Source: Anaerolineae bacterium
GTDB taxonomy: Bacteria; Chloroflexota; Anaerolineae; 4572-78; J111
NCBI GenBank assembly: GCA_016931895.1
Contig: JAFGDY010000006.1
Coordinates: 1 to 33,788 of the forward strand
Length of the DNA: 33,788 nt
Direction: 5' to 3'
Shown: positions 1 to 33,788 of the stretch, one piece after another
How the letters are laid out: every line of letters starts with the position of its first letter
Numbering within the stretch: the stretch's first letter is position 1
Translations under genes and position numbers: made by a program
The notes under the pieces: generated by a model
What the model was told of the DNA's origin: nothing
Database searches by the model: none
What the model saw: only the letters and a program-made list of their open reading frames with translations

Positions 1-46
1 GACCGTATCTATCGAGGTGGTTGATTGCGTGAATTCAATGTTAACC

Positions 47-77
47 TTATCGTTATGTTAAACCAACATAACGATAA
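47..77. repeat. Perfect 13-bp inverted repeat with 5-nt loop
   Basis: TTATCGTTATGTT at 47-59 is followed by a 5-nt loop and its exact complement at 65-77. A second, outer pair (TGTTAAC at 39-45 and GTTAACA at 102-108) makes the whole 39-108 block roughly symmetrical. The AT-rich stem with no T-run fits an operator or a small palindromic repeat better than a terminator. The gene it would serve is outside the window or not visible. Confidence 0.6.
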
Positions 78-337
78 TCATAAAAACACAATGTTGATCA
101 AGTTAACATCGTGATATTCATTTACAATGATAATGTGGGGATAACCCTGACCTATCTCATAGGTATGCGCCTCATTCTACCATGATCGGGTTTATTTTTC
201 AATAAATTTGCAGGTAAATTCAGAGTAATTGCATGAGCAATTTTTTCGATAACTCATCTTATAAATATTCACGAAAGATTATTGAATCAAGAAAAATTTA
301 GGTTTTTTAGTGTTTTTATCAAAAGAATTTGGGAACA

Positions 338-379
338 TATATTTACCTGGCAAATTTAATTGCCTGTTTGGTAAATATA
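338..379. repeat. Nested inverted repeat in AT-rich region
   Basis: TATATTTACC at 338-347 pairs perfectly with GGTAAATATA at 370-379, and inside it GGCA (349-352) pairs with TGCC (361-364). It lies in a gene-free AT-rich stretch. Function unknown. Confidence 0.5.
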
Positions 380-649
380 ATTTAAAAAATAGAAAATCGT
401 GTTTCTGGCCTATTCATAATGTAAATATTCTCAATTTAAATATAAATCATCCTCTTGAGGGGCAGTTTAAGGCGGCTATCAATGCAGTTGGCTGATAGTC
501 CAAACCTGCCGGATTATTTGCGCTTCTTGTGTTTTGCGCTATATTCATATTATATTTATTGGTCACTGGGGGCACGGTCATTGCCAGGGTGTACCCCGAC
601 CGGGTTTGGTCGGACCGCGCCTTAACGCAACAAGTTGTCCCACACTCGT

Positions 650-691
650 TGCTATAATTGGGTTGACTCTGTACTGACCACTGAGTTTAAC
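650..691 (+). promoter_or_regulatory. Candidate promoter(s) for the ABC transporter operon
   Basis: A perfect extended -10 (TG, one base, TATAAT) lies at 650-658 but has no good -35. Just after it, TTGACT at 663-668 stands 17 bp before a weak -10, TTTAAC at 686-691. Either would give a leader of about 350-400 bases before the lipoprotein start at 1051. These are sequence matches only. Confidence 0.3.
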
Positions 692-748
692 TTGGTTATT
701 AAAAGAGGTACGCCGGAAATCTCATCCAGGGCCATTCCTCGTTTAGAC

Positions 749-788
749 AAGGTTTCATCAGGGAGAATTGCTTTCAAAATGAAACCTT
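749..788 (+). promoter_or_regulatory. Leader hairpin, 10-bp perfect stem
   Basis: AAGGTTTCAT at 749-758 pairs perfectly with ATGAAACCTT at 779-788 around a 20-nt loop, in the presumed 5' leader of the transporter operon. There is no T-run, so it is not an obvious terminator. It does not match a riboswitch class I recognise. Confidence 0.4.
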
Positions 789-1050
789 CCCAAAGATGAT
801 AAAATTTACAAGTTGATCTGGCTTTTGTTTTTTAATTTGCTACACGGATACTCTGGTAATTCAACGGGGAATTCGTTGTTGGTACTGCCTGCCAACTGCC
901 TAAATGGTGGCCGGCCGGCGGCAGGCCATTACTCCAACATTTCCTGTGGGGACGATTCGTGATTGGCAGTTAGAAGCTGGTGAAAATGGCTGTTACCTTG
1001 CCGGCGCGTTGGCCGCACGTCAAAATTATAAACAGATAAAGGAGAGAAAA

Positions 1051-2106
1051 ATGAAATTGCGTTTGTTCATTTGTTGGCTGGCCGGTTTGGGGGCCATTTT
1101 ATTGGCCCTGGCGGGATGTGGGGCCAACCGAGAAAACGGCCCCTTATTGGTGCTGGAGTGGGCCGGATACGAACAACCCCAATTCTGGGAAAAATTTGCC
1201 CAGGAACATCCCAACGTTGAGGTGGAGTATACCTTTTTCGCCGACGACCCGGAAGCTTTTGCCAAAATCCAGAGCGGGTTCCAGGCCGACATGGTTCACC
1301 CCAATACCAGTTGGCTGCAACTGTATGTTGACAATGATCTGGTGCAGCCCATTGACCCCGCCAAGCTGAGTAACTGGCCCCTGCTGCTGGATAACCTGGC
1401 CGAGGCCGGCCAGGTCAACGGCCAGCAATATTTGGTTCCCTGGGAATGGGGCTACGATTCAATCATTGTCCGCCCGGACAAGGTGCAAGAAATGCCCGAC
1501 TCCTGGGCCGATTTATGGGACCCGCAGTATGCCGGTCATGTGACCATTTTTGACTCCGCCGAAAACTCGGTGATCATTGCCGCCACGGTGCTGGGGTACG
1601 ATCCTTACACTTTAACCGAGAGCCAATTGGCTGAAATCAAACAAAAATTGATTGAGTTAAAGCCCAATTTGCTGGGCTATTGGTCCGACTACACGGAACT
1701 CAACCAGCAAATTGCCTCCGGCGAGATCTGGGTGGCCGTGGCCTGGCCCGATGCCTACCTGGCGGTGAAAACCGAAGGTGTGCCGGTTGAATACGTTACG
1801 CCCCAAGAGGGACGCCTGGGCTGGGTGTATGGCCTGGTTATTCCCAAAAACGCTCAAAATCCTGAATTAGCTTATGACTATATTGACGCAATGATTGAAA
1901 CGCAGGCGATGTTGGCCCTGATCAACGAGTTTGGTTACGCCGCGGCCAACAAAGAGGCCATGGCCTCAATTGACCCCGAATTGGCCGACCTGATGCTGCT
2001 GAACCAGCCGGAATTGCTGGACCGGACCATTTTTTATAAACCCCTCACCGCCGAACAGCGCAAAAACTGGACGGCTATGTGGGACGAAGTGAAAGCGACC
2101 GAGTAG
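1051..2106 (+). CDS. potD: Polyamine-type ABC transporter substrate-binding lipoprotein (PotD family)
   Basis: This is the extracytoplasmic binding protein of a spermidine/putrescine-type importer. The chosen start at 1051 sits 4 bases after a strong AAGGAG site. The frame stays open upstream to 904, but that part does not look coding. From 1051 the 351-residue protein has a lipoprotein signal peptide with the lipobox LALAGC (Cys23), followed by a periplasmic-binding fold of normal PotD length. It is followed by two permeases and an ATPase in the usual potDBCA set. Family membership rests on overall sequence resemblance and this context. The true ligand (spermidine, putrescine or another small cation) cannot be told from sequence alone. 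Confidence 0.85.
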   Translation: MKLRLFICWLAGLGAILLALAGCGANRENGPLLVLEWAGYEQPQFWEKFAQEHPNVEVEYTFFADDPEAFAKIQSGFQADMVHPNTSWLQLYVDNDLVQPIDPAKLSNWPLLLDNLAEAGQVNGQQYLVPWEWGYDSIIVRPDKVQEMPDSWADLWDPQYAGHVTIFDSAENSVIIAATVLGYDPYTLTESQLAEIKQKLIELKPNLLGYWSDYTELNQQIASGEIWVAVAWPDAYLAVKTEGVPVEYVTPQEGRLGWVYGLVIPKNAQNPELAYDYIDAMIETQAMLALINEFGYAAANKEAMASIDPELADLMLLNQPELLDRTIFYKPLTAEQRKNWTAMWDEVKATE

Positions 2107-2111
2107 CTCAA

Positions 2112-2144
2112 GGGGGCAGCGCGGAAAGATTTTCGCTGTCCCCC
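2112..2144 (+). promoter_or_regulatory. Intercistronic stem-loop between potD and potB
   Basis: GGGGGCAGCG (2112-2121) pairs with CGCTGTCCCCC (2134-2144), with one bulged T. It lies 6 bases after the lipoprotein stop and has no T-run. Hairpins here in ABC operons often protect the upstream mRNA so that the binding protein is made in excess over the membrane parts. That role is inferred here. Confidence 0.55.
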
Positions 2145-2161
2145 TCTCTCGGTCAACAAGG

Positions 2162-3025
2162 ATGGGACAAGAGGTGAACGAACGCTCTCGCATTGTTATT
2201 TTAATGCTCCCCCCCACCTTACTATTGCTTGTTTTTTTCCTGCTGCCCATGCTGGCCATGGCCGGTTTTAGTTTTAGGGCCGGCAGCTTTGGCCCCGAAC
2301 GAAACATTTTTACCCTCTCCCATTACCAGGATTTTTTAACCAACATCGTTTTTCAGCGCTTGTTGTGGAAATCCATTATTATGTCGCTGGAAACCTCCAT
2401 TTACTGCGTGGTTCTGTCTTACCCCATTGCTTACTTTCTGGCGTTCCGGGCCGGGGAACGCCGCATGGCCCTGCTCACCATCATCCTGATTCCGGCCTGG
2501 ACCAGTTTTTTGCTGCGGGTGCTGGCCTGGAAACTGATCCTCGGTTCGGAGGGGTTGTTAAGCTCGCTCCTGGTTTGGCTGGGGCTGATTGCGGAACCCA
2601 TGCCCATTTTGCTTTACAGCCGCACCGCCGTAATTGTCACCCTGGTTTATTCGTGGCTGCCTTTTGTGGCCCTGCCCATTTTTGCCGCCCTGGAGCGCAT
2701 AGACCGGGACCTGCTGGAAGCCGCCGCCGATTTAGGCTGCCCGCCCTGGCTGGCCTTTTTGCGCGTCACCTTACCCTTGAGCATGCCGGGCGTGGCCGCG
2801 GGCTTTGTGTTTGTGTTCATTCCCACCCTGGGCGAGTGGGTAACGCCGGCCCTGGTGGGCGGGGTGGATGGCATTATGTACGGCAATATTATCCAGAGCC
2901 AATTTACCCAGGGCCTCAACTGGCCCCTGGGGGCCTTAATGAGCCTGGCTATGCTGGCGGTAATGTTGCTGTTGTTGTTAATTTTTAGCCAATTTGCGCG
3001 TTCGCTGCAACTGGAGTTTAGATAA
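2162..3025 (+). CDS. potB: Polyamine-type ABC transporter permease (PotB family)
   Basis: This is an inner-membrane permease of 287 residues, the usual PotB size, with about six hydrophobic helices. The conserved EAA loop that contacts the ATPase is visible near residues 186-210 (LEAAADLG, then RVTLPLSMPG). The ATG at 2162 has no clean ribosome site. A GTG at 2174, directly preceded by AAGAG, is a possible alternative start four codons in. It follows the binding-protein gene after a 55-base gap containing a hairpin. Its stop codon abuts the GTG start of the second permease, so the two are probably translationally coupled and form a heterodimer. Confidence 0.88.
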   Translation: MGQEVNERSRIVILMLPPTLLLLVFFLLPMLAMAGFSFRAGSFGPERNIFTLSHYQDFLTNIVFQRLLWKSIIMSLETSIYCVVLSYPIAYFLAFRAGERRMALLTIILIPAWTSFLLRVLAWKLILGSEGLLSSLLVWLGLIAEPMPILLYSRTAVIVTLVYSWLPFVALPIFAALERIDRDLLEAAADLGCPPWLAFLRVTLPLSMPGVAAGFVFVFIPTLGEWVTPALVGGVDGIMYGNIIQSQFTQGLNWPLGALMSLAMLAVMLLLLLIFSQFARSLQLEFR

Positions 3026-3805
3026 GTGCGTCAAAAATGGTTACTTTCAGCCGGTTTTTATTACTATGGGCTGGTGGTCATTTTTTTATACCTGCCCATT
3101 TTGCTGCTGGTGGTTTTTTCTTTTAACGACTCCCACCTGATGATTTTTCCGCTCAAGGGTTTTACCCTAAAGTGGTACGCGGCCCTGCTGGAAACCACCG
3201 AGCTGCTCAAAGCGGTCTGGAACAGTGTTTTGTTAGGATTGATTACTTCGCTGGCGGCCACGGCGCTGGGCACCATGGCCGCCATTGGCGTGGTGCGGTT
3301 TCGTTTTCCGGGGCGAACGATGTTTTTGATGATTGCCTCCATGCCCCTGGTCATCCCTTACGTGGTGCTGGGCGTGGCCTTGCTGTTGCTGTTTGGCACG
3401 CTCAATATCCCCCTCTCCTTGTGGACGGTGGGCGTGGGGCACGTAATCATTAGCATCCCGTACGTGGTGCTGATTGTGGCGGCGCGGCTGGCCAACTTTC
3501 CACCCAATTTAGAAGAAGCGGCCATGGACCTGGGCGCAACCTACTGGGGCACGTTATCGCGGGTCACGCTGCCCATGAGCGCGCCCGCCATCCTGGCCGC
3601 ATTTCTCACCTCCTTTACCACTTCTTTTGACGAGTTTGCCGTCAGCTTCTTTTTGATTGGCAGCAAAACCACCCTGCCCATCTATCTTTATTCGCAATTG
3701 CGTTTTCCTAACCGCCTGCCGATTGTGGTGACCCTGGCCGCGCTGATTATGGTGGCTTCGGTGGGGCTGTTGGCTTTTTCAGAAAAATTACGACGCCAGG
3801 TTTGA
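3026..3805 (+). CDS. potC: Polyamine-type ABC transporter permease (PotC family)
   Basis: This is the second permease, 259 residues, starting at GTG 3026 immediately after the TAA of potB. It has about six membrane helices and the EAA loop near residues 163-188 (LEEAAMDLG, then RVTLPMSAPA), as in PotC. With PotB it forms the channel through which the lipoprotein-delivered ligand crosses the membrane. Its stop lies 24 bases before the preferred GTG start of the ATPase gene, and the open frame of the ATPase even overlaps its end. Confidence 0.88.
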   Translation: MRQKWLLSAGFYYYGLVVIFLYLPILLLVVFSFNDSHLMIFPLKGFTLKWYAALLETTELLKAVWNSVLLGLITSLAATALGTMAAIGVVRFRFPGRTMFLMIASMPLVIPYVVLGVALLLLFGTLNIPLSLWTVGVGHVIISIPYVVLIVAARLANFPPNLEEAAMDLGATYWGTLSRVTLPMSAPAILAAFLTSFTTSFDEFAVSFFLIGSKTTLPIYLYSQLRFPNRLPIVVTLAALIMVASVGLLAFSEKLRRQV

Positions 3806-3828
3806 CCCGGCGCGTGGAAAGGAGCAAA

Positions 3829-4935
3829 GTGACAGAATTCTCTATTGAATTGGTCAATGTCTCAAAAGTATTCGACGGCGAACGAAAAGTGGACGCCAAT
3901 GTGGTCGCCGTGCAGCAGGTCAACCTGCGCATCCGTTGCGGTGAATTTTTTACCCTGCTGGGGCCAAGTGGCTGCGGCAAAACCACCACCCTGCGTTTAA
4001 TTGGCGGCTTTGAAACGCCCACCAACGGTGAAATTTACATCCAGGGCAAACCCGTTAAGCACGCGCCTCCTTATCGCCGCCCGGTGAATGTGGTTTTTCA
4101 AAATTACGCCCTTTTTCCCCACCTCACCGTTGCCCAAAACATCGCCTTTGGCCTGACGGTAAAAAGGATACCCAAAAACGAACAGGAGCGCCGGGTAAAA
4201 GACATGCTGGAACTGGTACGCCTGCCCGAAGTGGGGCAGCGCAAACCCGCCCAACTTTCCGGCGGCCAACAGCAGCGAGTGGCTCTGGCCCGCGCCCTGA
4301 TCAATCAACCGGCAGTGCTGCTGCTTGATGAACCGTTGGGCGCGTTAGATCTTAAACTCCGCAAACAAATGCAAATTGAACTCAAACACCTGCAACAACA
4401 AATTGGCATTACTTTTGTATATGTTACGCACGACCAGGAAGAAGCCCTGACCATGTCGGACCGCATTGCCGTGATGGCCGGCGGAAAAGTGCTTCAGGTT
4501 GACCGGCCGGTAACAATTTATGAAAAACCGGCCACCCGTTTTGTGGCCGACTTCATTGGCGAAAGCAATTTCATCCAGGGCACGGTGGCCGCCCTGGAAA
4601 ACGGCCAGATTCAGGTGGCCGTAGGCCCCGACCGGGTCTACGCCCTGGCCGACAAAGACCAGTTTGCGCCGGGCCAGCCTGTCATCTTGACCATCCGGCC
4701 CGAAAAGCTCCGCCTTTACCGCCCGGAAGAGGCCAACGGCATTGCTTTAACCGGCGTGGTGCGTGAGGCAGTGTACATTGGCACGGATACCCGTTTTATT
4801 GTAGACTTACCTTCCGGGGAGAGTATTGTGGCCCGCCTGCAAAACGTGAACGGCAGCATGTTGGATAAATTTGCCGTTGGCGCCCCGGTTAAAGTAACCT
4901 GGGCCGGCGAAAATGCGCGGGCCTTGGTCAATTAA
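3829..4935 (+). CDS. potA: Polyamine-type ABC transporter ATP-binding protein (PotA family)
   Basis: This is the ATPase that powers the importer. The GTG at 3829 is chosen because AAGGAG lies 4 bases upstream and because the protein then begins as the family does (about 368 residues). The frame is also open from a TTG at 3802. Walker [10 protein letters not shown] is at residues 45-53, the ABC signature LSGGQQQR at 143-150, and Walker B LLLDEP at about 164-169. The C-terminal third is a TOBE-type regulatory domain, as in PotA/MalK-like ATPases. The first strand carries a slightly long charged insert (residues 16-26). Confidence 0.9.
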
Positions 4936-4937
4936 AA

Positions 4938-5690
4938 ATGAAAAACCTATTAACGTGGAAATGGCTGCTGCGGCATTTACTGGTGCTGGCGGCCATTATT
5001 GTGCTCATCAACCTGGGCTTCTGGCAACTCCGGCGGCTGGAGCAACGGCGCGCCCTGAACGCGAATATTTTGGCCGGTTTGAATGCGCCCGTCACCCTGC
5101 TTGCGGGTCAAGATGTTGACCCCGCCGCCCTGCATCTTCATCGCGTTTCCGCCACCGGCACCTTTGACAATGACGAAAGCCTGGTAATCCGCAACCGTCC
5201 TTTCCAGGGCATGCCGGGCGTATGGCTGATTGCGCCTTTGCAGCTTGCGGGCAGTAACCGGGCCGTGCTGGTGGACCGCGGCTGGATTCCCCTGGACAAC
5301 GCTACCCCCGCCAAGCGGCAAATTTACAATCAAGAGGGCACGGTTACAATTGAGGGCATAGCCTACCAAACCCAAACCCGCCCCGACCGCTGGCTGATTC
5401 CCACCGACCCCACCCCCGGCCCCGGCGAAACTCGTCTGGACGAGTGGTTCAGGGTAGACATTGAGCGTATTCATCAGCAGCAACTCCCCTATCCCTTACT
5501 GCCTATCTTTATCAAACAATTACCTAACGGAGATGTTGCCTCAACTACCCCCCCCCTGCGTGAAGGGGAGCCGGAATTGAGCGAAGGCTCGCATTTAAGC
5601 TATGCCCTGCAATGGTTTGGCTTTGCCGTGATTTTGGCCCTGGTGTATGGGCTGTTGCTCCGGCAGGAGTTGAAGAAAAAAATAGCCTAG
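4938..5690 (+). CDS. SURF1 family cytochrome oxidase assembly protein
   Basis: SURF1/Shy1 proteins help insert heme a into subunit I of cytochrome c oxidase. The 250-residue product has the family layout: an N-terminal membrane helix (about residues 12-28) followed by the hallmark LGFWQLRRLEQR, a periplasmic beta-rich domain with VDRGWIPLD, and a second helix near residues 225-242. The ATG comes 2 bases after the potA stop, so it is placed as the last gene of the transporter operon. It would functionally belong with the oxidase operon, which runs on the other strand beyond the pentapeptide gene. No ctaA or ctaB (heme A/O synthesis) is in the window. Confidence 0.9.
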   Translation: MKNLLTWKWLLRHLLVLAAIIVLINLGFWQLRRLEQRRALNANILAGLNAPVTLLAGQDVDPAALHLHRVSATGTFDNDESLVIRNRPFQGMPGVWLIAPLQLAGSNRAVLVDRGWIPLDNATPAKRQIYNQEGTVTIEGIAYQTQTRPDRWLIPTDPTPGPGETRLDEWFRVDIERIHQQQLPYPLLPIFIKQLPNGDVASTTPPLREGEPELSEGSHLSYALQWFGFAVILALVYGLLLRQELKKKIA

Positions 5691-5698
5691 AAGTTATG

Positions 5699-5727
5699 TT
5701 GATTTTGCTTGCCGGTGGTGGTATGCT
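5699..5727 (+). promoter_or_regulatory. Candidate sigma-70-type promoter for the pentapeptide gene
   Basis: TTGATT at 5699-5704 and TATGCT at 5722-5727 are separated by 17 bp, ending 33 bases before the ATG at 5761. The match to consensus is fair. The gap is only 70 bases, so read-through from SURF1 is also possible. Confidence 0.4.
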
Positions 5728-5760
5728 GTTTATAGCAGAATTGGGGTTGGATCACCGGCC

Positions 5761-6534
5761 ATGACCAAATTAACAAGAAAACAAGTGAGCCAGATTGTTG
5801 AATCTGCTTATGAACGCGGCAAAGAGTTAGACCTGAGTGGGTCTGATCTGAGTGGCGTTGATTTGAGCGGCATTGACCTGAATGGGGCCAACTTGAGCGG
5901 GGCCAATTTGAACCATGCCAGCCTGTATGCCGCTAACCTGGTGGCGGCCAATCTGTTCAGGGCCACCCTCAATGGGGCCGAGTTGGCCCTGGCCTTTTTG
6001 CTCAAGGCCAATCTGAATAGGGCCAAGCTGGTGTCGGCCGACCTGCGCCAGGCCAATTTGAACGGGGCCAATTTGGTGGCGGCAAATTTAAGCGAGGCCA
6101 ATCTTAATGAAGCTAATCTATTCAGGGCCAATTTGTTTGGGGCCAACTTAAGCGGGGCCAGCCTGCTGGGGGCCAACTTAAGCGGCACAAACCTGAGCGG
6201 CGCCGACCTGAACGACAACAACCTCAGAGGGAACGACTTGAGTGAGGCTAATCTGAGCGAGACCTTTTTGAGCGACGCCGACCTGGGAGGGGCCAATTTG
6301 GCCGGAGCCAATTTGAGCGGCGCTAATTTGAGGGGAGCCAATTTAGGCGGCGTCAATCTGAGCCGGGCCAATCTGAATTGGGCCAAACTGAATCAGACCA
6401 ATCTGGTGGGGGCCAGGTATAACCAGGCCACAAAATGGCCGGCAAATTTTAACCCTGCCCAGGCAGGCGCCATTTACGAAGAGGATCATGATCCCGGCAA
6501 CATTGGTACAATTACCCCGCCGCGGGCCACATAG
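5761..6534 (+). CDS. Pentapeptide-repeat protein
   Basis: Of the 257 residues, about 210 are tandem pentapeptides of the A(D/N)LXX type (for example LSGANLSGANL, LNGANL), starting near residue 22 after a short helical lead and ending near residue 225. The family folds into a four-sided right-handed beta helix. Some members mimic DNA and protect gyrase, but most, including many in Chloroflexota and cyanobacteria, have no assigned role. No signal peptide or membrane helix is seen, so it is probably cytoplasmic. There is no strong ribosome site before the ATG. Its last 49 bases overlap, tail to tail, the 3' end of the oxidase subunit IV gene on the other strand. Confidence 0.9.
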   Translation: MTKLTRKQVSQIVESAYERGKELDLSGSDLSGVDLSGIDLNGANLSGANLNHASLYAANLVAANLFRATLNGAELALAFLLKANLNRAKLVSADLRQANLNGANLVAANLSEANLNEANLFRANLFGANLSGASLLGANLSGTNLSGADLNDNNLRGNDLSEANLSETFLSDADLGGANLAGANLSGANLRGANLGGVNLSRANLNWAKLNQTNLVGARYNQATKWPANFNPAQAGAIYEEDHDPGNIGTITPPRAT

Positions 6535-6803
6535 TCGCCCATGGCAATGAGAATCATAATAGCCAAACCAAAAAAGCCCAGACCCGCAAAAACCCAGATT
6601 AGTTTGGAACTGTAACGCAGATGCATAAAGTAGGCCATGATCAGCCCGGCTTTGAGGGTGGCTATGCTCAAAGCCACAAAAACATTGAACACCCCAAAAT
6701 TAAAAAAGGAAACCGTAACCGTAACCGCCAACAGGACCATCAGCCAGGCAAACACGGTGAGATACATGCGAACCGGAATAATATGGTGATGGGGTTCGGT
6801 CAT
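6486..6803 (-). CDS. ctaF: Cytochrome c oxidase subunit IV (caa3 type)
   Basis: A small 105-residue membrane protein with three hydrophobic helices and the signature LKAGLIMAYFMHLRYSSKL of bacterial oxidase subunit IV (CtaF/CoxD-like). It is the last gene of the respiratory operon and probably stabilises the subunit I/III core. The start is supported by GGAGG seven bases upstream. A 175-base gap holding a large hairpin separates it from subunit III. The 3' end overlaps the convergent pentapeptide gene by 49 bases, so no terminator can lie between the two. Confidence 0.88.
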   Translation of the reverse strand: MTEPHHHIIPVRMYLTVFAWLMVLLAVTVTVSFFNFGVFNVFVALSIATLKAGLIMAYFMHLRYSSKLIWVFAGLGFFGLAIMILIAMGDYVARGGVIVPMLPGS

Positions 6804-6869
6804 AGTAATACCTCCGTTATTGCCAGAATAAAGAGTTATAGTGCTCCAGAAAAGTTTTTGCCGTTGAAA

Positions 6870-6922
6870 CAGGTAGCAAGGTAGCAGATAAAAAGTTTGC
6901 TACTCTGCTACCTTGCTACCTG
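6870..6922. repeat. Perfect 18-bp inverted repeat between cox3 and cox4
   Basis: The 18 bases at 6870-6887 are the exact reverse complement of 6905-6922, around a 17-nt loop. Each arm is built from repeats of a GGTAGCA/TGCTACC heptamer, and more TGCTACC copies flank the right arm (up to 6928). It sits in the 175-base gap of the oxidase operon. It could be a palindromic repeat insertion or an mRNA-processing and stability hairpin that sets the ratio of subunit IV to the upstream subunits. Confidence 0.75.
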
Positions 6923-6978
6923 CTACCCTGTTTTTTGAGAAGGAATTTTTCTGGACATCTATATTTCTCCCTACTCGC

Positions 6979-7626
6979 TTATGTGCGATCAATCAAATAA
7001 TACAGCGGAAAGATAAATACCCAGACAATGTCTACAAAATGCCAGTAAAGGCCGATCATTTCCACCGGGTCGTAATGAAGCGAGGAAAAGTGCCCTTGCC
7101 ATGCCCGGTAGGTGAAGTAGAGCAAAATGCCAATGCCAATAATCATGTGCACCGCATGCAGGCCGGTGGTGGTAAAGTAGAGGGCAAAAAAGATTGCGGC
7201 CTGGTTGGCGTGCGATCCGGGGAAGATAAAATCCGCGCCCGGGACCAAATGGTGTTGAAACTTTTCGCCGTACTCCACCGCCTTGATCCCCAGAAAAACA
7301 AGGCCCAATAGAACGGTGAGCAACAAAAACGCAACCAAAGCCTTTTTTTTATCTGTTTGGGCTGCATGCACGCCCAGGGCCATCATCAAACTGCTGGCCA
7401 GCAACACCAGGGTGTTGGCGGTGCTGAGGACCATGTCCAATTCGCGGCTGGCCTGGGCAAAGGCTTCGGGATAAGCCAGGCGATAGGCGGCGTAGGCCAC
7501 AAAAAGCCCGCCAAAAAACATCACCTCGGTGGTGAGAAAGGCCCACATGCCCACGGTGTTGGCCCGGCGTTGCTGCTCAAGGTCGCTAAAATAGGGCGCA
7601 ACCGGCGAAGATTTAGTTTGAGCCAC
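6979..7626 (-). CDS. ctaE: Cytochrome c oxidase subunit III
   Basis: The 215-residue protein has about five membrane helices, typical of the shorter bacterial CoxC/CtaE form that lacks the first two helices of the long form. Family features include [13 protein letters not shown] near the N-terminus, LHAVHMIIG, and [18 protein letters not shown] at the end. The GTG start at 7626 follows a good GAGGAGG site, and the gene overlaps the 3' end of subunit I by 14 bases, which suggests translational coupling. Subunit III is not catalytic but keeps the oxidase stable during turnover. Confidence 0.93.
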
Positions 7627-9259
7627 GGCCGGCCTCCTCTGCTTTATATTCAGGGTAAGCGTACGCCTCTTCGGTTACTACCGGGGTTTTGGCAAAATTG
7701 TGGGGCGGCGGGGGAGAGTTAACCATCCACTCCAAACCCTTGGCCTTCCACGGATTAGGCCCGGCCGGTTGGCCCTTGAACAAGGATTGGAGCAAATAAA
7801 ACAGGGGCAGAATGTAGCCAAACCCCAAAATCATGGTGCCAACGGTTGAAAGCTGGTGCCACAGTTGAAACTCTTCAGGATAGCTGGCGTAACGGCGCGG
7901 CATGCCCATGTAGCCCAAAATAAATTGGGCCAAAAAGGTTAAGTTAAAGCCCACAAAAATGATAATTGCCGAAGCAATGCCCCATTTTTCGTTGTACATT
8001 TTGCCGCTCATTTTGGGCCACCAAAAATGGATGGCGCCCAAGTAGGCCATGGTGGTAGCGCCGACCATAATAAAGTGAAAGTGGGCCACTACAAAATAGG
8101 TATCGTGCACGTGCACGTCTACCGCCGTTGTGCCTAAAAAGAGGCCGGTCAGGCCGCCCACAATGAACAGGCCCAAAAAACCCAGGGTATATAACATTGG
8201 CGTTTTAAAAGAGATATCGCCTTTGTAAAGCGTGGCGGTCCAGTTGAACACCTTAATGGCCGAAGGAATGGCCACCAGGAAAGTCAAAATAGAAAAAACC
8301 AGCCCGGCATAGATGGTTTGCCCGCTGACAAACATGTGGTGGCCCCACACCAAAAAACCCAGCAGGGCAATGGCCATACTGGAAAGGGCAATGGCCCGGT
8401 AGCCAAAAATCCGGCGTTGGGTAAAGGCCGTAATCAACTCGCTGACCACGCCCATACTGGGCAAGATCATAATATACACTGCCGGGTGAGAGTAAAACCA
8501 AAACAGGTGCTGAAACAAAAGTGGATCGCCGCCCAGGGCCGGGTCAAAAATGCCAAACCTGAAAAGCCGTTCCACCCCCACCAGCAGAATGGTAATGGCC
8601 AGCACGGGCGTGCCCAAAATGATCACAATGCTGGTGGCGTAAAGGCCCCAGACAAACAGCGGCAGCCGAAACCAGGTCATGCCCGGGGCGCGCATGGTGT
8701 GGATGGTGGCAATAAAATTGATGGCCGTAAAAATTGAAGAAAACCCAACAATAAAAATGCCCAAGGCGGTGATAATCACGGCGGTATTACTATAAGTGCT
8801 GCTGTAAGGGGTGTAAAAGGTCCAGCCGGTATCAACGCCGCCTAAAACCACCACCAAAAGTGTAAACAGACCGCCTAGCACGTAAACATACCAACTGGCC
8901 AGGTTCAAACGCGGAAACGCCAAATCTTTGGCCCCAATCATCAACGGGATCAGAAAGTTACCCAGGGTGGCGGGAATGGAAGGAATCAGAAAGAAAAAGA
9001 CCATAATGACGCCATGCAAGGTGAAAGTTTTGTTATAGGTGTCGGGCTGCACCAAATCGCTTTGGGGCGTAAACAACTCCAGCCGGATCAAACTGGCCGC
9101 CGCCCCGCCCAATAAAAAGAAAAAGGTGATAGAAATCAGATAGAGAATAGCGATGCGTTTATGGTCGGTGGTGAGCAGCCACGATTTTAAGCTGTGCGCC
9201 CAGGTTAAATAATTTTCTTGAGCCTGGGGGGTGTTTAGGGACGGCGATGATACGGTCAT
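7613..9259 (-). CDS. ctaD: Cytochrome c oxidase subunit I, A2-type heme-copper oxidase
   Basis: This is the catalytic subunit that reduces O2 and pumps protons; 548 residues, 12 or more helices. The heme and copper ligands can be read directly: H82 (low-spin heme), YSHPAVY at 256-262 with H258 (CuB) and the cross-linked Y262, HH at 307-308 (CuB), and H393/H395 in VAHFHF. The usual Glu of the D-channel (HPEVY) is replaced by the YSHPxV motif, the mark of A2-type oxidases such as the caa3 enzymes of Thermus and Rhodothermus. The last segment (after about residue 500) is Pro-rich and extra-membranous. An AGGA site precedes the ATG. Confidence 0.95.
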
Positions 9260-9295
9260 TATCTTTGTTCCTTTTTAGGTGGAAGTCAATGGTCT

Positions 9296-10225
9296 TTACC
9301 GGCTTTCCAAAGACTTGATATACTCAACTAATTGCAAAATCTCTTGTTCGGTCAAGATGCCCTGGTAGGTGGGCATGAGGGGGGCATAACCGGCCACCAC
9401 TTTTTCTTGGGGCTTGCGGATTGACTCAAGCAAATAGGCTTCATCCACCATAATGGTTTCGCCGCTGGTCAATTGCACGGGTTCGCCAAACGTCCCGGCC
9501 AGATTGGGGCCAATACTATTAGGGCTGTCATTATGACACGCCATGCAGCCGCGTTGTTGAAACAGCCGCTGCCCGGCATCGGCCATTGATTCGTCTTCAG
9601 CCACGCCGCCTAACCAGGCCTGGTACGCATCCGGCTCCATCACGGTAACGGTTCCGGTCATTTTGGCGTGGTCGGTGCCGCAGTATTCGGCGCAAAAGAG
9701 ATGGTAGTCGCCGGTTTTGGTGGCCTCAAACCACAAGGTGGTGTAACGCCCCGGCAACACGTCCTGTTTCACCCGAAAGGCCGGAATGTAAAAACTGTGG
9801 ATCACGTCTTGAGAGGTCATAATTAATTTGACCGGCCGGCCCAGCGGCACGTGCAAGGCATTGATTTCGGTTTTGCCCGAAGGGTGTTGGGCGTACCACA
9901 TCCACTGTTTGCCGATCACGTAAATTTCCAGGGCGTTTCCCGGCGGGGTGGCGTAATTGTAATACACCACCGCCGACCAGCCGAAAATGGCCATGGCCAC
10001 CACAAAGGGGATAAAGGTCCAGGTGAATTCAAGTTTGTTGCTTTCATCCAGCCGCCCCACCCGGTTGGCCCGGCTACCCCGCCGATACCGGATGGCAAAG
10101 GTGATGATCAACCCCACCACCGGCAGGCCAAACAACAAACTTAAGCCGATCAGGGTAAAAAAAATCCAATCAATTTGCGCGCCAATGGTAGAGGCTTGTT
10201 CAGGAAAAATTGGAAAATCTGGCAT
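9296..10225 (-). CDS. ctaC: Cytochrome c oxidase subunit II fused to a cytochrome c domain (caa3 type)
   Basis: The 309-residue protein starts with two membrane helices (about 20-46 and 70-90). A CuA cupredoxin domain follows with ligands H143, C178, E180, C182, H186 and M189 (in DVIHSFY and CAEYCGTDHAKM). The C-terminus is a class I cytochrome c with CMACH at 227-231 and a likely axial Met in APLMPTY near 284. The fused cytochrome makes this a caa3-type oxidase that can take electrons directly from ACIII or a soluble cytochrome. It lies 36 bases before subunit I. There is no lipobox and no separate cleaved signal peptide. Confidence 0.94.
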   Translation of the reverse strand: MPDFPIFPEQASTIGAQIDWIFFTLIGLSLLFGLPVVGLIITFAIRYRRGSRANRVGRLDESNKLEFTWTFIPFVVAMAIFGWSAVVYYNYATPPGNALEIYVIGKQWMWYAQHPSGKTEINALHVPLGRPVKLIMTSQDVIHSFYIPAFRVKQDVLPGRYTTLWFEATKTGDYHLFCAEYCGTDHAKMTGTVTVMEPDAYQAWLGGVAEDESMADAGQRLFQQRGCMACHNDSPNSIGPNLAGTFGEPVQLTSGETIMVDEAYLLESIRKPQEKVVAGYAPLMPTYQGILTEQEILQLVEYIKSLESR

Positions 10226-10314
10226 AAGGCTTAAACCTCAAATCTATCTCCCATACTCCAATTATTTATTTTAGCCGCAATTATTTAAGCCAAGCTTAAA
10301 ACCGGGTTTGCCCT

Positions 10315-11196
10315 TCAGGTTGACGAATTGACCGCAACGCCCTTACGCCGTTCACGATACAATAACCACCCTAAAATCAGGCCGAACACCACTACCGTTG
10401 CCCCGCCCGCCATCCTGACAATATTGGTGACAAAAAGGGTGTATTGCCCTTCCACCGGATCGTAGTGATAACAGGTCAGCAAAAATTGGTCCACCGGCGT
10501 GCCGATTTTATTCTCCGCCGCTTCAACCAGCGCCAGGCGCAGATCGAGCGCCGGAAACTCAATGCCGTATAAATATTTAGAAATCCGGCCCTCCGGCGTA
10601 ACCACAATGATGCCGCTGGGATGCACGTACTCGTCAATGTTGGCATCGTAGGTGTATTTAAAGCCGATAGCATCGGCCAATGTTTTAATAGGCTCCTCGT
10701 TTCCCACCAAAAAGTTCCAGCCCTCGCCGGTTGTTGACCGGCCGTAGGCCATCACCGATACGCGCCGTTTGGTTTCGGCTATTTCCGGCGTTTCTGCCGG
10801 ATCAATGCTCACGTAAACCACCTCAAAATCCCGGCCCACCGTGAAATATTCCAACTTTTGCAAGCTTTCAAACAGACCGTTACGAATCAACGAGCACAGC
10901 ATGGGACATTCGTAGTAACCCATAGCCAGGATGACGGGTTTGTTGTCAAAATAATCGTCCAGGCGAACCGCCCGGCCGGTAGAATCGGTAAATTGCAGGT
11001 TTAGCGGCAGTTGAGTTTCCAGTTTTTGCTCAAAGCCTACCTTTTTAATGAGGTCCTGCGGCAATTGTTCCTGGGCATAGAGGGGGGTAATCCCGCTCAA
11101 AAAAATGGCCGCCAGCACAACTATAAGAATTTTTGGCCTCAACCGTGCTGCGGGTCGCCCCGGTAAAAAATTAAACTTTTTATTTCTCCTGCTCAT
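10315..11196 (-). CDS. SCO1/SenC family copper chaperone
   Basis: SCO proteins deliver copper to the CuA site of oxidase subunit II. The 293-residue product has an N-terminal membrane helix or signal (about 22-40), a thioredoxin-like domain with the copper motif CPMLC (C97, C101), and the distal His in YVHPSG (H192). An extra C-terminal membrane helix (about 266-284) is present, so both ends may be anchored. The C-terminal extension is commonly seen for SCO copies encoded beside ACIII/oxidase genes. The start overlaps the preceding small gene by 4 bases. Confidence 0.92.
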   Translation of the reverse strand: MSRRNKKFNFLPGRPAARLRPKILIVVLAAIFLSGITPLYAQEQLPQDLIKKVGFEQKLETQLPLNLQFTDSTGRAVRLDDYFDNKPVILAMGYYECPMLCSLIRNGLFESLQKLEYFTVGRDFEVVYVSIDPAETPEIAETKRRVSVMAYGRSTTGEGWNFLVGNEEPIKTLADAIGFKYTYDANIDEYVHPSGIIVVTPEGRISKYLYGIEFPALDLRLALVEAAENKIGTPVDQFLLTCYHYDPVEGQYTLFVTNIVRMAGGATVVVFGLILGWLLYRERRKGVAVNSST

Positions 11197-11588
11197 TGAT
11201 TCTCTTCTACCACCAATTCCATGGCCCGCTCAATAGGAATATGTACCACCCCGGCCTGGCGATCAACCCAGCCGTAGGTGCTTAACCTTGCTTCTTCAGT
11301 CGCCCGCAGCAATTCTAACTGCTGCGCCATATTGGTTTGCTCAATAGGATTAGGTTGGAGGCGCGGCGCGGGTGGGGTAGGCAGTTGGGTTTGAGGAATA
11401 ACAGCCTGGATTGTGTCGGTCCGGGCTTGCATTGAATTCATCAGGCCGGCAATCAAGATCATTGCGGCAATAATTACCACTAACAGGCCGATGGCAAAGA
11501 TAGCGATGGCTTTTACATTAACATCCTGGCGTTCGTAATTCACCTGGGGATTTTTATTTGGATCATTGCTTGGATGGGGATTATTCAT
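11193..11588 (-). CDS. Conserved small membrane-anchored protein of unknown function in the ACIII/oxidase operon
   Basis: 131 residues: a hydrophilic Asn/Pro-rich N-terminus, one hydrophobic helix at about 27-50, a proline-rich linker with PTPPAPRLQPNP, then a compact C-terminal motif containing YGWVDRQAGVVHIPIERAM. It overlaps actF by 8 bases and the SCO gene by 4 bases, so it is tightly coupled to both. From memory, proteins with this C-terminal motif recur next to SCO and oxidase genes in other phyla but have no proven role. It could be a small accessory subunit of ACIII or the oxidase, or an assembly factor. Whether it corresponds to ActG of phototrophic Chloroflexi I cannot tell. Confidence 0.75.
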   Translation of the reverse strand: MNNPHPSNDPNKNPQVNYERQDVNVKAIAIFAIGLLVVIIAAMILIAGLMNSMQARTDTIQAVIPQTQLPTPPAPRLQPNPIEQTNMAQQLELLRATEEARLSTYGWVDRQAGVVHIPIERAMELVVEENQ

Positions 11589-12780
11589 GAACGGCTACCT
11601 CCGCATGAGTGGCCGGAATTTCTTGAAAGCGCGGGTCGTGCCGGGGCAGCAAGGCTTTGCGTTTAAGCTGCCGGGCAAAAAACGCTACCCACAGGCCCCC
11701 CATGGCCAGGGGGATCACCAGATCAAGCCAGTGAATGGTCAGGGTGGGGCGCAAAGCGGGCATTGTTAACCAGAACAGATCAACCAGCCGCATGAAGCCA
11801 ATGAACCCGGCAATCATGGCCAACACCTGCGCCCGGCGTTTCACCGAACGAGCCAGCAGCACTGCAAACGGCAAAACAAAGTGGAAAATTATCAGGGCCA
11901 AACCAACATATTGCCAGCCGCCCTGGGTGCGAGTAATGTACCACGTAATCTCTTCGGGCAAATTGCCGGACCAGATAATGAGATATTGGGAAAAGGCAAT
12001 ATAAGCCCAAAACGAAACAAAGGCCAGCAAAAAATTGCCCAAATCATTGTAAACGCCAACCGATGCCCAATCCGCCAGCGGGCGATACTGTTCAAACAAC
12101 TTTAGCATGATGAGGGCAAAGGCAATGGCCGCCAAGGCCTGCCCGGAAATGAACAACACCCCGTAAATGGACGAGAACCACTCCGGCTCCAGCGACATCA
12201 TCCAGTCAAACGCGGCAAAAGTTGCCGTAAGGACCAGCAGGATGAGGCCGGGCGGGCTAAGATTGACCATCCGTTTTTTCAGGCCGGGGTCGCCGGTGTC
12301 GTCTTGCCGGCGCGACCAGCGGTTGAGCAAATAAGCCAGGCCAAACCAAATAATGAAATAAAGGGCTGCCCGCCCGATGAAAAAGGGGACGTTCAAATAA
12401 CCGGCTTTGTGCTGCAACAGCGCGGAGTGGGCCACTTCGTTGGCATGCGTCCACGGGTATAAGGCCGGCAGCCCAAACAGGAGGGGAATGAACAGCAAGG
12501 CCAGCAAGGGCAGGGTGCCGGCCCCGGCTTCAAAAAAACGCCGGATCACAAAACTCCACTTGCCCCCCACCAGGTGATGCAGCATCACCCCCATCAGGCA
12601 GCCCAACGCCAGATGAACCCAAAATAAATAGCCCAACAGATAGGCCTGGAAAAAAAACTCGCCGCCGATAAACGCGCCGGCCAGCGCCGCTATTAAACCC
12701 GCCGCGCCCGCCAGCAGGGCGATTTTTTGGATGCGGTTTGTCAGAGATAAAGCTTTTTGGTCCATGTTATCCTGGCTCAT
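11581..12780 (-). CDS. actF: Alternative complex III subunit ActF (integral membrane)
   Basis: A 399-residue protein with about ten hydrophobic helices, matching ActF, which is distantly related to ActC/NrfD-like subunits and forms part of the membrane core where quinol is oxidised. Recognition rests on position after actE, size, and family-like segments such as LGCLMGVMLHHLVGGKW and FAAFDWMMSLEPEWFSSIYG. The start codon lies 6 bases after the actE stop. The last 8 bases overlap the following small gene. The C-terminus is a short charged tail. Confidence 0.9.
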   Translation of the reverse strand: MSQDNMDQKALSLTNRIQKIALLAGAAGLIAALAGAFIGGEFFFQAYLLGYLFWVHLALGCLMGVMLHHLVGGKWSFVIRRFFEAGAGTLPLLALLFIPLLFGLPALYPWTHANEVAHSALLQHKAGYLNVPFFIGRAALYFIIWFGLAYLLNRWSRRQDDTGDPGLKKRMVNLSPPGLILLVLTATFAAFDWMMSLEPEWFSSIYGVLFISGQALAAIAFALIMLKLFEQYRPLADWASVGVYNDLGNFLLAFVSFWAYIAFSQYLIIWSGNLPEEITWYITRTQGGWQYVGLALIIFHFVLPFAVLLARSVKRRAQVLAMIAGFIGFMRLVDLFWLTMPALRPTLTIHWLDLVIPLAMGGLWVAFFARQLKRKALLPRHDPRFQEIPATHAEVAVHE

Positions 12781-12786
12781 CGAACG

Positions 12787-13380
12787 CTATTCTAACTTGG
12801 GTTGTTCCGACTCCGGCACGTCATCCGGCGTGGCGTTTTGGCTACGCTGCAAGGCCCGGATGTAGGCCACTACGGCCCAACGATCTTGCGGGTCAAGCCG
12901 GGCGCCGTAGCTGTACATGGCCCCAAAGCCGTTGGCAATAGCGTCGTAATAATAACCCGCGGGCTGTTCCCGCAGCCGGTCAATGTGGAACGAGGACGGC
13001 TGTTGAAAACCGCGCTGCACAATCATGCCGTTACCGTAGCCGGCGCGGTCGTGGCAGGGCGAGCAATAGATGTTGTAGCGATCCTGCCCTCGCGCCATCA
13101 AGGCCGGCGTAACCGGCATCGGGAAGGTGCCGGTAAATTCCCCCTCAATTTGGCCCGTGTAAAGATGTTCGTTGAGCATCATGCGGCCCCATTTCCCCCG
13201 GGGAATGGTATGGGCCGGAACGGGCCGGGCCGCCATTTCATTGGGAAAAAACCGGCTTTCTTCCAAAGGGCCGTATTTAGGCTGGTCGCGCATGTGCAGC
13301 GGCACCAGGTCGCAGCCGGTTAAAAAAAGGCTCAAAACAACCAGGGACAGGATGGCCAGAGTGAGTTTAGCTTTAATCAT
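12787..13380 (-). CDS. actE: Alternative complex III subunit ActE, mono-heme cytochrome c lipoprotein
   Basis: The 197-residue protein begins with a lipoprotein signal peptide (LSLFLTGC, Cys23). It carries one c-type heme site, CSPCH at 106-110, and a candidate axial Met in GFGAMYSYG (M155). It is a class I cytochrome domain on the outer face of ACIII and passes electrons from the complex to the oxidase or a soluble carrier. It lies between actD and actF with gaps of 21 and 6 bases. Confidence 0.92.
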   Translation of the reverse strand: MIKAKLTLAILSLVVLSLFLTGCDLVPLHMRDQPKYGPLEESRFFPNEMAARPVPAHTIPRGKWGRMMLNEHLYTGQIEGEFTGTFPMPVTPALMARGQDRYNIYCSPCHDRAGYGNGMIVQRGFQQPSSFHIDRLREQPAGYYYDAIANGFGAMYSYGARLDPQDRWAVVAYIRALQRSQNATPDDVPESEQPKLE

Positions 13381-13401
13381 GGGTCATCTTTTTCCAAAAA
13401 T

Positions 13402-13977
13402 TCAATCGTAAATCTCTGTATCTCCCTGCTCAACGGCATGCACGGCGCTGGGGTGCAGGCTTTTCAAAAACGCCCCGGTTTCTTGCTCGTCAAACCGGGG
13501 GTCGGTGGCCAGCACGCACAGGAAAAAAGCGTCGCGGGAAGCCCGGTTAAAGTTTGGCGTGTTGAACACCGGGTGGTAGGGCATGGGCAGCTTGTTCAAA
13601 AACAACATCCCCAATACCCCGGCCACCGCCGCCATCAACACGGCTCCTTCAAAGGTTATCACCATAAACGCGGGCCAGCTATTAAGCGGGCGGCTGCCGA
13701 TGTTCAGCGGATAAGCTATCACCGAGGTGTAATATTGCAACATATACCCCGCCAGGCCGCCAAAAATTGCGCCCAACAACACCAGGTAAGGCACAAAATT
13801 TGGCTGCTTGTCCAGGCCCAGCGCCTCCGACAGGCCATGCACCGGGAAGGGGGTATAGGCATCTAGCTGGCGATATCCGGCAGCATAAGCCCGCTTTGCC
13901 GCCACGAGCAGGTCGCCGGCTTCTTCAAACCGGGCGATAACGCCAAACAGATTACGTTTTGGGGCGCGTTCGTTCAT
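13402..13977 (-). CDS. actD: Alternative complex III subunit ActD (DUF3341 family)
   Basis: This 191-residue subunit has a soluble N-terminal domain ending in the family mark YTPFPVHGL (residues 41-49). Two membrane helices follow (about 63-84 and 102-127), then a C-terminal domain with SRDAFFLCVLATDP. ActD wraps around the membrane part of ACIII and binds no cofactor. A 109-base gap separates it from actC. The ribosome site is weak (GGAATAA). Confidence 0.9.
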   Translation of the reverse strand: MNERAPKRNLFGVIARFEEAGDLLVAAKRAYAAGYRQLDAYTPFPVHGLSEALGLDKQPNFVPYLVLLGAIFGGLAGYMLQYYTSVIAYPLNIGSRPLNSWPAFMVITFEGAVLMAAVAGVLGMLFLNKLPMPYHPVFNTPNFNRASRDAFFLCVLATDPRFDEQETGAFLKSLHPSAVHAVEQGDTEIYD

Positions 13978-14086
13978 GGTTTTATTCCAAACGGATGTCT
14001 CATTTATCAGTTTTTATCAGGCGTTCAAACTCAAGCCTCATTTTTGTTTGCGGGCAAAACTTCAACCCGGCCGCCTGAGCCGTTGT

Positions 14087-15475
14087 TCAGGCCGGGTGAG
14101 TTTCGCCCTCTTGGGTTTGATGCAACAACTCTCGCACTTCAAAAATTGAAATCATCGGCAGCGTGCGCACAAATAAAAAGAGCAGCACCAGAAACAGTCC
14201 TAACGAGCCAAATATAATCCCCCAATCCCACTGCGTGGGCGTGAACAACGTCCAGGACGAAGGCAAGTACTCGCGGCTCAGGCTGATGACAATGATCATA
14301 AAACGTTCCAAGTACATGCCAATATTGATAATGATTGAAATGATGAACAACAGAACCAGATTGGTTCTGATTTTTTTGAACCACAGAAGTTGAACTGTAA
14401 CCGCGTTACAAAAGATCAAGGCATACACCACCGGCGCGTAAGGCCCCAACAACCGATTTTTGAGCAGGTACAATTCATATTGGTTGCCGCTGTACCAGGC
14501 GGTGAAGGCTTCGGTGAGGTAGCCGTATACAACCAGCAAGCCGGTGGCCAGCATCACCTTGGCCATCAGGTCAAAATGGCGCAGGGTGATAAAGTCTTCC
14601 ATTTTGAAGATTTTACGGATGGGAATGGTCAGGGTGATGACCATGGCAAACCCGGAAAAGATGGCCCCGGCCACAAAGTAGGGCGGAAAAACGGTGGTGT
14701 GCCAGCCCGGCATCACCGAGATGGCAAAATCAAAACTGATCACCGTATGCACCGACACCACCAGCGGCGTGGCAATGGCCGCCAGCAGCAAATAGAGCGA
14801 GTTGTAATGGTGCCAGTGGCGGGCCGAGCCACGCCAACCCATAGCCAGCATGCCGTAAAAATATTGAAGCGGTTTAAAGGTGGCCTTATCGCGCAGCGCG
14901 GCCAGGTCCGGGATCAGGCCGACAAACCAGAACAAGACCGAGGTGGTGGCGTAGGCCGTAATGGCAAACACGTCCCAAGACAGGGGGCTGCGAAACTGGG
15001 GCCACAGGCCAAAGGTATTGGGATACGGCATGATCCAGTACATCACCCAGGGCCGGCCCAGGTGCAGAATAGGGAACAAACCGGCGCAGGACACGGCAAA
15101 CAAGGTCATGGCCTCGGCAAAACGGTTGATAGAAGTGCGCCACTGCTGCCGGAATAAAAATAGAATGGCCGAAATGAGTGTGCCGGCGTGGCCAATTCCA
15201 ATCCACCAGATCAGCATCACAATGGCCGTGCCCCAGCCCACCGGAATGTTAATGCCCCAAATACCCACACCATACGCAAACAAAACGCCCACGCTCACCA
15301 AAAAAACGGTAAACAGAACTGCGCCCACGCCAAAGCCAATAAACCAACCCAGGGGCGTGCGTAGCCGCAGCACCACTTCGCTAATTTTGTCGGTGATAGT
15401 ACCGTAGCTGTGTCCCGGCTGAAGCAGGGGAATTTCCTGAATTTGGCCGGGTTTTTCAGCATGTCCAAGGGCCAT
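14087..15475 (-). CDS. actC: Alternative complex III subunit ActC (NrfD/PsrC-like)
   Basis: This is a membrane protein of 462 residues with about ten helices, of the NrfD/PsrC type that binds quinone at the membrane surface next to the Fe-S subunit ActB. Family features include WWIGIGHAGTLISAILFLFR and an N-terminal soluble stretch. AGGAG lies 6 bases before the ATG. The gap to actB (169 bases) is unusually large for this operon and contains an open frame that may belong to ActB. A GC-rich hairpin (about 14067-14098) overlaps the stop codon. Confidence 0.93.
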   Translation of the reverse strand: MALGHAEKPGQIQEIPLLQPGHSYGTITDKISEVVLRLRTPLGWFIGFGVGAVLFTVFLVSVGVLFAYGVGIWGINIPVGWGTAIVMLIWWIGIGHAGTLISAILFLFRQQWRTSINRFAEAMTLFAVSCAGLFPILHLGRPWVMYWIMPYPNTFGLWPQFRSPLSWDVFAITAYATTSVLFWFVGLIPDLAALRDKATFKPLQYFYGMLAMGWRGSARHWHHYNSLYLLLAAIATPLVVSVHTVISFDFAISVMPGWHTTVFPPYFVAGAIFSGFAMVITLTIPIRKIFKMEDFITLRHFDLMAKVMLATGLLVVYGYLTEAFTAWYSGNQYELYLLKNRLLGPYAPVVYALIFCNAVTVQLLWFKKIRTNLVLLFIISIIINIGMYLERFMIIVISLSREYLPSSWTLFTPTQWDWGIIFGSLGLFLVLLFLFVRTLPMISIFEVRELLHQTQEGETHPA

Positions 15476-15498
15476 AAATTACTCCTATTTTTCTGCCT

Positions 15499-15648
15499 TT
15501 ACCAACGTCCGTAATGCACCTTTGCCGGATCAAAACGATCATGTTTGCCATACGGCGGCAGCTCTTGGGCCAGATGCCCCACCGCAACCAACGCGGGAAT
15601 ACGAACGGTGTAGGGAGAAAACTGATGTAATCTCTCTCCTTCCCCTAC
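15499..15648 (-). CDS. Out-of-frame 49-codon coding-like stretch directly after actB (possible ActB C-terminus or small gene)
   Basis: Right after the actB stop, the -1 frame is open for 52 codons (15657-15499) and reads like real protein, ending in LPPYGKHDRFDPAKVHYGRW. It has no ATG and no ribosome site of its own; only a TTG (15589-15591) and a GTG (15580-15582) occur inside it. The last sense codon of actB is GGG in a run of four G directly before TAG. Slipping back one base there, or adding one G to the run, joins ActB to this stretch, giving about 1043 residues. It could therefore be a programmed shift, a real one-base deletion, a sequencing undercall, or an independent small gene with a non-ATG start. 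Confidence 0.5.
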   Translation of the reverse strand, partial: VGEGERLHQFSPYTVRIPALVAVGHLAQELPPYGKHDRFDPAKVHYGRW

Positions 15649-18629
15649 CCCTCCAACTCAGGATTGGGATTTTTTAGCTTGGCCAGGTAGGTGGTGCGCG
15701 GGCGCGTGCCCAATTCAGTCAACACGCCGTAGTGATGCGGCTCGGCCTTTAATTGCGACACCCGGCTGTTCGGATCGTTGACATCGCCAAAAACAATGGC
15801 GTGGGTGGGGCAGGCGGCCTGGCAGGCCGTCACCACCTCTCCATCCTCAAGGCGACGGCCTTCTTTTTTGGCCTCAATGCGGGCATGGCTGATGCGCTGC
15901 ACACAATAACTACATTTTTCCATCACCCCCCGCACCCGCACGGTCACATCAGGATTGCGTTGCATTTTCAGGGTTTCGGTTTCCTGGTCGGAGAATTGCA
16001 GAAAGTTATAGCGCCGGACCTTGTAGGGGCAGTTGTTGGAGCAGTAGCGCGTGCCAATGCAGCGGTTGTAAACCATCACATTCAAACCTTCATGGTCATG
16101 CACTGTGGCGCCCACCGGGCAAACCACCTCGCAAGGCGCTTGCTCGCAGTGCTGGCATAACATCGGCTGGTGGTAAGGGGTAGGATTGTCCAGGTTGCCC
16201 TCAAAATAAGTGTCCACCCGGATCCAATGCATTTCCCGGCTCACCAAAACCTGCTCTTTGCCCACAATCGGAATGTTATTCTCAGCCTGACACGCCGCAA
16301 CACAGGCATTACAGCCGTTACAAACGTTCAGGTCAACCACCATACCCCAGGCGTAACTGTCGTAATCATATTGGGGCATTAATGAAATTTCCGGCGCCTC
16401 GTGCGCCATGTGCTGCGGAAATTGGGGGTCTTCTTTAAATAAGTCCAACGTGCCCGCACGTACCGGGTCGCGGCCTTCCATGTTGTAGTGCATTTGCGTG
16501 GTGGCCAGGCGATACTGCTGACCGGTAGCGCGAATTTGGAGGCCGCTGCCGGCCCACGGTGCAGCGGCGGTGCGCAAAGCGTAAGCATTTACACCAATAC
16601 CGTTACCCACTCGCCCCACTTGTTCCCGGCCGTAACCCAGGTGCAGGGTGACGGTTTCATTGGCCTGGCCGGGCATCACCCACACCGGAGCTTGCACGGT
16701 CCGGCCATTGTAAATCAATTCAACTACCTCTTCAGGAGACAGCCCTAGCCGTTCGGCGGTGGCCGGGCTGACAAAGGCGGCGTTGTCCCAGGTTAACTTG
16801 GTCAGGGGTTTGGGCAGTTCTTGCAGCCAGCCGTTGTTGGCAAACCGGCCATCCCAGACGGTAGGGTCGGGGCGGAAAACAAGTTCCAAAGCGGACACCT
16901 GCCGGGGAGGAGTTTGGGCCGCTGTTTGCACGGCGGCCAGGTCCACGGTTACGGCAATCGCCGGCAAAGCAGTGTTGACAATCAGGCCATCGTGCCGGGC
17001 CTGTTTCCAAAATGTTTCAAAGCCGTCCGTAACTTGGCCGGCCCAGTAGTGATGCACAATATCGTAGTCGGTCAGGTCGCTTTGGCCTAGCAACGCGGCC
17101 AGTAGTTGTTGGGCCGAGCGGCTGTCGGCGTACAGCGGCTCAACCAGGGGCTGCATCAGGGTTACTGTGCCGTCAAAGGCCAGGGCATCGCCCCAGGATT
17201 CCAGATAATGGCGGGCCGGAACGTGCCATTGACACAAGGCGGCAGTTTCATCTTGGTGCAGCCCCAAATGAACACTGAAGCCCACCTTCAACAACGCCTC
17301 GGCAAAATTAAGGTCTGCCGGAGCGTTGTAAACGGGATTGGCGCCAAGGATGAGCAGCATGTCAACCTGCCCGTTGTTCATCGCGCCCACCAACTCCCGC
17401 AGCGATTCGCCCTGGTTTACGGGGTTGGCCTCCGGCGGGTCGGTGTAGACCACAGTTTGACCAACATTGCCCAGTTCTTGGTTAAGGGCATGGCTTAAGG
17501 CGTGGGCCAACGGTGATTGGCCGTTGCCGGCCAAGATCAGGCTGCTGCCCCGATGGGCTTGCAGGTCGTTGGCCAGGGCCGATATCCATGCCGGGGGAAC
17601 ATCGTTTAACTCGGTTTCAGCGCCGGGCAGGTTAAGGCCCACAGCGGCAGCCAGCGCCAAGATCACGCCTGCCACCTGGCTGGGCCGCACGGGCCGATGA
17701 TGGTCGGCCATAGCGCCGGTAACGGTGGGGGTACTTTCTATGGCGTACAGCCGGTTCATCTCCGGCCGGCCGGCCCGGACGCGGCGTTTTTGGCTAAAAT
17801 CATGGGCGTAGCGAACGCCGGCCGGGTTGGCCCCCAAAAAATCGGCCTCAAGCGAAAGCACCACCTCGGCCCGGTCAAAGTGATAAACCGGATTTACGTC
17901 CCGGCCAAAGGCCATGAGCGCGCCCTGGCGGGGATTGTCCCGGTTGATTGGCTCGTACTGGTGCCATTGGGCCTGGGGAAATTGGCCCAAAACGGCTTGC
18001 ATTTGGTTGGCTAAAGTGGGTGAAGTGACGGTTTCGGTGAGCAGCCGCAGCCCCGCGCCGTTGGCGCTGCGCTGCTGTTCCAGCGCCCCGTTTAAGGCGG
18101 AGATGAAGGCCGTCCAGTTGCCGGCGGCACCGGCTTGGGTGATTATCTGGGCGCGGTCAGGATCGTATAACTCCAGCACCGAGGCCTGGGCAAACGTATT
18201 GGTTGCGCCCAGGCTGGCCGGATGATCGGGGTTGCCCTCCAGCTTGGTGGGGCGGCCCTGGTGACTTTCGGCCAGCAGGCCCAGGGCCAGGCCGCCCAGG
18301 GGCATAGCCGTGGCAAAAAATAAGGGTTTACCGCCGGGCACAATCGCTTCGGGGGGGTCAACGTAAGGCACAATTTTTTCGGGGAGGCCCCCGGTGCAGG
18401 CGGTCAAACCGCCTAAGGCCAGCGAGGCGCCCATGAGTTTTAAAAAGTTGCGGCGGCTGACCGGGTTGGGCCACTGGTCGGCCCCCTGCGGAAATTCGCG
18501 CTTTAAAAAATCTTGAAAGGCTTCGGTTTCGGCAATTTCTTCCAGACAGCGCCAATATTTGGGGCCGTTCAAACCGGCCAGGCGTTGGCGCAGGGAGGGG
18601 ATGTCAAAATTCTTTCTCATGAAAGTCAT
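15645..18629 (-). CDS. actB: Alternative complex III subunit ActB (molybdopterin-oxidoreductase-like plus Fe-S domain)
   Basis: This is the large peripheral subunit of ACIII, 994 residues as read. A twin-arginine motif, SRRNFLKLMGAS, lies at 58-69, after about 55 residues of leader, and is followed by a lipobox-like LTAC (Cys78), so it is exported folded and perhaps lipid-anchored. The middle resembles molybdopterin oxidoreductases, which in ACIII bind no molybdenum. The C-terminal domain (from about 760) has four ferredoxin-like Cys motifs: CNGCNACVAAC, CQHCEQAPCEVVC, CIGTRYCSNNC and CSYC...CQAAC. These fit three [4Fe-4S] and one [3Fe-4S] cluster. The start overlaps the actA stop (TAATG). 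An out-of-frame extension follows the stop. Confidence 0.93.
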   Translation of the reverse strand: MTFMRKNFDIPSLRQRLAGLNGPKYWRCLEEIAETEAFQDFLKREFPQGADQWPNPVSRRNFLKLMGASLALGGLTACTGGLPEKIVPYVDPPEAIVPGGKPLFFATAMPLGGLALGLLAESHQGRPTKLEGNPDHPASLGATNTFAQASVLELYDPDRAQIITQAGAAGNWTAFISALNGALEQQRSANGAGLRLLTETVTSPTLANQMQAVLGQFPQAQWHQYEPINRDNPRQGALMAFGRDVNPVYHFDRAEVVLSLEADFLGANPAGVRYAHDFSQKRRVRAGRPEMNRLYAIESTPTVTGAMADHHRPVRPSQVAGVILALAAAVGLNLPGAETELNDVPPAWISALANDLQAHRGSSLILAGNGQSPLAHALSHALNQELGNVGQTVVYTDPPEANPVNQGESLRELVGAMNNGQVDMLLILGANPVYNAPADLNFAEALLKVGFSVHLGLHQDETAALCQWHVPARHYLESWGDALAFDGTVTLMQPLVEPLYADSRSAQQLLAALLGQSDLTDYDIVHHYWAGQVTDGFETFWKQARHDGLIVNTALPAIAVTVDLAAVQTAAQTPPRQVSALELVFRPDPTVWDGRFANNGWLQELPKPLTKLTWDNAAFVSPATAERLGLSPEEVVELIYNGRTVQAPVWVMPGQANETVTLHLGYGREQVGRVGNGIGVNAYALRTAAAPWAGSGLQIRATGQQYRLATTQMHYNMEGRDPVRAGTLDLFKEDPQFPQHMAHEAPEISLMPQYDYDSYAWGMVVDLNVCNGCNACVAACQAENNIPIVGKEQVLVSREMHWIRVDTYFEGNLDNPTPYHQPMLCQHCEQAPCEVVCPVGATVHDHEGLNVMVYNRCIGTRYCSNNCPYKVRRYNFLQFSDQETETLKMQRNPDVTVRVRGVMEKCSYCVQRISHARIEAKKEGRRLEDGEVVTACQAACPTHAIVFGDVNDPNSRVSQLKAEPHHYGVLTELGTRPRTTYLAKLKNPNPELEG

Positions 18630-19288
18630 TACCTATGGCAGATAGAACAATCGTCCAAACGGCCGGTTTCAATATCATATTCGGTGATCAATTGCGTTCC
18701 CAGGGCAAGCTGGTCGTGATTTTTGGGTATGTAGTCCATGGTCAACACTTCTTCCCTGGGCCGGATATATTTTTCCGGGGCGCGGTGGCATTGTAAACAC
18801 CATTCCATCAACATTGTTTCTGTTTTCCATGTCAGCGGCATCTCGTCAACCCGGCCGTGACAGGTTTCGCAGCCAATGCCTTTGTTAACGTGGATACTGT
18901 GATCAAAGTAGACAAAGCCGGACAGGTCGTGAACCCGGGTCCAGCGGAGGGGGTGGCCGGTGCGATAGCTGGCCCGAACCGGCTCCAGCATGGCGGCCTC
19001 GGTGTGGATTTGGGAGTGACAGGTCATACAGGTTTGGGTAGGCGGAATCCCGGCAAAGGCAGCCTGCTCAACCGAGGTATGGCAGTAGCGGCAATCAATC
19101 CCCAGATCTTTTACGTGGTGTTGGTGGCTAAAGGGCACCGGCTGTTCGCGGGCAATGTTTACCTGGGTCAGGTAAGGTGATTTGACCCAAAAATACCACC
19201 CGATAGCCAGACCGGCCGCGATCATGGCCATTCCCAGAATCGAAGCCCTGGCAATGGTGTTCATACTGGGATGAAAGATTTGGTTCAT
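18629..19288 (-). CDS. actA: Alternative complex III subunit ActA, penta-heme cytochrome c
   Basis: This is the first gene of the respiratory operon, 219 residues. An N-terminal membrane anchor (about 13-34) is followed by five CxxCH heme-binding motifs at 66-70, 87-91, 140-144, 164-168 and 214-218. The last motif ends one residue before the C-terminus. Together with ActE and ActB it forms the redox wire of ACIII. The stop overlaps the actB start by one base. The ribosome site is weak. The 361-base gap upstream, bounded by a terminator, should hold the operon promoter. Confidence 0.94.
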   Translation of the reverse strand: MNQIFHPSMNTIARASILGMAMIAAGLAIGWYFWVKSPYLTQVNIAREQPVPFSHQHHVKDLGIDCRYCHTSVEQAAFAGIPPTQTCMTCHSQIHTEAAMLEPVRASYRTGHPLRWTRVHDLSGFVYFDHSIHVNKGIGCETCHGRVDEMPLTWKTETMLMEWCLQCHRAPEKYIRPREEVLTMDYIPKNHDQLALGTQLITEYDIETGRLDDCSICHR

Positions 19289-19649
19289 TGGTTTACCTAA
19301 GATTGTTCCGGTTGAAACAAGGTTAAGTTTACGTTTTAAGGCGATACTGCTGAAAGTGAGCGGGGTTAAAAACCAGCCTGGTTAGTCTATGGCATCATAG
19401 TGGGGAAACGCAGACCAGGGCCGGCTGTTTATCGGCTTTTGACTTTATTATTGAACCGGTAATAATTTTAAGTTTGCAATATGAAATTCACATTAAAAAT
19501 GTAGGGGAGATTACGGCAAACAAAAAAGGGCATGATCTTTTTGATAACGCCCTTTTTTGATTGGTGATTGTTCAAGTTGCCCAGGGAGTTATGCCGCATT
19601 TTGTTTCTCCTCCGGCCCCTCTGCATTCCAGAACCCTAACTCAAAACAT
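19289..19649. other. Intergenic region between mrp and actA
   Basis: These 361 bases contain a terminator at 19522-19558 and, nearer actA, the presumed promoter and leader of the respiratory operon. In the leader, CCTGGT (19377-19382) pairs with ACCAGG (19414-19419) around an inner hairpin, CTATG-gcat-CATAG (19387-19400). I see no clean -35/-10 pair on the - strand. No open frame of note. Confidence 0.5.
19522..19558. terminator. Rho-independent terminator after mrp (bidirectional form)
   Basis: AAAAAAGGGC at 19522-19531 pairs with GCCCTTTTTT at 19549-19558. The inner loop has a short GATC/GAT pairing, and T-runs flank the stem on either strand. It lies about 90 bases past the mrp stop on the - strand and upstream of actA, so it would separate the sufR-mrp transcript from the respiratory operon. 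Confidence 0.75.
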
Positions 19650-20729
19650 TCAAGCCGGATTGTCTTCAAACTGGGGGGACTGGGTAAGGTTCTGCACGCT
19701 CACGGCGGCGGCCACTTTTTGGGCCACTGCCTTGATGGCCTGCGCCGCTGCCGCATCCGGTTGGCGCACCACAATCGGCTGGCCTTCATCCCCCCCTATG
19801 CGGATTTCAGGCTCCAGCGGGATTTCGCCCAAAAACTCAATGCCAATTTTGGCGGCCATCGCCGCCCCGCCGCCGTGGCCAAAAATATCGTACCGGGCGC
19901 CGGTATCGGGGGCCACAAAGTAACTCATATTCTCTACCACGCCCAGGATGGGCACGTTAAGCTGCTCAAACATTTTGACGCCCCGCACCACGTCGCTTAA
20001 AGCCACCTGCTGCGGCGTGGTGACAATGATAGCGCCGGTCAGGCTCAAACTCTGGGCCAGGCTGAGGCTGGCGTCGCCGGTGCCGGGCGGCAGATCAACC
20101 ACTAAATAGTCCAGGTCGTTCCAGTCCACATCCTGCAAAAATTGGCGCAACGCGCTGTGGATCATTGGGCCGCGCCAGATAACGGCTTGCTCCGGCGGGA
20201 CCAGAAAACCCATACTCATCAGTTTTACACCGTAGGCTTCCAGCGGGGAAATTTTATTATTTGGCCCGCCCCGGGGACGGTCGTGCACGCCCATCATAAT
20301 AGGAATGTTGGGGCCATAAATATCGGCATCCAGCAAGCCCACTTTAGCCCCCTCTTGGGCCAGGCTGATGGCCAGGTTGGCGGCGATGGTGCTTTTACCC
20401 ACCCCGCCTTTGCCGGAGGCCACCGCAATGGCATTGCGCACGCCAATGTCCATCTGGCCCATCAGGCGGGCATCCTGCGGCACGCGGGCGTCAAAATCAA
20501 CGGCAACGGTTTCCACGCCGGGCACGGCCATAACGGCTTCGGTAGATTCGGCTTCTATGCGATTTTTGAGCGGGCAGGCCGGGGTGGTTAGCATAATGGT
20601 GAAAGTCACGTTGCCGCCGTCAATTTTTATATTTTCCACCATGTTCAGGGTAACCAGGTCTTTGTGCAGTTCCGGTTCAATAACGCGGCTGAGGGCGGCC
20701 AACACTTGCTCTTTAGTTACGCTCGTCAT
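19650..20729 (-). CDS. Mrp/ApbC/Nbp35-type P-loop ATPase, Fe-S cluster carrier
   Basis: The 359-residue protein has an N-terminal MIP18/DUF59 domain (about 5-80) and a ParA-like ATPase domain with the deviant Walker [11 protein letters not shown] (105-114). Mrp/ApbC proteins carry Fe-S clusters to target enzymes. At the usual cluster site the sequence reads [12 protein letters not shown] instead of the common CPxC form, so the classic ligand pair is missing. AGGAG lies a few bases before the ATG. It follows the sufR-like gene on the same strand after 75 bases and is likely co-transcribed, which fits an Fe-S role. Confidence 0.9.
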
Positions 20730-20804
20730 AAGGTTTGCTCCTGAAGGTTGTTTTTAGGGAAGATGGGCCTGCTTTGAGAGTATAACCCAAAAACCGCCTC
20801 TTGT

Positions 20805-21476
20805 CTATTGCTCGCTGTTGGGTTTGGGCCGAACCTGATAGCAGCAAGCGCTGTCGCCGCTGGCCAGATGGCTGATGCGAACAACATTGGCCTTTAGTAA
20901 ATTGGTTAAAAGGGCGTGGTCGTAATCACAAGCCGAGCCGCAGTTCTCGGCCACATGGACAATGGGGCAATTGGTCTCCCGCAGGGTATACGTGCCGTCC
21001 GCATTGAGTTTCCAGGTTGACATATATCCATCGGCTTCACGCAGTTTCACCAATTGCTCCAGCCTGACCGGCAGGCTTTGGCCGTTGACCTTTTGCCGAT
21101 ATTTCTCCAGCAGGTGCTCCGACCGCATGCGGAAAACGGCGTCAACGGCCTCCCGGCCGTACAAATCTTCAATGGTTTTTAACACGGTTACGGCCAACTC
21201 ATCGTACCCGCGCGGAAAGTAGCTGGAGGCTGCCTCGCCCAGCCGGTAAACAAAACTGGGCCGCCCCATGCCGCGCCGCATCTCTTCATAAGTTACCAAA
21301 TTATCACGTTCCAATCGGGTCAAATGGCGACGCACCGCCACCGTGCTGATATCCAGCAGCTTGGCCAATTGGTCGGCGGTTAACTCGCCGTTTTCTTTGA
21401 ACAAGTGCAAAATACGCCGCCGCGTAACGGGCATTTGTTTGTATAATAGAGCCGCCCTTTCGGTTCCTATTGCCAT
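20805..21476 (-). CDS. sufR: SufR-like Fe-S-sensing transcriptional repressor
   Basis: This 223-residue regulator has an N-terminal winged helix (about 18-60, with LTADQLAKLLDISTVAVRRH), a GMGRPSFVYRL wing as in the SufR family, and a C-terminal cysteine-rich part (C170, C179, C183, C211, C212) that could hold a cluster. In cyanobacteria SufR sits divergent to sufBCDS and represses it while its cluster is intact. The same arrangement is seen here, with sufC starting 215 bases away in the other direction. Exact ligands are not established. The ORF starts at ATG 21476 with a weak site (GAGGATAAATTT) before it. Confidence 0.87.
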   Translation of the reverse strand: MAIGTERAALLYKQMPVTRRRILHLFKENGELTADQLAKLLDISTVAVRRHLTRLERDNLVTYEEMRRGMGRPSFVYRLGEAASSYFPRGYDELAVTVLKTIEDLYGREAVDAVFRMRSEHLLEKYRQKVNGQSLPVRLEQLVKLREADGYMSTWKLNADGTYTLRETNCPIVHVAENCGSACDYDHALLTNLLKANVVRISHLASGDSACCYQVRPKPNSEQ

Positions 21477-21509
21477 AAATTTATCCTCAATCCAACTTTA
21501 ATCATCAGA

Positions 21510-21538
21510 ATTATAACACATCTTTCTGAACTTTGCAA
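21510..21538 (-). promoter_or_regulatory. Sigma-70-type promoter of sufR-mrp
   Basis: Read on the - strand, TTGCAA (21538-21533) and TATAAT (21515-21510) are exactly 17 bp apart, ending 34 bases before the sufR start codon. The -10 is a perfect consensus. A GTTGG (21496-21492) lies downstream of the -10, in the leader, and recurs near the sufC promoter. Confidence 0.7.
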
Positions 21539-21555
21539 TATTTAATAACAAAATA

Positions 21556-21594
21556 GTTGACAAAGTAAAAATGGTATGCTACAATGTTGGACAA
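21556..21594 (+). promoter_or_regulatory. Strong suf operon promoter with candidate SufR operator repeats
   Basis: TTGACA (21557-21562) and TACAAT (21580-21585) are 17 bp apart, with an extended -10 TG at 21577-21578: a near-consensus sigma-70 promoter. The -35 is embedded in GTTGACAA (21556-21563), and a second GTTGGACAA begins at 21586, just past the -10, so the two copies start exactly 30 bp apart. A repressor bound to such repeats would cover the promoter. That these are SufR sites is inferred. Confidence 0.7.
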
Positions 21595-21623
21595 TTCTTA
21601 AAGAGTAAAAAATTATAAATAAA

Positions 21624-21672
21624 GTATTGCGTATTTTGGTAAGAATCTATGCCAGATGCAATACGGTTTTTT
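21624..21672 (+). promoter_or_regulatory. Terminator-like hairpin in the suf leader (possible attenuator)
   Basis: GTATTGC (21624-21630) pairs perfectly with GCAATAC (21658-21664). An inner TGG/CCA pairing extends the fold, and the stem is followed by GG and six T (21667-21672). It lies between the promoter and the sufC start at 21692, so if it folds in the mRNA it could end transcription before the first gene. The stem is only moderately stable. Confidence 0.45.
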
Positions 21673-21691
21673 AAGGAAGGGTATTCCAACC

Positions 21692-22444
21692 ATGTCTTCA
21701 TTATCTATTAAAAATCTACGGGTTAGCATTGAAGATAAACTCATTCTCCAGGACTTAAACCTTGAGGTAAAACAGGGCGAAATCCACGCCATCATGGGGC
21801 CAAACGGCTCCGGCAAAAGCACCATGGCCTATGCCCTGGCCGGCCATCCCAAATACGAGGTGGAAGGGGGCGAGGTGTGGATGGACAACGTTAACCTGTT
21901 GGAACTGGCTCCAGATGAGCGCGCCCGGATGGGCCTGTTTTTGGCCTTCCAATATCCCACGGCTATTCCCGGCATCAGCATGGCCAACTTTCTGCGCACA
22001 GCGGTCAACGCGATGAAGGGCGGCAACGGCCAGGGGATGCCCATTGCGGAGTTTCGCAAGCTGTTGGGCGAAAAAATGGACTTATTGAAAATTGATAAAA
22101 GCTTTGCCCGCCGTTATCTGAATGAAGGTTTCTCCGGCGGCGAGAAAAAGCGGGCCGAAATTTTGCAAATGGCCCTGCTGGAACCCAGATTTGTCATCCT
22201 GGATGAAACCGACTCCGGCCTGGACATTGACGCCCTGCGGATTGTGTCTGAAGGCGTCAACGCCCTTACCGGCCCGGAACGCGGTTTTATTGTTATCACC
22301 CACTACCAGCGCATTTTGAACTACATCAAACCGGATTTTGTGCACGTGATGTACAACGGCCAGATTATCGAATCCGGCGGCCCGGACCTGGCCGAAAAAC
22401 TGGAGCAGGAAGGTTACGATAATATTCTAAAGGAACGGGGTTAA
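21692..22444 (+). CDS. sufC: Fe-S cluster assembly ATPase SufC
   Basis: This is the ABC-type ATPase of the SufBCD scaffold, 250 residues. The start at 21692 is preferred over an in-frame ATG at 21656 because the protein then begins in the family style (SSLSIKNLRVSIEDK) and AAGGAAGG precedes it; the extra upstream codons overlap the leader hairpin. Walker A GPNGSGKST, signature FSGGEKKR, and Walker B FVILDETDSGLD are all intact. It is the first gene of the suf operon and drives conformational change in SufB-SufD during cluster assembly. Confidence 0.95.
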   Translation: MSSLSIKNLRVSIEDKLILQDLNLEVKQGEIHAIMGPNGSGKSTMAYALAGHPKYEVEGGEVWMDNVNLLELAPDERARMGLFLAFQYPTAIPGISMANFLRTAVNAMKGGNGQGMPIAEFRKLLGEKMDLLKIDKSFARRYLNEGFSGGEKKRAEILQMALLEPRFVILDETDSGLDIDALRIVSEGVNALTGPERGFIVITHYQRILNYIKPDFVHVMYNGQIIESGGPDLAEKLEQEGYDNILKERG

Positions 22445-22448
22445 CATA

Positions 22449-22512
22449 ATTTACGATTTCAGATTTACGGGTGTTGGACTCAACCGTAAATCGTAAATCC
22501 AAAATCGTAAAT
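22449..22512. repeat. Two-stem inverted repeat between sufC and sufB
   Basis: An inner stem GATTTACGG (22462-22470) / CCGTAAATC (22484-22492) and an outer stem ATTTACGATTT (22449-22459) / AAATCGTAAAT (22502-22512) are both perfect, with small internal loops. The unit CGTAAATC also repeats directly. The hairpin ends at the base before the sufB ribosome site (AGGAGA, 22513-22518), so it may affect mRNA stability or sufB translation. It has the look of a short dispersed palindromic repeat. Confidence 0.65.
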
Positions 22513-22523
22513 AGGAGAGACTT

Positions 22524-23936
22524 ATGGCTCAAACATTTGATGTTAATTTAGACGATTACAAATACGGTTTTAGCGTTCCCGAAAATTACGCCTTCAAAGC
22601 CCGCAAAGGTCTGGACGAGGACATTGTCCGCGAAATTTCGTGGATGAAACAAGAACCAAAATGGATGCTCGATTTCCGGCTGCGCGGCTATCGCCATTTT
22701 ATGGAGCGCCCCATGCCCCAATGGGGCGGGCGCGGTATGCTCAATGAGCTTAATTTTGACGACATCTATTACTACATCAAACCCATTGACGCCCAAAAAG
22801 CCTTCAACTCCTGGGACGATGTGCCCGCAGACATCAAAAACACCTTTGATCGCCTGGGCATCCCCGAAGCCGAGCAGAAGTTTCTGGCCGGGGTAGGGGC
22901 GCAGTACGAGAGCGAGGTGGTGTATCACAACCTTCTGGAAGACCTGGAAAAGAAAGGCGTTATCTTTTTGGATATGGATGCGGGCTTGCGCGAGCATCCC
23001 GATATTGTCAAAGCGTATTTTACCACGGTCATTCCACCGGAGGACAACAAATTTGCCGCGCTAAATACCGCAGTTTGGTCCGGCGGCAGTTTTATTTACG
23101 TGCCGCCCGGCGTGCACATTGACCTGCCCTTGCAAGCCTACTTTCGCATCAATGCCCAGAATATGGGCCAGTTTGAGCGCACCCTGATTATTGTGGATGA
23201 AGGGGCCTACGTGCATTACGTAGAAGGTTGTACCGCGCCCACCTACTCCAGCGACAGCCTGCACAGCGCGGTAGTGGAGATCATTGTTAAAGAAAATGGC
23301 CGCTGTCGTTACTCCACTATCCAAAACTGGAGCCACAACGTTTATAACCTGGTCACCAAACGCGCCCAGGCTTATCGCAACGCCACCATGGAATGGGTAG
23401 ATGGGAATCTTGGCTCAAAGCTGACGATGAAATATCCGGCAGTCTGGCTCATGGAACCCGGCGCGCATGGCGAAGTGCTGTCCATTGCTTTTGCCGGCCG
23501 TGGCCAGTTGCAAGACGCGGGGGCCAAAATTGTGCACGCCGCGCCCGATACCAGTTCGGTGATCACCAGCAAGTCAATCAGCAAAAACGGGGGACGCACC
23601 ACCTATCGCGGTTTGGTGAAAGTGGCGCCCGGCGCCACCAACGCCAAAAGCAACGTGGTTTGCGATGCCCTGATTCTGGATGAGGAGTCCGCTACAGACA
23701 CGTTTCCCTACATCGAAATTGAAGAGCAGGACGTAAGCATCGGCCACGAAGCCAGCGTTTCCAAAGTGTCGGAGGAGCAGCTCTTTTACCTGATGAGCCG
23801 CGGCATTCCCGAAGGCCAGGCGGCCAATATGATTGTCAGCGGCTTCATTGAGCCAATTGTGAAGGAACTGCCTATGGAATACGCCCTGGAATTGAATCGC
23901 CTCATTGAAATGGAAATGGAAGGCTCGGTGGGCTAA
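22524..23936 (+). CDS. sufB: Fe-S cluster assembly scaffold SufB
   Basis: The 470-residue scaffold subunit belongs to the SufBC2D complex, on which nascent Fe-S clusters form. The C-terminal half shows the family pattern of a right-handed beta helix. It has [19 protein letters not shown], the cysteine in [10 protein letters not shown], and the closing [20 protein letters not shown], closely similar to SufB of Bacillus and cyanobacteria. AGGAGA precedes the ATG by 5 bases. The gene ends in a TAATG overlap with sufD. Confidence 0.95.
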
Positions 23937-25312
23937 TGACAACTTTAACCACTACCCCCAAAACAAAAGACAAACTATTGGCGGCCGGCGTTTTTTCGCT
24001 CAAGGAGGTTGAAGCCATTTCGGCCAAGTTCAACGAGCCGGAGTGGCTGCGCCAGAAACGCCGCATCAGTTGGGCCGTTTTTGAAGAAACGCCTATGCCT
24101 ACCACCGCCGACGAGGATTGGCGGCGCACCGATTTGCGCAAGATCAAGTGGGAAAAATTCAAATTGGCCGACCCGTCGGTGCTGGAATGTGTAGGGCAAC
24201 AGATCAATAACCTGGCCGATCTGCCGGAAGATATGCGCGACGCCGTAGAGCAAGAATATCCCGCCGCCGGGCGGTTGATCATTGCCAACGGCCGGCCTGT
24301 TTATTATGAGCTTGACCCGGACGTGGCGGCCCAGGGAGTTATTTTTTCCGATCTCTCCACCGCCGTGGCCAAACATCCCGCCCTGGTAGAAAAATATCTG
24401 GGGGCCGAGGCCGTACCGCCCTCAAATAGCAAATTTGCCGCGCTCAACAGCGCCCTGTGGCAGGGGGGGGTCTTTCTTTACCTGCCCAAAGAGGTGGAGG
24501 TGGAAAAACCATTTCAGGTAGCTTACATTCTTGACGGTGAAGGCAGCGCTATCTTCCCGCGCGCGTTGCTGGTGGCCGACCGCTTTGCCAGCGCCACTTA
24601 TATTGAAGAAAACATTTCTTGCGGCCAACACGGCCAGGCCCTCAATGCCGGCGTTACCGAAATTTATACCCTGGCAGGGGCGCAAATTCGGCATGTGGAT
24701 GTACAGCGTTGGGGCCAGGATGTTTATAATTTCAACGTCAAATGCTCGGTGAGTCAAAACGACAGCACCGTGATCTGGGAAACCGGCCAACTGGGGGGAC
24801 GTTTGACCAAGAGCTATTACAACAGCCTGCTGCCGGGCGATGGCTCAACCATGGAGTTCAACGGCGTCTACTTTATGGAAGGCAAACAACATCTTGATCT
24901 CGATTGCCTGATCCATCACTTCGGCCTGGCCACCACCGGCGACTTGTTGCTGCACGGCGCGCTCAAAGACAAAAGCCGCAGCGTATTTACCGGGCTGATT
25001 AAAATTGAGCCGTCCGGCCAGCAGACCAACTCGTATTTAAAAAACGAAAACTTGCTCCTGGACCGCTCCGCCCGCTCCGACTCCATCCCCAGCCTGGAAA
25101 TTGACGCCAACGACGTGCGGGCCTCGCACGGAGCCACGGTGAGTAAGATTGAGGAAGAGTACGTTTTTTACCTGATGAGCCGGGGCATTCCGCGCAACAC
25201 CGCGGTGCGGATGGTGGTCGAGGGCTTTTTCTACAAAGTGTTCGACCGGATGTACAACGAGCGCGTGCGGCAAAAACTGTTCAATGCGGTTTCCGCCAAA
25301 ATTGGCGATTAA
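23936..25312 (+). CDS. sufD: Fe-S cluster assembly protein SufD
   Basis: SufD is the 458-residue partner of SufB and shares its C-terminal beta-helix fold (DLLLHGALKDKSRSVFTGLI and [20 protein letters not shown]). Its ATG overlaps the SufB stop by one base (TAATG), so production is coupled. SufD helps iron entry into the SufBC2D scaffold. Length is normal. Three hundred and forty-three bases of palindrome-rich sequence separate it from sufS, although the rest of the operon is tightly packed. Confidence 0.94.
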   Translation: MTTLTTTPKTKDKLLAAGVFSLKEVEAISAKFNEPEWLRQKRRISWAVFEETPMPTTADEDWRRTDLRKIKWEKFKLADPSVLECVGQQINNLADLPEDMRDAVEQEYPAAGRLIIANGRPVYYELDPDVAAQGVIFSDLSTAVAKHPALVEKYLGAEAVPPSNSKFAALNSALWQGGVFLYLPKEVEVEKPFQVAYILDGEGSAIFPRALLVADRFASATYIEENISCGQHGQALNAGVTEIYTLAGAQIRHVDVQRWGQDVYNFNVKCSVSQNDSTVIWETGQLGGRLTKSYYNSLLPGDGSTMEFNGVYFMEGKQHLDLDCLIHHFGLATTGDLLLHGALKDKSRSVFTGLIKIEPSGQQTNSYLKNENLLLDRSARSDSIPSLEIDANDVRASHGATVSKIEEEYVFYLMSRGIPRNTAVRMVVEGFFYKVFDRMYNERVRQKLFNAVSAKIGD

Positions 25313-25460
25313 ACTCTTCTCGTTTCCAAACACAATATGGGGGTGAGGTTTTTGTGTTAGACGCAGGTTGTGGAGATCTTTGGGGGCGCTGATGATGAGG
25401 GCTAAAAGAAACGGCTCGAGGAATAGCAATAGTCAGTCGGCCGATGTTGTTGAAATCTCC

Positions 25461-25498
25461 ACCGGGAAATATCCGGCTTTCACCGGGAAAAATCCGGC
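25461..25498. repeat. Tandem pair of small palindromes (CCGG...CCGG)
   Basis: ACCGGGAAATATCCGGC (25461-25477) and ACCGGGAAAAATCCGGC (25482-25498) differ at one base and have a 21-bp period. Each carries a CCGG at both ends of its core and can fold on itself. They look like small palindromic repeats or paired protein-binding sites. Confidence 0.55.
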
Positions 25499-25509
25499 CT
25501 GGTCTAAGG

Positions 25510-25559
25510 AAGCAGGGAACGCATGGCGACAGCAAAAGGCTGTTGCTGCGTCCCTGCTT
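25510..25559. repeat. Long hairpin upstream of sufS
   Basis: AAGCAGGGA (25510-25518) pairs with TCCCTGCTT (25551-25559). The stem continues through CGCA/TGCG with one bulged A and then through GCGACAGC/GCTGTTGC with one mismatch, to an AAAAG loop. No long T-run follows on +, so it is a poor terminator. It is more like a palindromic repeat or an mRNA-stability element that splits sufCBD from sufS. Confidence 0.6.
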
Positions 25560-25655
25560 ACCTTATAATCCAATGATAAACCGCCAGTTTGTAAAACAAG
25601 GCGTTTCATAGTAGAGTTGTAAACGTGTCACCTGCCTACCAGGAGCCAACACCTT

Positions 25656-26879
25656 ATGTTTAATGTTCATGCCATTCGGCAAGATTTTCCCATCTTGCAG
25701 CAAAAAGCCAATGGCAAGCCGCTGGTTTATCTGGATAATTCGGCCAGTTCGCAGAAACCGCTTTCTGTCATTGAGGCCATGAACACCTTTTACCGCGAGT
25801 ACAATGCCAACGTGCATCGCGGCATTTATCAGCTTAGCGAAAAAGCCTCGGTAGCCTACGAAACGGCCCGCAAAAAAGTGGGCCGTTTCATCAACGCCCG
25901 CAGTTGGCGCGAGATAATTTTTACCCGCAATGCCACCGAGAGCATCAACCTGGTGGCCTACACCTGGGGACAAACCAACATCAAAGCCGGGGATGTCATT
26001 TTGACCAGCGAAATGGAGCATCACGCCAACATCGTCCCCTGGCAGCAGTTGGCCGCCCGCACCGGGGCCACGGTCAAATATATCCCCATAGACGAACGGG
26101 GTTGTTTGAACATGGCCGCTTTTGAGGAGTTGTTGACTCCCGCCGTCAAACTGGTTACAATTACGCAAATGAGCAATACCCTGGGCACCATCACCCCCGT
26201 TGGCGAAATTGGGCAAAAAGCGCACGCAATAGGGGCGTTGCTGCTGCTGGATGGGGCGCAGGCCGTGCCCCACATGCCCACCGACGTGCAGGCCTTTGAT
26301 TGCGACTTTCTGGCTTTTTCCGGACACAAAATGTTGGGGCCAACCGGCATTGGCGTATTGTGGGGGCGTAAAGAAATCCTGGCCCAGATGCCGCCCTTTA
26401 TGAGCGGCGGCGACATGATCAAGCGGGTCACTTTTGAGGAGGCCGACTGGAACGATTTGCCCTGGAAATTTGAGGCAGGCACGCCCTCCATTGCCGAGGC
26501 CATTGGGCTGGGGTATGCCGTGGATTATTTGAATAATTTGGGTATGCACCACGTTCGGCAGCACGAGATTGCGCTGACCACTTACGCCCTGGCCCGGTTA
26601 GGCCAGGTGGAAGGCCTGCGTATCTACGGCCCGCATGCCCCCACCTCTCGCGGTGGGGCCGTGGCTTTTACTCTGGGCAACATCCATCCGCACGACGTGG
26701 CGGCGGTGCTGGATAGGGAAGGCATTGCCGTGCGGGCCGGTCATCATTGCACTATGCCGCTCCATGCCAGATTGGGCCTCCAGGCCACCACCCGGGCCAG
26801 TTTTTACATTTATAATCTGCCGGAAGAAGTAGACCGCCTGGCCGAGGCGCTGGATAAAACCAGAGAATTGTTAGGCTAA
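25656..26879 (+). CDS. sufS: Cysteine desulfurase SufS
   Basis: This PLP enzyme takes sulfur from cysteine and hands it to SufU and then SufB. The 407 residues are normal for group II desulfurases. The PLP lysine lies in FSGHKMLGPTGIG (K225) and the catalytic Cys in RAGHHCTMPLH (C365). TEMEHHANIVPWQ-type segments (SEMEHHANIVPWQQL) mark the SufS class. AGGAG lies about ten bases before the ATG. sufU follows after 42 bases containing a short tandem repeat (CTAAACCTAAT, 26889-26912). Confidence 0.95.
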   Translation: MFNVHAIRQDFPILQQKANGKPLVYLDNSASSQKPLSVIEAMNTFYREYNANVHRGIYQLSEKASVAYETARKKVGRFINARSWREIIFTRNATESINLVAYTWGQTNIKAGDVILTSEMEHHANIVPWQQLAARTGATVKYIPIDERGCLNMAAFEELLTPAVKLVTITQMSNTLGTITPVGEIGQKAHAIGALLLLDGAQAVPHMPTDVQAFDCDFLAFSGHKMLGPTGIGVLWGRKEILAQMPPFMSGGDMIKRVTFEEADWNDLPWKFEAGTPSIAEAIGLGYAVDYLNNLGMHHVRQHEIALTTYALARLGQVEGLRIYGPHAPTSRGGAVAFTLGNIHPHDVAAVLDREGIAVRAGHHCTMPLHARLGLQATTRASFYIYNLPEEVDRLAEALDKTRELLG

Positions 26880-26921
26880 TCTGGATTATCTAAACCTAAT
26901 CTAAACCTAATTCTAAACATT

Positions 26922-27326
26922 ATGGACGACTTTTACCGGGAAAACATACTGGACCATTATCGCCACCCACGCCATGCCGGCACGCTGGAAAATCCAACCC
27001 ATTCTCACCAGGAGGATAATCCACTGTGTGGCGATGTGATTCGTATTGACCTGCACGTTGATGAAAACAATGTTATTGACCAGGTGGCCTTTCAGGGCAA
27101 AGGCTGCGCCATCAGCCAGGCCAGCGCCAGCATGCTCACCGAAATGATCCAGGGCAAAACTCTGGAAGAGGCCAAACAAATTGGTAAAGAGGATATTTTA
27201 GAGGCGCTGGGCATTGAAATTGGCCCGGTGCGCATGAAGTGCGCCCTGCTCTCGCTCAAAGTGCTTAAAGCCGGGGTTTACGGCCTGCGCGAAGAGGATT
27301 GGAACACCGAAGATGACGACTGGTAG
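26922..27326 (+). CDS. sufU: Zinc-dependent sulfurtransferase SufU
   Basis: This 134-residue IscU-like protein has the SufU ligands C36 and D38 in NPLCGD, C62 in GKGCAISQAS, and C107 in RMKCALL. The SufU-type insertion between the second and third cysteines is also present. SufU binds zinc, accepts persulfide from SufS and relays it to SufB. It lies directly downstream of sufS, as in Bacillus and other Gram-positive-type operons. The Asp/Trp-rich C-terminal tail is unusual in composition but short. Confidence 0.93.
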   Translation: MDDFYRENILDHYRHPRHAGTLENPTHSHQEDNPLCGDVIRIDLHVDENNVIDQVAFQGKGCAISQASASMLTEMIQGKTLEEAKQIGKEDILEALGIEIGPVRMKCALLSLKVLKAGVYGLREEDWNTEDDDW

Positions 27327-27338
27327 GGAAGGGGGAAA

Positions 27339-27650
27339 ATGGCTGAATTCATTAAAGTAGCCCAAACATCGGACCTGGCGCCCGGCCAAAAGATGCTGGT
27401 TGAATACGAAGACGACGACGTGGGCCTGTTCAACCTTGACGGAAAGTTTTATGCCATCTCCGATGTATGCACCCACGATAACGGCCCTCTGGTGGAAGGC
27501 GAGCTGGACGGCGAGTGGATTGTGTGCCCGCGACATGGGGCGCGTTTTAACGTTAAAACCGGCCAGCAGACCATGCCCGCCTTTGCGCCGGTGCCGTTGT
27601 ACGAAGTTAAAGTTGCGGGCGACGATATTCTCATTGCGCCAAAAGAATAA
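27339..27650 (+). CDS. Rieske [2Fe-2S] ferredoxin-like protein
   Basis: A 103-residue single-domain Rieske protein with both halves of the cluster motif: CTH (C44, H46) and CPRHG (C63, H66). It lacks a signal peptide or membrane helix, so it belongs with the soluble NirD/BphF-like ferredoxins rather than bc1-type Rieske subunits. It lies 12 bases after sufU with GGGAAGGGGG before the ATG, and so is part of the suf operon. An electron-supply role in cluster assembly is plausible but unproven. Confidence 0.9.
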   Translation: MAEFIKVAQTSDLAPGQKMLVEYEDDDVGLFNLDGKFYAISDVCTHDNGPLVEGELDGEWIVCPRHGARFNVKTGQQTMPAFAPVPLYEVKVAGDDILIAPKE

Positions 27651-27734
27651 AGTTGCAGGCCGATCAGTAATCAAAAAGCCTGTTCACCAAAGGTGACATT
27701 TGGCCCGTTATCTTATCTTGTACGAGGAGGAATG

Positions 27735-28064
27735 ATGTCTGAAGAAACCGTTAATAATGAAGTTACCGAAGAGAATGGTGTAACCGAAGAATCGGTGCGA
27801 GAAGCCCTGCGCGGAGTGATGGACCCCGAACTCCATCTTGACGTGGTCACTTTGGGTTTGATCAGAGAGATTGATCTGGAAAGCACGCCGGTTCATGTTA
27901 AAATGGTGTTGACCACGCCCTTTTGCCCTTACGGCCCCTGGATGGTAGGCCAGATCAAAGAGATGGCTGAATACGCGGTTGGGGATGAAGTTAAGGTTGA
28001 GGTTTTAGCCGAGCAGTGGCACCCCGAAATGATGGAAGACCCTACCCTACTGGGTTTTTTCTAA
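27735..28064 (+). CDS. MIP18/DUF59 family Fe-S assembly protein (SufT-like)
   Basis: A 109-residue protein; after an acidic N-terminus (about 20 residues) comes a DUF59 domain with MDPELHLDVVTLGLI and LTTPFCPYGPW (the conserved Cys of the family). Such proteins act late in Fe-S delivery. The ATG at 27735 is preferred (AGGAGG 4 bases upstream), although an adjacent in-frame ATG at 27732 exists and the frame is open from 27693. It is the last gene of the suf operon. ACCC-tact-GGGT and six T (28044-28060) at its very end may form a weak terminator. Confidence 0.85.
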   Translation: MSEETVNNEVTEENGVTEESVREALRGVMDPELHLDVVTLGLIREIDLESTPVHVKMVLTTPFCPYGPWMVGQIKEMAEYAVGDEVKVEVLAEQWHPEMMEDPTLLGFF

Positions 28065-28516
28065 AAATTTAGAAATGTGTTTACCCCTTAAATCCCTCCG
28101 TTAACGGGGGAACAGAGAGGAATAAAACTTGCCCCAAAATCCAACACCCTCTTTTGATTTGCCCAAAAGGGCGTAAGCAGGTAAGATTATTTACAATCAA
28201 AACATTTCATCCTCCAGAAGATTATGACCGATTCAATTGTAATCCCGGGAAAAAATTGTTGTACATGTATGAAGCGGGCGCGGTAGCCCCGCTCTCAACA
28301 GGAGAGAGTGGGTGGCTACGGTAGCCCGCATCGCCGTGTGGCAACGACGATGAGACTCTCAAGCAGACCTGCGATTACAATTGATTTGTTTAGCCGGCCA
28401 TAGCGGTCAATAATTTAATATTAATCTTACTGAGCAGGCTCATCGTCAGGTGTACGGTGAGTTTTTTGTTTTTAAGGCCCGCAATATTTAGGGTTCAGAC
28501 AAAAAAGGAGGCCATC
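28065..28516 (+). other. Non-coding region between the suf operon and the cysteine synthase gene
   Basis: These 452 bases hold no gene. There is a perfect 10-bp palindrome CCGTTAACGG (28098-28107), a GCCC-aaaa-GGGC hairpin (28161-28172) and the 152-bp structured element at 28233-28384. The cysteine synthase ribosome site (AAGGAG, 28505-28510) closes the region. Confidence 0.6.
28233..28384. ncRNA. 152-bp strongly folded element bounded by a perfect 12-bp inverted repeat
   Basis: TCAATTGTAATC (28233-28244) and its exact complement (28373-28384) close the element. Inside, GCGGGC (28274-28279) pairs with GCCCGC (28324-28329), GTAGCC (28283-28288) with GGCTAC (28314-28319), and CTCTC (28292-28296) with GAGAG (28302-28306 or 28304-28308), forming one long central arm. 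A third domain (28330-28372) contains TCG/CGA pairings. It matches no riboswitch or RNA class I recognise. Terminal repeats also fit a small non-autonomous transposable element, but no target-site duplication is visible. No strand is assigned. Confidence 0.5.
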
Positions 28517-29497
28517 ATGGCCTTTATAGAAACAATGGAAAAAACGCAAACAAAAACTGCCTTTGTCACCAAACGGCCGGCCGAACCCCGGCCCCTGGGT
28601 GATAGTTTGTTAGCCCGCATTGGCCACACCCCCTTGTTACCTCTGCATCGCCTGGCCTGCGCCGAGGGAATCTCGCCCAGGGTGGTGATTTTTGCCAAGG
28701 CGGAATGGTTTAATGCCGGCGGCTCGGTAAAGGCCCGGCCCGCCCTGGCCATGATTGAAGACGGGGAAAGAACGGGTTTACTGACCCCGGCTAAAACCAT
28801 CGTCGAGGCCACCTCTGGCAATACCGGCATTGCCCTGGCCATGATTGGCGCGGCCAAAGGCTACAAAGTCACCCTGGTAATGCCCGCCAACGCCAGCCAG
28901 GAACGCAAAGACATCTTGCTTGCCTACGGCGCAGAGTTGGTGCTCACCGACCCCCTGGCAGGCATTGACGGTTCCATTCGCACGGCCAACGAGATGCTGG
29001 CTCAAAACCCGGAACGCTACTTCCGGCCCGACCAGTACAACAACCTGGTCAACTGGCAGGCGCACTTTCATACCACCGGCGTGGAAATTTGGCAGCAGAC
29101 CGGGGGCGCCGTAACCCACTTTTTGGCCGGCATTGGCACCGGCGGAACCTTGATGGGCACAGGCCGGCGTTTGAAAGGATTTAACGCCAATATCCAGGTG
29201 ATGGCGGTGGAACCGGCAGACGAATTGGGCGTTATTGAAGGTTTGAAACACATGGAAACCAGCATCGTGCCTCAAATCTACGACCCCCACTTCCCTGACC
29301 GCAAAATTGCCGTCCGCCCCAACGAGACCCGCGAGATGGCCCGCCGCCTGGCCCTGGAAGAGGGTTTGTTTGTAGGCTACTCCGCCGGGGCCGCCGCCTG
29401 GGCCTCAATTCAATTAGCCAAAACCCTTGAGGAAGACAGCGTGATTGTGACGGTTTTCCCCGACGGCGGCGAAAAATATCTCAGCGTGGCCAGATAG
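28517..29497 (+). CDS. PLP-dependent cysteine synthase family protein (CysK/CysM-like)
   Basis: This enzyme would make cysteine from an activated serine and sulfide. ATG 28517 has AAAAAGGAGG upstream; the frame is open from 28457, but those extra residues have no ribosome site. The protein has 326 residues. The PLP lysine lies in NAGGSVKARPA (K72), where most relatives have NPGGSVKDR. The phosphate and substrate loops are SGNTG (100-104) and GIGTGGTL. No CBS domains follow. Cysteine made here could feed the SufS desulfurase, whose operon lies just upstream. O-acetylserine, O-phosphoserine or a related substrate cannot be told apart. Confidence 0.88.
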   Translation: MAFIETMEKTQTKTAFVTKRPAEPRPLGDSLLARIGHTPLLPLHRLACAEGISPRVVIFAKAEWFNAGGSVKARPALAMIEDGERTGLLTPAKTIVEATSGNTGIALAMIGAAKGYKVTLVMPANASQERKDILLAYGAELVLTDPLAGIDGSIRTANEMLAQNPERYFRPDQYNNLVNWQAHFHTTGVEIWQQTGGAVTHFLAGIGTGGTLMGTGRRLKGFNANIQVMAVEPADELGVIEGLKHMETSIVPQIYDPHFPDRKIAVRPNETREMARRLALEEGLFVGYSAGAAAWASIQLAKTLEEDSVIVTVFPDGGEKYLSVAR

Positions 29498-29602
29498 CGG
29501 CGCTTCAATTTGTTATGACCATTCTCCTATGGCAAAATGCCTTAACCTGGCGCATACTCAAAGTCAGCAAAGTGAGTTAGTGCCATAGAAGAGGTTTTTT
29601 TA

Positions 29603-30001
29603 GTGGGCATATCAAACCCTCGCCTTCTCATCGCCGAACCCGATCACGACATTCGGGCGTCGTTAGAGATATACTTCAAAAACAACGGCTACGAGATTCG
29701 GGCAGTGGAGGCTGCCGACGAAATCTTAAAAGTGTGCCGTCCCTGGCAACCCAACGTTATTCTCATCAGCGACGAGTTTACCGGGACAGACCCTTATCAG
29801 ATTTGCCGGGATTTATTGGACGACACCCTGACCGGCCACATTCCCATCGTCATGCTGCTCCATCTTAACGAGCGCCGCGCCCGGCTGGAGGCCCTGGAGG
29901 TGGGAGTCAACGACATCATCACCAAACCCTTTGATATTGAGGAATTGCGATTGCGGATTGAAGCGGCCATCCGCCTTTCGACCATGCGTTTGGAAGCCTG
30001 A
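29603..30001 (+). CDS. Receiver-domain-only protein (atypical response regulator)
   Basis: The 132 residues form one CheY-like receiver with no output domain. It starts at GTG 29603 (GAAGAGG 15-9 bases upstream). The acidic site near the N-terminus (AEPDHD) and the conserved Lys in ITKPFDIEEL are present. At the phospho-acceptor position the sequence reads NVILISDEFTG. Aligned on the TGTDPYQIC segment, the usual Asp falls on Ser, with an Asp one residue later. The switch Thr/Ser position reads VMLLHL, so it is Leu. It may be a phosphorylation-independent receiver or bind a partner constitutively. No kinase gene is nearby. Confidence 0.82.
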   Translation: MGISNPRLLIAEPDHDIRASLEIYFKNNGYEIRAVEAADEILKVCRPWQPNVILISDEFTGTDPYQICRDLLDDTLTGHIPIVMLLHLNERRARLEALEVGVNDIITKPFDIEELRLRIEAAIRLSTMRLEA

Positions 30002-30043
30002 TTTGAACGGATAGTTTTTGCCGTTTGGCTAACAATGAGTACT

Positions 30044-30079
30044 ATACGGTATCTGCCGGTGTAGATACCGTATTTTTTT
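30044..30079 (+). terminator. Rho-independent terminator before lysC
   Basis: ATACGGTATCT (30044-30054) pairs perfectly with AGATACCGTAT (30063-30073) around an 8-nt loop, followed by seven T (30073-30079). It should end the receiver-gene transcript. Because it lies only 20 bases before the aspartate kinase start, it could also act as an attenuator for lysC. Confidence 0.88.
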
Positions 30080-30099
30080 GCGTAAGGGGGACCTGAACC

Positions 30100-31512
30100 T
30101 TGCTGATTGTAATGAAATTTGGCGGCACTTCGGTGGGGAGTGTCCAGGCTTTAGAAAAAGTGGTTGAAATTGTGAAAAAGGCGAAGGCCCAAGGCCATCA
30201 GTTGGTGGTTGTGGTTTCGGCCATGAGCGGCGTAACCGACTTGCTGCTCAATGCGGCCTATGCCGCCGCAGCCGGCCACGAAGAGGGCGCCGGCCAGGCG
30301 CGGACGCAAATTGCCCAAAAACACACCGAGGCCCTGTACCATTTTTTAGAAAAAAATTCTGAACGGCAAGTGATGCTAACCCGCATCAACGCCCTGCTGG
30401 CCGAATTCACGGCCTTATGCCACGGCATCAACGTATTGGGTGAATTGACCCCGCGCGCCCTGGACGTGATTGGGGGCCTGGGCGAACGGATGAGCGCGCC
30501 TCAGGTGGCCGCCATTCTGAGCCACGCGGGCGTGCCGGCGCAAGACATCCCGGCCACCGACCTGATTGTAACGGATAATCGTTTTGGCTCTGCCGTGCCA
30601 TTGATTGAGCAAACCGGGCAAAAGGCGCAGGCGGGCTTGCGCCCCGTTTTGGCTAAGGGCAAAGTGGCGGTGGTCACTGGCTTTATTGGGGCCACCGCAG
30701 ACGGCGTGCAAACCACCCTGGGCCGCGGCGGCAGCGATTATTCGGCCACCATTCTGGGCCGCGCCCTGGGCGCCGATGAGGTGTGGATTTGGACCGACGT
30801 TAACGGCGTGATGACGGCCGACCCGCGCGTAGTGCCGGAGGCGCACCCCATCACATACCTGTCTTATGCCGAGGTGAGCGAGTTATCTTATTTTGGGGCC
30901 AAAGTGCTCCATTCTCAGGCCATCCGCCCGGCCCGGCGGGCCAATATTCCGGTGCGTATCCTCAACACCTTTGCGCCTGACCACCCCGGCACCCTTATCA
31001 CCGCCGAAGCCAAAGAGTCTACCAAAACCGTTAAGGCCGTCACCGCTATCAAAAATATGAGCTTGATTAGCCTGGAAGGCCAGGGCATGGCCGGTATCCC
31101 CGGCGTGGCCGGCCGCACCTTTACCGCTGTGGCCCGCACCGATACCAATATTTTGATGATCAGCCAGGCCTCGTCGGAGCAGGCCATTTGTTTTGTGGTC
31201 CCAACATCTGATGTACCCAAAGTGGTTGCCTCACTGGAAAATGAATTGGCCCGCGAGATCGAGCGGCGCGATTTTGACCGGATTAAGGTGGAAGATGACA
31301 CCGTGATTCTGGCGGTAGTGGGGGCGGGAATGAAAGGCACCCCCGGGGTCAGCGGGCGCTTGTTTGGGGCGATGGGCCGGGAAAAGGTGAATGTGATTGC
31401 CATTGCCCAGGGCAGCAGCGAGTTCAATATTTCATTGGTGGTGGCCAAGGGCGAGGCGGATAAGGCTGTCCGGGTGATTCACCAGGAATTTGAATTGGAG
31501 AAACCGGATTGA
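30100..31512 (+). CDS. lysC: Aspartate kinase
   Basis: It phosphorylates aspartate, the first step to lysine, threonine and methionine. TTG 30100 is chosen because AAGGGGG lies about 9 bases upstream. An ATG at 30112 would remove four residues. The 470-residue protein has KFGGTSVGS at the N-terminus, the kinase core with GFIGATADG and TTLGRGGSDYSA, and two C-terminal ACT domains (about 325-465) for feedback control (SSEQAICFVV and SSEFNISLVV). Its length matches the long monofunctional class, related to the kinase half of ThrA. No homoserine dehydrogenase domain is fused. Confidence 0.94.
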   Translation: MLIVMKFGGTSVGSVQALEKVVEIVKKAKAQGHQLVVVVSAMSGVTDLLLNAAYAAAAGHEEGAGQARTQIAQKHTEALYHFLEKNSERQVMLTRINALLAEFTALCHGINVLGELTPRALDVIGGLGERMSAPQVAAILSHAGVPAQDIPATDLIVTDNRFGSAVPLIEQTGQKAQAGLRPVLAKGKVAVVTGFIGATADGVQTTLGRGGSDYSATILGRALGADEVWIWTDVNGVMTADPRVVPEAHPITYLSYAEVSELSYFGAKVLHSQAIRPARRANIPVRILNTFAPDHPGTLITAEAKESTKTVKAVTAIKNMSLISLEGQGMAGIPGVAGRTFTAVARTDTNILMISQASSEQAICFVVPTSDVPKVVASLENELAREIERRDFDRIKVEDDTVILAVVGAGMKGTPGVSGRLFGAMGREKVNVIAIAQGSSEFNISLVVAKGEADKAVRVIHQEFELEKPD

Positions 31513-31522
31513 GCAGGGGCTG

Positions 31523-32434
31523 ATGAGTAACATTAATCCCGCAATTTCTATGCCCAAACCAAATCTGGGGCGCGCAGCCCTGGGGGCATTGGTCACCGGC
31601 GCAGTGGCAACAGGCTTTGCCCCTGTTTTTGTGCGCTTGAGCGAGCTTGGCCCCAGCGCCACCGCCTTTTGGCGCGTGGCCCTGGCCGTGCCTGTATTTT
31701 GGCTGGTACTGAATGTTGAGAGGCAGCATACCACTCCACCCGGGCCCCACTCTCGCGCCATCGGTTATCGCTGGCTGGCGGTGGCCGGCCTGTTTTACGC
31801 CTTCGATCTGGCCGTGTGGCATTGGTCGCTCATTTTGACCACTGTGGCCAACGCCACTTTGTTGACCAATTTTGCCCCCATTTTTGTCACCCTGGCCGCC
31901 TGGTTGTTATTTGGCGAACGCTTTAAGCGAATGTTTCTATTGGGGTTGGTCCTGGCCCTGGCCGGCGCGATCATGCTCATTGGCCAGAGTTTTTCGCTAG
32001 GCTCCCAAAATTTACTGGGCGATATATTGGGTTTGGTGTCGGCCATGTTTTATGGGTGTTACCTGCTCACCGTGAAACAACTACGGAACCACTTTTCCGC
32101 CGCCACCATTATGACCTGGGGCGGCGTGACCAGCAGCAGCGCCTTTTTAGTTTTTGCCTTTGTCTCCGGCGAGCATTTAGTGGCGTTCACGCTTCAGGGT
32201 TGGGCTATTTTAATTGGCATGGCCCTGGTTTCTCAGGTGAGCGGCCAGGGTTTGATTGCTTATGCGCTGGCCCATTTGCCCGCCTCCTTTTCCGCGGTCA
32301 CGTTGTTGTTGCAGCCGGTGGTGGCGGCTTTTTTGGCCTGGTTTATTCTGGCGGAGGGTTTAGGCCCCTGGCAGGCCCTGGGCGGCCTGGTTGTGCTGGC
32401 CGGAATTTGGCTGGCCCGGCGGGGAAGCCGTTAA
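31523..32434 (+). CDS. EamA/DMT family transporter
   Basis: A 303-residue membrane protein with about ten helices made of two EamA repeats (first about 20-150, second about 165-300; RLSELGPSATAFWRVALAVP and LLLQPVVAAFLAWFILAEG are family-typical). These drug/metabolite transporters export small molecules such as amino acids. The substrate is unknown. ATG 31523 is preferred (GCAGGGG upstream), starting 10 bases after lysC, so the two are probably co-transcribed and an amino-acid exporter role is possible. Confidence 0.85.
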   Translation: MSNINPAISMPKPNLGRAALGALVTGAVATGFAPVFVRLSELGPSATAFWRVALAVPVFWLVLNVERQHTTPPGPHSRAIGYRWLAVAGLFYAFDLAVWHWSLILTTVANATLLTNFAPIFVTLAAWLLFGERFKRMFLLGLVLALAGAIMLIGQSFSLGSQNLLGDILGLVSAMFYGCYLLTVKQLRNHFSAATIMTWGGVTSSSAFLVFAFVSGEHLVAFTLQGWAILIGMALVSQVSGQGLIAYALAHLPASFSAVTLLLQPVVAAFLAWFILAEGLGPWQALGGLVVLAGIWLARRGSR

Positions 32435-32460
32435 ATCATCCAGGTTGTTACCCCCTTTAT

Positions 32461-32524
32461 CGTCATGTTGCTCCGAGCGATAGCGAGGAATCTTTTTGCT
32501 TGTCTTGAGTGAAGCCGAAGGATG
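32461..32524. repeat. Dispersed intergenic repeat, copy 1
   Basis: The sequence around CGTCATGTTGCTCCGAGCGA and TAGCGAGGAATC followed by GTGAAGCCGAAGGAT resembles the widely scattered GTCATTCTGAGCG...GAAGAATCT intergenic repeat family seen in many bacterial genomes. It lies in the 111-base gap between convergent genes. A related copy lies at 33363-33434. Confidence 0.55.
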
Positions 32525-32545
32525 GCGCCCAAACAGTGACGCCTC

Positions 32546-33307
32546 TTAATTGAGGGGGATCGGCTCGCCCAATACGGGCGCCGGTTTTTGCCGGATAACG
32601 TCAAAGAGGGCGTTGACGGTGGCCAGAAACTCGCGGGTTTTGGACCACCGGACGGAAAGCGGATGGTAGGTTCGCAAGTCCGCGTTTACCCCCACGGCCT
32701 CCACCCCCAAATTGCGGCAGGTGAACAAGGCCCGCGGCAGGTGAAAATTCTGCGTCACCAATACCGCCGAGTCAAGCCGGAAAATAGCTTTGGCCCGGTA
32801 GCAGGTATCGTAAGTGCGCCGTCCCGCGTAGTCGGGCTGAATATTTTCGGCGGGCACGCCTCTACTGAGGGCATAGTCCATCATTCGCCCCGGTTCGTCG
32901 TAATCGGCAAAACGGTTGTCGCCGCTTAAAAGCAATTTATCCACTTTTCCGGCCTCATACAACTGCACGGCTGTTTCTACTCGATCCAGCAACATCGCGC
33001 TCAGCCGGCCATCTTTGTATATTCTGGCCCCAAACACAATGGCCACCCGCTCCGGCGGAACGTCATCCGGCGCGTAGATGAGACGGTGGTAATACTTGCT
33101 TACCAGCCAGGGCCACAGGCAAAGAAAAATGCCCGCGCCCAAGCCAATCCCCAAAATAATGAGGAGGATTCTGGGCCAACGTTTGATTTTTGTTTTGGCG
33201 TGTTTAAAAAAAAGCAAATCCAGCGCCTTGTTGCATAAAAAATTAAGTCGCTGTAGTGTAGCATAACTCAGCCGCTGTAGATGGTCAATTTCCCTACAAC
33301 CGGCCAA
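32546..33307 (-). CDS. DUF218 (SanA/YdcF/ElyC-like) membrane-anchored protein
   Basis: The frame covers 253 residues from a TTG at 33307. A second TTG at 33217 with AAGG upstream gives a better-looking 223-residue protein that begins shortly before the membrane helix (IKRWPRILLIILGIGLG). The extracytoplasmic part is a DUF218 domain, with VFGARIYKDGRLS, LLLSGDNR, YAGRRTYDT and VTQNFHLPRA, as in SanA and ElyC. Relatives affect cell-envelope integrity and vancomycin tolerance, but the chemistry is not known. It converges on the EamA transporter gene. Confidence 0.83.
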   Translation of the reverse strand: MAGCREIDHLQRLSYATLQRLNFLCNKALDLLFFKHAKTKIKRWPRILLIILGIGLGAGIFLCLWPWLVSKYYHRLIYAPDDVPPERVAIVFGARIYKDGRLSAMLLDRVETAVQLYEAGKVDKLLLSGDNRFADYDEPGRMMDYALSRGVPAENIQPDYAGRRTYDTCYRAKAIFRLDSAVLVTQNFHLPRALFTCRNLGVEAVGVNADLRTYHPLSVRWSKTREFLATVNALFDVIRQKPAPVLGEPIPLN

Positions 33308-33362
33308 TCATCAGGCAACGGTTTTTTTGCATACACCGGCATGTCATTAGTAGGCCGTGAGG

Positions 33363-33434
33363 CCGAGAAATCTCCTTAACCCCCTACCTTTGGGAGAAGA
33401 TTTCTCGTTGCTGCGTTCCTCAAAATGACATTTC
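33363..33434. repeat. Dispersed intergenic repeat, copy 2, with inverted ends
   Basis: CGAGAAATCT (33364-33373) pairs with AGATTTCTCG (33398-33407), and on the - strand the element reads TGTCATTTTGAGGAACGCAG followed by CAACGAGAAATCT. It is the same general family as 32461-32524, in the opposite gap flanking the DUF218 gene. Confidence 0.55.
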
Positions 33435-33476
33435 AGAAAAACACCCTGAGATTTGCCATCCGTTCTCAGGCCATTA

Positions 33477-33788
33477 TTAAACCTCTTTCATACTCAAGCC
33501 AACGCGCCCGCGCTGAACGTCCACACTCATCACCTTCACCTTCACCACGTCGCCCACCTTCACCACTTCAAACGGGTTTTTTATGTAACGGTCGGCCAAC
33601 TGGCTAATGTGCACCAGTCCATCCTGCTTAACCCCAATATCCACAAACGCGCCAAAATCAACCACGTTGCGCACCGTGCCGGCCAGCACCATCCCTTCGC
33701 GCAGGTCTTCCATTTTAAGCACGTCCTGGCGCAGCAAAGGTTTGGGTAAATCATCGCGGGGGTCGCGGCCCGGTTTGGCCAGGGCCTC
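33477..33788 (-). CDS. Tex-family RNA-binding protein, C-terminal fragment (runs off the window)
   Basis: Read from the right edge, the frame is open without a start: EALAKPGRDPRDDLPKP, then VLKMEDLREGM, an S1 RNA-binding domain (VRNVVDFGAFVDIGVKQDG and LVHISQLADR), ending VGLSMKEV. This is the typical end of the transcription accessory protein Tex, a roughly 750-residue S1 protein of the YqgF/HhH/S1 type. Only 104 codons, including the stop, are visible. A start inside the window would be wrong because the family sequence continues to the edge. Confidence 0.9.
   Translation of the reverse strand, partial: EALAKPGRDPRDDLPKPLLRQDVLKMEDLREGMVLAGTVRNVVDFGAFVDIGVKQDGLVHISQLADRYIKNPFEVVKVGDVVKVKVMSVDVQRGRVGLSMKEV

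Follow-up and report, generated by a model that had tools for sequence, protein, structure and literature searches.

A probable cysteine-responsive leader-peptide attenuator upstream of cysteine-synthesis genes in the Anaerolineae

The window analysed here is a stretch of 33,788 nucleotides from an Anaerolineae bacterium (contig JAFGDY010000006.1, positions 1 to 33,788), in which an FeS-assembly gene (PF01883) ends a suf cluster and is followed, after a gap, by a gene for a PLP-dependent cysteine synthase (cysM, PF00291; 28517-29497, + strand). The gap measures 452 nt (28065-28516), as a preliminary description of the sequence had stated, and the perfect 12-bp terminal inverted repeat reported within it was recovered (TCAATTGTAATC, 28233-28244, and GATTACAATTGA, 28373-28384); a gap of this composition would contain a perfect inverted repeat of 12 bp within 300 nt with a probability of about 0.008. 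That the element so bounded is structured was likewise borne out: the folding energy of the + strand is -72.1 kcal/mol, where its shuffles average -44.3 (z = -7.3, 0/200), and the - strand folds more weakly (z = -5.2). Elsewhere in the window, the longest inverted repeat in our scan is a perfect 19-bp one with a short spacer (CAGGTAGCAAGGTAGCAGA, 6870-6922), and the region downstream of cysM (29603-32434) encodes a response-regulator domain protein, an amino-acid-kinase protein with ACT domains, and an EamA transporter.

The + strand of the gap contains an unannotated ORF of 20 codons plus stop (MTDSIVIPGKNCCTCMKRAR followed by a stop, 28224-28286). Its three Cys codons (28257, 28260 and 28266) lie in the run TGT TGT ACA TGT (Cys-Cys-Thr-Cys, 28257-28268), which forms region 1 of the switch proposed below. 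At the end of this leader begins the arm P2 (GCGGGC...GCCCGC, 28274-28329; recognized from the fold and from pair counts on nine relatives), whose 5' strand includes the leader stop codon (28284-28286). It is followed by the hairpin P3 (ATCGCCG-loop-CGACGAT, 28330-28351; seen in the pair counts, with a conserved C.A mismatch), and the loop and 3' side of P3 can also pair with the Cys codons, a pairing that we call P1 and examined across 44 leaders. Pair counts were made without alignment A2, where the arm is misaligned, and a refolding of the P2 3' strand on its own was dropped because it is not conserved.

Region 2, or the antiterminator strand (GACGATGAG, 28346-28354), is the exact complement of 28439-28447, which is the 5' arm (CTCATCGTC) of an intrinsic terminator (28436-28473) standing between leader and gene and completed by a 3' arm (ACGGTGAG, 28454-28461) and a U-run (TTTTTTGTTTTT, 28462-28473). 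A good ribosome-binding site can be read between the terminator and the cysteine synthase gene, whose ATG at 28517 is preceded by AAAAAAGGAGG. Upstream of the leader, the promoter-like TTGCCC-N17-TAAGAT (28159-28187, + strand) is a candidate promoter; it is weak in the window (8 of 12 consensus matches, under the scan cut-off), and relatives carry TTGACC-N17-TAAGAT at its position. The interval first proposed for the element, 28233-28384, captured genuine structure, but its ends are not the functional ones and cut through a unit that runs from the leader ORF at 28224 (or from the promoter at about 28159-28187) to the terminator end at about 28473, around a conserved core at about 28256-28362. 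Its start at 28233 falls inside codon 4 of the leader ORF, and the left repeat arm overlaps codons 4-7.

Perfect 12-bp terminal repeats and a length of 152 bp would suit a MITE-like, small non-autonomous mobile element bounded by those repeats, a reading that had been raised at the outset together with the expectation that copies would turn up at unrelated loci, their ends intact and the target bases duplicated. The copies we found are single and syntenic. The 6.06-Mb genome of the window holds one; a DNA search of 61 relatives returned single homologues in seven other genomes of the family (81-87% identity) and a homologue of 75% identity in another family of the order, and sister families also carry single copies at the same locus. 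Homologues lie between the suf cluster and the cysteine operon, as in the window; the genus sister G001 has a different upstream neighbour but keeps the downstream cysteine operon. The terminal repeat of G001 retains 11 of 12 pairs, with one mismatch and three G-T pairs, and the repeat is absent from the other genera of the family, which do conserve the arm and 3' domain; the repeat is a genus-level addition. The left repeat arm, moreover, codes for leader peptide, and no target-site duplication was seen by eye. Because there is one copy per genome, at the same locus in relatives, we do not take the element to be mobile, and the MITE-like reading seems to us extremely improbable.

In the relatives, the same unit stands before a cysO (ThiS-like) - moeB/rhodanese - cysM operon or a cysK-cysE operon, the order in the former being ThiS-family carrier (cysO; PF02597), ThiF/rhodanese (PF00899 + PF00581) and cysM. 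The window leader stands directly before cysM; its genome has no cysO match, and the protein matches for moeB are partial and rhodanese-like only. This 97%-complete assembly contains no full moeB/rhodanese gene, other leader-bearing members of the family have cysO, and the window genome appears to have lost cysO while retaining the leader and cysM. The element is missing from four genomes of the family (G002, G004, G008 and G011), and these have no cysO match either.

All homologues begin the core with a short in-frame ORF in which Cys codons cluster (G001, G003, G005, G006, G007, G009, G010, G018, G024 and the f3 genomes), examples from relatives being MMTNSIVILGKNCCTCTRRAR, MFNLTASTNCCTCIKRAR, MNLMALQRVCCCTCSMRAR, MLNVLTNAICCCICCMRAR and MICQLIALKCVCIKRGR, each followed by a stop. 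A C-x-C motif is kept in 51 leaders, and the distance from its second Cys to the stop takes three values across the class (1, 4 or 5 residues), while the residues in between vary (P, L, R, MGRA, xKRAR) and the stop codons differ (TAG, TAA or TGA) with the frame kept. The leader ends in R-A-R throughout the window's family and in R-G-R or R-A-P in sister families. The leader ORF is probably translated.

How widely the unit occurs was examined in 396 genomes of the class, 227 of which have cysO-like genes. Upstream regions were taken for 88 ThiS-family genes, comprising the 71 closest (cysO-like) and 17 distant homologues. A short ORF ending in C-x-C-(0-6)-stop lies 90-500 nt upstream of 51 of the 88, where the reverse strand gives 3 and shuffles give 3.05; the leaders precede 51/71 cysO-like genes and 0/17 distant homologues, and none was detected at 20 of the 71 cysO-like loci. 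A pattern scan of named genomes found the C-x-C-x-stop type in Caldilineaceae, Litorilinea and other Anaerolineae; about six pattern matches in unrelated phyla had no such leader and were taken as chance.

Covariance models were built from the window's family (R1) and from 16 sequences (R2). Matches to R2 occur in 54/396 genomes of the class, and 44 of the 46 class matches with E<1e-3 lie before cysO or cysK (often cysK-cysE; both genes identified at these sites by eye from the sequences, with no profile search), the other two being at contig ends. Since cysK sites were absent from the training set of R2, they provide an independent link to cysteine genes. A covariance search had been suggested as a check in the preliminary description, and the element does recur before cysteine-synthesis genes with compensatory changes. 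Two weak R2 matches in the class (G315 and G088:C68) lack both a Cys leader and a cysteine gene and were put down to chance, as were the only three that 400 genomes of the wider phylum yielded, all weak and likewise without Cys leader or cysteine gene. Low R1 matches in the class with Cys leaders, judged by eye, include those in the f3 genomes, G352, G088/G056 and others; there is another low match in G120, and those in G035 and G068 look like chance.

Several variants were seen along the way. One genome with a cysO leader has a second Cys leader before cysK (L034:1501-1586, equivalent to G009:C7:384226-384311), with the switch strands CGCGATGAGTC / GACTCATCG / CGATGAG and a frame that runs past CCIC-x-GRVR with no near stop. 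G352 carries two near-identical leaders with CCCTCNERSRGFALLAG (L035:1501-1622 and L043:904-1036), one of them preceding rhodanese and YeeE/YedE-like genes, in that order, and the other an unidentified gene, a pair that possibly reflects a wider sulfur regulon. In family f35, a leader ending CIC-x-RRGR-stop lies about 1.2 kb upstream of cysO, with something between (L036 and L040 in G088 and G056; L038 and L039 in G151 and G133).

A terminator with a complementary antiterminator strand, 40-100 nt past the leader stop, is found in nearly all surveyed relatives, an equivalent of region 2 in nearly all relatives with a terminator, and the distance from leader stop to terminator is about 100-230 nt. 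The three strands change in step from one relative to another (GGATGAGCC/GGCTCATCC/GGATGGGC; GCGGTGAGT/ACTCACCGC/GCGGTGAGT; GCGATGAAC/GTTCATCGC/CGATGAAC; in the window, GACGATGAG/CTCATCGTC). As the terminator search was tuned toward such hairpins, independent weight falls on the swap and covariation tests.

For the swap tests, the strands of three pairings (P1, antiterminator and terminator) were exchanged among 44 leaders in 5000 permutations. Cognate energies beat 5000/5000 permutations for Cys codons:region 2 (z = -6.6), a pairing not chosen for its own complementarity and with its region-2 window set by the antiterminator, and also for the antiterminator (z = -10.6) and terminator (z = -14.5), whose sites were chosen for within-sequence complementarity, so that cognate strands are favoured. 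A divergent subset of 22 controls only in part for the leaders' shared ancestry, and in it the cognate strands were again best (0/5000; z = -5.1, -8.1 and -11.2 in the same order). RNAalifold on 16 sequences recovers the Cys-codon:region-2 helix unprompted, and its pair counts exceed every one of 500 shuffles in four of the five measures, with 2/500 in the fifth, and collapse on sliding. The antiterminator and the upstream pairing are mutually exclusive, with covariation.

To follow the fold with a ribosome on the leader, we modelled the RNA up to the 5' arm of the terminator, at equilibrium and for one stage of transcription. The mean modelled probability of the antiterminator rose from 0.30 without a ribosome to 0.82 with one at the first Cys codon, which increased it by >0.1 in 34/47 cases and decreased it in none. 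The modelled peak extends from an A site three codons before to the first Cys codon itself, with a fall toward the stop; the effect is broad, and the antiterminator also gains from ribosomes placed 1-9 codons before the first Cys. For the window, the model gives 0.99 when the ribosome sits at the first Cys codon and 0.01-0.2 when it is at the stop or close to it; the ribosome-free value is ambiguous, at 0.51 or 0.86 according to where the RNA starts, and the result is mixed when the A site holds the last Cys codon (0.12, yet with the antiterminator present in the minimum-energy fold). With the ribosome at the stop, P3 and the 12-bp terminal helix close in the modelled window RNA, and the terminator then forms; the left repeat arm is paired in this termination conformer and open when the ribosome is at the first Cys codon, and in the window's genus the terminal repeat may thus reinforce the termination state. 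The dependence of the fold on ribosome position is a modelled one throughout. Equilibrium folding of the full-length RNA almost always favours the terminator, and the switch would accordingly have to act during transcription; in families with C-x-C-P-stop a modelled ribosome at the stop often blocks P1, so release would have to precede the decision.

Under the mechanism that we propose, RNA polymerase would start upstream of 28224 and the leader of 20 codons would be translated by a ribosome. When charged Cys-tRNA runs short, this ribosome would stall on the Cys codons (28257-28268) and make them unavailable to the P3/region-2 segment, leaving the antiterminator strand (28346-28354) free to pair with the terminator 5' arm (28439-28447); the terminator would be prevented and cysteine synthase transcribed. 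If cysteine is plentiful, the ribosome would reach the stop codon at the base of P2 and leave, after which region 2 would be folded in P3/P1, the terminator arms would pair and transcription would end at the U-run. The direction of such a switch (low Cys-tRNA, read-through, more cysteine synthase) is that which a biosynthetic gene needs. Cysteine is presumably the signal, and termination and read-through are predicted to take place in vivo.

We conclude that the element is very probably a cysteine-responsive, ribosome-mediated transcription attenuator that senses the level of Cys-tRNA. It combines a short leader ORF with Cys codons near its end, an intrinsic terminator between leader and gene, and downstream genes that make cysteine (a cysteine synthase in the window); the leader ORF, the exclusive pairings and the way they coevolve, and the association with cysteine genes are supported at the level of sequence and statistics. 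Of the original suggestion of a sulfur- or amino-acid-sensing RNA, the amino-acid leader survives, given the position upstream of cysteine-synthesis genes and the compensatory changes, and the small-molecule-binding RNA is disfavoured: a leader peptide with Cys codons and the ribosome translating it are the more likely sensor. A translation-free riboswitch for cysteine, O-acetylserine or a sulfur compound, with the Cys-rich ORF incidental, would account for the strong conserved fold, the overlap of terminator and antiterminator and the single class of target genes. However, the most conserved element across the class is the in-frame C-x-C with its fixed choice of stop distances, kept in frame through changes of stop codon; P2 differs widely between families, leaving no common aptamer-like core; and no Rfam riboswitch or leader family scored above its gathering cut-off, in line with the earlier remark that no known RNA class was recognized, though the kind of regulation is known. 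We therefore hold a riboswitch to be very unlikely.

Similarly doubtful is a nascent-peptide sensor whose C-x-C or R-A-R end would stall the ribosome on a ligand or metal instead of on uncharged tRNA-Cys. The conserved spacing of C-x-C, where a run of Cys codons might have been expected, and the R-A-R end of the window's family speak for it, but the residues past the second Cys vary across the class, P2 also constrains the leader end in the window's family, and the targets are plain cysteine-synthesis genes. There is also a slim chance that C-x-C serves both as hungry codons and as a nascent-chain sensor of cysteine, persulfide or metal, that is, as a sulfur-sensing arrest peptide coupled to termination.

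In the classical leader-peptide attenuators of the Proteobacteria (trp, his, leu), exclusive pairings are set by the position of the translating ribosome. The proposed Anaerolineae attenuator would share this logic, as modelled here and with no claim of sequence relation, and differs in its amino acid, cysteine, in the long distance from leader stop to terminator, and in having a long GC-rich arm that separates region 2 from the Cys codons. Closer in content is the uORFC-8-2 motif found before cysS in Rhodobacterales, which has a short ORF with tandem Cys codons at positions 14-15, two stems and an intrinsic terminator, was proposed to act by ribosome-mediated attenuation, and was described as exclusive to that setting (PMC8632094). 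Both have a short Cys-codon ORF, two stems and an intrinsic terminator, but uORFC-8-2 belongs to Alphaproteobacteria and a cysteinyl-tRNA synthetase gene, ours to Anaerolineae and cysteine-synthesis genes; given the exclusivity described, we treat them as different families by taxon and gene, judged on the published description, and a search at relaxed Rfam threshold gave no uORFC-8-2 match, although Rfam may not include the motif. The cys operons of mycobacteria and other Actinobacteria have polycysteine uORFs, for which no conserved terminator hairpins were found (PMC1262725), and control in M. smegmatis is by translation attenuation, according to Canestrari et al. 2020 (doi 10.1111/mmi.14498) as cited in PMC13236596. 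These resemble the Anaerolineae leaders in having Cys codons near the leader stop and in the cysteine-responsive control of cysteine operons (predicted for Anaerolineae); unlike them, the Anaerolineae unit has an intrinsic terminator and a complementary antiterminator. A literature search of incomplete coverage found no such Cys attenuator described for Chloroflexota. Attenuation at Cys codons is thus already known, while the Anaerolineae family is apparently new, class-wide and absent from Rfam.

For the Anaerolineae, the finding would mean class-wide control of cysteine synthesis at the RNA level, including the carrier-protein route of ThiS-like cysO and moeB/rhodanese. By accompanying the cysO-like genes and none of the distant homologues, the leader also marks which ThiS-like genes are probably involved in cysteine synthesis. 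Found by comparison alone, the unit offers testable control elements in a group where genetic tools are few.
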